From: Psychrobacter sp. I-STPA10
Lineage (GTDB): Bacteria > Pseudomonadota > Gammaproteobacteria > Pseudomonadales > Moraxellaceae
DNA length: 64,000 nucleotides
Assembly (NCBI RefSeq): GCF_021012795.1
Contig: NZ_VFYU01000014.1
Coordinates: 1-64,000, forward strand
Direction of reading: 5' to 3'
The notes under the pieces were generated by a model, which worked only from the letters and a program-made list of their open reading frames with translations, ran no database searches and was not told the DNA's origin. Both the position numbers and the translations under genes were made by a program. Shown piece after piece: positions 1-64,000 of the stretch; positions within the stretch are counted from its first letter, which is position 1, and each line of letters opens with the position of its first letter.

Positions 1-18
1 TGTAGTGGTCAACTAAAT

Positions 19-948
19 TTAGACAACAGATAAGAGGTTTCGATTGAAGTAACGTTTCTCTTTCTCTAATGGGGTCAGATAATTGTTGAAAGTATGTGGT
101 CTGATGGTTTGATAATAACCCCAAATATACTCATTAATAGCACACTTAGCTTCCTTAATATTCTCATAGCCAACCTTTGGCATCCATTCAGTCTTAAAAC
201 TTCTGAAGAATCTCTCAGTAGGAGCGTTATCCCAACAATTGCCACGGCGACTCATACTGTGAGTCATATCACTGCACTCACTCACATAGATAGAGAACTC
301 AAGACTGGTATAATGACTCCCCTGATCGGAGTGGAACATTACCCCAGCAGGGTTTAATCTAGTGTGATAAGCCATCTTTAAAGCTGATCCAGTTAATAAG
401 CTATTAGGTGAATCTGACACAGCAAAGCCTACAATGCGCCGAGCATATAAATCCAAAACGATTGCTAAGTAGCACCAGCCACCCTTGATACGGATATAAG
501 TCACATCCCCAGTCCAAACTTGATTAGGTGCTATGGGACTAAATTTGCGCTCTAAGGTATTGTCATGAATCTTGTGACCCTCATCGCAGTGTTTGTACTT
601 AGGTTGCTTAAGCTGTCTGCTGATAAGCCCCATACGCTTCATAAACTTACCTGCTTTATAACGAGACAACCTAACACCGTGTTGATGCCATAAGATAGCT
701 GTGATAGTGCGCGTACCTGCTGAGCCATTAGAGTCATTAAATATCTGGCGAATTAACGCTTTAACCTTGATAGCTTCGATATCGATTGGCTTAATCTTAG
801 TGCTGTAGTAGTAACTGCTTCTGACAATACCAAGTAAGTTACACAGTTGGCTTTTACTAATTTGTTTATCTTGCTCTGATAACTTAGTAATTAGCGATAG
901 TCTTTCAGGTTGTCCAATGCTAGCAGAGCGGAAGCCTTTTTTAATATA
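19..948 (-). CDS. IS3-family transposase OrfB (integrase core), made by frameshift
   Basis: This is the catalytic DDE part of the IS3 transposase, which cuts and joins the element ends. The open frame runs from just after a stop at 949-951 to the TAA at 19-21. Motifs in order are WTGDVTYI (first Asp), FHSDQGSHY (second Asp) and WDNAPTERFF (catalytic Glu), followed by the usual C-terminal tail. There is no good independent start at the 5' end; a TTG at 669 is internal to the domain. The frame overlaps orfA by 58 bases and is entered through the AAAAAAG slippery site, giving an OrfAB fusion. No internal stop was found in the stretch checked (948-661). Confidence 0.88.
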   Translation of the reverse strand, partial: YIKKGFRSASIGQPERLSLITKLSEQDKQISKSQLCNLLGIVRSSYYYSTKIKPIDIEAIKVKALIRQIFNDSNGSAGTRTITAILWHQHGVRLSRYKAGKFMKRMGLISRQLKQPKYKHCDEGHKIHDNTLERKFSPIAPNQVWTGDVTYIRIKGGWCYLAIVLDLYARRIVGFAVSDSPNSLLTGSALKMAYHTRLNPAGVMFHSDQGSHYTSLEFSIYVSECSDMTHSMSRRGNCWDNAPTERFFRSFKTEWMPKVGYENIKEAKCAINEYIWGYYQTIRPHTFNNYLTPLEKEKRYFNRNLLSVV

Positions 949-1202
949 TCACGCTCCATCCGTAAGCGTTTATTCTCCTTACGTAGTTGCTGAAGTTCTC
1001 TTTGTTCATCAGTTAAAGCATTGCCTTTGACTGGTCCAATACCCTGCTGTTCTTGACGATACTTACGCACCCAGTTATCAAGCGTTGAGATACCAATGTT
1101 CAGAGAGTTGGCCACTTCTTTGATTTTACGGTTTTCGTCAATAACGGCACTAATGGCTTCAAGTTTGAATTCTCGGGTGAATTTGCTACGCTGTTTGGTC
1201 AT
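891..1202 (-). CDS. IS3-family transposase OrfA (HTH protein)
   Basis: A 103-residue protein with an N-terminal helix-turn-helix (about residues 8-50, including ISTLDNWVRKYRQ) followed by a leucine-zipper-like coiled coil (QLRKENKRLRMERDIL). This matches the HTH_Tnp_1 OrfA proteins of IS3 elements, which bind the terminal repeats. The start lies 65 bases inside the right end of the element, downstream of a TTAGTATAA-like sequence. The slippery site falls 12 codons before the stop. Confidence is high from the combined HTH plus zipper plus OrfB context. Confidence 0.9.
   Translation of the reverse strand: MTKQRSKFTREFKLEAISAVIDENRKIKEVANSLNIGISTLDNWVRKYRQEQQGIGPVKGNALTDEQRELQQLRKENKRLRMERDILKKASALLALDNLKDYR
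936..942 (-). other. Programmed -1 frameshift site of the IS
   Basis: On the minus strand the sequence reads AAAAAAG, in orfA frame as TTA-AAA-AAG. Slipping back one base puts the ribosome in the orfB frame, which continues GGC-TTC-CGC and stays open. A6G is the classic IS3-family slippery heptamer. The frames and the overlap are seen directly; use of the site is inferred from the family. Confidence 0.8.
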
Positions 1203-1254
1203 ACTAAGTTCCTTTTTTAAGTTAGTATAACCTCTTAGTTGCTGTCCAGTTTTA

Positions 1255-1443
1255 TTATGACACTACAATCCCACCTAAAAACTTGCCAACGGAAGGAAAC
1301 ATTGATGCGGGCCACACTAAGGCTCTACCAATGTTATAGGCAAAACTTTTATACTGATATTGTCCAAAAAAATTACTATAAATTGCATAGATAAAGCCTA
1401 TGGAGACATAACCCGTTAATAAGAACGCTTTAATATTCTTCAT
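1255..1443 (-). pseudogene. Small membrane protein truncated by the IS
   Basis: A 62-residue reading frame with a hydrophobic N-terminal segment (about residues 6-25) and a second hydrophobic stretch containing ALVWPASMFPSVGKFLGG. The last three codons (Val-Val-Ser) and the stop lie inside the right terminal repeat of the IS, so the native 3' end has been replaced. The gene has an AAGGG ribosome-binding site before the ATG at 1443. Small proteins of this style occur in Moraxellaceae, but I do not know a function. It may still be translated as a slightly altered protein. Confidence 0.6.
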
Positions 1444-1485
1444 GTATGAAACCCTTTTTCAAAAATTGAAATTTTTTCTACAGTT

Positions 1486-1752
1486 CTATTTTGATATCCC
1501 CATACACTGTTCAGTAAACTTCATTGCATTTTCACCAAAACTTTCTGGTAAATATCCCATTTCGTTCATACGTTCTAAAGACTCCTCTCCATAGGTATCT
1601 TCTAACTTTTCATAAATACAGGCGCAAACTTTCTTTCCGCTACTCATAGCTCCCATATCCTCTGTACATCCTTGCATGAATTGACGCTCCGCTGAGCTAG
1701 CACAACCTGTTAATAACAATATTATTGATGAACTTATCCATAAAGACCGCAT
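1486..1752 (-). CDS. Small putative lipoprotein
   Basis: An 88-residue protein starting MRSLWISSS, with a signal peptide and lipobox LLTGC, so it should be lipidated at Cys and exported. I chose the ATG at 1752 rather than one five codons upstream because GAAGGAG sits six bases before it. The mature part has several Cys (QGCTED, VCACIYEK, EQCMG), suggesting disulfides in the periplasm. The remainder is acidic with no domain I recognise. It is divergent from the XRE gene at 1829, and the operator-like palindromes between them suggest control by that regulator. Confidence 0.7.
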   Translation of the reverse strand: MRSLWISSSIILLLTGCASSAERQFMQGCTEDMGAMSSGKKVCACIYEKLEDTYGEESLERMNEMGYLPESFGENAMKFTEQCMGISK

Positions 1753-1770
1753 AATTATCTCCTTCAAAAT

Positions 1771-1803
1771 ATCCTAAAATGGGATTATCCTAAAAAAGGA
1801 TAA
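1771..1803. promoter_or_regulatory. Twin ATCC-N7-GGAT boxes, putative operator
   Basis: Two copies of an inverted repeat lie 16 bases apart start to start: ATCCTAAAATGGGAT at 1771-1785 and ATCCTAAAAAAGGAT at 1787-1801. The second extends to TTATCC-N7-GGATAA. They sit between the divergent lipoprotein and XRE genes. Tandem palindromes of this spacing are typical binding sites for small dimeric XRE regulators; binding by the neighbour is inferred. Confidence 0.55.
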
Positions 1804-1828
1804 AAATAGCAATCATATTTTTAAATAA

Positions 1829-2068
1829 ATGTGGTTATTCTTGAAAACAATTTACAATGAAACGTACAGACAACTCATTCAAGTATTAGTCAAAGCACGT
1901 AAAGATGGGGGTTTAACACAACAACAAATTGCAGACAAACTTGATAAACCTCAATCTTTTATCGCAAAAATTGAAGGTTTTGAGCGAAAATTGGATGTAC
2001 TTGAATATATAGAAATTTGTACTATCCTAGGTATCAATGCAGGCGACACCATTAACTCTGTTTGTTAG
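1829..2068 (+). CDS. XRE-family transcriptional regulator
   Basis: A 79-residue protein made almost entirely of one HTH_3 domain (about residues 15-70). The recognition region is LTQQQIADKLDKPQSFIAKI, followed by an LDVLEYIEICTILGI helix. It has no effector domain, like phage-type and controller (C) proteins, which act as small dimers. The ATG at 1829 lacks a clear ribosome-binding site; an AAAGGA lies about 30 bases upstream inside the operator. It is divergent from the lipoprotein at 1486-1752 and probably represses or activates both promoters. No restriction-modification gene is nearby. Confidence 0.8.
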   Translation: MWLFLKTIYNETYRQLIQVLVKARKDGGLTQQQIADKLDKPQSFIAKIEGFERKLDVLEYIEICTILGINAGDTINSVC

Positions 2069-2110
2069 ACATTAGTAGAGATACTAAAGTTAACAACCAT
2101 ATAATTAGTC

Positions 2111-2563
2111 CTATAAATCATGGCGATATTGCACCATATCGGTCTTTGTCGCCAGTGTATCGTATAGCTTGCGGGCGGTGGTATTGTGCGCTTGCGTTAC
2201 CCAATACACCCGATTGCAATGTTTGGATTGAGCAAACGTATACACCTGCTCTATCAATGCCCGACCCACACCTTGCCCTCGCACACACTCACCAACGTAC
2301 AAATCCTCTAAATAGCAACAATCACTGGCATTCCATGTATTGGGGTGCAATACCACATGCACAAGGCCGACTAAGAGTGACTCGTCTTCTTTATCTATCC
2401 ACGCTCCAAAGCCATAAATATCGCTGTCATTGCTGATAATACGTTGCCAAGTATTGTCTATCACCGCATCACTTAGCGTGGTTTGATAGAAGTCAAGATA
2501 GCCCTGCCATAGTCTAAGCCAATGCTCATGGTCGTTAGGTGCTAAGGGTTTGATAATGGGCAT
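2111..2563 (-). CDS. GNAT-family N-acetyltransferase
   Basis: A 150-residue acetyltransferase of the GNAT fold. The acetyl-CoA pyrophosphate loop motif is VRGQGVGRALIEQ, preceded by the LEDLYV strand typical of GCN5 proteins, and a C-terminal WVTQAHNTTARKLYDTLA helix gives the usual AxxxYxxxG-like end. The start MPIIKPLAPND is chosen because AAAGGA precedes it. A longer in-frame start at 2623 would run into the mobile repeat at 2605-2818 and is unlikely. Substrate unknown; cytoplasmic. Confidence 0.85.
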   Translation of the reverse strand: MPIIKPLAPNDHEHWLRLWQGYLDFYQTTLSDAVIDNTWQRIISNDSDIYGFGAWIDKEDESLLVGLVHVVLHPNTWNASDCCYLEDLYVGECVRGQGVGRALIEQVYTFAQSKHCNRVYWVTQAHNTTARKLYDTLATKTDMVQYRHDL

Positions 2564-2604
2564 GGGATTTCCTTTGAGTGAAGTGAATTTTGACACACTT
2601 ATTA

Positions 2605-2818
2605 GGGTCTGTTGAACTTTCACCCCGTCAGGCTAATACCTACAAGGGATATAGCTACTTTTTACTTTCATGTAAAAATTGGCTAAATTTACCTTATCCT
2701 GCGTTAATGAACTTATTAATATCCTGCTGTTATTAACAAAAGCTACCTGCGTTCATTGCCTTGACTAAGACAAATTTAATCTCAATTTTTCCTATGAAGA
2801 TGAATGTTCAACAGACCC
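2605..2818. repeat. MITE-like element, family A, copy 1
   Basis: A 214-bp non-coding element with terminal inverted repeats GGGTCTGTTGAACTTTCA and, read inward from the other end, GGGTCTGTTGAACATTCA. It is flanked by TA on both sides (2603-2604, 2819-2820), possibly a target duplication. A second copy lies in opposite orientation at 19745-19977, with long stretches of near identity. No open frame of useful length. Probably moved by an IS transposase encoded elsewhere. Confidence 0.85.
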
Positions 2819-2851
2819 TATAAGCAGAGAATATTCTCTCTTTTAAAACGC

Positions 2852-3307
2852 TTAAATTTTACAAACCATACGATAAGCCACCAGCTTACCCTCTTCGGCT
2901 ATCTCATCTATCACTTCAAAGCCATTTTTTTGATAAAACGCTTTGGCGGTAATGGTTGACTCTGCACTTAGCTCATTAATACCTTGATTGTGATAATGTA
3001 CTTTTGCAGTATCTAATAAACGTTTGCCAATACCTTGTTGCTGTTGGTTTGGCTCTACATAATTTAATAATATCTCGCCTTTTGCTGATATCAGCAAAAA
3101 CCCAACGATTTTCTCCACCTGTTTACAAACAAGTGAATAATTATGCTTTATCCATAAAGCTAGGTTTTCCTCTGTCTTATTGGCTAACCACGCATCAATA
3201 CTGGCTTGATTATTATGATGGTCAGCATGACAAGATAAAATACTATTGTGTATCACTTGAATAATACTTTTTACGTCACTTAATTCGGCTTTATCAATAT
3301 CAATCAT
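2852..3307 (-). CDS. GNAT-family N-acetyltransferase
   Basis: A 151-residue GNAT enzyme. The acetyl-CoA binding motif is QQQQGIGKRLLDTAKVH, with an upstream strand EILLNYVEPNQ and a C-terminal AKAFYQKNGFEVIDE segment, the classic end of this fold. The ATG at 3307 follows AGAGATAATAAA, a weak ribosome-binding site. It lies next to another GNAT gene but is separated by the family A repeat, and the two are not close paralogues. Substrate unknown. Confidence 0.85.
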   Translation of the reverse strand: MIDIDKAELSDVKSIIQVIHNSILSCHADHHNNQASIDAWLANKTEENLALWIKHNYSLVCKQVEKIVGFLLISAKGEILLNYVEPNQQQQGIGKRLLDTAKVHYHNQGINELSAESTITAKAFYQKNGFEVIDEIAEEGKLVAYRMVCKI

Positions 3308-3387
3308 TTTATTATCTCTAGTCGCTACTTATAAAAATACAGGCTATCCATCATATAGAGTTAGCGTTATAAATCAAACCACAAAAA

Positions 3388-3422
3388 AAATCCCCAATAA
3401 TAAATATCGGGGATTTTTTTAA
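3388..3422. terminator. Bidirectional rho-independent terminator
   Basis: AATCCCC and GGGGATT arms around a short AT-rich loop, with an A-run on one side and a T-run on the other. It lies 28 bases after the stop of the alcohol dehydrogenase on the minus strand. Confidence 0.8.
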
Positions 3423-3449
3423 ATAACGAATAACTAGAATAACGATAAA

Positions 3450-4538
3450 TTATTCATCAAAATCAATCATCACTTTCATCGCATTTTCTTCTGAGGCGTG
3501 TTTAAACACATCGTAGGCTTTTTCCATTTCTGCGAATTTGAAATGGTGTGTTGCCAATTTGTCTAGTGGCAATTTGCCCGAACAGCAAGACTTCAGTAGC
3601 ATACCAGTGGTGTTGGCATTGACTAGACCCGTTGTAATGGTTAGGTTTTTAATCCATAGTTTTTGGATTTCAAACTCAACGGGCTGACCATGTACCCCGA
3701 CATTGGCAATATGACCACCTGCTTTGACAATTTTTTGGCAAATATCCCACGTTGGGGCAATACCCACTGCCTCAATGGCACAATCCACGCCTTTACCACC
3801 AGTCATCTCTAACACTTGCTCAATAACATTATCTGAGCCAGAATTGATGGTATGCGTTGCCCCCATTTCTTTTGCCATTTCTAGGCGATTGTCATCAAGG
3901 TCAATCATGATGATATTGGCAGGTGAGTAAAATTGTGCCGTCAATAACACGCCCATACCGACAGGACCAGCACCAACGATGGCAATGCTATCACCGGGTT
4001 TGACATCACCATACTGCACCCCGATTTCGTGCCCTGTTGGTAGCACATCGGATAAGAATACCGCCACTTCTTCGTCTAGCTCTTCAGGTAGCTTATATAA
4101 AGAGTTATCGGCATAAGGGGTGCGCACGTATTCGGCTTGTGTGCCGTCAATCATATAGCCCATAATCCAACCACCCTTGTTTTCACAATGGGCGTAGAGT
4201 TGTTTTTGGCAATTTTCACACGAGCCACAACGGCTAACACAAGATACGATGACTTTATCGCCTTTTTTAAAGTTGCGTACACTATCGCCCACTTCTTCAA
4301 CGATACCAATACCTTCATGCCCTAAAATACGACCATTCCACTCACCAGTCTCGGCTTTGGCGGTTTCTTCAATCTCTGGATTTTTACCTTTCCAAATACC
4401 CAAATCTGTACCACAAATGGTGGTTTTGGTCATACGGATAATGGCATCGGTGGGTTGCAAAATGGTGGGTTTATCTCGCTCTTCAAAACGAATGTCGTCA
4501 CCGCCATAATAAACCATTGCTTGCATTTTATCGCTCAT
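3450..4538 (-). CDS. Zinc-dependent alcohol dehydrogenase (MDR family)
   Basis: A 362-residue medium-chain dehydrogenase. Catalytic zinc ligands are visible: Cys42 in TTICGTDLG and His74-Glu75 in LGHEGIG. The structural zinc lobe is Cys104, Cys107, Cys110 and Cys118. The NAD(P)-binding Rossmann motif VGAGPVGMG begins near residue 188. The family oxidises alcohols or reduces aldehydes with NAD(P); sequence style suggests the Tdh/FdhA-like or isopropanol-type subgroup, but the substrate cannot be read from sequence. It stands alone, with its own terminator at 3388-3422 and a 392-bp AT-rich promoter region shared with the rhodanese gene. Confidence 0.88.
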   Translation of the reverse strand: MSDKMQAMVYYGGDDIRFEERDKPTILQPTDAIIRMTKTTICGTDLGIWKGKNPEIEETAKAETGEWNGRILGHEGIGIVEEVGDSVRNFKKGDKVIVSCVSRCGSCENCQKQLYAHCENKGGWIMGYMIDGTQAEYVRTPYADNSLYKLPEELDEEVAVFLSDVLPTGHEIGVQYGDVKPGDSIAIVGAGPVGMGVLLTAQFYSPANIIMIDLDDNRLEMAKEMGATHTINSGSDNVIEQVLEMTGGKGVDCAIEAVGIAPTWDICQKIVKAGGHIANVGVHGQPVEFEIQKLWIKNLTITTGLVNANTTGMLLKSCCSGKLPLDKLATHHFKFAEMEKAYDVFKHASEENAMKVMIDFDE

Positions 4539-4930
4539 TTTTAGCTCCTATTATTGTATTAAATTTTAGGTTAAATTTATTTGTTATTTGTAGCTTAGAA
4601 GCTTCTTTTGCTATGGGTTTATTATACACTTTTTCTTTGTAATCCACAATTATATTAAGGATAAAAATTCTTTTATAATCAACATGTTATAACATAACAT
4701 TAGTCATAAGAATGTCATATAAACTGATAATTAAGTTAGTAAAAAATGAATAATACTGAGAAAATACTATTAATTTTTATTAATTAAATATTATAATTTT
4801 ATTATAAGAATGATGGTCTGATATGAATCAGGTCAATCATGCTGTTGCTTATCACTATTATCTCTGCCACCATTATCCACCAGACAATTTAGTATTAGAT
4901 AACCCAGTATGCAGATATTAAGGAAACCCC
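4539..4930. other. Divergent intergenic region, AT-rich
   Basis: This 392-bp gap separates the minus-strand dehydrogenase and plus-strand rhodanese, so it should carry both promoters. It is strongly AT-rich. It includes a 32-codon ATG frame (4823-4921, His/Tyr-rich) ending ten bases before the rhodanese start; this has no convincing ribosome-binding site and is not called as a gene. Confidence 0.5.
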
Positions 4931-5263
4931 ATGATTAGAGAGATTCATGTCACTAAGCTTGCTCAAGAATTGACAGATAATAAGTTAACTGTGCAAACTG
5001 CCACCATTTATGATGTGCGTGACCCTAAGGCTTATCAGGCAGGGCATATTGAGGGGGCGGTTAATCAGCCTGTTAATGATAGTGTAAATAAAGATTTATT
5101 AGACGCAAGCGAAGGCACAATTTATGTGCTATGTGGCGGTGGTAGCAAAGCACCAAGATTTGCAAATATGTTAAATGAGCTGGATAACAGTCGTGATATT
5201 GTGGTGCTGACTGGTGGCACAAGAGGGGCAAAATCAGCAGGTATGGTGATTGTTGAGGGGTAG
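4931..5263 (+). CDS. Rhodanese-like sulfurtransferase domain protein
   Basis: A 110-residue single-domain rhodanese. Features are YDVRDPKAYQAGHIEGAVN (CH2A-type motif) and the active-site loop beginning at Cys68 in VLCGGGSKA, where sulfane sulfur would be carried as a persulfide. The family transfers sulfur to thiols or cyanide, or acts in redox and sulfur relay. AAGGAA precedes the ATG by seven bases. The loop is glycine-rich and unusual next to typical CxxGxR loops. The stop adjoins the toxin fragment on the other strand at 5264. Confidence 0.85.
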   Translation: MIREIHVTKLAQELTDNKLTVQTATIYDVRDPKAYQAGHIEGAVNQPVNDSVNKDLLDASEGTIYVLCGGGSKAPRFANMLNELDNSRDIVVLTGGTRGAKSAGMVIVEG

Positions 5264-5406
5264 GTTTTGACTATAGGGAGGGCATCTGATACGGCTCTAT
5301 GACTGCTACCATCAATCCCACCCCCAATCATATATGCACCAGCACCTGTATTAGGGTCAATGATGATATACCTTGAACCACTCCAAACAAACGCATAAAT
5401 CTGTGT
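5264..5406 (-). pseudogene. Remnant of a large secreted (polymorphic) toxin protein
   Basis: An open minus-strand stretch translates to a segment containing YIIIDPNTGAGAYMIGGGID, preceded by AFVWSGSR. It has no start codon, follows a stop, and runs out at the rhodanese gene. I recognise this phrase as typical of very large secreted proteins of the RHS/transglutaminase-associated type, just before the variable C-terminal toxin. Family assignment is from memory and needs a search. It sits immediately after the stop of the possible immunity gene at 5413-5934, the pattern seen in displaced toxin-immunity cassettes. Confidence 0.6.
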
Positions 5407-5412
5407 TTAATT

Positions 5413-5934
5413 TTAGATAAGTTCTAGTAATTTAATATATTTAGATAATTGCAACTCAAAATTTGCCTTAACAAACTTAATATATAAAAGTTTAAAACTT
5501 CTAAATACTTTCTCTAAGTCATTTACCCCAATACGTTCAATTATATTTATAATTTTAGAATTCTTATTACAATTAGTTGTTATTGCATAGGTATTATTTT
5601 TATATTCAAATATAAATATTTTACCAGTCTTGCGTGTTGGAAATTGTATTTCAAAACTTTTTAAATTTTTAATATTATTTAAAATAAATGGCAAACTAGA
5701 AATCCAAGTTGAAAAATCATATTTATATGTCCCTAATATCGAGGCATCAAGCCCAATGACAAAATCAAAATTTGTACTTTCTATAAGGGAATTTTGAATA
5801 CAATAAGTAATAATATCTAATATTGAATAATCAAAGTCTGGATTATCTAAAGCCCAATAATTAATATCCAAAATTATGTCATTAATTATTTTAGGATTTA
5901 AATTAATTTCTCCTAAGTTGGTTTCTAATTTCAC
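5413..5934 (-). CDS. Hypothetical protein, possible orphan immunity protein
   Basis: A 173-residue very AT-rich protein (many Asn, Ile, Lys), with no signal peptide or membrane segment. The sequence reads as an alternating alpha/beta cytoplasmic protein, with WALDNPDFDYSILDIITYC near residues 27-45 and a Lys/Phe/Leu-rich C-terminal helix. I do not recognise the family. Base composition unlike its core-gene neighbours, and adjacency to a toxin remnant on its 3' side, suggest an immunity gene stranded after loss of its toxin. That role is inference only. Confidence 0.55.
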   Translation of the reverse strand: MKLETNLGEINLNPKIINDIILDINYWALDNPDFDYSILDIITYCIQNSLIESTNFDFVIGLDASILGTYKYDFSTWISSLPFILNNIKNLKSFEIQFPTRKTGKIFIFEYKNNTYAITTNCNKNSKIINIIERIGVNDLEKVFRSFKLLYIKFVKANFELQLSKYIKLLELI

Positions 5935-6350
5935 TAGTGAAGTCCTATTGAATTGGATATGCTGTATTTAAACAATTTTTTCCTAGATAAGTGTTAAAAA
6001 ATTATCTTAGCTTTTGTTACAGGTATTGGCTCAATTTATAGTTACTCTCCGCGTCATTAGGCAAAAACTCTGCCTTACTTTTCTATTTTGATACTTTGTC
6101 GTTCTGATACTTCTCTGATAATGCGTATTTTGTCACCGTCATTATAAAACTTAACAAATTAGATAGATGGGAAGTATTGTATAAACTTTTTATTCAATTT
6201 TTACTTTCGATAGCTATTATAATACTTGAGTATATATATTTATATCTTAGATTTATAATCTAATTTTTAGCTTTAGTAATGTATGGTTAAAATGCAGGGT
6301 AGGCTAACGATGGCATAACCCACATAAAAAATTGGCACGTTATGCAGTCG
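5935..6350. other. Decayed AT-rich spacer
   Basis: No intact gene is seen in this 416 bp. A short minus-strand open stretch around 6075-6150 translates as FYNDGDKIRIIREVSERQ before a stop, which looks like protein rather than random sequence and may be another coding scrap. Near 6295-6330 there is a GTGGGTTATGCCATCG-type sequence resembling that at 7510-7530. Confidence 0.4.
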
Positions 6351-6791
6351 CTAATACGCCCTACATGACTTATTTAATCTGAGCATTTGACACTTTCCCA
6401 TTCTTGTTTTTTTTGAGTTATATTCTCCTTTGAAACCTAATTTCCATTCTGACCTAAGCTCAAAGCTTTTAGATCCTCCATGTCTCTCTAAAAATATAGC
6501 ATTGTTATCTTGTCGCTCACCTGATCTTGGTATATAGAAACTTTGTCCCTCATACCCGTCATACGGATCATGCCATAGCATATTAACAGTCCCAGTCAAA
6601 CTATAATTAGTTCCAGATTTTTTAGCTTTCAACTTCACTTCACCATCTAATAAAGATTTTCCTAATAGATAGGCTAATTCACTCAATGGATTATAGTCTG
6701 TAATCTATGCTTTCCAATAATCTGTAGCATCAAATTCATTGTTGTTCAGTTTTTCGTTGCAACTCTTATTATTTATCTTGCAAGTATTCAT
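6351..6791 (-). pseudogene. Broken gene fragment, probable toxin C-terminal region
   Basis: Reading from ATG at 6791, the frame is interrupted by one TAG at 6705-6707 and then stays open to 6351. The downstream part contains GEVKLKAKKSGTNYSLTG, WHDPYDGYEGQSFYIP and FLERHGGSKSFELRS, a beta-rich segment. I have the impression of similar C-terminal regions in large secreted effectors, but cannot name the family. The last 15 or so codons come from a 46-base repeat shared with 7067-7112. Nonsense codon, lack of an N-terminal part and the repeat junction all point to a displaced, dead cassette. Confidence 0.5.
6370..6415. repeat. 46-base cassette-junction repeat, copy 1
   Basis: This stretch matches 7067-7112 at about 42 of 46 bases (both contain CACTTTCCCATTCTTGT or its near variant). 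The two copies are 697 bases apart in the same orientation, each inside a different reading frame. It marks a duplicated or recombined junction in the decayed cluster. Confidence 0.75.
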
Positions 6792-7083
6792 TTTCAAAAT
6801 CTTTTGTGTATTTGGCGAGTAGGTCGGGATTATTTGCAATATCACGTTCAACAAAAACCTCATTTTGTCGTAATTCATAAGAAATATTGCGAGTGTCCAA
6901 AAATATTATCATCTGTTTTTTCTCATTATTATTTAATGGTTTATACTCATACCTCTCTAAAGAGGCATTATAATAAGCTTTTCGAAATAAACCATAGTCG
7001 TCTTTATTAAACATATATATTATTACTCCAATAAAAATAATTATAAGGATAAAGATTGACGATATTTTATTTAATTTGACCAT
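6769..7083 (-). CDS. Small membrane-anchored hypothetical protein
   Basis: A 104-residue protein beginning MVKLNKISS, with a membrane segment (SIFILIIIFIGVIIYMF, about residues 9-25) and a charged soluble C-terminus (about residues 27-104). I chose the ATG at 7083 because GGGAAAG precedes it; the frame is open to 7200 but the extra part comes from the junction repeat. One N-terminal anchor plus a short extracytoplasmic domain is common among small immunity proteins against cell-wall or membrane toxins. No family recognised. Confidence 0.5.
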   Translation of the reverse strand: MVKLNKISSIFILIIIFIGVIIYMFNKDDYGLFRKAYYNASLERYEYKPLNNNEKKQMIIFLDTRNISYELRQNEVFVERDIANNPDLLAKYTKDFENEYLQDK

Positions 7084-7112
7084 TTGATACTTTCCCATTC
7101 TTGTATTTTTTG
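7067..7112. repeat. 46-base cassette-junction repeat, copy 2
   Basis: Partner of 6370-6415 with four mismatches. Here it carries the ribosome-binding region and first codons of the gene at 6769-7083, so the other copy may once have done the same or been fused by recombination. Confidence 0.75.
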
Positions 7113-7159
7113 GATTTATAAAAATCCAAATATCATATAGATCTTCACATTTATTTGTT

Positions 7160-7459
7160 TTAGTTATCAAGATAAGTATACTGCAATATATTATTTTCAT
7201 ATTTTATGGTGCAAGTAAACTTTCCTATGGTTCTTGGGTCGCTTATTAGCAAGGTTCTTTTTGTTTCGTTTTTATAAAATCTAAAACCTTTATTTTCTGC
7301 TTTGTCTATTATAATGTCAAAACTTAATGTTTGATTTGAAGCTTCCAAGTCTTTACAAAAGTTTTTAACATCTTCAGTTAAAAATATAAAAGGATAGGTA
7401 GCGTAAACAACGATGATAATAAGTATTAAAACAATAGATTTGACTACAGTATTTTTCAC
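7160..7459 (-). CDS. Small membrane-anchored hypothetical protein
   Basis: A 99-residue protein probably starting at GTG 7459 (AGGA five bases upstream), giving an N-terminal membrane segment VKSIVLILIIIVVYA and a soluble part with DVKNFCKDLEASNQTLSFD. The reading frame is open 12 codons further up, but that part overlaps another coding scrap. It resembles the neighbour at 6769-7083 in layout (N-terminal anchor, short outer domain), not clearly in sequence. The pattern is consistent with an orphan immunity protein; function unknown. Confidence 0.5.
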   Translation of the reverse strand: MKNTVVKSIVLILIIIVVYATYPFIFLTEDVKNFCKDLEASNQTLSFDIIIDKAENKGFRFYKNETKRTLLISDPRTIGKFTCTIKYENNILQYTYLDN

Positions 7460-7460
7460 A

Positions 7461-7544
7461 CTATGTCCTAATTCCATACACACCATCAGAAGCACCCGCT
7501 AAACCAGTAGCATAGAGTGGGTTAGCGATAGCATACCTTAAAAT
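7461..7544 (-). pseudogene. Short coding scrap of unknown large protein
   Basis: Directly after the stop of the gene at 7545, the minus strand encodes YAIANPLYATGLAGASDGVY and then stops at 7461-7463. It has no start codon. The Gly/Ala-rich phrase looks protein-like and sits at a gene junction, as expected of the leftover 5' side of a displaced cassette. Family unknown. Confidence 0.35.
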
Positions 7545-8438
7545 CTACAAAATAGTCGCAACTTCTCGCCCTTGTACTTTATAGAAATACTGTTGCACCA
7601 ACTCTGTAATATTTTTGCCATCATAAGGAAGTGGGTCTAGATAAAATTGATATTCTTGCTGATTATTAGGGTTATGACTACCCTGATAAAAGTTAATAAC
7701 TAAATAGCGACTTTTATGATTATGTAGATTTCTAAAGTGTATATCATAGATATTGTGCCATGTAATCTCTTGAATACCTTGCTCATCTTGAATGATTAAT
7801 TTATCAGCCGTTAGCGTTAACGATACTGACGTTACTTTGGCAGTATTGTTTTCTACCAAATTTTTGCCAGCTAAAACACACAATACAGCAAAACCCAATG
7901 GCAACATGCTTAATAAAATAATCCCTAAATCCAGATTGCTTTTTTGCAAAATGATATTGCTTAATTCACCCATTATCCAATATAACCCTAACCACAAACT
8001 GGGGACATAAAACAGTATCACTATGACGGTTAATAAGTCATATCTTTTGCCTTGAATTTTAATAGCGGGTAACTGCTCTGCAGACTTTATCGCTGATAAA
8101 TCAGATAAGCTAGGTAATACAGGGGCATGGCGTTTTTGTTGATAATGCAAATACAACACAAAAGCAAAAACCAATAAGATAGCGATATAGCCAACCGCTG
8201 AACCAATATCCGTAAACGCCAATAACATGAAGGGCAAAATCATGGTAACTGAAAAGGCTTTGATATCTTTAAAATAACCTTGCCAATAAAAATAAATAAC
8301 ATAAGCGACTATAAATAAAACAAACCCCAAGCCTTGCATAGGAATAAAAATTTGCGTCATCACCGCTATCAATACAAATAGGCTGATATAAGTAAATGTT
8401 TGATAGATATAATGAGTTGGAGCTTGAGTTGAGGTCAT
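7545..8438 (-). CDS. Multi-spanning membrane protein with C-terminal PH-like region
   Basis: A 297-residue protein with about four membrane segments in residues 15-105, a cytoplasmic loop, then two more hydrophobic segments (about 135-160 and 172-192). The C-terminal 100 residues read as beta strands (SVSLTLTADKLIIQDEQ, ITWHNIYDIHFRN), resembling the bacterial PH-like domains after membrane anchors. No enzymatic motif seen. Its start overlaps the stop of the small gene at 8438-8593 (TAATG), so the two are translationally coupled. Function unknown. Confidence 0.65.
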   Translation of the reverse strand: MTSTQAPTHYIYQTFTYISLFVLIAVMTQIFIPMQGLGFVLFIVAYVIYFYWQGYFKDIKAFSVTMILPFMLLAFTDIGSAVGYIAILLVFAFVLYLHYQQKRHAPVLPSLSDLSAIKSAEQLPAIKIQGKRYDLLTVIVILFYVPSLWLGLYWIMGELSNIILQKSNLDLGIILLSMLPLGFAVLCVLAGKNLVENNTAKVTSVSLTLTADKLIIQDEQGIQEITWHNIYDIHFRNLHNHKSRYLVINFYQGSHNPNNQQEYQFYLDPLPYDGKNITELVQQYFYKVQGREVATIL

Positions 8439-8593
8439 TATTTTAAAAACTCATCATGTACTGTTACACTTGCGTTTACTCTATCAGCATCTCCATAAAC
8501 TTCTGTTTCGCTATGGCGACTGGTATCAACAACTTTACCAAGAAAGCTACAAATTTTATATTTTTGTGAATATATTACTACTTCTCTTTCCAT
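8438..8593 (-). CDS. Small protein coupled to the membrane protein
   Basis: A 51-residue protein (MEREVVIYSQKYKICSFLGK at its start) with AAGGAG nine bases upstream of the ATG, and its TAA overlapping the ATG of the next gene. The middle includes VVDTSRHSETEVYG. It is soluble and slightly acidic. The good ribosome-binding site and stop-start overlap support a real gene despite its size. It could also be the N-terminal stub of a longer beta-rich protein. Function unknown. Confidence 0.6.
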   Translation of the reverse strand: MEREVVIYSQKYKICSFLGKVVDTSRHSETEVYGDADRVNASVTVHDEFLK

Positions 8594-8694
8594 ATCTATG
8601 ACTCCTTAAAATTATAAATACTTGTATACCAAATATTTAACTCAGACCCAAATAAACCCCAAAGATACAGATTTTTCTAGTTTTAATAACTTTC

Positions 8695-9183
8695 TTATTT
8701 TAAATTATCCAAGCACCAGTGATAAGTATCTAACAATACTTTATCAATAGTACCTTTTGATAATTCTAAACAAGTGATAAACCCTGTATCCTTGGCCTTA
8801 AAGAATATTTTTTCTTTATCATTAAAAGTTACTAAATATACCTCATTACTGTCATCAATCATATCTCCTACTAATAATGAGTATGTCCAAGCCTGACTAT
8901 TATCAACATCTGAAAAACGCATTTTATCTAATAAATTATATGCCTCAATATCATCAAGCTCAAAAATATATTGGTTTTCTCTAGATAAATCTTGATTAGA
9001 ATTATAATGTAAAATTAACTCACTCCAATAACTACTTAAAGTGCTTGAGATGCCAAAACAATTATTTGGTATTATCTGATTTTTTATAATATAGGCAAAT
9101 ATCCCTTCCTTAAAATCAGGATATGACCAGTCCTTTACCTCATCTATATATATTGCAAATTTATCAGGATTACCAAAAATCAT
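8695..9183 (-). CDS. Imm42-like immunity protein
   Basis: A 162-residue cytoplasmic protein beginning MIFGNPDKFAIYIDEVKDW, followed by GIFAYIIKNQIIP. This opening strongly resembles the Imm42 family of polymorphic-toxin immunity proteins as I recall it (MIFGxPxxFAI...W...GxF). Such proteins bind and block a cognate C-terminal toxin. No toxin gene lies next to it: ligA is upstream and the coupled membrane-protein pair downstream. AT-rich like the rest of this cluster. Family call is from pattern memory; a profile search would settle it. Confidence 0.65.
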   Translation of the reverse strand: MIFGNPDKFAIYIDEVKDWSYPDFKEGIFAYIIKNQIIPNNCFGISSTLSSYWSELILHYNSNQDLSRENQYIFELDDIEAYNLLDKMRFSDVDNSQAWTYSLLVGDMIDDSNEVYLVTFNDKEKIFFKAKDTGFITCLELSKGTIDKVLLDTYHWCLDNLK

Positions 9184-9222
9184 TTCTTTTTTCTCTAATA
9201 TTTTTGCTTATATCATTAGTAA

Positions 9223-9255
9223 CAAAAGGTGGGTTAGCAAGTCCCGAACCCACCC
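9223..9255 (-). terminator. Possible ligA terminator
   Basis: On the minus strand GGTGGGTT and AACCCACC pair around an 11-base loop and are followed by TTTTG. It lies about 22 bases after the ligA stop. The T-run is short, so efficiency is uncertain. Confidence 0.5.
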
Positions 9256-9276
9256 ACTTTGCCCCTCAATAAAAAC

Positions 9277-11334
<2,058 letters not shown>

Positions 11335-11420
11335 TTAAAGAAAAAAAAGTAGGGTTATGATAGCAAGATTATATAGATACGTGTGTGACTGTCGTACATA
11401 TCTATTATCAAATAGCAAAT

Positions 11421-11450
11421 AAAAATCCCAGCCATATATTGACTGGGATA
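11421..11450 (-). terminator. Rho-independent terminator after zipA
   Basis: On the minus strand ATCCCAG and CTGGGAT form a stem around an 11-base loop and are followed by TTTTATTT. It sits about 40 bases beyond the zipA stop, so ligA probably has its own promoter in 11320-11420. Confidence 0.75.
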
Positions 11451-11491
11451 ATTAGTATACTAAGCACTGATCTGGTTTTTGCTTAACCACT

Positions 11492-12493
11492 CTAATGCTG
11501 ATTTTGTTGATAAGTCTGTACTTGCAATCTAAGTTGATGTCTTTGCTCTGTGGTTAAAGGCTCATTGTGCTCATCAAGCAATACCATATTTAATTGTTTT
11601 GCCATTAATGTAGCAATACTGATCATGGTATCAAAACCATGTAATGCTTTGGGGTGAGGTAGTGATAGGAATAATACCAAACCATCATAAGTAGATTTTG
11701 GCAAAGTATTTAAATCAAAAGGTGCAACACCTTCTTCGGTCACCCCCATCATACTAAACCACAAAATTCCTGTGCCATCTTTATTTTGATAACGATGGAA
11801 CATATTCATTGCACCATACTTCATACCAAATTTATCAACAATGGCAAGCAGCGTCTGCCCACTAATGCCGGTAGTACCATCTGCTGGTGCAAGGGTAATA
11901 TTGACGTTTTCAGTGGCATTATTAAGTGGACTATTTTGATCTTGCTCAGCCGTGCTGAGTAAATGTTTATCTAATACAGGGCTATTTTTTTTAAACTCTG
12001 GCTCATCAGCTGTTTCAACAACAGGGGTGATACTGGCAGTGGCTGAAGCCAAACTTGAGAACAAATCAGGTGTATTTTCTAAAGCATCGGGCTGTTGATG
12101 TTGTTCATCAGTAGAAGGCTGGGTAACAGTTTGTTGAAAGGTTGGTTGATTATTAGTGGCTTGCACATCTACATTAGGTTCATCTAAAGTGTTTGATGGA
12201 AAATCTTGCGTATCAGCAGCAGTCACTGAATGATTCACATCCTCATCAACCACGGCTTTTAAGTGGCTACGGTCTGGAGTAATGACCGTCTCACCACCCA
12301 CAGTATCATCAAAATCTGGCGGATCAACAATATTACGCTCATGACGGGGCAAAATGGGAATGCCATTTTTATCACGCACCAACGCTTGCTCATTTTCTAC
12401 TTCACGACGCTTGATACCACGGTAAATAAAATATAACCCTGCCAACATAACAAAAACAGCAACAACAATTAAAATAATTTGGGTAGTGGTCAT
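11492..12493 (-). CDS. zipA: Cell division protein ZipA
   Basis: A 333-residue protein. The N-terminus is a membrane anchor (IILIVVAVFVMLAGLYFIY, about residues 5-25), then a Pro/Gln/Asp-rich flexible linker (about 50-190), then the FtsZ-binding ZipA C domain (about 195-330, with FGMKYGAMNMFHRYQN and VLFLSLPHPKALHGFDTM). It ties FtsZ to the inner membrane in the early divisome. I chose the ATG at 12493 (MTTTQII) over the frame start at 12532 since the anchor should begin near the N-terminus and GAGG lies upstream. Between smc and ligA. Confidence 0.93.
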   Translation of the reverse strand: MTTTQIILIVVAVFVMLAGLYFIYRGIKRREVENEQALVRDKNGIPILPRHERNIVDPPDFDDTVGGETVITPDRSHLKAVVDEDVNHSVTAADTQDFPSNTLDEPNVDVQATNNQPTFQQTVTQPSTDEQHQQPDALENTPDLFSSLASATASITPVVETADEPEFKKNSPVLDKHLLSTAEQDQNSPLNNATENVNITLAPADGTTGISGQTLLAIVDKFGMKYGAMNMFHRYQNKDGTGILWFSMMGVTEEGVAPFDLNTLPKSTYDGLVLFLSLPHPKALHGFDTMISIATLMAKQLNMVLLDEHNEPLTTEQRHQLRLQVQTYQQNQH

Positions 12494-12780
12494 GATAACA
12501 ATGCCTCTATAAATAAAACAGCTATAAAACAAGTATACTGAGCAAACGGGCGATAACCCTTTTTATGACTATACAGTGATGCCACAGTGATAGTGCGTAG
12601 TATATTAAACTATTTGTATTGACTCAGAAATATGCAAATACGGATGAATATTTGTAGTCTAGCATGGTTAGCAATCATCGTCATTAATAGAAAATGAAAT
12701 AAATTGCCTTATATTATCCACCAAGCAATTATCCATTCACCTGCCCTTAACTCATGACATCATCACTTTATTTTATCTAT

Positions 12781-15700
12781 TTATGAGGCAGTCAAATACT
12801 GCTCTGCCTCATCTAAAGTAACGCTGACCAATGTCGATATGCCAGCATTTGGCATGGTAATCCCTTTTAGCTCATCGGCAATTTGCATCGCCAGTTTATT
12901 ATGGCTAATAAAAATAAACTGCACCTCACCTGCTAGCTCATGAATCAGGTTGGTAAAACGTCCAACATTGGCATCATCTAAGGGGGCATCAACCTCATCA
13001 AGCACACAAAATGGCGCTGGGTGCTGTTTAAAAATGGCAAAAATCAGGCTTAATGCGGTCAAGGTTTTCTCGCCTCCTGACAACACCGCCAAGCGGCTAT
13101 TTTTCTTACCCTTTGGCTGAGCCATTAGCTCAATGCCCGCCCGCCACTGCTCAGCTTTGCTCAAGCTATCATCTTGTTGCAAAGTTAAACTGGTATGACC
13201 ACCGCCAAACACTTTGGTAAATAACTCTGCCAAATCACGATTGACCGCCTCTAAGGTGTGCATAAATAAGGTTTTAGTTTTGCTATCAATGGTGGCGATG
13301 GCATCGGTTAACGTGTCCATACTTTGGCGAATGTCATCAATCTGTTGCTGTAATGGGGCAAGTCTGGCATCAACTTCCTCAAGCTCGGCAACGGCGGTTA
13401 AATTCACTGCCCCAATTTTATCAAGCTGTTGTTTTAGCTGACTTTCTTTCTGGTGTAGTTGCTCTAAGTTATTCCTATTAGAGGCATGGCGTTTTGCCCA
13501 CTGCTCACCGCCATGAGCAATCATCTCTGCTAAAATGGTGGAGGGACTAATGCCACTATCTAAGGCTTGCAAGCGTTCACTTGCCTCGGTGATACGTTCA
13601 TTGGCAACGGCAAGCTGACTACGACACTCACTAAATGCCTGCTGAATCTGGGTTAATTTATTTTGCCACTCATCAAGCAAAGCTTGGTGCTGTGCCTGCT
13701 CATTTTTTAACCCATTAACGCTCGCAAGATGTTCTTCAAAGGCGATTTGCTGTTCATGATGGGCTTGATTAGCCGTTTTTACTGCCTTTTCTAGTTTGGG
13801 CAATTTTTGTTGTTTGCTTTGATAATAAGCTTGAGTTTTTTGCTCACTGCTCTGTAAACGCTCAGCTTCCACTTGTAGCTTTTCAAGCTGTTGCTGTTGG
13901 TGTTGTATCGCCAATTTACTTTGTTGTATTTCAAGCTGTAAGGCTTGCAGGGCATTGGCGTTTTCTTGCTGTTGACGTTGGGCAGTCGCTCTTTGCTCTG
14001 CCAGTTGCTCATTGCGTTGTTGACAGTCGCTCAGTTTGGGTTGTAACTCTGCTAAGTCTTGGGTGACATTTGTTAGTTTGTCAGTTAGCTTGTTTTGCTC
14101 AGTGGTTAATTCTTGTTTTTCTTGTTCAAGTTGCTCACGCTCTTGTTGCAAACGAGCTTGCTCACTTTGTTGCCGTTCAAATTTATTTTGTAGCTCACGC
14201 AGTTGCCCTTGTGTTTGGTGCTGTGTTTGGGTTAATGCAGTGGCTTGGGCGGTTAACTCTTCTAGGTTAACGCTAAGATGGTCATGCTCAGTGGAGAGTT
14301 GTTTGCTAAGTTGATTGCTATCATCTAGTTGGCTTTCTAATTGCTCAAGTTCCTCTTCAAGCTGTGCTAACTGTGCTTGTTGCTGTTCTTTTTCTAGGCG
14401 TTGGCTTAAAAAGTGGGCTTGATTGGCATTATTTTGATAATTCTTATCTGCCAATTTGCTGATATGCACTGCCCCAACTTGGCTAATCAGCCACCCTGTT
14501 TTGGTTAAAACAATCGCCCCCAAAGATAGATTTTTTAATAATACACTCAAAGTATGCGTGGTCGGTTTAGCATTATTATCATCACCAATATATAAATAGC
14601 ACTGTTGCCACACTGCCAGTTGTGGTTTGGCAATCAGTTCAGAGAGTGGCACGATGGATAAGGCGTGTTGCTTATCAGCAGTTAACAAGTTGTTATTACT
14701 TTCAGACTGAGTAAACCAGATACTATTAATGGGCTGATTAATGGATTGAGCTTTGTTATCAGCTTGTTGATTGGATTGCTTAGATTGCTTAGATTGCTTA
14801 GATTTATCCGTTTTTTTACCTGATTTTTTATCCGCCTTTGTATCAGTACCCTTGTCTGTTTGGCTGTGTATTTGTTGGCTAAGTTGTGCTAATACCGCAA
14901 AATTTATTTTATCTTTTACTACCGTCCCATTTAATTCATCATTAAAAAAATCAGCAAACACCCGACTGTCTAACCACATTGCAAGCCACATATCCAGAGT
15001 ATTGGCAAATGCTTTACCTTGTTGGCTTAATGCAATTTGCTCACTGAGTTTTGGTAGCTTATATAACTCAGATAGCTCAGATAGCCAGTTGTTTGTAGGT
15101 TGGTTAGATTGATTGGCTATATTTTGTTTATGGCTGTTTTGTGTTGCTTGGGTTTGCTGTGGTGTTTGAGGCTTTGGGGGGTAAACAATACGGTGCAGGG
15201 CATCATACTGACCTGATAAACTGGCATGACGTTTCTCTAGTCCGTTATGGCTGTTTTGCTGGTTTAATAATTGCTGTTTAATCTCATAAAACTTAGGTTG
15301 TAGTAGCTCTCTTTCATCAGCAATATTGTCTTGCTGACGGTTTAGGCTGGCAATCTGTACGTTAAGTTGCTCAATCTGCTCAGCAAAAGGCAGGTTGGGA
15401 TTGTCATCACTGACTTCACTCGTTTGCTGATTGGCTTGTTGATAAGCCTGCCACTGCTGTTGCCAGAGTTGCTGTTTTTGTTGCCATCTATTCAGCTGAT
15501 TGTTGATTTGCTCTTGCGCTTGCTTGGCTAGGGCATGCTGTTGCTCAAGTTGTCGCTCGCTATCTTGCAATACTCCTAGCTGTTGTTGCACTTGTTGCCA
15601 TTGTTTGTCTAGCTTGGCAAGTGATTGGCTGTTTTGTTCAGGGTTTTGGTCGTTTAGCTGTTGTTGTAGGGTGTCAAATTGTGGTTGCAACTTATCAAGG

Positions 15701-16752
15701 TGGGCTTGCTGTTGTTGCAAACTGTCGGTTAGCTCAGCTTGCTCTTTGACGTTTTGCTGTTGCTTAGTAAGCAGATTTTGCAAACGCCGTTCGTCCTGCT
15801 CTAGCTCATTTTGTAGGCTTTGTAGTTGGTGTTGTTGCTGTTGTAGGGCAAGCTGGTGCTGGTGCTGTCGCTCGTTGGCATTGTCTTTAAGCCATTCTGA
15901 TTCAGCAAGTCGTTCGTTTATTTTTGCCAGTTTGGTTTTTTGACTGCTGATTTGTTGTTGCTCAGTATTGATTTGCTGTTGTAAGCTATCAAATTGGGCT
16001 TTGTGCTGTTGTTGTTGTAGTTTGGCATTGACCAGTTGAGTGATGGCAAGCTGTTTTTGTACTTCTTCTAATTCAGTTTGAATAGTTTGGTAACGCTTGG
16101 CATTTTCGGCTTGTTTGGCAAGCGTTTTTTGTCGTTTTGTAAGCTCACTGCTGACATCATTAAGACGGGCTAGGTTTTCTGCGGTTTTTTCCAGCTTTTT
16201 TTGCGTTTCTTCTCGGCGGGCTTGATAGCGTGACACCCCTGCTGCCTCTTCGATAAACTCACGCAACTGCATGGGGCTTGAGTCAACAATCCGCCCAATC
16301 ATACCCTGCTCAATCACTGCATAGCTACGTGAACCAAGCCCTGTTCCCAAAAATACATCAATCACATCACGGCGACGACAGCGTGTGCCATTGATAAAGT
16401 AGTCGGATTTGCCCTCTTTATTAACCTGACGACGCACTGACAGTTCGTGATATAGGTTTAGCTCATGGCGTATGCCAGTGTGTTCATCTTGGGTATGCTC
16501 AAAGGTCAGCTCAACACTGGCAAGGCTTTTGCCCGCTTTATCCTGCGTACCTGCAAAGATAACATCACTCATCGCCCCACCCCGCAACTGCTTGGCAGAG
16601 GTTTCACCCAATACCCAACGAATGGCATCAATGACATTAGATTTGCCACAACCATTAGGACCTACAATGGCAGTAATGCCATGCTTAAAGGTAAAGGTGG
16701 TCGGATTGGCAAAAGATTTAAAGCCTGCCAGTTTGAGGGATTTTAGACGCAT
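12781..16752 (-). CDS. smc: Chromosome segregation protein SMC
   Basis: A 1323-residue ABC-type ATPase, longer than the usual 1150-1200. Walker A is GPNGCGKSN near residue 32; the C-terminal signature LSGGEKTLTALSL and Walker B (FCVLDEVDAPLDD) are intact. Between them lie two very Gln-rich coiled coils and a hinge (about residues 510-780). The hinge contains a low-complexity Lys/Ser/Gln insertion (three SKQ repeats from a 9-base DNA repeat near 14770-14800), which explains much of the extra length. It organises chromosomes with ScpA/ScpB, not seen here. The 935-aa gene lies 73 bases upstream on the same strand. Confidence 0.95.
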   Translation of the reverse strand: MRLKSLKLAGFKSFANPTTFTFKHGITAIVGPNGCGKSNVIDAIRWVLGETSAKQLRGGAMSDVIFAGTQDKAGKSLASVELTFEHTQDEHTGIRHELNLYHELSVRRQVNKEGKSDYFINGTRCRRRDVIDVFLGTGLGSRSYAVIEQGMIGRIVDSSPMQLREFIEEAAGVSRYQARREETQKKLEKTAENLARLNDVSSELTKRQKTLAKQAENAKRYQTIQTELEEVQKQLAITQLVNAKLQQQQHKAQFDSLQQQINTEQQQISSQKTKLAKINERLAESEWLKDNANERQHQHQLALQQQQHQLQSLQNELEQDERRLQNLLTKQQQNVKEQAELTDSLQQQQAHLDKLQPQFDTLQQQLNDQNPEQNSQSLAKLDKQWQQVQQQLGVLQDSERQLEQQHALAKQAQEQINNQLNRWQQKQQLWQQQWQAYQQANQQTSEVSDDNPNLPFAEQIEQLNVQIASLNRQQDNIADERELLQPKFYEIKQQLLNQQNSHNGLEKRHASLSGQYDALHRIVYPPKPQTPQQTQATQNSHKQNIANQSNQPTNNWLSELSELYKLPKLSEQIALSQQGKAFANTLDMWLAMWLDSRVFADFFNDELNGTVVKDKINFAVLAQLSQQIHSQTDKGTDTKADKKSGKKTDKSKQSKQSKQSNQQADNKAQSINQPINSIWFTQSESNNNLLTADKQHALSIVPLSELIAKPQLAVWQQCYLYIGDDNNAKPTTHTLSVLLKNLSLGAIVLTKTGWLISQVGAVHISKLADKNYQNNANQAHFLSQRLEKEQQQAQLAQLEEELEQLESQLDDSNQLSKQLSTEHDHLSVNLEELTAQATALTQTQHQTQGQLRELQNKFERQQSEQARLQQEREQLEQEKQELTTEQNKLTDKLTNVTQDLAELQPKLSDCQQRNEQLAEQRATAQRQQQENANALQALQLEIQQSKLAIQHQQQQLEKLQVEAERLQSSEQKTQAYYQSKQQKLPKLEKAVKTANQAHHEQQIAFEEHLASVNGLKNEQAQHQALLDEWQNKLTQIQQAFSECRSQLAVANERITEASERLQALDSGISPSTILAEMIAHGGEQWAKRHASNRNNLEQLHQKESQLKQQLDKIGAVNLTAVAELEEVDARLAPLQQQIDDIRQSMDTLTDAIATIDSKTKTLFMHTLEAVNRDLAELFTKVFGGGHTSLTLQQDDSLSKAEQWRAGIELMAQPKGKKNSRLAVLSGGEKTLTALSLIFAIFKQHPAPFCVLDEVDAPLDDANVGRFTNLIHELAGEVQFIFISHNKLAMQIADELKGITMPNAGISTLVSVTLDEAEQYLTAS

Positions 16753-16825
16753 GAGTTAAATATATGAAGAACTAAGAGAAAAATAGAAGGGTATTTTAAC
16801 CGAAAACAGCAATAAGGTTTAAATT

Positions 16826-19633
16826 TTATCGACATTCATTTGGCTGTATATCAATATCATAAAAATGCTCACCATTTGGACGTTGAAACCTTAATGTGAC
16901 TGCTGGATTTTCTTGTTTAATCACTTGTAATAAAGATTCATAACAAAATAATGACTGGGCATTTTGAATACTGACCATCACTTCTTGAGCTAAAGTAATA
17001 TCAATAATTACCTTATTATTCATCTGCTCAATGCCCGTTATACGCATATTAGAATCTAAACTAAAAGTAGTCGGAATATGTTGGCGTACTTGGGAAACCG
17101 CTTTTTGTAGGTTGGCAGTATCTGTTGTGGTATTGGCTGCTGAAGTTGTGGGGTTATCGCTTTTAGCCGTTTTTTCATTATCAGCAGTGCTGTTCTTATC
17201 TTGAGTATTGCTATCTTGAGTACTGCTATCTTGTTGAGCAACCATTTGGCTACTATTGGTTGGCTCAATGTTATATGTTGTATCATCAGCACTGTCAGCA
17301 ACAAACAACCGCCAAACCGCATATAATATGCCAATGATTATTCCCCATTGCACAATGGTGGACAACCATGAAGTATTATTAACCGTTTCTACGCTATTAA
17401 TCGTGCCATCATCTGAGATGATATATTGCTCATCAGTGTGCTGATTAAGATAATCAAGCATCCACGCTTCAGCATTACGCAATCGCTCTTCAGGGATACT
17501 CACAGGCAAAATCTGTGCATCAATAAGCTGTTGTAAACGTCTTTGTGCAACAGGGTGACCTTTGTCACTTGCCTGCACCAACTGATTGCGTACTATTTCT
17601 AACACGGCTGGGCGATGTTGTAGATAGGCGTGCTGTTGCTCATCAAACATTGTCATATCGCTATTGCTATAATGTTTTACATTCAACCACAAATAACTCG
17701 TTTCACTAGAAACACGATTCTGCCAAATATCACTCGCTACCGCTGGACAAATCAATAAAATTTCTGCTACCCAACGATTCGCTCGCCAATCACCCATATT
17801 TAAAGCAGAATTTAGCCAAAATCCTGCTTCTTCAATAAATTGCGATACAAATTTGCCCACCAAATACAGATAGCTCAAATACAGCATGGCAGTAGTACTA
17901 CTACGTAATGGCTGTTGCGTCTGCTTATCATTTGCCTTGAAGTCATTGGGTTGGCGTTTATACGCCATCAGTCCCTTATTGGCTTGCAGCGTCAAATACC
18001 GAATTAACTTTATGGTTTGTGATGGTCTGATTTGAGGTTGCTGTAAAATTTTGGCAACTTTGGGCAACGCAGATTGCTGTAAGGATTGATTGTATTGCTC
18101 ATTGCTCAGCTCTGCCAATAACTCACTAAAATCTGCCAAACGTAAAGTCGCATATTTTTGCACCTGTTTATTATAATGCGTGCCATGCCCACTTTGTAGC
18201 TGAGCCATACAGTTTTGAATGTCAGCTTCATCAGGACGTTCTTCATAAAAACGCCGATAATTAGATTGACTTCTCGCAGCACAGCGTTTGATAAACCATT
18301 GATTATCTTCATTAACTGGTTGACTATAAATAACCTGCTGGGCTGATTTACCCAAATCGGGTAACTCTTCAGCTTGCGGATATAAAAGCTCAGTATACCC
18401 GTGCCAAAAATCTGCATCTTGCTCTAATAAGCTAATAAAGGCATTTGTTGTCTCTTGAGTACCTTGAGAATTGGTAGAGATGTCAGTCTGCCTATTAATG
18501 GCTAACCACTGCTGATAAAACTCAGTATGTTGCCAATAACGGGCAGGTAATACAGTCACTGCTGAACTATTGTTAGTAATTAAAATAGGAAACAAATTAT
18601 GGGATAATATACCGTTGGGCAGATGTGGTCGCCAAATAAAGATACTCGCCACACATAATGGCATGTGGGTCATACCACTGGGAACACGACCAAATAACCT
18701 TGTATATTCTTTAGTAATATGCTCAGCATATTCGGCTTTGTCAGATTCTACAGGCTGACTGCCTTTGAGAGTAAATAAACGCTTTGCCACCTTGCGTAAA
18801 GTTTGTACATCGGTGCGTCCACTGGGGTCAAACACCACTTCAGCAGGGTAAGACTGATACTCTCCTACTTCAAATAGCCCATTATTGGCTTGTACCAACG
18901 CTGCCCATACTACCCGCCCCTGTTGGTATAAACTCCCCAAAGATTGCATTTGTTTATAAAGTGGGTCGCTTAATATCCATTGATAAGGCAGTATTTGTAG
19001 ATAGGCAAGATGATGAGCAGGGGTCTGCATTAAAGCTTGTTTGCCCAAAAATGCCAATCTTTGTGGGGGTGGCTCAGGCAGTGATTCAGATGGATTTATA
19101 TCATCAGGAATAAAATAGGCAATACTGGCAAAAAGCGTTGTTTTTGGTGCATCACTAAATAAGCATTCATAAATAGCCACTAATGGCAAAAAATCGCATG
19201 TCTTTTTATTAAAGTTATCATAGGTGATAAAACGACAAATAAAAGCATGGCTAAACTGGGGAGCATAAGTTGACTCAAAGGTAGGACTTTCAGCTATATC
19301 AATAGTCGTATCATACCAAATGGGTGCTTGCTGACGTGCCCGCCCTACCACTTCGCCACAATAAAATGCCAGCAATCGCAAAAAATTATAATACTTGGGT
19401 TGTTGAATAAATGTCTCAATATTTACAAATATCTGTGTCCGCAAGCTATCTAGCAACACATCAAGCCGTTTGAGACTATTTAAACTATAATCTAAACGAC
19501 ATTGCTGTAATTGGCTAGTAAAAGCAAACTCATCATCTTCTACATTATTTGTAAAAAAAGAGTGCAAGCATTTTAAGGCTTGCACCGTTGCTAAGGTGGG
19601 CTGTTTGTGTGCTAAAAAATCAATGGTTGCCAT
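16826..19633 (-). CDS. Large hypothetical protein with one membrane anchor
   Basis: A 935-residue protein I cannot assign to a family. Residues 1 to about 760 are helical and soluble-looking, with a late Sel1/TPR-like stretch (ASDKGHPVAQRRLQQLID). One membrane segment follows (IVQWGIIIGILYAVWRLFV, about residues 768-786), then a Ser/Thr/Asn/Gln-rich linker (about 790-850) and a small C-terminal alpha/beta domain ending in PNECR. The layout suggests a large cytoplasmic part and a short outer domain. It lies directly upstream of smc on the same strand with no terminator between, so it may be cotranscribed. GAGC precedes the ATG. Confidence 0.7.
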   Translation of the reverse strand: MATIDFLAHKQPTLATVQALKCLHSFFTNNVEDDEFAFTSQLQQCRLDYSLNSLKRLDVLLDSLRTQIFVNIETFIQQPKYYNFLRLLAFYCGEVVGRARQQAPIWYDTTIDIAESPTFESTYAPQFSHAFICRFITYDNFNKKTCDFLPLVAIYECLFSDAPKTTLFASIAYFIPDDINPSESLPEPPPQRLAFLGKQALMQTPAHHLAYLQILPYQWILSDPLYKQMQSLGSLYQQGRVVWAALVQANNGLFEVGEYQSYPAEVVFDPSGRTDVQTLRKVAKRLFTLKGSQPVESDKAEYAEHITKEYTRLFGRVPSGMTHMPLCVASIFIWRPHLPNGILSHNLFPILITNNSSAVTVLPARYWQHTEFYQQWLAINRQTDISTNSQGTQETTNAFISLLEQDADFWHGYTELLYPQAEELPDLGKSAQQVIYSQPVNEDNQWFIKRCAARSQSNYRRFYEERPDEADIQNCMAQLQSGHGTHYNKQVQKYATLRLADFSELLAELSNEQYNQSLQQSALPKVAKILQQPQIRPSQTIKLIRYLTLQANKGLMAYKRQPNDFKANDKQTQQPLRSSTTAMLYLSYLYLVGKFVSQFIEEAGFWLNSALNMGDWRANRWVAEILLICPAVASDIWQNRVSSETSYLWLNVKHYSNSDMTMFDEQQHAYLQHRPAVLEIVRNQLVQASDKGHPVAQRRLQQLIDAQILPVSIPEERLRNAEAWMLDYLNQHTDEQYIISDDGTINSVETVNNTSWLSTIVQWGIIIGILYAVWRLFVADSADDTTYNIEPTNSSQMVAQQDSSTQDSNTQDKNSTADNEKTAKSDNPTTSAANTTTDTANLQKAVSQVRQHIPTTFSLDSNMRITGIEQMNNKVIIDITLAQEVMVSIQNAQSLFCYESLLQVIKQENPAVTLRFQRPNGEHFYDIDIQPNECR

Positions 19634-19744
19634 AATTAGCTCATTAAAGTTTATGTACCAGTAATATCAATAAAAACCGATTCCATTAGCATGTCCATGA
19701 TTTAAACCATGACATCTTCATATAAAAAATTTTAAATATTTCTC

Positions 19745-19977
19745 GGGTCTGTTGAACATTTATCTTCATAGGAAAAATTGAGATACTGATTTTAACAAAT
19801 AGTGTCTTAGTCAAGGCAATGAATGCAGGTAGCTTTTGTTAATAACAGCAGGATATTAACAAGTTACCAGTTCATTAACGCTTTATCATACAAATTTAGC
19901 CAATTTTTACATGAAAGTAAAAAGTAGTTATATCCTTTGTGGATATTAGCCTGACGGGGTGAAAGTTCAACAGACTC
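19745..19977. repeat. MITE-like element, family A, copy 2
   Basis: A 233-bp copy of the element at 2605-2818, inverted relative to it. Ends are GGGTCTGTTGAACATTTA and, from the other side, GAGTCTGTTGAACTTTCA. Internal blocks such as GCTACTTTTTACTTTCATG-like and CTGCTGTTATTAACAAAAGC segments match copy 1. About 19 bases longer than copy 1, with divergence mainly in the middle. No coding capacity. Fills the gap between the 935-aa gene start and the binding-protein gene. Confidence 0.85.
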
Positions 19978-20048
19978 TACTTAATTTTAGTGCACTATTA
20001 AATTAGGTTTGCGCTATATGTCATTATCTTTAGCAGCCACCATAAATA

Positions 20049-20083
20049 CAAAAATCCCTCACTGATAAAATGAGGGGTTTTTA
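20049..20083. terminator. Terminator of first binding-protein gene
   Basis: AAAAATCCCTCA and TGAGGGGTTTTT arms around a short loop, about 65 bases after the stop at 20146. Nearly identical to the hairpin at 22061-22095 along with about 30 bases of flanking sequence, showing the terminator was duplicated with the gene. Confidence 0.85.
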
Positions 20084-20145
20084 TAATATCATTAATATTT
20101 TATTGGATCGACTATATATTAAACACTAAATTCTTATAAATATTA

Positions 20146-21060
20146 TTACTGCACCGTATCCAACATGTGATTCTGCTTATCTAAATCTGCTGTTAAATCT
20201 TTACCAAACCATTTTTGTGTTAGCTTTGTATAGGTACCATCAGCTTTTACTGTCTGCAATCCTAAATTAATTTTTTTAATTAGCTCAGGATTACTTTTTT
20301 GGGCAATCATAACTTTTCTTGCACCATTATCATCAAGCTTGCCATAATCATAGTATTTAACATCACCCAAATCCAAATTATTTAAAGTATAGCGAATAAC
20401 ACCAGAATCACCTGCGATGGCATCAACTTTTCCTTGGGCCATAGATTGTACCGCTAAATAAATGGTAGGATACTGTTCAATTGCTATCAAACCAGGATTG
20501 TCTGCACTAAAATGACGATAAGGTGCGGAACTATCCAAGACACCTAATTTTAATCCTTGCAAGTCTTCTACATCTTTAATGGTAATATTATTATCTATAT
20601 AAGCAATGGTATTTGGCAGTGGTGCATAAGGTTCTGATAGTATATATTTTGCATTACGCTCATCACTGTATACTGTACCACCAATAATTAAATTACGATT
20701 ACCACTATCTAACTTATCGAAGGTTTCTTCCCATGGATCACCCAAAATTTCAACTTTAAAACCTTCTCTTTCACCAATGGCTCGAATCAACTCAGCATCA
20801 AAACCAGTCACCTGTCCATTGTCATCCTTTAACCCATAAGGAGGATAATTAGCATCGGCACTAATAATGATAGTAGGGGCATCATCAGGTAAATTACTTA
20901 TAGGTATCTGAGTATCACTTTGAGTTTCTGGCTCAGCAACGACTTCAGCTGTGGTCTCTGTTTCTACTTTAGCTATTTGATTTACTTCACTTTTTTTATT
21001 ACAGCCAAATAAACTCAAACCCAAAACAACAGGCAATATGATGGATAATACAGGTTTCAT
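20146..21060 (-). CDS. Amino-acid ABC transporter substrate-binding lipoprotein
   Basis: A 304-residue family 3 solute-binding protein. The signal peptide ends in a lipobox (LGLSLFGC), then an acidic Thr/Glu linker to about residue 58, then the binding fold: ADANYPPYGLKDDNGQVTGF (ligand-binding start), DSSAPYRHF and DAIAGDSGVIRYTL. The family captures polar amino acids for an inner-membrane ABC permease, but no permease or ATPase lies here, so it is an orphan. Close paralogue at 22153-23073; both share the same terminator sequence. Confidence 0.88.
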   Translation of the reverse strand: MKPVLSIILPVVLGLSLFGCNKKSEVNQIAKVETETTAEVVAEPETQSDTQIPISNLPDDAPTIIISADANYPPYGLKDDNGQVTGFDAELIRAIGEREGFKVEILGDPWEETFDKLDSGNRNLIIGGTVYSDERNAKYILSEPYAPLPNTIAYIDNNITIKDVEDLQGLKLGVLDSSAPYRHFSADNPGLIAIEQYPTIYLAVQSMAQGKVDAIAGDSGVIRYTLNNLDLGDVKYYDYGKLDDNGARKVMIAQKSNPELIKKINLGLQTVKADGTYTKLTQKWFGKDLTADLDKQNHMLDTVQ

Positions 21061-21541
21061 AGTTTTTCCCTAAAATCTATATGATGATATCTTTTTATGA
21101 TTTTTCTTTTTTTACTTTCCAATTTTGCTGATATTACAATTGCAAATCTTGAGAATCCTTTTTGCAATAGCAAACCAAAACTTATAAAAAATTAGTCGCA
21201 AAATATATCTTTATTAATGAATTATTTAATTAATATCATGTATGTCATTATCTTGTAATATAAAATACACTTTACACACAATAAAATGTAAACAAATAAA
21301 TTGCAAGTAAAATTTACCCTATTACTAGCATGGATATAGAATAATATTATTTATTATAATAAAATCAATTAGATATATTTTTATTGTTAATTTTTATCAC
21401 ATACAAAATAAAATGATGGATTTTTTGACTGCCACTATTTTTGTAGAAAAATTCATTGAAATAATGATTGATAAACACAGATAAATACAAATAGAAACAA
21501 CAGAAAAGAAGTGGCGTCTTCTGCCTAATTTTAATGAGCTA
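21061..21541. other. AT-rich intergenic region
   Basis: This 481-bp gap shows no gene. It should hold the promoter of the binding-protein gene at 20146-21060. It is extremely AT-rich, with several TATAAT-like sequences (for example near 21340-21360), too many to choose one. Confidence 0.5.
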
Positions 21542-22018
21542 TCAAGCTAGGATTGAGCCCGTATAAACTGAAACAAGGACAGCCACAGCAAAAATAATAT
21601 CTTTTAAACACTGAATTTGCTGCTCTTTTTTATTAATAGGAATATCCAAAATCACCTTTTGTTTGCAAGTATCAACAAAGCCAATACAGCCTCTTTTTTG
21701 CCAATTTTCAAATCTTTTTTCTGCCTCAGCTTCACTTAAAAATTGATAAAAACTTGGCTCAAAACCTGTACCTTGTTGCGTAATTTGTTTGTCGTGCCAT
21801 GTAAAGCTAAATTGACCATCAATATAGTAATAATATTTTGCTGATGACCAACCGACTTTTCTGCTTAATATGTCATAACAATGGCAAGTTACGCCCACTT
21901 TAGGACGATACGGATAACGGTATAACACCCATAAGCCCCATAAAGCAGAAACCATAAAATAAACACCAATCATTATGCCAATTAGGTTGAACGATTCTAT
22001 ATTCAAATTATTTAGCAT
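21542..22018 (-). CDS. Hypothetical membrane protein
   Basis: A 158-residue protein starting MLNNLNIESF (GTGAGGATACA just upstream of the ATG at 22018). It has an N-terminal membrane segment (LIGIMIGVYFMVSALWGLWVLY), a soluble middle with SRKVGWSSAKYYYYIDG, which reads like the DUF3592-type extracytoplasmic domain, and a C-terminal membrane segment (IIFAVAVLVSVYTGSIL). It lies between the two duplicated binding-protein genes and is not itself duplicated. An upstream frame to 22111 runs into the terminator of the next gene and is rejected. Function unknown. Confidence 0.65.
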   Translation of the reverse strand: MLNNLNIESFNLIGIMIGVYFMVSALWGLWVLYRYPYRPKVGVTCHCYDILSRKVGWSSAKYYYYIDGQFSFTWHDKQITQQGTGFEPSFYQFLSEAEAEKRFENWQKRGCIGFVDTCKQKVILDIPINKKEQQIQCLKDIIFAVAVLVSVYTGSILA

Positions 22019-22060
22019 TGTATCCTCACCCACCTTTATCTTTAGCAGCCACCATAAACA

Positions 22061-22095
22061 AAAAAATCCCTCACTGATAAAATGAGGGATTTTTA
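22061..22095. terminator. Terminator of second binding-protein gene
   Basis: AAAAATCCCTCA/TGAGGGATTTTT hairpin, matching 20049-20083 almost base for base. About 58 bases beyond the stop at 22153. Confidence 0.85.
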
Positions 22096-22152
22096 TAATG
22101 TCATAAACCATAATACTAGATTGACTAAAGCATACTAAAGATTAGAAGCTTA

Positions 22153-23073
22153 TTATTGTGCAGTTTTTAGTATTTGCTCTTGCTTATCTAGCTCTGGCGT
22201 CAAATCGTAACCAAACCATTTTTCTGTTAATTTTGCATAAGTACCATCTTCTTTGATTGCAGCCAATCCTTCATTTATTTGTACTAATAACTCAGGATTA
22301 TCTTTTTTGATGATCATTACTTTTCTTGCGCCACTTTCTTCTAACCCTTCATAATTAAAGTATTTAGGCTTACTATCACCCAAATCCATATTATTTAAAG
22401 TATAGCGAATCACACCTGAATCACCTGCGACAGCATCAACTTTACCTTGAAGCATTGCTTGTATTGTCAGATAAATAGTTGGATATTGTTCAATGGCTGC
22501 TAGACCAGGATTGTTAGCACTAAAAAAGCGATAAGGTGATGAGCTTTCTAACACACCTAATTTTAAGCCTTTCAGATCTTCGACATTATTAATCTTAAGA
22601 TTATCATTTAAATAAGCAATAGTATTTGGTAGAGGCACATAAGGGGAAGATAATAAATATTTAGACTCACGTTCTGCACTATGAGTTATACCTGCTACTA
22701 TTAAATCACGATTTCCATTTTCAAGATTCGTAAACACTTCTTCCCATGGACTATCTAAAATTTCAACTTTAAACCCTTCTTTTTCACCAATGGCATGAAT
22801 TAAGTCAATATCAAAACCAATAGGATTACCTTTATCATCTTTTAATTCATAAGGAGGATAGTTTGCATCTGTGCCAACAATTAGGGTTGGAGCATCATCG
22901 GGTAAGCTGCTAACTGTCGCTTCATTATCAGATGGTGTTGATGTCTCAGTAGCCACTTCTGTTGTGGTTTCTGTTTGTGCTTCAGGTGTTTGATTGACAT
23001 CATTTTTTTGATTACAACCTACTAGGCTTAAACCAAAAAAAATAGGTAATATAAAAGACAAAATAGGTTTCAT
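22153..23073 (-). CDS. Amino-acid ABC transporter substrate-binding lipoprotein (paralogue)
   Basis: A 306-residue solute-binding protein starting MKPILSFILP with lipobox LSLVGC. The ATG at 23073 is preferred to the frame start 18 codons up because it matches the paralogue and gives a proper signal peptide. The binding fold has TDANYPPYELKDDKGNPIGF, ESSSPYRFF and DAVAGDSGVIRYTL. Residues are largely conserved with the protein at 20146-21060, with small changes at ligand-contact positions (Gly for Glu after PPY), so specificity may differ. No permease adjacent. Confidence 0.88.
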   Translation of the reverse strand: MKPILSFILPIFFGLSLVGCNQKNDVNQTPEAQTETTTEVATETSTPSDNEATVSSLPDDAPTLIVGTDANYPPYELKDDKGNPIGFDIDLIHAIGEKEGFKVEILDSPWEEVFTNLENGNRDLIVAGITHSAERESKYLLSSPYVPLPNTIAYLNDNLKINNVEDLKGLKLGVLESSSPYRFFSANNPGLAAIEQYPTIYLTIQAMLQGKVDAVAGDSGVIRYTLNNMDLGDSKPKYFNYEGLEESGARKVMIIKKDNPELLVQINEGLAAIKEDGTYAKLTEKWFGYDLTPELDKQEQILKTAQ

Positions 23074-23448
23074 AGTTATTTTCCAAAATTCCAGATTATG
23101 ATGTTTTTGTACAATTCCTTTTTTCAAACTCTAACTTCACTAAGTTTTGATTTCCAAAATTATGACTTTGCATTTATATCCATTAAAAATCAATAACTTA
23201 TTAAACTCTCAAACACAAAATATACTTATCCAAATAAATATATTCTATTATTTATAAAGTATGAATGTATAAATTCCTAGAAAATATTAAATCTTAGCTA
23301 TTGAAATTGCAAGTTATATTTAACACTATATTATAATTATTAGAGTAAATTATTCATTGCTTCACTAGCGTTATCTGCTCAATCAAATTTTATTAGGATA
23401 ACCAACCTACTTTATTAATATTACCATCATAAAAGCCATCAGTATCCT

Positions 23449-23540
23449 CAATAGGACTTACGCAATTTTATAGATTGTCAGCGACTGGGAATTATTTACT
23501 CGCTGACTATAATCGTTTTTTGACTATAAAATTCCCATAC
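23449..23540. repeat. Partial relative of element family B
   Basis: TAGGACTTACGCAATTTTAT followed by a TCAGCGA/TCGCTGA hairpin (around ATTATTTAC). About 60 bases match 28635-28700, inside the family B element. It overlaps the 3' end of the TauE gene at 23524, so the insertion may have supplied the last codons. Confidence 0.6.
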
Positions 23541-24339
23541 CAGCCAGTCCCGACCACAATAACTGTCCGCCAGCAAAGGTTAGTAATACACCAAACGCTT
23601 TTTTTAATGTTGCCGCTGGTAGTTGATGTGCCCATTTTGCACCAAGTTTGGCGGTGATAAAACTGGCAATAGAGATACAAATAAAACCTGTAATATTAAC
23701 AAAACCAATTGTGCCAGCAGGTAGATTTGCCACATCTTGCCCAAACCACGCAAAGCCCAACGCTCCTGCCACCGCAATCGGTAAGCCACATGCCGCTGAT
23801 GTACCAACAGATTGACGCATGGGCAGTCCGGACCAATTCAAAAAGGGGACGGTTAAGCTCCCCCCACCAATACCAAATATTGCTGAGGCAAGCCCGATAC
23901 CTGTGCCTGCACCAAACTGTACTGGTGGTTTGGGCAGTGGTTTTCCCACTTGCTCCTTATTAGACAAAAACAGCATTTTAAAGGCTACCAACAATGCTGC
24001 CGCACCAATCATTGCTTGCAGCATCTGCCCATTGATTTGATCTGCAATGGCTGCTCCTGACACACTACCAATCACTAACCCACCCGCCATATACTTCCAT
24101 ACATCCCAGCGCACACTACCACGCTTATTGTGTGCCATCAGTGAGCTAATCGAGGTCACAATGATGGTTGCTAATGATGTCCCCACTGCCAAGTGAGCCA
24201 CCACCTCTGGTGAATAGCCATAAGCAGTAAATATCCATACCAACGCAGGCACAATAATCATGCCTCCGCCAATCCCAAATAGCCCAGCACATACTCCTGC
24301 AAACATGCCTGCCAATACAAACCATAGCAACATTGTCAT
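23524..24339 (-). CDS. TauE/SafE-family membrane transporter
   Basis: A 271-residue protein with about eight membrane segments in two related halves. The first has LFGIGGGMIIVPALVWIF and the second AIFGIGGGSLTVPFLNW, the paired GIGGG-VP motifs of the TauE/SafE (DUF81) family, proposed to export sulfite or organosulfonates. Substrate cannot be told. Monocistronic: the Nudix gene upstream has its own terminator. The 3' end touches a repeat at 23449-23540. Confidence 0.9.
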   Translation of the reverse strand: MTMLLWFVLAGMFAGVCAGLFGIGGGMIIVPALVWIFTAYGYSPEVVAHLAVGTSLATIIVTSISSLMAHNKRGSVRWDVWKYMAGGLVIGSVSGAAIADQINGQMLQAMIGAAALLVAFKMLFLSNKEQVGKPLPKPPVQFGAGTGIGLASAIFGIGGGSLTVPFLNWSGLPMRQSVGTSAACGLPIAVAGALGFAWFGQDVANLPAGTIGFVNITGFICISIASFITAKLGAKWAHQLPAATLKKAFGVLLTFAGGQLLWSGLAGMGIL

Positions 24340-24407
24340 GACTTATCCTTAATCGCTCTCATCGCTTTAATTGCTCTAATAAAAACAAACTAAAACTGAT
24401 ACCTATT

Positions 24408-24440
24408 AAAAAAAATAAAACCGCCAATCGAGCGGCTTTA
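24408..24440 (-). terminator. Terminator after the CoA-type Nudix gene
   Basis: On the minus strand GCCGC and GCGGT arms with a seven-base loop, followed by TTTATTTTTTTT. About 35 bases past the stop at 24475. Confidence 0.7.
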
Positions 24441-24474
24441 GGTTGCATAAATACAGCAGATATAGCCTAAAAAC

Positions 24475-25263
24475 TTATTCATCTGCCATACGATAATACC
24501 ATTCTACCTGCCTATCAAAGCCTATCTTTAATAAACTGGCGATGATTTTACCTGTCAGCCCCCACACTGTCTCGTTATCAATAATCCAACTTGGTGTTGC
24601 CACCATAGACGATTGTTCATTTTGCTTATAGGTAAAAACATAATCTACCGTAGGCTGAGTCATCAGCGTCTCAAAATCCGCCCAAAATATACGCTCAATT
24701 TCGCCAAGCTCAGGCACATAGGTCACATTAGGGGAAACCAAAGCGACAATCGGACGCACGCTTAAGCCTGCCTTGGAGGTTTGTATGGGCAGTTGCCCAA
24801 CGATTTGTACTTGGCTTGGTGGCAGCGCAGTCTCTTCACACGCTTCTCGTAGTGCGGTCACGATGTTATTACCATCACTCGGCTCATATTTGCCACCTGC
24901 AAACGACACTTGCCCTGCATGTGATTTTAGATGCCCTGCCCGCCTTGTGAGTAATAACTTCGGCTTTGACTCATGAGTGATGGCAACCAACACGGACGCA
25001 TCAGCAATGGGGGTATTTTTTAAAGCAGATAAAATACGACTGGCTGTTTGAATATCATGATTTTGGGCTGTATCACTTTTTATAGACACATCATCAATAT
25101 TGCCAATCAGCTCATTTTGTAATTGCTGTGCCAATTGACGCAAACTTGCTGGTTGAATGTGTGCTGGCAACACCACCGCCAACTCATCAAAACGCAGTGA
25201 ATGAGGGGCAGAACGCAACGTATTTTCTAGATGAATATAAAGATTATCTTTTGATTTTGACAT
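24475..25263 (-). CDS. CoA pyrophosphatase-like Nudix hydrolase
   Basis: A 262-residue protein with a Nudix domain (about residues 85-235). The Nudix box is visible as GGKYEPSDGN...ALREACEETALP, and the upstream SHAGQVSFAGG segment matches the NuCoA signature (LxxHxGQxxFPGG) of CoA-pyrophosphatases such as NudL. It would cleave CoA or its derivatives to phosphopantetheine and adenosine bisphosphate, using Mg or Mn. The N-terminal 80 residues are a helical extension. Starts MSKSKDNLY; own terminator. Confidence 0.85.
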   Translation of the reverse strand: MSKSKDNLYIHLENTLRSAPHSLRFDELAVVLPAHIQPASLRQLAQQLQNELIGNIDDVSIKSDTAQNHDIQTASRILSALKNTPIADASVLVAITHESKPKLLLTRRAGHLKSHAGQVSFAGGKYEPSDGNNIVTALREACEETALPPSQVQIVGQLPIQTSKAGLSVRPIVALVSPNVTYVPELGEIERIFWADFETLMTQPTVDYVFTYKQNEQSSMVATPSWIIDNETVWGLTGKIIASLLKIGFDRQVEWYYRMADE

Positions 25264-25572
25264 GAGTAATTACAACAATATGAGTCAGTTTGACAGGCTA
25301 AATAAGTATTTTATCAACCGCTAGCCTACCGTAAAATGTAACCACTTGCACCTTTTTTATGCTGACTTTTGATACGGTTTTGATAAAGAAACACAGGCTA
25401 AATTTTACTGATGCAATAGTTATTGCTGAATGATTCTTTGCTGACTTGATAGCAAATAGGCAAGCTATCATAAATGATAAAGCGTTCCGCTCACCACAAC
25501 TACCATGCTATTATTGGCATTCAAATATAACAATATCAATCAAAGATATAGATAAGTAATAAGGGCATAACA
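25264..25572. other. Divergent promoter region
   Basis: A 309-bp gap between the minus-strand NudL-like gene and the plus-strand Nudix gene. It should hold both promoters; I see no repeat, RNA gene or clear operator. Confidence 0.4.
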
Positions 25573-26136
25573 ATGGCGTACTGTCTACAATGCGGACACA
25601 AAGCAGAATATAAAATCCCAGAAGATGACCACAATACCCGCTTGGTTTGCCCCGATTGTGGCTATATTTATTATGAAAACCCCAAAGTTATCTGTGGTGC
25701 ATTGGTGATATATGAGCACAAAGTATTGCTATGCCGCCGCGCCATTGAGCCGCGTTATGGCTACTGGACACTGCCTGCTGGCTTTATGGAAATTGGCGAA
25801 ACCATCGCTGAGGGGGCAGCGCGTGAAACTGTTGAAGAAGCCGACGCCATCGCCATCAATCCCCATTTATACTGCATCTATGACATTCCTGATATTGGGC
25901 AGATTTATGTTTTATACCTCACCGATTTACAAGATGGCAAGTTTGGTACAGGTATTGAAAGCCTAGAATGTGCGTTATTTAGCGAAGAGGATATCCCATG
26001 GGACGAGATTGCATTTGAAGCGGTAAAACGCACCCTAACCCATTATTTTGCTGACCGCCAACACTGGCAAGCTCACAATGACTTCCCATTGCATCAAGAA
26101 ACCATTGCCAAAGATAAAAGCATCAAGCGTTATTAG
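25573..26136 (+). CDS. Nudix hydrolase with N-terminal zinc ribbon
   Basis: A 187-residue protein. A zinc ribbon comes first (CLQCGHKAE...CPDCGYIYY, residues 4-30), then a Nudix domain with the box GFMEIGETIAEGAARETVEE near residues 75-95. The layout resembles NudC-like proteins and the small zinc-ribbon Nudix group that act on nucleotide sugars or ADP-ribose. The C-terminal tail is polar. No NADH pyrophosphatase-specific motif seen, so the substrate is open. Ends just before the minus-strand Lrp gene (convergent, 12-base gap). Confidence 0.85.
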   Translation: MAYCLQCGHKAEYKIPEDDHNTRLVCPDCGYIYYENPKVICGALVIYEHKVLLCRRAIEPRYGYWTLPAGFMEIGETIAEGAARETVEEADAIAINPHLYCIYDIPDIGQIYVLYLTDLQDGKFGTGIESLECALFSEEDIPWDEIAFEAVKRTLTHYFADRQHWQAHNDFPLHQETIAKDKSIKRY

Positions 26137-26148
26137 GGTCAAGTAATT

Positions 26149-26616
26149 CTAATCCAAAGTAATTTTTGTGCCACTTTTGGTAAAGTTCATCACAAACTGA
26201 CTTTTAAAATTACGCACATTGTTTTCATAGGTCAAAGTATCACGGGTGAAACGGTGGTAATCGCTCATATTTTTGGCATTGACCACCAATAAAAAATCAA
26301 AATCACCCGATACTTCATAACAGCTCATCACCTGTGGTTGGTCATGCATCAACCTTTCAAAGCGATGTTGCATCGAAGTATTGGAACGCTCCATTTCTAT
26401 CATCACAAAAGCGGTCAGCCCATAGCCTACTTTGGTGGGGTCAACAATGGCAACCTGCTTGCTAATCACGCCTGTTTCTATTAAATGTTGCACGCGTCGC
26501 TGCGCCGTGGCAACCGAAACATGCACCTTTTCAGCAATCACTTTGAGAGGCAATGTCACATCATCTTGCAATAAATTTAAAATGGCTTTGTCTGTATCGT
26601 CTAATTGATGCGTCAT
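26149..26616 (-). CDS. Lrp/AsnC-family transcriptional regulator
   Basis: A 155-residue regulator: N-terminal winged helix (LDDTDKAILNLLQDD, then VHVSVATAQRRVQHLIETG) and C-terminal RAM effector domain with SCYEVSGDFDFLLVV. Lrp-family proteins sense amino acids and often control a neighbouring transporter. It is divergent from the RarD-like exporter at 26862, with a 245-bp spacer, so it probably regulates that gene and itself. The GDFDFLL motif is intact, consistent with ligand binding. Confidence 0.9.
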   Translation of the reverse strand: MTHQLDDTDKAILNLLQDDVTLPLKVIAEKVHVSVATAQRRVQHLIETGVISKQVAIVDPTKVGYGLTAFVMIEMERSNTSMQHRFERLMHDQPQVMSCYEVSGDFDFLLVVNAKNMSDYHRFTRDTLTYENNVRNFKSQFVMNFTKSGTKITLD

Positions 26617-26861
26617 ACTTATGGTTTCTCCGTTTATATTATTTATTGTCTTACTATTATCGTTGGTTATAAATCACTGTTGCCATACGATTTTGATATA
26701 AATTATCAATAATTTTTAATATATTGTAATTTATATCAAAAAAAACGTTTTTATGATAATTAAATTCTTATATCACTGTTATTAGATAAAAAATATCATC
26801 ACTATCCATTAAACTGGTCATCATTAATTCAAAATTCAACAACTATGAATAAGAAAAAACT

Positions 26862-27875
26862 ATGACCACTTTAGTCCGTGACCGTACTCAACTAACATTA
26901 CCTGCATGGCTTAGTAAATATGACAGCAGCCAACAAACCTTGATTATGGGGGTTGGCTTAGCCGTGTTATCCAATGTGTTATTTGGTGTGTTATATACTT
27001 ATAGCAGTTGGCTTGCGCCTTTATCAGGTACACAAGTATTTTTATGGCGCATCATCGCCATGTGGGTGGCGATTGTCAGCTTTATGAGTTTTTCAGGCGG
27101 CATAAAAAAGAGTCTGCATACGTTGCAATCACTCAAAACTGCCAAGCAATGGGCATGGTTGCTGATACCTACGCCCATCTTTGCCAGCCAATTTTGGCTG
27201 TTTATGTGGGCACCGATTAACGGACAAGGCGTACAAACTGCCATGGGTTACTTTTTATTCCCACTCATGATGGTCATCTTTGGCTGTGTGTTTTTTGGTG
27301 AAAAACTATCCAAGCTACAATGGGTCGCCGTTGCCTTAGCTGCGCTTGGAGTGACTAGCGAGCTGTTTCGTACTCAAAGTCTATCATGGGCGACATTATG
27401 GGTGTGCACAACCTACCCCATCTACTACATCATGCGCCGTAAGCAAGGCATCTCAGCATTGACAGGGTTATTGGTTGACCTGACTATTTTACTACCCTTT
27501 GCAGTCGGCTACTTGGTATTATATGCCCCCACAGCAGTGACCACCGTTGCAGGCTCAGCGACTTTGATGCTGTTATTGGTCGGGCTTGGGGTGATTAGTG
27601 TGCTGGCGATGCAGACCAATGTCAGTGCCAGCCAAAAACTGCCCGTCAATGTCTTTGGTATGCTCAGCTACTTAGAGCCTGCGCTATTATTTATGCTTGC
27701 CATTACTGTACTTGGCAATCCATTTGAACAAGGTATGTTATTAAGTTATGGCTTGATTTGGTCAGGTATTGCTTGCTTAATTTGGCATGGCATCAGCAGC
27801 TTTCGTAACAATCATAAAAAGCTACAGAACAAAAGCGATGCTAATACCACCGCGACGTTAGCAAAAGCAGCATAA
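26862..27875 (+). CDS. RarD-like EamA-family transporter
   Basis: A 337-residue membrane protein with about ten segments and two EamA halves. Phrases such as YFLFPLMMVIFGCVFFGEKL and LQWVAVALAALGV match the RarD group of drug/metabolite transporters. An N-terminal 30-residue cytoplasmic extension is longer than in E. coli RarD. The divergent Lrp regulator suggests export of an amino acid or related compound; substrate unknown. The C-terminal tail is polar, Lys/Asn-rich. Confidence 0.85.
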   Translation: MTTLVRDRTQLTLPAWLSKYDSSQQTLIMGVGLAVLSNVLFGVLYTYSSWLAPLSGTQVFLWRIIAMWVAIVSFMSFSGGIKKSLHTLQSLKTAKQWAWLLIPTPIFASQFWLFMWAPINGQGVQTAMGYFLFPLMMVIFGCVFFGEKLSKLQWVAVALAALGVTSELFRTQSLSWATLWVCTTYPIYYIMRRKQGISALTGLLVDLTILLPFAVGYLVLYAPTAVTTVAGSATLMLLLVGLGVISVLAMQTNVSASQKLPVNVFGMLSYLEPALLFMLAITVLGNPFEQGMLLSYGLIWSGIACLIWHGISSFRNNHKKLQNKSDANTTATLAKAA

Positions 27876-27955
27876 ACATATTAGCTAAATTATCGAAAAA
27901 CTACCTTGTGCAAATAGCCGATTAAAAACCATCACCTAAAGTGGTTGTCAATATA

Positions 27956-27992
27956 AAAAGGCGTGTTGTTATCTTACAACACGCCTTTTTTA
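27956..27992. terminator. Bidirectional terminator between rarD-like gene and smpB
   Basis: AAAAAGGCGTGTTGT and ACAACACGCCTTTTTT arms around ATCTT: a strong 12-base GC-containing stem with A-run and T-run. It should stop transcription of the plus-strand transporter; smpB on the minus strand ends about 45 bases away. Confidence 0.88.
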
Positions 27993-28037
27993 TGCCACCA
28001 AACTTATTTAATATAGGACTTACGCAAAAACACGACA

Positions 28038-28514
28038 TTAATCCAAATGCTGTTTAAAGCCACGCTGTTTGTCACGCTCCCAATCACGGTCTTTTAAGGT
28101 TTTGCGTTTATCATGCAACTTTTTACCCTCAGCCAAAGCAATCTGGCATTTCACCATCGACTTTTTCCAATAGCAAGATAAAGGCACGCAAGCAAAGCCT
28201 TTTTGATTGACTGCCCCAAAGAGCTTATCAATCTCACGACGGTTTAACAGCAGTTTACGGGTGCGGATATTGTCTGGATTGACATGGGTAGAGCTTGATA
28301 ACAACGGCTGAATATGTGCGCCAAATAAAAACGCCTCACCATTACGAAAGACGACATAGGCTTCGGTAATACTCATTTTACCTGCACGAATGGCTTTCAC
28401 TTCCCAGCCCTCAAGCACTAATCCTGCCTCAAAGGTCTCTTGAATAAAGTATTCATGTCGTGCCTTTTTATTAGCACAAATCTGATTGTCAGGTTTTTTT
28501 GCTTTTTTTGCCAT
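28038..28514 (-). CDS. smpB: SsrA-binding protein SmpB
   Basis: A 158-residue trans-translation factor that escorts tmRNA to stalled ribosomes. The OB-fold core is present: [34 protein letters not shown], and a basic C-terminal tail [19 protein letters not shown] that inserts in the mRNA channel. The start at 28514 (MAKKAKK) has GGAG upstream; the frame start at 28538 is rejected. A lone TAGGACTTACGCA repeat end lies only 12 bases past the stop. The tmRNA gene is not in this window. Confidence 0.96.
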
Positions 28515-28580
28515 AATATGGTGTCTCCTAGTCCTCAATGTTTTGAGTCGAACTAACTATTATAAGCAAATAGCTACAAA

Positions 28581-28774
28581 TTAACTATAGGACTTATGCA
28601 AAACAACCGTGCTGACTTTTATCTTTATAGTTTAGGACTTACACAGTTTCATAGATTATTAGCGTCTGGTAATTATTTACTCGCTGGCTGTACGTAGTTG
28701 CAGAGGCTTCGTAAATAATTCCCAGCCGCTTGATTAAGACAAATATCGTACTTTTGCGTCAGTCCTATAGTTAA
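28581..28774. repeat. MITE-like element, family B
   Basis: A 194-bp element with ends TTAACTATAGGACTTATGCA and, inward from the right, TTAACTATAGGACTGACGCA. Both ends begin TTAA, which could be the target duplication. Inside, a second TAGGACTTACACAG end and an ATTATTTAC hairpin suggest nesting or an internal duplication. Related partial pieces are at 23449-23540 and 28013-28026. No coding capacity. Confidence 0.75.
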
Positions 28775-28782
28775 AGACATAT

Positions 28783-28880
28783 ATGACCCCTCCCATACCC
28801 TCCCCTTGAACTAAGGAGGAAGTAAGGAAATTTCTTAAAAGCCAGTTCCTCCTTGTTGTTAATAGGGAGGAAGGGGGTTG
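28783..28880. repeat. CCCTCCC/GGGAGG palindromic repeat, copy 1
   Basis: ATGACCCCTCCCATACCCTC at one end and GGGAGGAAGGGGGTTGA at the other, with an internal CTAAGGAGGAA / TTCCTCCTTG pair, so the whole can fold as a long stem. Related copies are at 37887-37979 and 41803-41907. Confidence 0.75.
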
Positions 28881-28892
28881 AGATTGATGTAT

Positions 28893-28924
28893 AAAAAAAG
28901 ACAGCATAAGCCGTCTTTTTTTAT
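28893..28924 (-). terminator. Terminator of the repeat-rich lipoprotein gene
   Basis: On the minus strand AAAAAAGACGGC, TTAT loop, GCTGTCTTTTTTT. About 45 bases after the stop at 28969. Confidence 0.8.
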
Positions 28925-28968
28925 TAAATTGCTGCTATTCATTTTGGATAATTGCTTATCAAACAGGC

Positions 28969-30927
28969 TTAAGGCAACAAACCTGCTTGGATAAGATTGG
29001 TCATCACCCCAGTACTGCGAGTATTGGTATTATGCCAATATATCCGAGTCGCTCCCTTCTCATCTTTCTTACTATAAAGCACATAAGGGGTATTAGCAAC
29101 CCACTGCAAACCGCCAACTGCCTCACCCTTATCTATGAGTAAGCTGTGCGATAACTTGCCAGTTTTTAGATCATAAATCAAGATAGCAGAATACGCATAC
29201 GAGTCACCTTTAGCATCTACGCCCCTACCAAATACACCCTTAGATAAAATGGCAATTTTTTGGCTGTCTGCTGACCATGCGATACTCTGTGCCTCATAGT
29301 CTAAATTATTCTCTAAAACGACTCTTTTTAACTGTTTACCATTTTTATCTGTGATAAATAGAGTTTCTCCATCATTATCGTATTTTAAATAGGCGATTTT
29401 GCCATCATTGGCTATTTTTGCAACAGAGCCATCAATTCCTTCTTTAATAGTGGCAGTTAAGTCATGATTATAAATATCAATACGTGAGATAACTGTTCCA
29501 TCAACCAATTGATCAAACGCACCACCTTTATTAAACACAAAATAGGAAACCACGCTACGATCTTGGGTAGCATTACTATCAAAATTTGACAGCTCATAGT
29601 TAATACTATATTTATTTAAACTACTACCAGCTTGATAGTAGCCAGGTATTCCTGTATAGCTTTTTTTCAAAATACCCGCATTCATACCCTGTTTAGGGAA
29701 GTAAAACAACCGTCTGCTAATTGCCGTTATTTCATTATTTTTAGCAATACTGGGGGTTAGATAGCCATCAATTCCCATAAAACCATCAGCATACTCATAT
29801 ACCTTTTGATCATCATCAAAGGTTGCATTTGTCAGTCGTAGTTTATGGTCTTTTAGTGCCTGCCCGCCTGCACTGACTGTTGATATCTGAGCACCACCTT
29901 TAGCATCAAAGTTTTTAAAGGTAATGCGTTGATTATTGTTGCGCAAGTCACTTGGCATGGCTATCATGTTATTGACACTGATATCACCGTTATAAATGTT
30001 CAGCTCATCAATATAGTAGGTATGATTTCCTGCATCATGATCAGATTGGTAGATATAAAAATAAACATTATCCAGACTACCCAATTCCTTTTGCAACTCA
30101 TCATGATCAAACACATACTTAACCTGCGTCCAATCCTTATAGTCTGCGGTCAGAAATTTATAAGCTGTTTCAGGGTATGCACCATTGCCATTGGCAAAGC
30201 CAATTTGAGTGGTTTCAAACGCACCTTCATTGCCTGTACTTTTGACAAAGAAGCTGACCGTATAGCTCTTAGCATTTTTATTAAGTTTAACTGGACGCTG
30301 AATTTTACTGTCATAAGAACTTTCTGAGCAGGATTTTGAATGACTAATAGCAAGTGCCTGTTTACCTTTGTACTTGCTAGACTGGGTAAACTTAATATCA
30401 CCACATGACTCCCAGCCCACCTTTTGCTCAAAATCACCATTAGTAATTAAATTTTGTGGTGTGGTCGTTGCGACAACCAGTTTGGCGTCATAAACGGCTT
30501 GCTTTGGTTTGGGGTCGTTTGGCTTAGGATCATTTGGCTTAGTATCATTTGGCTTAGTATCATTTGGCTTAGTATCATTTGGCTTAGTATCATTTGGCTT
30601 AGTATCATTTGGCTTAGGATCATTTGGCTTAGGATCATTTGGCTTAGGATCATTTGGTTTAGGATCGTTTGGTTTAGGATCGTTTGGCTTAGGATCATTT
30701 GGCTTAGGATCATTTGGCTTAGGATTGTTTGGTTTAGGGTCGTTTGGTTTGGGATTGCTCGGTTTTGGATCTATGGTACTGCTACTGCCACCAGAATCGC
30801 TACCATTGCTACCACCACAAGCAGTCAATATGGCAATGCTAAACGCAATGACACTCATTTTTAAGGGGTTTACAGGTAGACGATTGCTTAAATACGTATG
30901 CTGACGATAAGACTGTTTAATTTTCAT
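28969..30927 (-). CDS. Lipoprotein with DPKPN repeats, CBM-like domain and propeller
   Basis: A 652-residue surface or periplasmic lipoprotein. Residues 24-38 are a signal peptide with lipobox LTACGG. Then comes Ser/Gly linker, about 18 five-residue repeats (PKPND, with a block of TKPND), residues about 53-145. A carbohydrate-binding-like beta domain follows (NLITNGDFEQKVGWESCG, about 160-310), then WD/TolB-like propeller strands in the last 250 residues (GKIAYLKYDNDGETLFITD, IAWSADSQKIAILSKG). The Pro-rich repeat would be a stiff spacer lifting the binding domain off the membrane. Function unknown; own terminator. Confidence 0.75.
   Translation of the reverse strand: MKIKQSYRQHTYLSNRLPVNPLKMSVIAFSIAILTACGGSNGSDSGGSSSTIDPKPSNPKPNDPKPNNPKPNDPKPNDPKPNDPKPNDPKPNDPKPNDPKPNDPKPNDTKPNDTKPNDTKPNDTKPNDTKPNDPKPNDPKPKQAVYDAKLVVATTTPQNLITNGDFEQKVGWESCGDIKFTQSSKYKGKQALAISHSKSCSESSYDSKIQRPVKLNKNAKSYTVSFFVKSTGNEGAFETTQIGFANGNGAYPETAYKFLTADYKDWTQVKYVFDHDELQKELGSLDNVYFYIYQSDHDAGNHTYYIDELNIYNGDISVNNMIAMPSDLRNNNQRITFKNFDAKGGAQISTVSAGGQALKDHKLRLTNATFDDDQKVYEYADGFMGIDGYLTPSIAKNNEITAISRRLFYFPKQGMNAGILKKSYTGIPGYYQAGSSLNKYSINYELSNFDSNATQDRSVVSYFVFNKGGAFDQLVDGTVISRIDIYNHDLTATIKEGIDGSVAKIANDGKIAYLKYDNDGETLFITDKNGKQLKRVVLENNLDYEAQSIAWSADSQKIAILSKGVFGRGVDAKGDSYAYSAILIYDLKTGKLSHSLLIDKGEAVGGLQWVANTPYVLYSKKDEKGATRIYWHNTNTRSTGVMTNLIQAGLLP
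30505..30768. repeat. 15-bp tandem repeat within the lipoprotein gene
   Basis: About 18 tandem copies of a 15-base unit (forward GGCTTAGGATCATTT, variants with GTATC, GGTTT and CGTTT). The five GTATC units are adjacent at 30541-30605, encoding TKPND, which shows recent unit duplication. Unit loss or gain keeps the reading frame. Confidence 0.9.
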
Positions 30928-32023
<1,096 letters not shown>

Positions 32024-32089
32024 GCCAATTACGCCTCTTTGACTCAGCTCACTTTATTACCTGCTTAATAACATGATAAGGAAATGACG

Positions 32090-32656
32090 ATGAAAATAGC
32101 AAAACTTACCTCTCTATTATTTGCTAGCACACTTGTGGCTGCCACTACTTTATCAGGTTGCCAAAGTCTTCAAGGACAAATGAAAACAGGCAACCCTTTT
32201 AACCAACCTCAGCTAAAATCAACCATTCAAAGCGTTGATGGCAATCATAGTAACATTGGTGAAATGTATCTACGCCAAGTTGATAATGGGGTGCAAGTCT
32301 ATGGTCAAATCAATGGACTACAACCAAATGCAACTTATGCGTTGCACATTCATGAAACAGGCAGTTGTAATAATGCTGGAAAAACAGCGGGGGGGCATTT
32401 TAACCCCAACAACACCGCTCATGGTAACCCTGACGACATAAATAGTCATGCAGGTGACTTACCCAATATCACTGCCGATGCCAATGGTGTCGCTACCATG
32501 AACTATGTTAAACAAGGCATTAGTGTGGATATGGGTGCAGATAATAGTGTCTATCGTCGTGCTTTTATCTTACATGCGGGTGCTGATGATTATCAAACTC
32601 AGCCCTCTGGTGATTCTGGCGAACGTATCGCCTGTGGGGTGATTGAAAAAAACTAA
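32090..32656 (+). CDS. sodC: Cu/Zn superoxide dismutase, lipoprotein form
   Basis: A 188-residue periplasmic superoxide dismutase. The signal peptide ends in lipobox TTLSGC. The metal-site motifs are ALHIHETGSC, GGHFNPNNTAHG, SHAGDLPNI and FILHAGADD, with the disulfide Cys in GSC and IACGVIE. The ATG at 32090 is favoured (AAGGAAATGACG before it) over one two codons earlier. SodC removes superoxide in the periplasm, often important in host contact. A palindrome and a terminator follow. Confidence 0.94.
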   Translation: MKIAKLTSLLFASTLVAATTLSGCQSLQGQMKTGNPFNQPQLKSTIQSVDGNHSNIGEMYLRQVDNGVQVYGQINGLQPNATYALHIHETGSCNNAGKTAGGHFNPNNTAHGNPDDINSHAGDLPNITADANGVATMNYVKQGISVDMGADNSVYRRAFILHAGADDYQTQPSGDSGERIACGVIEKN

Positions 32657-32676
32657 CCAATGCTATCTTATCTCCA

Positions 32677-32735
32677 TTTAGGCTATAGATATAGTCAACG
32701 AACTTTATAACTTCGCTGACTATATATAGCCTAAA
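32677..32735. repeat. 59-bp near-perfect palindrome
   Basis: TTTAGGCTATAGATATAGTC on one side and GACTATATATAGCCTAAA on the other, with CGAA/TTCG continuing the arms toward an eight-base centre. It starts 20 bases after sodC. It shares the core TATAGTC with the element at 42113-42220 and may be a REP-like unit or a degenerate mobile element. Confidence 0.75.
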
Positions 32736-32753
32736 ACCCTAATCAAGCACCAC

Positions 32754-32794
32754 AAAAAATCCCCGACTGTTGTCAAAACAGTGGGGGATTTTTA
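32754..32794. terminator. Terminator after sodC
   Basis: AAAAAATCCCCGACTGTT and AACAGTGGGGGATTTTT arms with a short loop. Strong stem with T-run on the plus strand. Confidence 0.88.
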
Positions 32795-32817
32795 ATTGTG
32801 TCTACTTGCAAAAATTA

Positions 32818-32982
32818 AGAACCTGTATTCATAATCCAAAATTAGGGGAGTTTTAAACTAAAATTGCGTAATACAAGGCAAATTTTGGGGCGAATAGTCA
32901 CTCTATTTAACCCAAAATTTAACGCCGTAGTACGTCTATTTTAGGCAAAAAGCTACCATTATGGGTTGTGAATACAGGTTCT
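32818..32982. repeat. MITE-like element, family C
   Basis: A 165-bp element with ends AGAACCTGTATTCATAATCC and, inward from the right, AGAACCTGTATTCACAACCC. The first 14 bases are identical. The interior has a TAAACTAAAATTGCGTAATAC segment and no coding frame. It lies between the sodC terminator and the end of topA. Confidence 0.75.
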
Positions 32983-33053
32983 AATTAGTAAAACCTACTA
33001 ACACGATAGAATGTAGAACGAAAACTTTATCTGTTAACGCATACGCTAACAGT

Positions 33054-35702
33054 CTAAGCTTCCTCTACCCACTCACCTTTACGCCAATACAGTCCCCAAC
33101 GGGTTGCTTTGCCTGTTTTTTGATTTTCTGAACCAATATACTGCTCTTTTTGCTTACGTGACCAGCGCAGTATCGTCGGATTACCATCTGGATCTTCATC
33201 AGGGGCTTTAAATAAATACTGAAATTTGGCTTCCATTTGATCTTGAATGGGACGCAGCTCCGCCAGTTTGGGTGCACGCGTTTCACGTACTTTGGGGAAT
33301 TTAGACGCTGCTAAGAACATGCCTGCTGCCCCTTCACGCAAGATAAAGTGATCATCGTGTTTGCTAGATTTTAGCTCAGGCATGTCGATGGGATCCATAC
33401 GTGGTGGTGCAGGCTCACCATTTTTAAGTACTTTACGTGTATTATCACATTTTTCACAAGCAAAATAAGGACCAAAACGTCCTGTTTTTAGAGCCATCTG
33501 CCCATCACATTTATTACAATCAATGGTAGGGGCGTCTGAGCCAGGGACTTCAAACTTGCCCTCTTCTAACACATAGCCATCACAGTCTGGGTTATTACCA
33601 CACACATGCAGCTTAAGACCACCATCAACGATATAGCCGTCCATCGCTGTGCTACATTTTGGACAGCGTTTTTTCTCCATCAAGTCTTTAACTTCTGCCA
33701 CTTCATCATTTTCACCTTCATCAAGATTGGCAAAAGCTTCGACTGGCATCAGATTTTTTGTGCCCTTACAACGCTCTTTTGGTGGCAGGTTATAACCTGT
33801 ACAGCCTAAGAAAACACCTGTAGAGCCATTGCGTAGCTGCATGGGACGATCACATAAATCACAATGCACATCAGGCACATCAGTCGGATCATTGGGGCGC
33901 ATGCCTTGTTTATCTTTGGCATGATCCAGCTTGACTTTAAAATCACCATAGAAGTTATCCAGCACATACCTCCAGTCTTGCTGACCTTGTGCCACTTCAT
34001 CAAGCTTATCTTCAAGCCCTGCGGTAAACGCATAGTCCATCAAATCTGGGAAACTTTCTGTCAAACGGTCAGTGACAATATCACCCATTTTTTCAGCAAA
34101 TAAGCGTTTATTCTCTAATTTCACATAACCACGATCTTGAATGGTTGAGATAATCGCTGCATAGGTTGAAGGTCGTCCAATACCTTTTTTCTCAAGCTCT
34201 TTGACCAAGCTGGCTTCAGTATAACGCGCAGGTGGCTTAGTAAAATGCTGACTGGGATCAAGCTTGATAAGGTTTAAATGATCGCCTTGTTTGACCTCAG
34301 GCAGCAACGTATCATCGGTTTTTGCTGGTGGCAACACTTTGGTATAACCATCAAAGGTCATGGTACGCCCACGTGCTTTTAGCTCAACATCACTGGCGTC
34401 AACAATCAATGTCACCGACAGATATTTGGCAGGGGGCATCTGACACGCCACAAATTGACGCCAGATAAGCTCATACAAACGTATGGCATCACGCTCTACC
34501 CCTTTGAGCTGAGTTGCTTTCATTTTGGTATTGGTTGGACGTATCGCTTCGTGTGCCTCTTGAGCATTTTGCTTACTACCATAAACATTAGGCTTTTCGG
34601 GCAGATATTTATTACCAAAGTTACTGTCAATATAGTCACGCACACTCGCCAGCGCATCGGCAGACAAGAAAGTCGAATCGGTACGCATATAAGTGATATG
34701 CCCTGCTTCATATAACTTTTGTGCCAATATCATGGTTTTTTTCACCGAAAAACCTAAGCGTGTACTGGCAGCTTGTTGCAAGGTTGAGGTAATAAAAGGC
34801 GCACTTGGACGAGATTGGGTCGGTTTTTCTTCACGAGTCTTAACCACAAAGTCTGCTGACTTTAACACGTCTAATACTGCATCGGTCTGCTGTTTATTAC
34901 TCAGCTTTAAAGTCTTTCCTGCTTGTTTAAGTGCTTCTAAGCGAATCGGTGTTGACGCATCTGATTTAACGGTCGTGTCTGCATGTATCTGCCAATATTC
35001 TTCGGGGATAAAGGCTCTAATTTCTTTTTCACGTTCCACCACAAGGCGGGTGGCGACAGACTGTACTCGACCTGCGGATAAGCCACGGGCGATTTTCTGC
35101 CATAGCAGTGGCGACACCATAAAACCAACCACACGATCCAAAAACCGCCGTGCTTGCTGTGCATTTACCCGATCGATATCAAGCTTAGCAGGCTGTTTAA
35201 AGGCACTTTGAATGGCAGATTTGGTAATCTCATTAAATACCACACGCTGATATTTACTATCATCACCACCAATGACTTCACGTAGATGCCAAGCGATTGC
35301 CTCTCCCTCTCTATCCAAATCGGTCGCCAGATAGATTTTATCAGCATCTTTTGCCAGCGATTTTAGCTCTTTGATGACCTTGGTTTTGTTCGGCAGGACT
35401 TCATACACCGCTGCCCAGTCATGCTCAGGGTCTACGCCCATGCGCCGTACCAAGGCTTGCTGTGCTTTTTGCTCTTTACTCAATGCTGCATCAGCTTTGG
35501 TCGTTTTTTTAGCTTTACCTGCACCGCTAACAGGCAAATCACGCACATGACCAATACTAGAGCGGACAATAAAATCATCGCCGAGATATTTATTGATGGT
35601 CTTTGCTTTGGCTGGTGATTCCACAATGACCAATGACTTACCTTTTGCAGTCGCTTGGGTCGTTTTGGATTTAGTAGCTGTATTGCGAGTGGTTTTTGCC
35701 AT
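33054..35702 (-). CDS. topA: DNA topoisomerase I
   Basis: An 882-residue type IA topoisomerase that relaxes negative supercoils. N-terminal Toprim domain ([19 protein letters not shown], then [17 protein letters not shown] with the acidic DxDxxE triad), catalytic Tyr in [12 protein letters not shown] (about residue 350), then C-terminal zinc-finger repeats (CDLCDRPM...C, CPKCSTAM...C, CNKCDGQM...CEKC). The ATG at 35702 (MAKTTRN) has AGGGTG upstream; a GTG four codons before is rejected. Length is normal. Confidence 0.96.
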
Positions 35703-35791
35703 ATAAGATGACACCCTAATAGATAAAAAATTAAAATCAAATAAAAACTATTGTGACGTTTTACATAAAATAAAATCAATATAAATAAAAC

Positions 35792-35820
35792 CAGCAAATA
35801 AGATATGAGCTGGTTATTTG
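35792..35820 (-). terminator. Weak possible terminator
   Basis: On the minus strand AACCAGC and GCTGGTT arms around a 13-base loop followed by TTATTTATA. It lies between the small membrane protein and topA. The loop is long and the T-run is broken. Confidence 0.35.
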
Positions 35821-35954
35821 AGTATACAAGTGTATCAAAACAAGTTAAATTAAGGTAACACAAATGACTAATAATAAAAACAATTTAAAAAATTCACTTA
35901 TTAGCTCGGTTGACTGTTGTCTTAACTTGACTTAACTGTTAACTTTCACTGCTC

Positions 35955-36473
35955 TTAACTGAGCCGCTGCGCCCACTCATTAAGCTGGCGTTTTATTTGT
36001 AATAAATCAGGCTCAATATCCTCACTACGATAATTAGGATTACTATTGGGTTTGACATAAGCGCTGTCGTCCCAAAAGATCACCATACTATTTGCCTTGC
36101 TATAGACGGCCTTAACAAAAGGTTGTACCGACTCAGGTAAATCTAATGGCAATTTATCCAAGCTAAAATTGGCTGTCACTGTGTTATCTGTCGTATCTGG
36201 TCGCAATTGATTGTCCACCACCTGATAACGAGTTTCTGGTAGCTTAATATCAGATAAAATAATGGCATATTGCGCGATCATTCCTCGACCATATTCATTA
36301 TCCTTGCCTCGTATCCAGCTAGGACAAGCAATCAGCTTGGGGTTGAGTTCCAGTCGCCGTGCTGTCATACGCAGCTTATCAAGCCGCTGTTCGACACCAC
36401 TGGGTTTTAGTGCCATGATACTACCCAATACAAACAATACGATTGCAACTGCAATCCAACCACCTAACCCCAT
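35955..36473 (-). CDS. Hypothetical single-pass membrane protein
   Basis: A 172-residue protein starting MGLGGWIAVA-type sequence after MM; membrane segment about residues 6-23 (AVAIVLFVLGSIMAL), then a soluble domain with LDKLRMTARRLELNPKLIAC and a C-terminal helix DLLQIKRQLNEWAQRL. The ATG at 36473 is chosen because GAGGG sits five bases before; a GTG at 36494 lacks any ribosome-binding site. It follows the ParA gene by about 55 bases on the same strand and is likely cotranscribed. No family recognised. Confidence 0.65.
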   Translation of the reverse strand: MGLGGWIAVAIVLFVLGSIMALKPSGVEQRLDKLRMTARRLELNPKLIACPSWIRGKDNEYGRGMIAQYAIILSDIKLPETRYQVVDNQLRPDTTDNTVTANFSLDKLPLDLPESVQPFVKAVYSKANSMVIFWDDSAYVKPNSNPNYRSEDIEPDLLQIKRQLNEWAQRLS

Positions 36474-36527
36474 CATACCCTCACTCAATGTCACAATATA
36501 TTTATTTTGATGAGCAGAGTAGATGAT

Positions 36528-37331
36528 TTACTCATACCATGTCGAGTTATTTTTTTTCTTAGTAGATGGCTTCGCTGCATCATCTGATTTTTTAGTTTTC
36601 TCATTTGTGGCTACTGTTTGTAGCTGTGATAAGCTGGCAGGTATGCTAATGTCAGCAAGCTGTGCTTCATACTCTTGAGCCACCTTTGGCATCAAGGCGT
36701 CCATCACTGGCTGCCACTGTGCCTGCACATCACGGTAGCGTTTTTGGGTTTTATCAAATACTGCCAAACCTTGCTCTGCCATTTGTGGATATAAGCTACG
36801 CTCTGTAATCCAAGCTAACGGCTGCTGTCCAATATTGGTAAAAAAATTAGTCAGACCTTGATTGGTACTGCTACGTGCACGCACTCGATTTGCCAACAAA
36901 TATATCTCAACTTTACCTTTACGAATGCGTTTCATATCTTGAATGGATTTTAAAAATTGCTTAGTGCTGTCGGCATCAAATACTGAAGGCAATACAGGAA
37001 TAACAATGGCTTTGGCTTCACTGATCAGTGACTCGGCACGCTCGCCTGACAGCGATCCGGGCGCATCAATAATTAACCAATCCTTTTTGCCCAGTTTTTT
37101 TGCTGCTTTTTTTGGCAAATCCCCAATATCATCTTCTTGTCGCCAGTCTACTGCCAATATTGGAGCGGCTGTATCAGGACGCTGTTTTAACCATTTTAAA
37201 CTGGACTTTTGTGGATCAGCATCTGCCAAAGCCACAACTTGTCCCTGATTTGCCAAAGCAGCAGCCAATGTCACTGCAACAGACGTTTTACCACAACCAC
37301 CTTTTTGATTTGCAATCAGCACAGTATTCAT
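36528..37331 (-). CDS. Orphan ParA-family ATPase
   Basis: A 267-residue deviant-Walker ATPase. Walker A is KGGCGKTSVAVTLA (residues 10-23), with the signature Lys, followed by DADPQKSSLKWLKQRP and the Walker B-like WLIIDAPGSL. ParA proteins form ATP-dependent dimers on DNA or membranes to position cargo. No parB or centromere-like repeats are next to it, so it is not a standard chromosome parABS. The C-terminal 35 residues are a Lys/Ser/Asn-rich tail. The partner is probably the membrane protein downstream. Confidence 0.85.
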   Translation of the reverse strand: MNTVLIANQKGGCGKTSVAVTLAAALANQGQVVALADADPQKSSLKWLKQRPDTAAPILAVDWRQEDDIGDLPKKAAKKLGKKDWLIIDAPGSLSGERAESLISEAKAIVIPVLPSVFDADSTKQFLKSIQDMKRIRKGKVEIYLLANRVRARSSTNQGLTNFFTNIGQQPLAWITERSLYPQMAEQGLAVFDKTQKRYRDVQAQWQPVMDALMPKVAQEYEAQLADISIPASLSQLQTVATNEKTKKSDDAAKPSTKKKNNSTWYE

Positions 37332-38130
37332 AAATTTTTCCTAGCAACAGTTGAGAAAAACAGTTGAGAAAATAGTCAGGCTCATTCACCACCATGTCAT
37401 CAGCAATCTATGACACCTTATAACGTATAATGTTGCTCATATCCTTGATTGACTCAACTGAGCAGCAAATAAGCATCATGATAAGCTAACTCAATCAGAT
37501 TATGATGGTTTTATTTACAGGATTATTCATATCCAATCTTAGATATTAGTCAAGTCAAAGCCCATGACCCGCATCACTGCAACAGAGGTTCTCTGCTTTT
37601 GCCATAACGGATTATAAATAACCACAAACTAGAATAACAAAAAAAACAGACGATAGATATGTCTAGACTAGGAAAATATCCCTAAAAATTAAAGGGATTT
37701 ATTTTAATCAGTAAAAATAATACCATTTTCACTCATAAACCAATCGAAGAAAATGAGGACAAGTATTACAAATCATGGGCTAAGCGAGTTTGCCATCACT
37801 TTAAGTTAGATAGGTTATGTTAGAGAAGTGCTATGGTTGATTCAAGATAATACCTCGCTCTCAACTTATTTTACTAAATTGATATATGACCCCTCCCAAA
37901 TACTCCCCTTGCAGTAAGGGGAGGACTTAAAAACCACTACACTCCCCCTTAAAAAGGGGGGAGGCTAGGAGGGGGTTGAAGTTGAGAGTGAGGTAGATAA
38001 TACGATGACAATAAAGCCAGTTGCAGGTGTCTATTTTGTAGTGCAAATAAGGGTAACCTCATTGCTGTTTAGTCGCTCTTTGACACTATGCACAAAGCTT
38101 AATCAACAAAGCTTAATTAACAGAGTTTAA
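37332..38130. other. Long intergenic region
   Basis: An 800-bp gap. It contains the CCCTCCC palindrome at 37887-37979. A plus-strand open stretch of about 45 codons near 37685-37820 (contains EENEDKYYKSWAKRVCHHF, no ATG start, ends TAG) reads like protein and may be a gene remnant. The first 350 bases should hold the parA promoter. Nothing else identified. Confidence 0.45.
37887..37979. repeat. CCCTCCC/GGGAGG palindromic repeat, copy 2
   Basis: ATGACCCCTCCCAAATACTC at the left and GGAGGCTAGGAGGGGGTTGA at the right, with an internal CTTAAAAAGGGG stem. Same family as 28783-28880 and 41803-41907. Confidence 0.75.
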
Positions 38131-38799
38131 TCAACAAAGCTTACCTGCCAGTTGGTCATGCCAACGTCGATACTCAGGCATGGCAGTCTTGACCGCCTTC
38201 CAAAACTCAGGGCTGTGATTGGGGTGATGCAAGTGACATAGCTCATGCACAATCACATATTCGCTGCATTCAATAGGATAGGCAGGTAGATACGCTGACA
38301 GCCAAATACGTTTGGCTTGAGTATTACAACTCCCCCAACGAGTACGCATTTTTTTGATACGGGTTTCATTGGCAGTTGCACCAACAATGGGCTGCCATTT
38401 TGCAAATAATGCTGGCATGACCTGTGCTAATGCTTGCCGATAATACTCAATCTTTTGTGCCTCGCTCATTGCTTGACTTTGGCTTATTGACTGCGGCTCA
38501 CCCCATAATAAAAAAGCACCATCTTGCTGTTGCTGGCTTTGTGCCTGCTGAGTGATCAGCCGCTCATGTTGACTGATGACCCACGGCAGCCGTTGTTGTA
38601 GCGCATGCGCAATGTGTTTATCCGTGGTAAATAAAGGCGCTGACATACTAAGCAGCATCGGCTTGAGGCGAAAGTTAAAATTTTTCACCCGTTTGCGAGT
38701 AACGCAAAGCTTGATACCTGCTTGCGCCAACTGCTGCTGCATAGCATCTAATGAAGGTGTGGGAGAGGCATTAAAAAAAGTAGTCAATATACTGCTCAA
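38131..38799 (-). CDS. YgjP-like (DUF45) zinc metallopeptidase
   Basis: A 222-residue protein of the M48/DUF45 type. The zinc motif HELCH is at about residues 185-189 in VIVHELCHLHHPNHSPEFW, with the MRTRWGSCNTQAKRIWLS segment typical of YgjP-like proteins. It has no signal peptide. The start is uncertain: TTG at 38799, or ATG at 38742 (MQQQLAQAG). It lies 26 bases beyond the DUF1513 gene on the same strand, so it may be read through from the iron operon, though it is not usually part of it. Confidence 0.85.
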   Translation of the reverse strand: MSSILTTFFNASPTPSLDAMQQQLAQAGIKLCVTRKRVKNFNFRLKPMLLSMSAPLFTTDKHIAHALQQRLPWVISQHERLITQQAQSQQQQDGAFLLWGEPQSISQSQAMSEAQKIEYYRQALAQVMPALFAKWQPIVGATANETRIKKMRTRWGSCNTQAKRIWLSAYLPAYPIECSEYVIVHELCHLHHPNHSPEFWKAVKTAMPEYRRWHDQLAGKLC

Positions 38800-38825
38800 T
38801 CAAAACAAACCACGTTTGGCAATGG

Positions 38826-40523
38826 TTAGCAATTATGCTCGATATTTACTGTTAATGCGGTGACAGCAGCATAAAATAGTGCAGGATATGCTACCGCTTG
38901 TAAGTGATTATCAAATGCCAACGCATGGCGTACTTGAGTCACATGTAGCGGCTTGACAGCGTTATTTGCTTGCTCTTGTTTATCACTAGCCACTTTATTA
39001 CTATTAGCCACTTTTCCACCATGTTCAATAAAATCGCTATTTACTGTAAACTGGGTCAAATTTCCTTGACCATCACTGACAATAAAGCCCTGCGTCTGCA
39101 ATGTGTTAGTATCAGCCTGACATTGAGACTGATTATCCTGTGTCAAAGCTACTGCCACGCCAGCACAGTCAGGTAACTTAGCTGATTGAATCATTTGTCC
39201 TGATTGTAAATCATACACTGCTGCACAACCACCAATAGGACTACTGGCACATAATAAATTCGTTTTGGCATTGATTGCAACACTGGCAATATAGTGATGA
39301 AACTGCTGCCATTGACCTTGTGGCATCGACAAAGCAGTAAACGCCTCTTCACCACGGCGATGCGTCAAAACCAGTGGCACATTAAGATGCCGCTCTCCTT
39401 GAAACTGAATACCTATCGCCACCAAACCATCAGGGTGCAGGGATAAATGGCGCACACTCATTTGATTATGCTCAGGATATATTTGCTCAAGTAAGCGACC
39501 ATCATGGCGATTTAAATATACCAAAGAAGGCTGCATACTATCCAAGTTAAGCTCTTCTCGAGAGGCTTTTTCGGTCTTGATACCACCATTGGCGATGACT
39601 AAGGTTTCACCATCGGGATGCGCTAACAACTCATGTGGTCCAATACCATGGGTGGCAAACTCAGCAATCTTTTTATATTGCTGATTAACTGCATACACAC
39701 CAATCTTACCCGTCAGACTGACCGTATCATTTTCGGTCACATATAAAGTTTGTCCATCAAGACTAAAGCAAGCATGTCCATAAAAATGCCGCTGACAGGC
39801 AGCTTTGATGCGATAAATGACCTCACCTGTTGCCACTGCCAATACCCAAAAGTGCTCACTAGGTCGCCGTCCCATCACCACCACATGCTGATGAGTATCT
39901 ACTGCCAATTTAGTCGCTGTTGTTGCTGTGTTTATTGTTGTGGTTGCTTTATGTATGCCAACTGGCTGTACCACAATATCATGCACCCGCTCTGGCATCG
40001 GAGTCTGCCACAAGATATCTTTGGCTGCATTATCAGCAATACCGACAACCGCAAACTCACCCTTGCTTAGATCTCCTACCCCACTTACCCATGCCACTGT
40101 TTCGGCTTTAGTATGATGAATAGCATTGTTTGTAGCAATATCTACGGTGCTTGCTTGCGCTGTTTGTTTGCTTTGTCTATTACTTTGAGAATCGCTATCT
40201 TGGCAGTTTGAGCTATGTTGACAACTTTGATGAGGTTTTGAATTGGTATTGCTATCTGCTGCTTGCCATGCAGCAAGCCATGTTTGCTGTGCACTATTGA
40301 TGGCTTGTGTATTAGCATGGTGTAAGCGTTGTAGCTGCGCTTTTACCCCAACCACATAATCTTGTAACTGTGCTTGAGCATGATGACGCTTACGATACTG
40401 ATGATGTATCGTCACCAAAGCACCCGTACCCAAGCTTGCCAAGCCCAGTGTTTTTATGGTCATAGCAAGTATTGGGGTAGAGTGTTTAACATTATGATGA
40501 CTTTCATCTTGATGATACGACAA
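38826..40523 (-). CDS. DUF1513 beta-propeller protein
   Basis: A 565-residue protein whose second half matches the DUF1513 propeller: GIGPHELLAHPDGETLVIAN, then SVRHLSLHPDGLVAIGIQFQ. The N-terminal 200 residues carry a hydrophobic segment (LGLASLGTGALVTI) and a poorly conserved Gln/His/Ser-rich stretch. The start is TTG at 40523 with GGAGTAGG upstream; an ATG 20 codons in is possible. DUF1513 proteins occur last in the imelysin/di-haem operon, as here (59-base gap to the imelysin stop). Likely periplasmic; function unknown. Confidence 0.82.
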   Translation of the reverse strand: MSYHQDESHHNVKHSTPILAMTIKTLGLASLGTGALVTIHHQYRKRHHAQAQLQDYVVGVKAQLQRLHHANTQAINSAQQTWLAAWQAADSNTNSKPHQSCQHSSNCQDSDSQSNRQSKQTAQASTVDIATNNAIHHTKAETVAWVSGVGDLSKGEFAVVGIADNAAKDILWQTPMPERVHDIVVQPVGIHKATTTINTATTATKLAVDTHQHVVVMGRRPSEHFWVLAVATGEVIYRIKAACQRHFYGHACFSLDGQTLYVTENDTVSLTGKIGVYAVNQQYKKIAEFATHGIGPHELLAHPDGETLVIANGGIKTEKASREELNLDSMQPSLVYLNRHDGRLLEQIYPEHNQMSVRHLSLHPDGLVAIGIQFQGERHLNVPLVLTHRRGEEAFTALSMPQGQWQQFHHYIASVAINAKTNLLCASSPIGGCAAVYDLQSGQMIQSAKLPDCAGVAVALTQDNQSQCQADTNTLQTQGFIVSDGQGNLTQFTVNSDFIEHGGKVANSNKVASDKQEQANNAVKPLHVTQVRHALAFDNHLQAVAYPALFYAAVTALTVNIEHNC

Positions 40524-40582
40524 CTTAACCTACTCCAAACCAATCATTGAGAACAGTATGACTTAATTTAACCAACATTTGA

Positions 40583-41752
40583 TTAATCACCATCCGTACT
40601 ATTAAAGCCAACTTGTATACCCAAGGTAGGTATCAGTTGACGTTTGATTAATTGGGTAATCTTAGTGAGATCATCATAAAGCTGCTGCTGCGTTGCTTTA
40701 TCAGCATCTGCGATATTCTCAGGCATTTGTGCCAGTAAAGTGGTGGTTTTAGACAGCTCAGTTGATAACTCTTCTCCCACAGGATTATTCTGCTCCTGCT
40801 GCGCTAACATGGCAGTTAATACAGGGTCGGTCAATGCTGTATTTAAAGCAGCTACCTTCGCCGTCATAATGGCTCGGCTTTGTCCCGCTGCCGCAGCAGG
40901 TAAATGACCTTTTTTAGAGCCTGTTAGCCCAAGTGGTTTATCCAAAGCAGTTGATTTAGTGGTCTCAACCAAAGACAATAATGAGTTTATCCAGCGGTTA
41001 AGCCCTGCTTTAGTATCCGCATCACTGCCTGCATTTAATAGCTGAGTGCCATTATCACGCCAGTTATCTTCAATGGCTTTTAGGCGTGTCGTCAAGGCAG
41101 CACTGGCACCAATAATGTAGTTACACTGTGCTGCATCCAATGTATCATTGGCATACAATACCTCCTCAAGCCCTGGGATACCCTGCACAATCGCACTTTC
41201 ATGTAACAGCGCATCTTCTTGTAGCTTAGGATTGGCAGCAATTAAATCAATCACACCTTGATGTACCAAACCACGCTCATCAGGATAATAGTTAATGTAT
41301 AAATCGGTCATGCTATCTGTTGCAGGACCAAAATTAATCATTTCTGCCGTTGCCCATGCCTGTGCTAATAGTAGCCACTGCTCACGCAGCTGTTGTAATT
41401 TGTCACCTTGTAGTGGTGCTTGTTGACATTGCTCAGTTGCAATTTTATGTAAAGCTTGGCTTTGTTTGGTCGCTTGCGCATAGGCAGGTATGATTTGTTG
41501 ATCCACCACATGTTGTAGATAGCTTTGTAGCGCTTCTGGTTGTAGTGTAACCGCTTCAGGTCTAGTAGCACTTGCATCTTGAGCCGTGGTTGTTTCAATG
41601 ACAGCGTTTTCTACACTTGTAGTTGTATCACCTTCTTGACTTGATGTAGATGTCTCTTCATTGGTTTGTGTATCATTGGTTTTTGCACAGCTAATCAAAA
41701 AACCTGCACTTAAGGCAGATAATACCATGGCTGCTAATTGATGTTTTTTCAT
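40583..41752 (-). CDS. Imelysin-family lipoprotein (second)
   Basis: A 389-residue periplasmic lipoprotein (signal peptide with ISCAKTN) of the imelysin (Peptidase_M75) fold. It is Gln/Ala-rich and helical. The characteristic GxHxxE motif is degenerate: the equivalent segment reads GIPGLEEVLY, keeping Glu but not His. Imelysin proteins (IrpA, EfeO-like, ICMP) bind iron or haem-related ligands rather than acting as peptidases. In the operon it follows the di-haem protein and precedes DUF1513, but a 495-bp gap full of repeats separates it from the former, so it may have its own promoter. Confidence 0.83.
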   Translation of the reverse strand: MKKHQLAAMVLSALSAGFLISCAKTNDTQTNEETSTSSQEGDTTTSVENAVIETTTAQDASATRPEAVTLQPEALQSYLQHVVDQQIIPAYAQATKQSQALHKIATEQCQQAPLQGDKLQQLREQWLLLAQAWATAEMINFGPATDSMTDLYINYYPDERGLVHQGVIDLIAANPKLQEDALLHESAIVQGIPGLEEVLYANDTLDAAQCNYIIGASAALTTRLKAIEDNWRDNGTQLLNAGSDADTKAGLNRWINSLLSLVETTKSTALDKPLGLTGSKKGHLPAAAAGQSRAIMTAKVAALNTALTDPVLTAMLAQQEQNNPVGEELSTELSKTTTLLAQMPENIADADKATQQQLYDDLTKITQLIKRQLIPTLGIQVGFNSTDGD

Positions 41753-41802
41753 AATTATCTCTACTTATTGTCTTAGTTTGGTGGTGTTCTAAAAAGTATG
41801 CT

Positions 41803-41907
41803 ACCCCCTCCCTGAGAGGCGTTAAAAAATTGCACTGCAATTTTAGCCTCGCAAGGGAATTTCTTTAAATAGAAATTCCTACAAGGAGGGGGCTAGGGGG
41901 AGGGCTG
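41803..41907. repeat. CCCTCCC/GGGAGG palindromic repeat, copy 3
   Basis: ACCCCCTCCCTGAGAGGCGT on the left and GGAGGGGGCTAGGGGGAGGG on the right, with an internal GGAATTTCTTTAAATAGAAATTCC stem region (perfect arms GGAATTTCT/AGAAATTCC). Confidence 0.75.
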
Positions 41908-42112
41908 AAACTATGGTAATTCATTAAAAATAACCACAGCATACTTTTGAAACACTACCCTTAATTTAATAGCCATCATAAATATGATAGTTAATGATAT
42001 TGTTCATTGATATATTGTTCATTAATCCCCTACAGTACGCTTTACCTCACTAAATTACCACCATATACTGATAACAATTTGCTTGTAAAACAAGTAATTT
42101 TACTGATTATAC

Positions 42113-42220
42113 TATAGTCAATCTAATATAATTTCACCACAAGGCAACCGAGTGAAGATAGTACACGTAGTCCATCTAGCGAGGTTAACACTGTGGTGGA
42201 TTTATAGTAGGCAGACTATA
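42113..42220. repeat. 108-bp TATAGTC-ended inverted-repeat element, family D
   Basis: Ends are TATAGTCAATCTAATATAAT and, inward from the right, TATAGTCTGCCTACTATAAA, both followed by TTCACCAC or TCCACCAC. The middle contains GAAGATAGTACACGTAGTCC. I recall similar units scattered in Psychrobacter/Moraxella genomes. Non-coding; MITE- or REP-like. Confidence 0.75.
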
Positions 42221-42247
42221 CTTATAATTCGCTTAAACTGCTCAGCA

Positions 42248-43966
42248 CTATAATGAATCCAAAAATGCTGTCAACTCAGCTCGACCTTGTTTATCAAGCT
42301 GTAAAACCTTTTGCTTTGCTTCCTCAGCTTCACCACCATGCCAAAGTACCGCTTCCATTGGGCTTCTGGCACGACCATCATGCAAGAAGGTTGCTTGTGA
42401 ATCAACCGTTTGCGCCAAGCCAATACCCCACAGTGCTGGTGTGCGCCATTCATACGATGTCGCCAAAAACTCAACTTGCGCATCTTTTGCTGGCAACTTA
42501 CCAGCAATGGTACGATCAGCCAAATCATCACCCATATCATGCAACAACATATCAGTATAAGGATAAATAATCTGTCCATGCTGCTCAATGCGATCATCAT
42601 CAGTCTTAGCTAGCTGATAGCGAGGTGTATGGCAAGCAATACAACCCATATCATAAAACCGCTTCTTACCTGCCAACACCATTTTATCATTGGCATTGCG
42701 ACGATTAGGTACAGCTAAGTTGCGTGTATAAAATTCCACAAATTTTGCCACTTCATCACTGACTTCAACTGGTGGCTTACCATCACCTTGATCCTCAGCA
42801 CCTGTTGGTGCAGCCAGACAAGCTTTTTGTAATTTTGTACATGACTCAATAGGACGAACTCGTGAGGTCAATCCCATATCTTCATTAAACGCACTTTGAT
42901 TTTGAGTAAGTAACCGTGTTTGTCCTGCTTTCCAACCAAAGCGTCCTACCATCAACTCACCTGTTACTGGATCAGTAACCCAGTTATACTTGCCACTAAT
43001 ACCATCTTTGTCACTATCATCACTATCTGCTTGTGCTTTGATATCCTTTGCCGAAATTTGCTCAAGTAACCCAAGACCAATCATCGGTAGAGCCACCCGA
43101 GGGGATATCATCAAATCATCATCAAATTTACCATAACCTGGCTGCGTTAAGTTAAATGTTGGTTTACGCAACGTCTCCACATGCCCATCTGCAAAGGTGA
43201 CTGGTTCATCTGCCCATGACACCTCAATTTTTGCTTCAGCAGGCACACCTTGAATACCCCGATCTTGTAACTGCCCACCATAAGCGGGGTGTGGAATCTT
43301 CTCAATTTTAGAAGCTTGTAGCTGTTGTTTTTGTTCTTCTGTTGTTGCAGGTAGTGCCAAACGTATCAATAAACTATCGGCATCATCATTGGCATGCATC
43401 GGTGCATGTCCACGTCCATCTTTGATATGACAGGATTGACATGCTGCGACATTAAATAATGCACCCAAGCCATCACGACTGTCGGTGCTAGAAGGTGCAA
43501 CCACCCAAGGCTGCTTAAAAAAAGCATTACCAATAAAAAAATTACCTTTTCGAGAAGCACTAATGTTTGAAGACGGTTTAGAATAACTCTCTGACGAGGT
43601 AATATTAATACCTGTATCACCACCTTGCTTCACTTCACGTGGATCAAACGTAGCCAGTTTTTGTAGTGACGTACCCGATAGCTCCTCTATCATCTGTGTC
43701 CGCTTATCCTTAGGCTCACTACTTGGCGGCTGCATTTGTTCATTGTCACTACTGGTAGCTTGAGCTTGCTCTGTAGATTGTGTTTCTTGCTTTTCATCAT
43801 CCATCGGCTGACAGCCACTTAGCACATTACTTGCTAGCACACCCATCATGCCTACCATTAAGCCTTGTTTTATGCACTGTGGTAGATATCGATGTTGATG
43901 AGATAATTGCTTATAAGACGATACATGCCTAGCAAATAAAAGATAAACTGGGGAATATCTTGACAT
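42248..43966 (-). CDS. Di-haem oxidoreductase (DHOR/DUF1111) lipoprotein
   Basis: A 572-residue exported protein with two c-type haem sites: ACQSCH (about residue 177) and GCIACH (about 445). The lipobox is SNVLSGC. Phrases such as GRFGWKAGQTRLLTQNQSAF and TPALWGIGL match the DHOR family, often annotated thiol oxidoreductase-like. It would carry electrons or do redox chemistry on iron or another substrate in the periplasm. The ATG at 43966 (MSRYSP) has AGGT before it. Its place between two imelysin genes is the conserved order. Confidence 0.87.
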   Translation of the reverse strand: MSRYSPVYLLFARHVSSYKQLSHQHRYLPQCIKQGLMVGMMGVLASNVLSGCQPMDDEKQETQSTEQAQATSSDNEQMQPPSSEPKDKRTQMIEELSGTSLQKLATFDPREVKQGGDTGINITSSESYSKPSSNISASRKGNFFIGNAFFKQPWVVAPSSTDSRDGLGALFNVAACQSCHIKDGRGHAPMHANDDADSLLIRLALPATTEEQKQQLQASKIEKIPHPAYGGQLQDRGIQGVPAEAKIEVSWADEPVTFADGHVETLRKPTFNLTQPGYGKFDDDLMISPRVALPMIGLGLLEQISAKDIKAQADSDDSDKDGISGKYNWVTDPVTGELMVGRFGWKAGQTRLLTQNQSAFNEDMGLTSRVRPIESCTKLQKACLAAPTGAEDQGDGKPPVEVSDEVAKFVEFYTRNLAVPNRRNANDKMVLAGKKRFYDMGCIACHTPRYQLAKTDDDRIEQHGQIIYPYTDMLLHDMGDDLADRTIAGKLPAKDAQVEFLATSYEWRTPALWGIGLAQTVDSQATFLHDGRARSPMEAVLWHGGEAEEAKQKVLQLDKQGRAELTAFLDSL

Positions 43967-44052
43967 ATCATTACCTACTGTTTTACAGCTTTTCTCAAAC
44001 ACTGCTTTAAAAAAATTCTGCTGACTGCTTTACAATCAATCCATAGCAATCA

Positions 44053-44092
44053 CAACAAAAAAACACACTATTCAAATTGTGGAATAGTGTGT
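44053..44092 (-). terminator. Terminator/attenuator inside the imelysin operon
   Basis: On the minus strand ACACACTATTC and GAATAGTGTGT form an 11-base perfect stem, followed by TTTTTTTGTT. It lies between the first imelysin stop (44192) and the di-haem start (43966), so it should lower expression of the downstream genes relative to the first. Confidence 0.85.
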
Positions 44093-44191
44093 TTATTGTA
44101 CTACTAACCTTGTCAGTTATAAACGATTCTTATTCAGAATCAACTGATTAGTTTTATTGATGGTAACATCATGTCCAAATAGCCAACAAAA

Positions 44192-45646
44192 TTAGCTGTT
44201 TGAATTATTTGAAAACTGTGAACCAGTATCTGCATCTAGGTTATCAATACCAATAGAGCTTGCTGCTTTTTCAATTGAAGCAGTTAACTCTTGTAGATTG
44301 GTGATGGCAGACTCAACCCAACCGCGGCGAGTATTCTGCTCCTCTGCACTCACTCCTTGCTTAGAAGCTTGACCAACAGTGGCAATCATCTGATCAACTT
44401 TAACGCCTTGGTTTTCACCTTGATCAACAATTACATCAAATGACTCTTGTACTTTGCCAAACTCATTGTTTAGGTCATCAGCTTCACCTTGATGCCCTTT
44501 ATCAACAAGATATTGCTGTACTCCATATCCACCAACAGTATCACCAGCGACTGTTTTGTACTGACCATGGAATACATTATCAATACCACGAGCATTGTTT
44601 GCATAGCTTAAGTGAGTTAAATCACTGAAACACTCATGCTCGTCTTCGGTAGAACCCGTCACAAATGCCACCTGCATACGCTCAGAAGCAAGCTCACCTA
44701 ATGCTAAGCTACCCATTTGATACATCACTTGACGTATGGCATTACTATCAGCACGTGCCATCAAATCACTACGTAGCGTATTTGGTGTGTCTGGCTGCCA
44801 CTGGGCAACCATATCTGACAAATCATTTACTAACAACTGTGCAGCTGCTTTGAGGTACTCTCCACGTTTAATACAAATCGCAGCTGAGTCATTAACCACA
44901 TCCCCACTGGTACATTTGCCTTCTTCAGTATCGTAGTCACTAACAGGACGATTACCAGCACCTTCACCAACTCCATTAGTATCCTGACCCCATAGTAAAA
45001 ACTCAATGGCGTGATAACCAGTCGTTACATTCGCTTCACTACCACCAATTTCATTCATTTCAGCCAATAATTCAGGGCTAATTTTGCTGGTATCTTGTTT
45101 GATGCTACCAACGGTAATTTCATTACTGTTGATGATGTTATCTTTTGCATCATACTCACCTTCATAACTATCAGAGACATAATCAATCAATGCTTCGTCT
45201 AATGGCCAAGCATTGACTTGTCCTTCCCAACCATCAACACTTTCAATGGCACGTTTATCATCGGCAGTGACAAAACCTTCATCAAAACGGAACACTTCTG
45301 TTTGTGAATATGGTTGGCGAGCTTCTTTATAAGCTGCTTTTGCTGCATCTAAATTTGCCTGAGTGGGTGTTGCTACAAAAGTATCAATTGCTGCTTGTAA
45401 TTTTTTTGCCCCGTCTAGTGAATCCTGATAAGCAGCTTGTGCCATATTGGCATAGCTGGTTAGCAGTTTTTGCTCATCATTTAGATTAGCATCATCAACG
45501 ACAACAACTTCTGTTTGCTCTGTCGCATCTGCATCAGTGGGTGCTGCTGCATCTTCAGCTGGTTTTTGACAACCCGATAAAAAAAGCAATCCAGAGATTG
45601 CAATAGATAATGAGGTATAGAAAAATGGACGTGATTGAGAACGCAT
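44192..45646 (-). CDS. Imelysin-family lipoprotein (first), IrpA-like
   Basis: A 484-residue lipoprotein (lipobox LFLSGCQK) with an acidic linker, then the imelysin/IrpA fold. The GxHxxE motif is intact in TTGYHAIEFLLWGQD, and the second-half repeat is HLSYANNARGIDNVFHGQY. Such proteins are iron-regulated and thought to bind iron at the cell surface or periplasm. It is the first gene of the set and lies 222 bases below a strong Fur-box match, so it should be made under iron limitation. A terminator follows it, which would make it the most abundant product. Confidence 0.87.
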   Translation of the reverse strand: MRSQSRPFFYTSLSIAISGLLFLSGCQKPAEDAAAPTDADATEQTEVVVVDDANLNDEQKLLTSYANMAQAAYQDSLDGAKKLQAAIDTFVATPTQANLDAAKAAYKEARQPYSQTEVFRFDEGFVTADDKRAIESVDGWEGQVNAWPLDEALIDYVSDSYEGEYDAKDNIINSNEITVGSIKQDTSKISPELLAEMNEIGGSEANVTTGYHAIEFLLWGQDTNGVGEGAGNRPVSDYDTEEGKCTSGDVVNDSAAICIKRGEYLKAAAQLLVNDLSDMVAQWQPDTPNTLRSDLMARADSNAIRQVMYQMGSLALGELASERMQVAFVTGSTEDEHECFSDLTHLSYANNARGIDNVFHGQYKTVAGDTVGGYGVQQYLVDKGHQGEADDLNNEFGKVQESFDVIVDQGENQGVKVDQMIATVGQASKQGVSAEEQNTRRGWVESAITNLQELTASIEKAASSIGIDNLDADTGSQFSNNSNS

Positions 45647-45709
45647 GGATGTATCCTTTAATAAGAAACAAGCAAAGACAAAAAGAAGAGATTACTAAAA
45701 AAAGTTATC

Positions 45710-45747
45710 GTATGTGAATATGTTTATGCTTGCAGTCATTCACATAC
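45710..45747. promoter_or_regulatory. Leader hairpin upstream of the imelysin gene
   Basis: GTATGTGAAT and ATTCACATAC are a perfect 10-base inverted repeat with an 18-base spacer, within the region expected to be the 5' leader of the gene at 44192-45646. It could be an operator or an mRNA hairpin. No known riboswitch pattern recognised. Confidence 0.5.
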
Positions 45748-45867
45748 AAAAAAAAGTCTCTACAAATGTCTTACTAATATGGTGTTTATGAAACAAATGG
45801 CATATATGTAGGCAATTATACAGTATGTGTTTAATTGTATGGATATATGTTAATTCGTTATTATAAA

Positions 45868-45886
45868 GTTATTGATAATTATTATC
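45868..45886. promoter_or_regulatory. Fur box
   Basis: GTTATTGATAATTATTATC matches the 19-base Fur consensus GATAATGATAATCATTATC at 16 positions, including the central GATAAT and the terminal ATTATC. It lies 222 bases upstream of the imelysin start on the minus strand and beyond the terminator of the OmpA gene, so it belongs to the iron operon. Confidence 0.75.
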
Positions 45887-45924
45887 AAATCTAATTTTTA
45901 TTTAGTTTATAAATTATTTTTAAT

Positions 45925-45959
45925 GAAAAAAATAAGCCAGTTTAAACTGGCTTATTTTT
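45925..45959. terminator. Terminator of the OmpA-like gene
   Basis: AAAAAATAAGCCAGTTT and AAACTGGCTTATTTTT arms, perfect inverted repeat. About 70 bases after the OmpA-like stop on the minus strand. Confidence 0.88.
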
Positions 45960-46028
45960 CATATAATCTAAGTACTTATCTAATTCAATTTTTAGTAGCA
46001 GCTATGGCTAAAGTAAAAATAGAATGAA

Positions 46029-46682
46029 TTAGTTCACACTTTGTGGCGCATTGATTTTAATTTCAACACGACGATTTTTAGCACGGCCTGCTTCGGTATC
46101 GTTATTAGCAATAGGGCGAGTTTCACCAAAGCCATAAGTCATGATACGATTGCTGTCTACACCTCGACTGACCAGATAACTTTTCACCGATTCTGCACGT
46201 CTTTGTGATAAATCTTGGTTATAGCTTGCATTACCCACATTGTCTGTAAAGCCCATAACTATGACTGTATTCTTATTGTATTCCACCATAGTCGCAGCAA
46301 GCTTATTCAACGTATTAAAAAAGCTTGGATTGATGGCAGTGCTGTTGGTAGCAAAAGTAATATTACCTGGCATGACCAAATCAATATTACCCTGCTGATC
46401 TCGCTTGACTTCGACATTTGTACCAGCCATTTGTTGCTGTAGCTGCTTCTCTTGACGATCCATATACAAACCAACTGCCCCACCTAATGCGGCACCAATA
46501 GCAGCATCTCGTCCTGTATGATCACCACCAGTTGCCTTAGAGATGGCAGCGCCACCTGCAGCACCAGCAAGCGCACCTATCGCTGTTTTATTAATACGTT
46601 GTTGTCCTGTTGCAGGATCGGTTGTACACCCTGCTAGTGCTAAACCTGAAGCTAACGTTGCAATCATTAATTGGTTTTTCAT
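46029..46682 (-). CDS. OmpA-family outer-membrane lipoprotein (YiaD-like)
   Basis: A 217-residue lipoprotein (lipobox LALAGCTT). A glycine-zipper region (GALAGAAGGAAISKATGG, GAALGGAVG; residues about 36-75) is followed by the OmpA-like peptidoglycan-binding domain (about 100-215) with VMGFTDNVGNASYNQDLSQ and YGFGETRPIANNDT, including the Asp/Arg residues (SQRRAESV, KNRRVEI) that clasp diaminopimelate. It anchors the outer membrane to the wall. Monocistronic, with its own terminator. Confidence 0.9.
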   Translation of the reverse strand: MKNQLMIATLASGLALAGCTTDPATGQQRINKTAIGALAGAAGGAAISKATGGDHTGRDAAIGAALGGAVGLYMDRQEKQLQQQMAGTNVEVKRDQQGNIDLVMPGNITFATNSTAINPSFFNTLNKLAATMVEYNKNTVIVMGFTDNVGNASYNQDLSQRRAESVKSYLVSRGVDSNRIMTYGFGETRPIANNDTEAGRAKNRRVEIKINAPQSVN

Positions 46683-47331
46683 GATATATGTCCTTAGTAA
46701 TGTATTTATAATTAAAGATCAGATAGTGGCTGTCTTTAGATACTGCCTCAAAAAAACACATACAACTTAACAAGTAGCTGTATATTTTGGTTATCCATCA
46801 GTGATTATATTTATATATTGTGTTAAGTATAAAAAATAAAAATCACTAATAAAACAACTACATCGTGCACTTATTTAGCAGACCAAATAACTCATATCTT
46901 ACATACTTATATGATATGGTATTGTGTACTATCACACATCAACCTGCATGGTACTTACTTACAATAAGTATGACAATTCTAGTTTGCCAATATGTAATAT
47001 TTTGTCAATACTTGTATGTAGTTTTTTGTACAGAATAAATTATGAGTTAGACAAAAGACATATAAGCAATTTTGATTAAAAACAAAAAACATATCTTTGA
47101 TGATTATAGAGAGCAATCTTAAAATTGATAATATCATGTGAAATACCAAGCAACCAAACATTGAAAAGCCAGTCACATAAATAGCTTCTGCATTTGAATT
47201 TTATATTGATATGATATGGTTAACAATATAGTTAATACCCAGTACTCCATAGTCTTTAGTATTGATTCTATTTTTAACTTCTATATGATGCACCTTCTGC
47301 TGCATAACTTTTGAATGGAACATACTGATTT
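46683..47331. other. Intergenic region without a gene
   Basis: A 649-bp AT-rich gap between the divergent OmpA-like and acyltransferase genes, holding both promoters. One minus-strand frame (46979-47176) is hydrophobic low-complexity sequence with no ribosome-binding site, so not called. TGATATGGT occurs twice (near 46912 and 47212). Confidence 0.5.
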
Positions 47332-48285
47332 ATGATAATCCAAAAAGAAAAACTAAAAAAACTCTACACCAAACTGCATCATATTTCACCAACCCTTGGT
47401 AAAACTGCCTCATTTATGACTGCCACTGGCGTCATTGCTGCCAATAGTTTTGGCGGTAGCCTACCGTTATGGACCATGGGTGGGGTCAAATTTATCACTG
47501 GTGCAAAGGTAGCAGATGACTCCATCATTAAAATTGCCAAACATTGGATCAATAGCAACAACAAAGTCATTGATATTGCACTGCCCAAACGTGATTGGCG
47601 TATCAATGTGCCTGATGATTTGGATGAAAATAAACAATATCTGCTGATTTGCAACCATCTATCTTGGGTAGATACCAGCATTGTGCAATATGTCAGCCAA
47701 GATAGATTGCCATTGACACGTTTTTTTACCAAATACGATCTTATTTATATTCCAATTGTTGGACAAGCATTTTACTTTCTAGACTTTCCCATGATGCGCC
47801 GACACAGCAAAGAAGCCATTGCTAAAAATCCAGCTTTAAAAGGACAAGATATTGCCGAAGCCAAACGTGCTTGTGAGTTATTAAAAAATAAACCCTTTAC
47901 TCTACTCAATTATTTAGAGGGCACTCGCTTTACGGCAGAAAAACAAGCACTACAAAACTCACCTTATCAACACCTATTAAAACCTAGAGCAGGTGGTTTG
48001 TCTCTTGCTATTCGTACATTGGGTAAACAAATAGATGGTATCTTGGATATGACCATTGTCTATCCTGATGGTGCCCCTAACTATACTGATCTATGGAAAG
48101 GTGAGGTACAACGCTTAGGCGTAGATATCCGCCGTATACAAATGCCTGAGGATCTATATACTGCTATTGAGCAAGGTGGCTATGAACAAAATGAAGCCAC
48201 CAAACAAGCCATGTTTGCTTGGCTGGATCATATCTGGCGTGAAAAGGATGATAGAATTAGCCAGATGTTAAGCGAATTTGCCTAA
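47332..48285 (+). CDS. PlsC-like acyltransferase (YihG group)
   Basis: A 317-residue acyltransferase with the HX4D motif NHLSWVDTSIVQ (His and Asp catalytic), followed by RFFTKYDLIYIPIVG and EGTRFT (glycerophosphate-binding, EGTR). An N-terminal hydrophobic segment around residues 22-40 (MTATGVIAANSFGG) may touch the membrane. Family members acylate lysophosphatidic acid or other lysophospholipids. Length and the extended C-terminus resemble E. coli YihG rather than PlsC itself, so symbol not given. Starts ATG at 47332; upstream is AT-rich. Confidence 0.85.
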   Translation: MIIQKEKLKKLYTKLHHISPTLGKTASFMTATGVIAANSFGGSLPLWTMGGVKFITGAKVADDSIIKIAKHWINSNNKVIDIALPKRDWRINVPDDLDENKQYLLICNHLSWVDTSIVQYVSQDRLPLTRFFTKYDLIYIPIVGQAFYFLDFPMMRRHSKEAIAKNPALKGQDIAEAKRACELLKNKPFTLLNYLEGTRFTAEKQALQNSPYQHLLKPRAGGLSLAIRTLGKQIDGILDMTIVYPDGAPNYTDLWKGEVQRLGVDIRRIQMPEDLYTAIEQGGYEQNEATKQAMFAWLDHIWREKDDRISQMLSEFA

Positions 48286-48446
48286 CGCTTTACTCTCAAA
48301 AAACAAACCATGACTGCACCTGTACCGTAAATATTAACTTAGCAGCATCAAGCGGGCAGATCTAAACATATTTTATTGGCAGTAAGACACCCATCGACAA
48401 ACAAACAGATCAGCGACCTACTCAGTCTGACCCATAGGATTTATTT

Positions 48447-49505
48447 ATGACTGCCTCTTATAAAAATGATACCACTAATACACAAACAGCCATAAAACAG
48501 CCTACTTTTCATACCAGTTCGCCACCAAGCAAAGCCAAATTATTTTATGACATTGCCATGTTGTTTGCGATTGTTATTGACCTTATTATCATGGTCATTG
48601 ACTTAGTATTGATGAGTGACTTTATTTTACATCTAACCCAGTGGTTACATTTTAGTCATCCTCTGCAATACTATATCGCAGTTATTCATCCCAAACTTCG
48701 CATTGCTGGTGGCATTTTTACTCTATTTTTAATTAGTGAGTTAATCATACGCTGGATAATAGCAGTAAGCAAAAAGCAATATTTACGCTGGTTTTTCTTC
48801 CCCTTTGTACATTGGTATGAAGTTTTGGGTTGTTTTCCACAGCTAAGAGCCTTAAGACTGCTGCGAGCCATTGTTATTGTTAGACGTATGCATCAACTTG
48901 GCTACCAAATCATCCCTGATAGTTGGATACAAAAAGGTAAGCTATATTATGATATAGTATTAGAAGAAATCGCTGATCGAGTCATTCTAACCGCAACAGG
49001 TCATCTTAGACAGCAGATGCACAGTGAAGCAGATAGTCACCAACTCTTAGGTAAAATTGTTAGTAAAAATCAAGACATCATTGCCCAAACCATGACTGAT
49101 TTTATCAACCAAAACTTAGCCATCAATCAACACAACACCCAACAAATTAGCCAAACCGTGGCATATCAAGTCGGCGTCGCCATACAGCAAGCCATTACCA
49201 ATACACCTGAGATTCATCGCTATACTCATATGATTCCTATTGCAGGTAGCCTCATTGAATCGCAAATACAGACCATCGCTCAACAAGTGGGTGAAAATGT
49301 GGTCACAGCCTTAACTGAACGCTTAACTCACCCACAAGTGGTTGAGAATATCACCGACACCATCACCAAGATTTTGACCAATACGGACGTTGATTTTACT
49401 CAATTAGAAGATTTAATTCTTTTATTGGCGGAAGAAGGTTTGACCGCATTTGAGCAACAAGTTAAAGTACAACAATGGAAGCTACATGAAGAATTTAGCC
49501 TATAG
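48447..49505 (+). CDS. Membrane protein with voltage-sensor-like N-terminus
   Basis: A 352-residue protein: three to four membrane segments (about residues 35-60, 85-112, 118-135) ending in a basic helix LRALRLLRAIVIVRRMHQLG, which looks like an S4 voltage-sensor segment. No pore helix or selectivity filter follows. The C-terminal 200 residues are soluble and helical (QQISQTVAYQVGVAIQQAI, TALTERLTHPQVVENI). I know of similar Moraxellaceae proteins labelled ion transporter or preprotein translocase subunit, neither proven. It lies 160 bases after the acyltransferase, same strand. Confidence 0.6.
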   Translation: MTASYKNDTTNTQTAIKQPTFHTSSPPSKAKLFYDIAMLFAIVIDLIIMVIDLVLMSDFILHLTQWLHFSHPLQYYIAVIHPKLRIAGGIFTLFLISELIIRWIIAVSKKQYLRWFFFPFVHWYEVLGCFPQLRALRLLRAIVIVRRMHQLGYQIIPDSWIQKGKLYYDIVLEEIADRVILTATGHLRQQMHSEADSHQLLGKIVSKNQDIIAQTMTDFINQNLAINQHNTQQISQTVAYQVGVAIQQAITNTPEIHRYTHMIPIAGSLIESQIQTIAQQVGENVVTALTERLTHPQVVENITDTITKILTNTDVDFTQLEDLILLLAEEGLTAFEQQVKVQQWKLHEEFSL

Positions 49506-49853
49506 GGATACTTATGGCTACTTACAGTTGATTTAAAATTAATTAAATAACTTTATAGATTTAACTTTATAAGTATGGCTTAAAGTTAATTAATGGCTTG
49601 GACTCAAATAATAAGTGCAATTAACAATATTCACTCAACTAAAAACTCAAATGGCATAATCACTTTGATAATGATTAATCATAGTAACAGCAATATATTA
49701 AACATGACTTACAATACAAACAAAAATCAATATGAGTATGTGTTAAAAATAAAAAAATATACTGCTACTGCCGATAATCTAACTACATAACCCTATTGAA
49801 CCACCATATATAAGCACTCTCTTTTATTGCTTATTTTTTAGAGGATAGCTTCC
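49506..49853. other. Intergenic region upstream of minC
   Basis: A 348-bp AT-rich gap expected to hold the minC promoter. A 65-codon frame at 49593-49790 has no ribosome-binding site and a low-complexity product and is not called. Confidence 0.5.
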
Positions 49854-50609
49854 ATGACCGCTGATCATTCAAATACGAATTCTGCCCTCACTTTATATGG
49901 CAAAATGCTCACTTTTTCACGTATAAAGCTAATCACTGATGATCTTAACGCCATTGATACTGCTTTAGCAGAGTTGCTAAGTAATAAAACCAGTCAAATT
50001 CCAATCGTCATAGACAGTGATATACCACAAGACTTATCTGCTGTAGTAGATTTACTTTGGTCATGGGGTTTACAACCCATCGGTGTCATACAAGGGGTGC
50101 TCGATCAACAAGCAAAACAGATGCGACTGGCTGTTTTTCCTACAGATGGTAAACGCATTGAACGTATCCGTCCCATCAAAAAAACAGAGTCAACGACAGT
50201 CGCCAAAAATAATCAGCCTAGTGAAGCATCTGATGCCAAGCAGCAGGAGGTCAGTTTGGTTTCTGATGAAATGACCACGCTGATCTATGATCAAATGCTG
50301 CGCTCTGGACAAAGCATCAACCATGTAGGCGGTGACCTAATCTTAACCAATTGTGTCAATAATGGCGCTGAAGTTATTACTGATAACAGCTTACATATCT
50401 ATGGTCGAGCACAAGGAAGACTGGTAGCAGGTGCAACAGGGGATAAAAATGCCCGTATCTTCTGTCAACGCTTTAATCCCTCTTTAGTTTCTGTGGCAGG
50501 AACTTATTGTTTGGCTGATAATATTCCTGAAAATGTCATAGATAAAGCCGTACAAGTTAGTTTTAAAGAGGGAGAAGGGCTAATATTTACTGTCATGAAT
50601 AATTCATGA
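49854..50609 (+). CDS. minC: Septum site-determining protein MinC
   Basis: A 251-residue FtsZ-assembly inhibitor. The N-terminal domain (residues 1-105) binds FtsZ; a Lys/Gln/Ser linker follows (about 110-145); the C-terminal beta-helix domain has SGQSINHVGGDLILTNCVNN and the conserved HIYGRAQGRLVAGATGD, then ARIFCQRFNPSLVSVAGTY, which bind MinD. GAGGATAG precedes the ATG. Usually minC and minD are close; here 370 bases separate them. Confidence 0.95.
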   Translation: MTADHSNTNSALTLYGKMLTFSRIKLITDDLNAIDTALAELLSNKTSQIPIVIDSDIPQDLSAVVDLLWSWGLQPIGVIQGVLDQQAKQMRLAVFPTDGKRIERIRPIKKTESTTVAKNNQPSEASDAKQQEVSLVSDEMTTLIYDQMLRSGQSINHVGGDLILTNCVNNGAEVITDNSLHIYGRAQGRLVAGATGDKNARIFCQRFNPSLVSVAGTYCLADNIPENVIDKAVQVSFKEGEGLIFTVMNNS

Positions 50610-50979
50610 TCCATGACCATCTATTGTTATTAATTTAGTTTAAGTCTGGTTACTAAGGGATGTATTTAATATTTTTTTCAATGCTTAATTTTCATCATAC
50701 TGTCACTTTTATTCTGAGTATGCTAATCTAGCGCAATTATTTTTTAACTTAATTTAAGTTCAATCAAAATACAAACATTAATGTACAAAAAGATACTGTC
50801 TTTAATTATGGGTGAAGTTTTTATTGGTAATATTGAGTGAGACAAAAGATATAACCAGTATCTAAACTAAATAAGCCACACTGCTAATATAAACATTCAC
50901 TTAAGTTGTATTAATGGTTGTCATATTATTTATCAATATTTATTAAATTTACATAATACATGAATAGGAGTAGTCCATT
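50610..50979. other. minC-minD spacer with small palindrome
   Basis: A 370-bp AT-rich gap inside the min locus. It contains the perfect palindrome AACTTAATTTAAGTT at 50746-50760. A separate minDE promoter is likely here. No gene seen. Confidence 0.5.
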
Positions 50980-51792
50980 GTGGCAAAAATCGTTGTAGTT
51001 ACCTCTGGTAAAGGCGGCGTTGGTAAAACCACAACCAGTGCGTCTTTTGCCGCAGGTTTGGCTTTAAGAGGATACAAAACAGTCGTGATTGATTTTGATG
51101 TCGGGCTACGCAACCTTGATCTTATTATGGGCTGTGAAAATCGTATTGTTTATGATTTTGTTGACGTCTTATTAGGAAGTGCTCGCCTCAATCAAGCATT
51201 GGTTAAAGACAAACAGCTAGATAACTTATTTATTTTGCCAGCCAGTCAGACACGTGATAAAGATGCGCTGACGGATGAGGGAGTAGCAGAGATCATTGAG
51301 GAGCTATCTAAGCAGTTTGATTATATTATCTGTGATTCACCCGCAGGTATTGAGCGTGGTGCTCAACTAGCCATGTATCATGCCGATGAAGCCATCATTG
51401 TTACCAATCCCGAAATCTCTTCTGTGCGTGACTCTGACCGTATCATAGGCATACTACAAAGCCGGACCAAAAAAGTAAAAGAAGGCAATGGCTCTGTGCG
51501 TGAGCACTTGATTATTAATCGCTATAACGCTGAACGTGCAGCTGCCAAAGAGATGATGGATATTGATACCATCTCTAATGACATTCTAAAAGTCCCCCTA
51601 CTTGGCGTGATTCCAGAAAGCCGTACTGTACTTGAAGCCTCCAACCAAGGAGAGCCTGTTATTCATTTTACTGACTCAGTTGCTGGACAATGCTTTGATG
51701 ATATCGTTGCTCGCTTCCTTGGTGAAGAACGCCCTTTACGTCACATTGATGTGAAAAGAAAAGGCTTTTTACAACGCTGGTTTGGAGGTTAG
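50980..51792 (+). CDS. minD: Septum site-determining protein MinD
   Basis: A 270-residue deviant-Walker ATPase. The P-loop is GKGGVGKTTTSA (residues 10-21), with DFDVGLRNLDLIMG as the switch region, and the C-terminal amphipathic membrane-targeting helix is KRKGFLQRWFG. It binds the membrane with ATP and recruits MinC; MinE drives its release. The start is GTG at 50980 with AGGAG nine bases upstream. MinE follows three bases after the stop. Confidence 0.97.
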   Translation: MAKIVVVTSGKGGVGKTTTSASFAAGLALRGYKTVVIDFDVGLRNLDLIMGCENRIVYDFVDVLLGSARLNQALVKDKQLDNLFILPASQTRDKDALTDEGVAEIIEELSKQFDYIICDSPAGIERGAQLAMYHADEAIIVTNPEISSVRDSDRIIGILQSRTKKVKEGNGSVREHLIINRYNAERAAAKEMMDIDTISNDILKVPLLGVIPESRTVLEASNQGEPVIHFTDSVAGQCFDDIVARFLGEERPLRHIDVKRKGFLQRWFGG

Positions 51793-51795
51793 ACG

Positions 51796-52083
51796 ATGTC
51801 TAGAAAAAAAGGATTTTGGAGTAATCTATTTTCTAGCTCCGAACAAGAATCTGGGAGTGCACATACGGCAACTGAACGCCTGAAAGTCATCGTTGCGAGC
51901 GAAAATCGCTTAAATAACCGCCTTACTGCTGATCGTATCGAAAAAATGAAACGAGAAATACTAGAGGTGGTCAATAAATATGTTAATGGTGTGCAAATTG
52001 ATGATGTTAATATTCATCATCGCCATGAAGACAGCCTAGATGTGCTGGAGATGAACATTAACTTACCAGATCATCGTCGCTAA
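51796..52083 (+). CDS. minE: Cell division topological specificity factor MinE
   Basis: A 95-residue protein. The N-terminal anti-MinCD helix covers the [15 protein letters not shown] region (about residues 24-40) and the C-terminal topological domain includes [15 protein letters not shown]. The first residues (KKGFWSNLF) form the membrane-binding helix. It stimulates MinD ATPase to create pole-to-pole oscillation. GGAGG overlaps the minD end before the ATG, giving translational coupling. Confidence 0.95.
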
Positions 52084-52128
52084 GTTCATATTATATTTTT
52101 AGTCTTAATTCTTTTAGACTTAGACCAA

Positions 52129-52160
52129 TAAAGGTTGGTAAAAATTACCAACCTTTATTT
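52129..52160. terminator. Bidirectional terminator after minE
   Basis: AAAGGTTGGTAA and TTACCAACCTTT form a perfect 12-base stem with AATA/TATT on either side. It separates the plus-strand min operon from the minus-strand cytochrome b561 gene. Confidence 0.88.
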
Positions 52161-52182
52161 ATTATCACACAATAAAATACAG

Positions 52183-52773
52183 CTACTTCATACGATTTAT
52201 TAAGTTATCTTTTTGTACAAATTGATGATACAAAGCTCCCGCAATATGTATCCCTGTAAATAATACTATTAGTGGCCAAATAATATCCACATGTATGTCA
52301 TTAAAGAATCTTGCTGTACTGCGATTGGTCTCAACCAACGTTGGAATTTCAAATAAACCAAATATACTCACTCCATGTCCACCATACATAGACATTAACA
52401 ATCCAGCAATAGGCATTGCTATCAATAATAAATATAGTGAAAAATGGGTAAAGTGTGCCATTCCTTTTTGCCAATTAGGCATAATAGCAGGCTTTGGATC
52501 TTTGCTAACAAAGCGATTACACAACCTTGCTAACATCCACAACAACAAGCTAACACCAAAAGCTTTATGCAAATTTATAAAGGTGTACCCTTCTCCATAA
52601 TCACGAAAAAATATCATCAGCCAAGTGATGAATAACAATACCACACTTCCCCAATGAAAAATGCGGCTTGATATCGACCATTTATCTTTAGCCGTATTTA
52701 TTGCTATAGAGGTATTATCTGTTGATGTTTGTTGAGAGCCTGATCGCTGGCTACGATTATCATTTACTGGCAT
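52183..52773 (-). CDS. Cytochrome b561-family membrane protein
   Basis: A 196-residue protein with four membrane segments after a 35-residue polar N-terminus rich in Ser, Asn and Thr. Putative haem-ligand His residues are in ISSRIFHWGSVV, FINLHKAFGVSL, FTHFSLYLLL and HVDIIWPLIVLFTGIHIAGALYHQ. The family (CybB-like) passes electrons from quinol to periplasmic acceptors or removes superoxide. Segment order is that of bacterial cytochrome b561. AGAGAGAA precedes the ATG. Monocistronic. Confidence 0.87.
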   Translation of the reverse strand: MPVNDNRSQRSGSQQTSTDNTSIAINTAKDKWSISSRIFHWGSVVLLFITWLMIFFRDYGEGYTFINLHKAFGVSLLLWMLARLCNRFVSKDPKPAIMPNWQKGMAHFTHFSLYLLLIAMPIAGLLMSMYGGHGVSIFGLFEIPTLVETNRSTARFFNDIHVDIIWPLIVLFTGIHIAGALYHQFVQKDNLINRMK

Positions 52774-52851
52774 CGGTATTCTCTCTTAATTATTGGATAT
52801 TATGACACTCCTATCCGTAATGCCTTATTTTATCATGATAATTTGCTAGAA

Positions 52852-53316
52852 TTAACCATCTAAATCAACTAACCTGTGTGCCAACTCTTCTAAATCAGGC
52901 ACAATATATTCATCGTCTTCAATCTGTACTTTTTGGAAAATATAATCATTATTGACAATGCTATATTCATCTATATCTATAGCACTCAGATCTTTTACTT
53001 GTGAGATACCCACTTGCCGATGGGTCAACTCTCCTTGGGTTTGCAAAGCCAGTCTATAAATATCATTACTGCCTTCCAAAATAACCAACTTTGTTGGCGG
53101 CGTGTCTTTTTCTAACAAGTGATAAACAGCCACATCACAATCTTGCCATATATATGTCCATATTCGATCCGTATATTCCACAACCTCCAATATCAGATTG
53201 CTAGGTACGATCCAATCAGGTTGATCTTGTGCGGGAATGACAGTCACCTCAATCTGACCTTTATTTAAGGTCAATAAGCTGACTGCCTCAAAGGTATGTT
53301 TATTTATTTTTCCCAT
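52852..53316 (-). CDS. CheW-like protein, probably ChpC
   Basis: A 154-residue protein with one CheW-like domain: VPSNLILEVVEYTDR, VAVYHLLEKD, TKLVILEGSNDIYRLALQT and YIFQKVQIEDDEYIVPDLEEL. It lies 35 bases downstream of chpA on the same strand, the place of ChpC in Pseudomonas, so it is probably a second coupling protein linking other receptors to ChpA. The CheW core is divergent, so confidence in the family comes partly from context. It has no signal peptide. Confidence 0.75.
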   Translation of the reverse strand: MGKINKHTFEAVSLLTLNKGQIEVTVIPAQDQPDWIVPSNLILEVVEYTDRIWTYIWQDCDVAVYHLLEKDTPPTKLVILEGSNDIYRLALQTQGELTHRQVGISQVKDLSAIDIDEYSIVNNDYIFQKVQIEDDEYIVPDLEELAHRLVDLDG

Positions 53317-53351
53317 AATCTTATTAATCTCTCATCATTATATTGTGCAAA

Positions 53352-56300
53352 TCAGATATCTTGTTGATTAACCTCTTCTCCTATCAAACTTTGTATTTTT
53401 TCAATCAACTCCGCCTCTTGATATGGTTTACCCATATAATCATTGACACCAATTTCTAGAGCACGCTGGCGATGTTTATCACCTGTTCTAGAAGTAATCA
53501 TGATAATAGGTATGTTTCTTAGTCTTGGATCATGGCGTACTTGTGTCGCCACCTCAAAACCATCCATACGAGGCATCTCGATATCAAGTAAGATTAAATC
53601 AGGCGCTAACTCCTGTAAAATTTCAATGGCATCAATACCATCTTTTGCAACTTGAACATTATATCCTTGACGCTCTAATAAACGTGATGTCACTTTACGC
53701 ACAGTAACAGAGTCATCCACCACAAATATGGTCGAGCGTGTCTGTACAGACGGCTTGGTAGTCAAGGCTGCTTTCATGGTAGCAGCTCTTGTTGATGAAT
53801 TACGCATCAATGCGATGAGATCTAAAATGAGCATCACTGAACCATCACCCATGATGGTCGCAGATGAAATGCCAGAGGTATGTGACAACTGTCTACCTAA
53901 AGATTTCACCACCACTTCTATACGAGATCCTGAGATTTCATCCACTTGAATGGCGATATTCTGTCCTGTACGGTTTTTAACCAAAATCACTGGCAAACTT
54001 GCATGATTGGTAATAGCCATCTGATTTAATGTACTGCCTAACAATAACTCATTAAGATAGCGTAAACGATATTCACTACCATCTATATCAAAGTGAGTCT
54101 CTTTAGAGCGATAAAAATCAAGTAATGGCTCAGGGTTAACACGTACTACACGATCAATTTGTACCAACGGAATCGCATAATAACGATCAGCTACTCGTAC
54201 CACCAAAGCATCTGATATTGCTACGGTTAATGGCACACGCATAGAAAAGCGACTACCGCCTCCTTCTACTAAGTCTACCGATACGTTACCACCAAGCTGT
54301 CGTATCTCATTTTGTACGATGTCCATACCAACACCACGCCCAGAGATTTGTGTTACTTTCTTGGTAGTGGTTAATCCAGCGTTAAAGATATACTGAATAA
54401 CATCTAGGTCAGAGAGACTCTGATCATTACTTTCAATCAAACCTTTATCAATGGCTTTTTTACGTACCGCATCCACATCAATACCACGACCATCATCGCT
54501 TAAACTAATAACAACTTCACTACCTTCACGCAGTATCTCAATAACCACATTACCAGTAGGATTTTTGCCTTTTTGCTCACGTATCTGCGGCGTTTCTATA
54601 CCATGATCCACTGCATTACGAATCATATGCTCTAATGGTGAAGTAATACGCTCTAGTATGGTTCTATCTATTTCATCTTCTGCATTAATCACTGTCAATT
54701 CAACAGACTTACCTAACTCGTTGGCTGTTTGACGAACAATACGCTGCAAACGTGGTACTAACCTTGAGAAAGGTACCATCCGTGAATTCATCAGGTTATC
54801 TTGCAACTCATTTTGAGTACGAGATAACTGTAATAATAAACCCTCAGCATCTCGGGTTTTATCGAGCATGGTGGTTTTAATATCAAGTAAATCTGAAGCG
54901 GACTCTGTCAAAGATTTTGATAACTGATTTAATGAAGAATACTGATCCATCTCCAAAGGATCAAAGCCTTCGTCTTTTAATAAATCTTCTTCATCAATTT
55001 GTGACAAGATCTGAGCCTCAAGCTCCGTCTCCATACGACGTAGCTGATCGGCCAGACGTTGTACTGTCACTCCCATCTCTTCGATGGTATTGGTCAAACT
55101 ACTCACACCCATATCAATACGAGCACGGTTGATTGCAGCCTCACCTGACAAGTTGATCATTCTTTCTATCAGACCTGCAGAAATACGAATCATCTCATTA
55201 TTTAAGATGGCTTTATCTTGAACCTGTTCAAAGTTACCTGTCATAGGAGGAACTTCAGAAATATCATGTTTTGGTAATTTACTTCTTTGCTCCTCCTCAT
55301 ATTGCAAAATAATATCTGAATAAGTTTCTAATGATTGTTCTGGTATCTCAGTTAACGCATCAGGATCTTTATTAAACTGTTGTAACGCCTCTATTAACTG
55401 CTGTGGCTCAGGTGGATTAACATTGTGCTCTAGCAACTGCAATGCTTTTTCTAGCCATTGATGGCAAGCAACAATCAGCTCAATAATAATCTTTTTGGGA
55501 GGTAACGTACGGTTGTATAATTTACCACTGGTTTTTTCTAGCTGATATGCTAAATCACTCAAGCCGTTTGAGGACACCATCCGTGCCCCACCTTTTATCG
55601 TATGATAATTGCGCTGCATGGACTCAAATACATTGGTATCTTTTATATTGTCTCTAAAACTTTGCAACACTTGTATATTTTGCTTAATAATTTTACGGGC
55701 TTCTTGCAAGAATATGGTAATCATCTCTGTATCAGGGAGCTTACCATCCCAAGAATCATGTACCAATTGCTCAAATCGTTGCGTTACCTCAGACTTCTCT
55801 TGTTCAAGTTTGCCCTCTTCTTGTGGCTGCTCTTGCTCTACTTGTGACTCTACTTCTTCTTGCTCAATCTCTAGCACAGGCATCGCTACTTGGAAAGATT
55901 CAGGCTCTTGGGTCTTATTTAATAACGCATGTAACTGCTCTACCATGCCAGGAATGAAGAAAGATTGATTATTATTGATGACATAATCAAGCTGTAATGA
56001 CAACATATCCTGAACTTCTTGCATCACATTAACCCATGCATCTGAAGGGGATAATATGCCTGATACAAACTGTTCGTAGATGGTTTCAGCTTCATGGGTC
56101 ACATCCCCCATACTGCTGATACCCACCATACGAGCACCACCTTTGAGTGTGTGTAAATGACGTTGTAACACTTTCAAAGGTTCAATATTACTTGGAGACT
56201 GCTTCCATTCATCAAATACCTGATGTATTTCTGCATCAATCTCTTGGGCTTCTTCCAAGAATATGCTTAGCAGCTCACTATCGGTAGAAATTGGCTCAAG

Positions 56301-59300
56301 CTGCAACTCTGCTGCTGAAACAGTTTTAGCATCACTGGCATGCTGTGCTTGTTCATTTTCTTCTGAAGCTGCAAATTTATTTAGTTGCTCAATTACTGAT
56401 TCATCCAATCGCAAAGCCATACTACCTGCAATAGAGTCCAGTAATCCTGTCAACTGCTTTTGTCCAGCTAATAGGGCATTGACTAATTCTTCATCTTCAG
56501 CCTGTATAGGATCATCCGTCAATCTTTGGTAAACTGCTTTTAATGCAGTCAATAATGTCATAAACTTTTTCGAGCCTGAGACTTGTGAAGACATTTTTTC
56601 AATCTGCTGCACAATTCTTTGTGTGTACTCAGCTTTGTGTTTACTATCTGACTGCGCAAGATGACCTTCAAGCTCCCACTCTGCATCTAAAAGCTCATCA
56701 ATTTCATGTGATAAAATATCCGCCACACTAAAGGGTGCTTCTTGTGTCTGTTCATCCTCTGTAAGCTCATTGAACATGACTTGTAGTGCTTCAACTTCTT
56801 GATAACTATCTGTATTTTCTAAGCTGTTTATTTGTTGATCTGCATTAAGAGCAGCATCTGCGCTTTGAAAATCGATAATATACTTTTTAATCAACTGTAC
56901 AGATTGCGTAATGGCTTGCAAATGATTGACATTCATTGTCTCATCATATTGCTGTAGCCGTTTTAAACTATGTTCAACTGTGGTACTAATATCACTAATG
57001 GCTTGCAAAGAGATACTTCCTGAAGCACCACGCAAAGTATGGAAAGCACGTACAAAATCATCATCAACAACGATGGTATTTTGATCTTGGTGATGAGCAA
57101 TAAAAGACTCTATATAATCAACTAATTCAAATGCTTCTTCTAAGAAAATTTCATTAATCTGATTATCCTCAGAACTACTGATCACTTCTGTCTCTGCCAC
57201 TTCTGCCAAGCGTTCATTTGCAGTTTTCAGTGATAACAAGATTTCATCAGTCAAATCAACGTCATCTGTTAGCTTAGTATCAGGACTGACTTTTTCTGCA
57301 TCACTCTGATCTATTTGGGCAGCTTGGGCAGCGTCATCATGATATAAACTTTGCTTAATCTGAGCATAATTAAAATCTGCCGCATCATTTTTACTATAAA
57401 ATTCTGCACATGCTATCCATATAGGTAAGCTATCAGGATAATCTGTCTGATTTTTATAACAGTTTAATAAATCAGGATAGGCAGCCAACACATCAGCGAC
57501 TAACAACTGTATATCAGGATTGGTTTCAATACTATGATCCAAAATCCTATTCATCATATTTTCAATCGACCATGCTAATTCGGCAGAACAATTAGCACCC
57601 ACCATGCGCCCAGAGCCTTTTAAGGTATGAAAACCTCGACGCACTTCTGTCAATATACTTAAATCATCTGGCTGTGTTTTCCACTGCTCATAAAGAGGAT
57701 TGATTGTCTCTAATACCTCTTCAGCTTCTTCAATGAAGATCTCTTTCATATCTCCATTCATCTCAGCATCATCTTTAGGTGTCTGTAGCGTTTCAAGATA
57801 TGCCAATAGGCGTGGCGGAATATTAACATCATCTTGTTGCTGAGCTACCTTAGATGCTGATTCTTCTAGTTGCTCTGTTGCATCTGTTGTTTGCTTTGAA
57901 TCACTCTGCTCATCTAAAGTAGTCTCCTCACTGATATGAGTATCTATTACTGTCTCAGAACTAGATGTCTCTTTACTCTCTTGGTAAGTATCCGTTTTTA
58001 CGTTGCCATCATCATTGCCTACCGCTACAGTCTCAGTTTCAGATGTGCTCTCTTTAGCTGGTGTGTTATCTGAGCTAGAGATACCTAATCCATGGTCAAT
58101 AGGTAATCCTGACTGCAAATTTTGAGCTTGCAGCATGGTGACAGCAGGATCTATAGAAGGAGGTTGCTCTGAAGTAAAATCAGCGACCAAAGTGGGAATT
58201 AAACGTCTGGTTTGATTGATAAACTCAACCAGTGTCTCACTAACAGGTAAGGTATGAGCCAATACCTGATTGAGTAAATTTTCTACCGACCATGCCATCT
58301 CACCAACACTGTACGCGCCAACCATTCTTCCCGACCCCTTAAGGGTATGAAAACCTCGGCGAATTTCAGTCAAAGCCTCTAAGTCTTCTTGGTCGTTTTG
58401 CCAAATAGGTAAGTATTTATCAAACTGTTCAAGCACTTCTTCGGCTTCTTCGATAAATATTTCACGAATGTCTTCATCCATATCAAAGGAATCGGCAATA
58501 AGCTGACTACGAAGCTCTTGTAAAGCCTCACTATCTACTGGCTGTGATAATGCTTGCTGATCATCTGTTGCTACAGACGCCGCAATAACCGCTGAAGATT
58601 GCTCTTGTGAGGATTGCTCTTGTGAGGATTGCTCTTGTATAGTTGCTTGCTCTTGGACTTCAACTTGTTGTATGTCTGCTTGTTCAGATACATCACCACC
58701 TACCTCATCATTTTGCAATGACATTTCTACAGGTGTCACCGCTATTTGCTGAGGCGCATTCAGCAATGTTTCTGTTTCTGTTTCTGTTTCTGTTTCTGTT
58801 TCTGTTTCTGTTTCTGTTTCTGTTTCTGTTTCTGTTTCTGTTTCTGTTTCTGTTTCTGTTTCTGTTTCTGTTTCTGCGTCATCATTCAATAAATGAATAG
58901 CAAAGGCAATATTATCTTGGATTACTTTAAGTAGACCTTCATGCTGGAATTGTTGCTCTAAACAGTCTAAAAACAACTCTACCGCTGCCACACTTTCAAT
59001 AATGGCATCTGTCATATTTTTAGGGATATGCGATATTTCACGCTCTTTTAATATGACAAATAATTGTTCGTACTGCTTTGGAATCACAGCCACTTTGGGC
59101 AATCCAATATCTACAAAAGCATTACTGATGACTTCAAACTGAGAAGCTTCTGGTAACAACTGTACCTCATGTTGCTGCACATATTCTCTAAAATCATGTT
59201 TAATTTGATCGACAAAATCTCGTATTTTATCAAGCATTTCATGATGACTTTGAATATCAATATCAATCGTACCGTCTAAATCATTGATATCATCTACCGC

Positions 59301-60632
59301 CATTAGGCTGTCACCACCGGATATCAAAGTATAGGAAGAAAATCCAGTTTTTTCTCCAAGTGCTTGATAAGTATTAAGTACATCTGTATATAACTGCTGT
59401 AATTGACTTTCGATCTCCCACTGGATTTGTGATACGTCTTCATCAGTATTAAGACAAAAAGACACATCTTCAATCAACTGAACAAATTGGTCATGAAAGG
59501 CTGTCCAACCCCGTTGTAACAACTGCCTATCTAACTCTTTTAAAATGACAATAACTTCTTCTGTCTGCTCGAAGTCATATATTAGCTGTTCAATTTTACT
59601 TAACAGTCTAGAAAAGAACACACCATTTTGCCGCAATCCCAAATTGATCTGATTAAGTACTTGTTTTACAGAATGTTGAGAGATATCAAGATTTTTTAGA
59701 TGAATATAAATATCAAGTATTAAGCTGTTTAACTCGGAAACATTAGGCTCACTACCTTGACTTTTTTCAGCAATTAAAATATCAATATTTGCCAATAGAT
59801 AGGCATAATTTGAGGGAACAGGCTGCGCGTTTGTCTGTAATTCTGTAAACCATAGCTCACTAAGATACCAAAGCTTAGCAGTCAGGTACTCTTGTGTCGT
59901 AAATGCATTGCGTAAACAATAGTGTACTATTTGCTGCAGTTGTGACAACAGATCCGTATTATTTTGATTTTCTGATAAGAGCTTTGTGACGGCAAAACGC
60001 CAAGCTATTGATAAAGCTTCCCATTGCTGGGTAGTTAAAGTTTCTAATTTATCTAAGCGATCTAAGTTTGGTAGTACGATATAATGAGCTATTCCACGAA
60101 ATACATCGACACTGCCAATTTGTTGATCGGAATCATTTTGTTGCAAAGAAGTGGCTAGGAATGTGGACTGACTTTCATCTGTATTTTGCTGATTGCCATC
60201 CTGCAAATTATGCCATTGTATTTTAAGCCCTTGCCCTTGAGTATGCTCAAAACCATGCTCAGTTAACAGACGTATAATATAGTCATAATGATGCTGCAAT
60301 AAATTATAATGATATGTCCCTGTCTGTACATAATTCTGTAATTCGTGTAGCAATAACTCACTGGTCGATAATGCCATATAAATATAGCTGTGTTCTAATA
60401 AGTCATCTGCTAAAGCTTTAGCAATGGCAGCAATAGACAAACTAAATTGCGAAAATACAGGTAGCCTTGCCACCTGTAATGTACTCGATAAGCTCAAATA
60501 GTCTACAACCAATGTATTAAAGTCTGTTTGCTCATCGGCTTGCCGCCAACGCTGATGCAAACTCTGTAAGTTCTCTTGCAGATTTGGCATTAACCATTCT
60601 GTAGTGATTAAGGTATTGGGATACTGTATCAT
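53352..60632 (-). CDS. chpA: Giant hybrid histidine kinase ChpA
   Basis: A 2426-residue CheA-type kinase of the twitching system. An N-terminal FimL-like region of about 580 residues leads to a Thr-Glu repeat (about 586-621). Five histidine phosphotransfer domains carry the phospho-His in RGFHTLKGSGRM (about 760 and 1000), RAFHTLRGASG (about 1197), RHLHTLKGGARM (about 1490) and RNYHTIKGGARM (about 1677). The dimerisation and ATPase domain has HMIRNAVDHGIE (about 2004) and GRGVGMDIV, then CheW-like and receiver domains (IFVVDDSVTV, Asp in LILLDIEMPRMDG about 2347). It controls type IV pilus extension and retraction via PilG/PilH, outside this window. Confidence 0.95.
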   Translation of the reverse strand: MIQYPNTLITTEWLMPNLQENLQSLHQRWRQADEQTDFNTLVVDYLSLSSTLQVARLPVFSQFSLSIAAIAKALADDLLEHSYIYMALSTSELLLHELQNYVQTGTYHYNLLQHHYDYIIRLLTEHGFEHTQGQGLKIQWHNLQDGNQQNTDESQSTFLATSLQQNDSDQQIGSVDVFRGIAHYIVLPNLDRLDKLETLTTQQWEALSIAWRFAVTKLLSENQNNTDLLSQLQQIVHYCLRNAFTTQEYLTAKLWYLSELWFTELQTNAQPVPSNYAYLLANIDILIAEKSQGSEPNVSELNSLILDIYIHLKNLDISQHSVKQVLNQINLGLRQNGVFFSRLLSKIEQLIYDFEQTEEVIVILKELDRQLLQRGWTAFHDQFVQLIEDVSFCLNTDEDVSQIQWEIESQLQQLYTDVLNTYQALGEKTGFSSYTLISGGDSLMAVDDINDLDGTIDIDIQSHHEMLDKIRDFVDQIKHDFREYVQQHEVQLLPEASQFEVISNAFVDIGLPKVAVIPKQYEQLFVILKEREISHIPKNMTDAIIESVAAVELFLDCLEQQFQHEGLLKVIQDNIAFAIHLLNDDAETETETETETETETETETETETETETETETETETETLLNAPQQIAVTPVEMSLQNDEVGGDVSEQADIQQVEVQEQATIQEQSSQEQSSQEQSSAVIAASVATDDQQALSQPVDSEALQELRSQLIADSFDMDEDIREIFIEEAEEVLEQFDKYLPIWQNDQEDLEALTEIRRGFHTLKGSGRMVGAYSVGEMAWSVENLLNQVLAHTLPVSETLVEFINQTRRLIPTLVADFTSEQPPSIDPAVTMLQAQNLQSGLPIDHGLGISSSDNTPAKESTSETETVAVGNDDGNVKTDTYQESKETSSSETVIDTHISEETTLDEQSDSKQTTDATEQLEESASKVAQQQDDVNIPPRLLAYLETLQTPKDDAEMNGDMKEIFIEEAEEVLETINPLYEQWKTQPDDLSILTEVRRGFHTLKGSGRMVGANCSAELAWSIENMMNRILDHSIETNPDIQLLVADVLAAYPDLLNCYKNQTDYPDSLPIWIACAEFYSKNDAADFNYAQIKQSLYHDDAAQAAQIDQSDAEKVSPDTKLTDDVDLTDEILLSLKTANERLAEVAETEVISSSEDNQINEIFLEEAFELVDYIESFIAHHQDQNTIVVDDDFVRAFHTLRGASGSISLQAISDISTTVEHSLKRLQQYDETMNVNHLQAITQSVQLIKKYIIDFQSADAALNADQQINSLENTDSYQEVEALQVMFNELTEDEQTQEAPFSVADILSHEIDELLDAEWELEGHLAQSDSKHKAEYTQRIVQQIEKMSSQVSGSKKFMTLLTALKAVYQRLTDDPIQAEDEELVNALLAGQKQLTGLLDSIAGSMALRLDESVIEQLNKFAASEENEQAQHASDAKTVSAAELQLEPISTDSELLSIFLEEAQEIDAEIHQVFDEWKQSPSNIEPLKVLQRHLHTLKGGARMVGISSMGDVTHEAETIYEQFVSGILSPSDAWVNVMQEVQDMLSLQLDYVINNNQSFFIPGMVEQLHALLNKTQEPESFQVAMPVLEIEQEEVESQVEQEQPQEEGKLEQEKSEVTQRFEQLVHDSWDGKLPDTEMITIFLQEARKIIKQNIQVLQSFRDNIKDTNVFESMQRNYHTIKGGARMVSSNGLSDLAYQLEKTSGKLYNRTLPPKKIIIELIVACHQWLEKALQLLEHNVNPPEPQQLIEALQQFNKDPDALTEIPEQSLETYSDIILQYEEEQRSKLPKHDISEVPPMTGNFEQVQDKAILNNEMIRISAGLIERMINLSGEAAINRARIDMGVSSLTNTIEEMGVTVQRLADQLRRMETELEAQILSQIDEEDLLKDEGFDPLEMDQYSSLNQLSKSLTESASDLLDIKTTMLDKTRDAEGLLLQLSRTQNELQDNLMNSRMVPFSRLVPRLQRIVRQTANELGKSVELTVINAEDEIDRTILERITSPLEHMIRNAVDHGIETPQIREQKGKNPTGNVVIEILREGSEVVISLSDDGRGIDVDAVRKKAIDKGLIESNDQSLSDLDVIQYIFNAGLTTTKKVTQISGRGVGMDIVQNEIRQLGGNVSVDLVEGGGSRFSMRVPLTVAISDALVVRVADRYYAIPLVQIDRVVRVNPEPLLDFYRSKETHFDIDGSEYRLRYLNELLLGSTLNQMAITNHASLPVILVKNRTGQNIAIQVDEISGSRIEVVVKSLGRQLSHTSGISSATIMGDGSVMLILDLIALMRNSSTRAATMKAALTTKPSVQTRSTIFVVDDSVTVRKVTSRLLERQGYNVQVAKDGIDAIEILQELAPDLILLDIEMPRMDGFEVATQVRHDPRLRNIPIIMITSRTGDKHRQRALEIGVNDYMGKPYQEAELIEKIQSLIGEEVNQQDI
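58768..58875. repeat. Perfect 18-copy hexanucleotide repeat in chpA
   Basis: The six-base unit GTTTCT (AGAAAC on the coding strand) is repeated 18 times with no mismatch, encoding Thr-Glu. Such perfect tracts mutate by slippage; a six-base unit keeps the frame, so the length of an acidic linker would vary between strains rather than switching the gene off. Confidence 0.95.
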
Positions 60633-61075
60633 CGAGCAGTCCTAATGAATTTTTATTAAAGTACAGTTTACTTATAGAGTCTGTCAAAAATTACCCATCT
60701 AAAAGGCGGAGTTTGGAGAGATTAGAATATAACGAGGACTTAAAAAGAGCCAAAATGCAACAATAAATACAGTGTGTATACTAACCAAGTTGTATCTTTT
60801 CACTATCTCGCAATGTTGGCTCTCAATTTTAGCGCATCCTTTCATAGTTATTATTCGTTATGATTCACATAAGTTCTATTATCACTGGTGATCTGTATAA
60901 AATGTTGGGTACTGTTGTTGACTACTTGTGATTATTGCAACATCCTAAAGATACTTTACTTTAACAGCTCAAACCTAATACGATAATATCAATGATATCA
61001 ATGATTTTTTGACAGTCACTGCCACTGCATCATTTGCGCTTATGTATTAAAAATCTCATTAAAATCTAGACTAAA
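60633..61075. other. chpA-pilJ spacer with possible inverted-repeat element
   Basis: A 443-bp gap where many relatives have almost none. GAGTCTGTCAAAAATT near 60679 and, inward from about 61017, AGTGACTGTCAAAAAATC form an imperfect inverted repeat, about 340 bases apart. The interior has no gene. It may be a decayed mobile element; a chpA promoter may also lie here. Confidence 0.5.
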
Positions 61076-63142
61076 TTAGAAAGCTTCCAGCTCTTCTTCA
61101 CTATCATCAAGTTTAAATCCTGATACAGACTCTTGTAATGCCGCCGCCATTTCATTTAGCTGTCCAACTGAGCGAGCGGTTGCCAATGTCCCTGATGAAG
61201 TCTGTGAGGTAATATCTTGAATGACATCCATGGTTTTAGAAATATGTCCAGCAGAGGACGCCTGTTGTTGAGCTGCCTCAGAGATGTTTTGAATCAGATC
61301 TGCCAATGTATTTGAAACAGTTTGTACCTCTTCTAATGCCTCACCAGCATCTTTTGCCAAACGCGCACCACGTACCACCTCTGTGGTGGTAGATTCCATC
61401 GACATAACTGCCTCATTGGTATCTGCCTGAATGGTTTTAACCAACGTTTCAATCTGTTTGGTTGCATTAGCTGAACGTTCTGCCAGACGTTGTACCTCAT
61501 CAGCAACAACCGCAAAACCACGTCCCGCTTCCCCTGCCATCGATGCCTGAATAGCAGCATTTAGTGCCAATACGTTTGTTTGGTCAGCAATATCATTAAT
61601 CAATCCAACAATATCACCAATCTCTTGTGAAGACTCACCCAAACGCTTAATACGTTTTGAGGTTTCTTGGATCTGCTCACGAATGGTATTCATACCTTCA
61701 ATAGAGCGTTGTACAACCTCCGCACCATTATAAGCAATGGCAACTGATTGTTTCGCAACTGCGGTGGACTGTGCTGCGTTGGCAGATACTTGGTCAATAG
61801 AAACGGCCATCTCATTAATCGCAGCAGATACACCTGCTATCTCTTGTGCTTGTTGCTCAGAGGCTTCAGCCAACTCAATCGCTGTCAACTGTGTTGCTTC
61901 TGAGGATTGCGCCACTCGTACTGCCGTTGTATTAATTGCCAGTACCAACTGACGCAATTGGTCAATCGCAAAGTTTACAGAGTCAGCAATCGCACCAGTA
62001 AAGTCTTCAGATACCGTCGCATTCACGGTTAAGTCACCTTCTGCAAGATCACCAAGCTCATCCAAAAGACGTAAAATCGCCATTTGGTTACGCTCGTTCT
62101 CCTCTTGGATTTTCTGTGCCCGCTCCGACTCAACCTGCATGTCTTGACGTTGTCTTAACGTCTCTGTCTCAATAAATAATTTTTCACTGTTGCCACGCAA
62201 TCTATACAGACGGAATAAAGAATATAAAACCCCTAATACACCAAATAATAGTCCCAAAGCAGAGCCCATGACATAGGGGTGTTCAAGTAAATTACGGTTG
62301 ATACTTGCCAGTCTTTTTTGTGTATTATCAGCAAACTCACTCAGCTCTCTTGCTTGCTCTGTACTTTGCACAGAAGGAGATTGCAGATCGGGTATATCTT
62401 CTGTCACAGGCTCGATGATTTTGTTATATAATTGTGCCGCCTCTTGTAAGGCAGGGACTTGTCCACCCATCTGTGAAACTTGTTGATTTAAATTTTGAGC
62501 AAAGCGTTGGCGTAGGTTATTAAAGCCACTAGGAGACTGCTCGGGATTGTCAAGTAACTGCTGATAATCTCGTCCTAATTGCTCAATTCGTTTGATTTGT
62601 TCTTGTAAGCTGGCTATCTGTTCTGGAGTAGCATTGGCTGCGGTTGCCTGCTCAATTGCCCTTGCATATATCGAGTGTAGGGTGCTGGCAGCTTCATTAA
62701 ACTGCTGTTTAGAGTCTTGAACAATATTGGTATTATTTCTATTATTCAAAAAACCCTCTGCTTCAGGTTTTTTTTGTTGCCATTGAGCTAATAAATCATT
62801 AGAAATCGTTGGATCGTCAGTATAGCGTTGCATTTCATAAAGCGCACGCTCATAACCTTGAATATCTTTTTGTAGGTTTTCATATCCTAAAGAAGACATC
62901 TCATAATCTTGTGTGAAGGCAGCTTCATTAATATCATTAATAATTCGTGATGAATAATGATCTAACTCATAGACACTATGAATATAATTATTAATCCTAT
63001 CTAAATACACCACTAAAAGTATCAAACTCACAATACTTACGATTAAAAAAAGCCATAGCAGCCCTATCCACCGTTTTCTTTTGTTGTTAGATTTTAATAG
63101 GGGTTGATTGCTTTCATCTTTTATGGCTATACCTTGGCTCAT
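61076..63142 (-). CDS. pilJ: Twitching methyl-accepting chemotaxis protein PilJ
   Basis: A 688-residue receptor. A short cytoplasmic start is followed by a membrane segment ([19 protein letters not shown]), a long helical periplasmic domain (about residues 45-300), a second membrane segment ([20 protein letters not shown]), HAMP-like region and the MCP signalling tip with [18 protein letters not shown] and [18 protein letters not shown]. The tip is the CheA/CheW contact. In Pseudomonas PilJ senses surface contact through type IV pili. Start ATG at 63142 (MSQGIA) with GAGG upstream; the GTG at 63163 is less likely. Confidence 0.94.
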
Positions 63143-63163
63143 GACATCCGTCCTCAAAAACAC

Positions 63164-63609
63164 AATAGGTTATCAAAATATTGATGTTTAAATTTATTTG
63201 TGAAAAAAATTAAATTGATTGTTAAATTAAATAAGGAAAGCTATACATAACATACTTTCTTCTTAGCCTTTAGAATAAATGTCTTAATACAAGTTTTAAT
63301 TATTGGAACAATTCATTCTAATATTAGGTTAAAGCATAATGGCTCATAAAGTCTGATATAGCCCATATCTATATTTTTTATCTCCACATATTCTATGTTT
63401 TAGGGGTGTGGCTTTATTTATCATTTATCTAAACATAGAGTCTGGATTTACTGATGGTGATCCTTTTTATATCTAAACTAAATTAGTAACTACACGTTAT
63501 TGCTTTATTTTTTGTTTTGATAAGTTATAGAATATCATCATTATCTTGTAAATTAAATTTATAAAATTTATCAATAACTTATAAACAAGAAATACCAATC
63601 ATCACAACA
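63164..63609. other. pilI-pilJ spacer
   Basis: A 446-bp AT-rich gap with no gene. ACTTATAA and TTATAAGT-type sequences around 63525-63590 form short inverted repeats, but no known element was recognised. A pilJ promoter is likely. Confidence 0.45.
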
Positions 63610-64000
63610 CTAAAGCGCAGCTTCTAAGTATCTACTGTCTTTTATCAATAAATTGGGCATAAATACATACCAATGTTGATCATCCCTACTAAAACGTCCA
63701 TGGTTGTAGGGTAAAAAAGCAGAATCTTCAGGAAGAAAAACTGGCTCATACTGTGACAATTTAAACTGTTGAATACCAAACACTTTATCTACCAACAGCC
63801 CTGAATAAATATCAGGTTGATCAATCACCATGATTTTACGGTTTGCAGATGTCAGGTTATCGGTTTGTAAATTGAGGAAAGCTGCCAAATCAGTAATAGG
63901 CAATAAACGACCACGAATATTAGCAATACCTAACATCCAAGATTGAGTTAGCGGTATTGGAGTCATATCAGGTGAAACTAATATCTCGGAGATGTCTCCC
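63610..64000 (-). CDS. pilI: CheW-like coupling protein PilI (5' end outside the window)
   Basis: The visible 129 residues are the C-terminal part of a CheW-domain protein: SWMLGIANIRGRLLPITDLA, IMVIDQPDIYSGLLVDKVFG and WYVFMPNLLIKDSRYLEAAL. The frame stays open to the window end, where GDISEILVSPDMTPIPL precedes it, so the start lies beyond 64000. By position before pilJ and chpA on the same strand, it is PilI, which couples the PilJ receptor to ChpA. A normal PilI is about 175-180 residues, so some 45-50 are missing from view. Confidence 0.88.
   Translation of the reverse strand, partial: GDISEILVSPDMTPIPLTQSWMLGIANIRGRLLPITDLAAFLNLQTDNLTSANRKIMVIDQPDIYSGLLVDKVFGIQQFKLSQYEPVFLPEDSAFLPYNHGRFSRDDQHWYVFMPNLLIKDSRYLEAAL

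Follow-up and report, generated by a model that had tools for sequence, protein, structure and literature searches.

The window, by which we mean the whole stretch of 64,000 nucleotides from Psychrobacter sp. I-STPA10 that was analysed, ends in three genes on the minus strand (Table 1), the longest of which is, judged by its sequence, the chpA gene of a Pil-Chp system. The encoded protein matches Pfam's Hpt (five stretches), HATPase_c, CheW, and Response_reg families, all above the cut-off and with the receiver at the C terminus, and the adjoining genes encode an MCP of the pilJ type and a CheW protein of the pilI type. Since multiple Hpt domains together with HATPase, CheW, and receiver domains, encoded alongside such neighbors, characterize ChpA and the Tfp-class CheA kinases in general, an earlier note on this DNA was right to call the gene chpA. 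Gaps of about 440 bases each (60633-61075 and 63164-63609) separate the three genes. Farther afield, the best four matches to ChpA among those listed from a collection of plasmids are labelled Acinetobacter baumannii (36.5-39.2% identical, across 58-65% of the protein), and a scan of genome contigs gave eight loci, all distant, from Marinobacter and MAGs.

Table 1. Features of the chpA region, in window coordinates.
Feature	Position	Strand	Remarks
chpA, CheA-type hybrid kinase, 2426 aa	53352..60632	-	5 Hpt, HATPase, CheW, and receiver domains
First Pfam Hpt domain	58212..58472	-	Residues 721-807 of ChpA; HTLKGSG motif
Predicted disordered linker, N-terminal helical region to first Hpt	58533..58880	-	Residues 585-700; AlphaFold2 pLDDT <50
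Second in-frame tandem repeat of linker, 15-mer x3.1	58593..58638	-	QEQSS; residues 666-680; TRF
Hexanucleotide tract (GTTTCT)18	58768..58875	+	Read on - as ACA-GAA codons; residues 586-622 of ChpA
pilJ-like chemoreceptor gene (MCPsignal)	61076..63163	-	Upstream of chpA
pilI-like CheW gene	63610..63966	-	Upstream of pilJ-like gene

Within chpA lies a long, pure hexanucleotide repeat. TRF reports it as 58767-58876, with a period of 6, 18.3 copies, and 100% matches, enclosing the 18 units of GTTTCT that the letters themselves show to be free of point changes, as the earlier note had said. The minus strand reads through the tract in codon phase and gives A-E-(TE)17-T. With up to three mismatches allowed, a pattern of three units matches the window 18 times, 17 of them inside the tract, as against a mean of 0.08 and a maximum of 2 in 100 shuffled sequences, which rules out a chance origin. 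A search of the 3.5-Mb assembly for four exact units found the chpA tract as the sole match. Perfect head-to-tail copies within an intact frame of 2426 amino acids are what is meant by a coding hexanucleotide microsatellite. The assembly is a draft in 33 contigs, of unspecified read type, so perhaps the true copy number differs, or part of the tract is an artefact of short reads. This is very unlikely: the tract keeps the frame of an intact ORF well inside a contig of 221 kb, ordinary reads are long enough to cross its 110 bases, and like tracts are found in 12 other genomes of the family.

The tract encodes part of the region connecting the N-terminal portion of ChpA to its first Hpt domain. 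The AlphaFold2 model of residues 1-880 was built from a shallow alignment of seven rows and has a mean pLDDT of 56.6 and a pTM of 0.28, so it was used for local statements only. In it, the N-terminal region is all-helical, with low to modest confidence, and an Hpt domain begins confidently at about residue 720. A FimL-like N-terminal region is a further mark of Tfp-class CheA kinases; that of the window's ChpA is 15-22% identical to that of six relatives of other genera and found no meaningful match among PDB sequences (best E 0.87). Residues 586-719 have a net charge of -36, in keeping with the earlier note's description of an acidic Thr-Glu linker before the first phosphotransfer domain.

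How much does this linker vary? The chpA query matched 102 of the 104 other genomes of the genus (two gave no match), and the set compared comprised 93 genes, a few of which are truncated or interrupted: 92 listed best places from the matching genomes, plus that of the window. In the 72 of 93 genes where sequence anchors worked, the linker is 101-190 residues long (median 121.5); in the window's ChpA it has 173. A perfect repeat of at least 24 nt was found in six of the 93 genes, with units of 6, 9, 12, or 15 bases; besides the window's gene, these are five of the other 92, whose repeats are in frame and have units unlike that of the window. One of them (in genome G096), a 15-mer encoding NSIEA, sits in the same linker as the tract. 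By the TRF results (score at least 50), none of the other 92 genes has a Thr-Glu tract. The range of lengths and the varied repeats of its relatives indicate that the linker is, on sequence grounds, tolerant of length change and of repeats.

Every TRF period (score at least 50) in the 93 chpA genes is divisible by three, which bears on the question of whether the tract switches ChpA on and off through frameshifts. Long, pure coding repeats are the classical contingency loci of other bacteria, as stated in an excerpt of PMC3899988, but here the unit has six bases, stands in codon phase in the middle of the gene, and keeps the frame with every whole-unit step. Frameshift switching by such steps is thereby ruled out, and we give phase variation of ChpA next to no credence. 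The earlier claim that the tract can change in length without loss of frame holds for the same reason. Among the matches listed in a literature search, no report of a repeat in chpA was found in titles or the openings of abstracts.

The codons of the tract speak to how it arose. All 17 complete units in codon phase are ACA-GAA, while in the remainder of chpA, 57 of 139 Thr codons are ACA and 116 of 220 Glu codons are GAA. Given a Thr-Glu repeat and the gene's own codon usage, there is a probability of about 5e-12 that all units would be ACA-GAA. Since the codons do not differ between units, the repeat is recent at the level of DNA and is no old protein repeat. We infer that replication slippage made the chpA tract and keeps it pure, and that (GTTTCT)18, a long representative of a familiar class of hexanucleotide microsatellites, is probably unstable.

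Slippage, which the earlier note takes to be ongoing, finds indirect support of two kinds: the purity just described at the level of codons and the length differences of like tracts in the orthologues of other genes. The comparison set has one genome per species. Groups of orthologues were formed by masked BLASTP from tract-bearing ORFs available as loci, with at least two members per group; the pair of ChpA proteins was excluded because their tracts sit in different linkers. Tract length differs in all six groups (in dipeptides, 4/5/5, 13/6, 8/6, 15/21, 11/8/9, and 10/5). Even genomes G023 and G059, whose chpA cores are nearly identical, have 4 and 5 units, respectively. Loss of mismatch repair was set aside as a cause, no loss of mutS, the gene searched for, having been seen: the assembly has a MutS-family frame of 1043 aa scoring over the cut-off. 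The near relative G078 reads ATT ATT ACT GAG ACA GTT at about the aligned place, too small a resemblance to prove descent of the tract from such a seed. Seeds of the hexamer, tallied by frame in the DNA fetched, amounted to two cases, too few for use.

Tracts like that of chpA occur in unrelated genes of the genus and the family, so the class of repeat is not confined to chpA. Across the 105 genomes of the genus, pure (ACAGAA)4 is present in four and the reversed pattern in one, and four Thr-Glu units in any codons are present in 25, as against 16 for the backwards pattern. Across the 348 genomes of the family, pure tracts of (ACAGAA)5 or more are present in 13, compared with 1 for the reversed control (Fisher p 0.002) and 3 for the isomer CAAGAA (p 0.02), kinship being ignored in these tests. 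The hosts of the tracts include a ClpB-type ATPase, a solute-binding protein, a DnaJ-domain protein, CcmH, an usher, and DnaX, and several have no Pfam match. A disordered setting is not universal, since in one group of orthologues (L152, L156, and L162) a Thr-Glu tract of 4-5 units lies inside a Pfam methyltransferase domain (the domain scan being of L152), where repeats are unusual.

All 13 pure ACAGAA tracts read Thr-Glu, and these represent nine independent positions in eight gene families. The probability of Thr-Glu at all nine is 1e-7 if the six frames are equally likely and 5e-5 if only the three sense frames are considered. Of the CAAGAA tracts, by contrast, one reads Asn-Lys (in a frame of 183 aa), one reads Glu-Gln (in a frame of 75 aa), and the third has no clear long frame. 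A broader examination of 27 loci found Thr-Glu in the longest ORF of 24 (two of them short, 68 and 91 aa) and Ser-Gln, on the opposite strand, in two orthologues, and one (L141), close to a contig end, had no clear ORF; five of the 25 any-codon genomes (G090, G092, G098, G100, and G104) yielded no locus and were left out. The argument from frame is limited to the pure set, because the any-codon loci were found by their Thr-Glu pattern in the first place. Within that set, the uniformly acidic frame points to a filter at the level of the protein, acting either against other frames or in favor of Thr-Glu.

There are other repeats of note. The Ser-Gln readings (L153 and L159, in G030 and G047) comprise 13 and 6 dipeptides, close to the N-terminal end of an ATP-grasp protein of the circularly permuted type. 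The genome of the window also has (L178, contig C15 near 131966-132007) a 760-aa frame with one Asp-Ser run and one Ala-Glu run, both acidic hexamer tracts. Within the window itself, a 15-mer array at 30503-30755 (253 bp, 16.9 copies, 92%) encodes in-frame DPKPN/DTKPN repeats. The protein that contains them has 652 aa (28969-30927, minus strand) and a start like that of a lipoprotein, and the repeats lie close to its N terminus.

One further tract falls in a ChpA: L172, in genome G220 of another genus, where a minus-strand ORF carries a pure ACAGAA tract, (TE)6, in one of the linkers that join its later Hpt domains. Two independent ChpA tracts in the family may be more than chance, but the gene is very long and has many linkers.

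The chpA linker of the genus also has a conserved motif, usually V[L/V/I]RYDDSGE[I/V], and this is missing from the window's ChpA. A strict pattern for the motif, applied to whole ORFs, matches 84 of the 93 genes. Five of those it misses (G078, G103, G073, G011, and G016) have close variants, and G100 retains RFDDNN only. In another two misses (G063 and G051), the ORF analysed lacks the linker, and a separate locus of G063 (L017) shows RYDDAGE. The window's ChpA is matched by neither the strict pattern nor a relaxed one (the latter misses G075, which the strict pattern matches). An alignment of nine linkers puts the tract directly before the place of the motif. Perhaps the loss reflects general divergence, since in a tree of the core (90 of 93 rows) no end branch is longer than that of the window's ChpA (0.5, flagged as unsure). 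This ChpA groups there with G078, G075, and G063, and with G078 in a tree of five rows. RYDDSGE[I/V] is a candidate binding motif.

Might the linker need an acidic Thr-Glu spacer, for its charge or its extension, for example after the loss of RYDDSGE? Positive selection for such spacers, instead of tolerance of them, could account for the uniform frame and for the excess over two hexamers of the same composition. The nine-of-nine Thr-Glu readings are what one would expect, and so is a tract just ahead of the place of a motif that nearly all relatives have and the window lacks. However, protein-level selection would let synonymous codons drift, yet none did in the tract, and G078, with its variant of the motif, has no TE tract. 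We consider this explanation quite unlikely. A bolder scheme would have poly Thr-Glu of the form (ACN GAR)n born repeatedly in the family and retained mainly where acidic, in linkers and tails, as a renewable source of variation in spacer length; here it would have grown beside RYDDSGE[I/V], perhaps displacing it, and so rewired what binds to the linker in Pil-Chp signaling. That full scenario is doubtful.

The explanation we favor, with a probability of roughly 0.7, is that the tract is a near-neutral hexanucleotide microsatellite, made by slippage and filtered for an acidic product that preserves the frame. Slippage would generate the tract and keep it pure in a region encoding a long, disordered, acidic linker. 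Since the unit has six bases, a gain or loss would add or remove a Thr-Glu pair with the frame intact, and the protein would be expected to function. Selection would mainly purge tracts that arise in harmful frames or that upset folded domains. The linker would act as a tether between the N-terminal region and the first Hpt, and one unit is 2 residues of a tether of about 134. Treating the tether as an excluded-volume chain, with an assumed scaling exponent, gives a scaling estimate of about 3% change in effective tether concentration per unit, so near-neutrality is to be expected of most single steps. Larger changes are possibly visible: the loss of 9 units is estimated to raise the concentration about 1.3-fold and the loss of all 18 about 1.7- to 1.9-fold.

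Those larger shifts count in favor of a tuning role, which the earlier note had suggested for twitching between cells: the unstable length of the tract would be maintained because it alters Pil-Chp signaling, hence twitching, and so provides useful diversity from cell to cell. Also, chpA regulates motility, an excerpt of PMC8088505 describes chpA mutants of A. baumannii as non-transformable, and the assembly carrying the tract encodes PilB and two PilT-family ATPases (above the cut-off), making pili plausible. Against the proposal stand the small share of the tether that one unit represents, the like tracts in unrelated proteins, the 92 other chpA genes compared, none with a Thr-Glu tract by TRF, and the wide differences in linker length between species. 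We think it unlikely that twitching is tuned in this way. If length steps do matter, natural variants would be a ready titration of the linker of a pilus kinase with multiple Hpt domains. Should the steps have no effect, the near-neutral microsatellite is still a clean example of slippage and a protein-level frame filter acting together to lengthen acidic spacers. The tract may double as a marker for typing the species.

Several known systems resemble this one in part. The ChpA of Pseudomonas aeruginosa is likewise a CheA-type kinase with multiple Hpt domains and a receiver, encoded with genes of the pilJ and pilI types. Compared by description, it is reported to have eight or nine phosphotransfer-type domains (excerpts of PMC10542144 and PMC12632253), as against five Pfam Hpt domains here, and the (TE)17 linker tract sets the window's ChpA apart from the P. 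aeruginosa protein as known from such descriptions. With contingency loci, such as the tetranucleotide tracts of Haemophilus, the chpA tract shares a pure tandem repeat in which slippage is expected. In those loci, a change of one unit shifts the frame or the spacing of a promoter; the chpA tract does neither, as its unit is divisible by three, affording no on/off switch, and it lies in mid-gene rather than at a promoter. A further parallel is with the coding hexanucleotide repeats of H. influenzae, which, in the excerpted account of PMC2651432, also have a six-base unit within an ORF, alter amino acids without frameshift, and do not, in the authors' judgment, mediate phase variation. In the set of four genomes described there, those repeats were conserved or changed in sequence, never in length, unlike the present case, where the chpA tract extends to 18 units and like tracts in the Moraxellaceae vary in length among orthologues.
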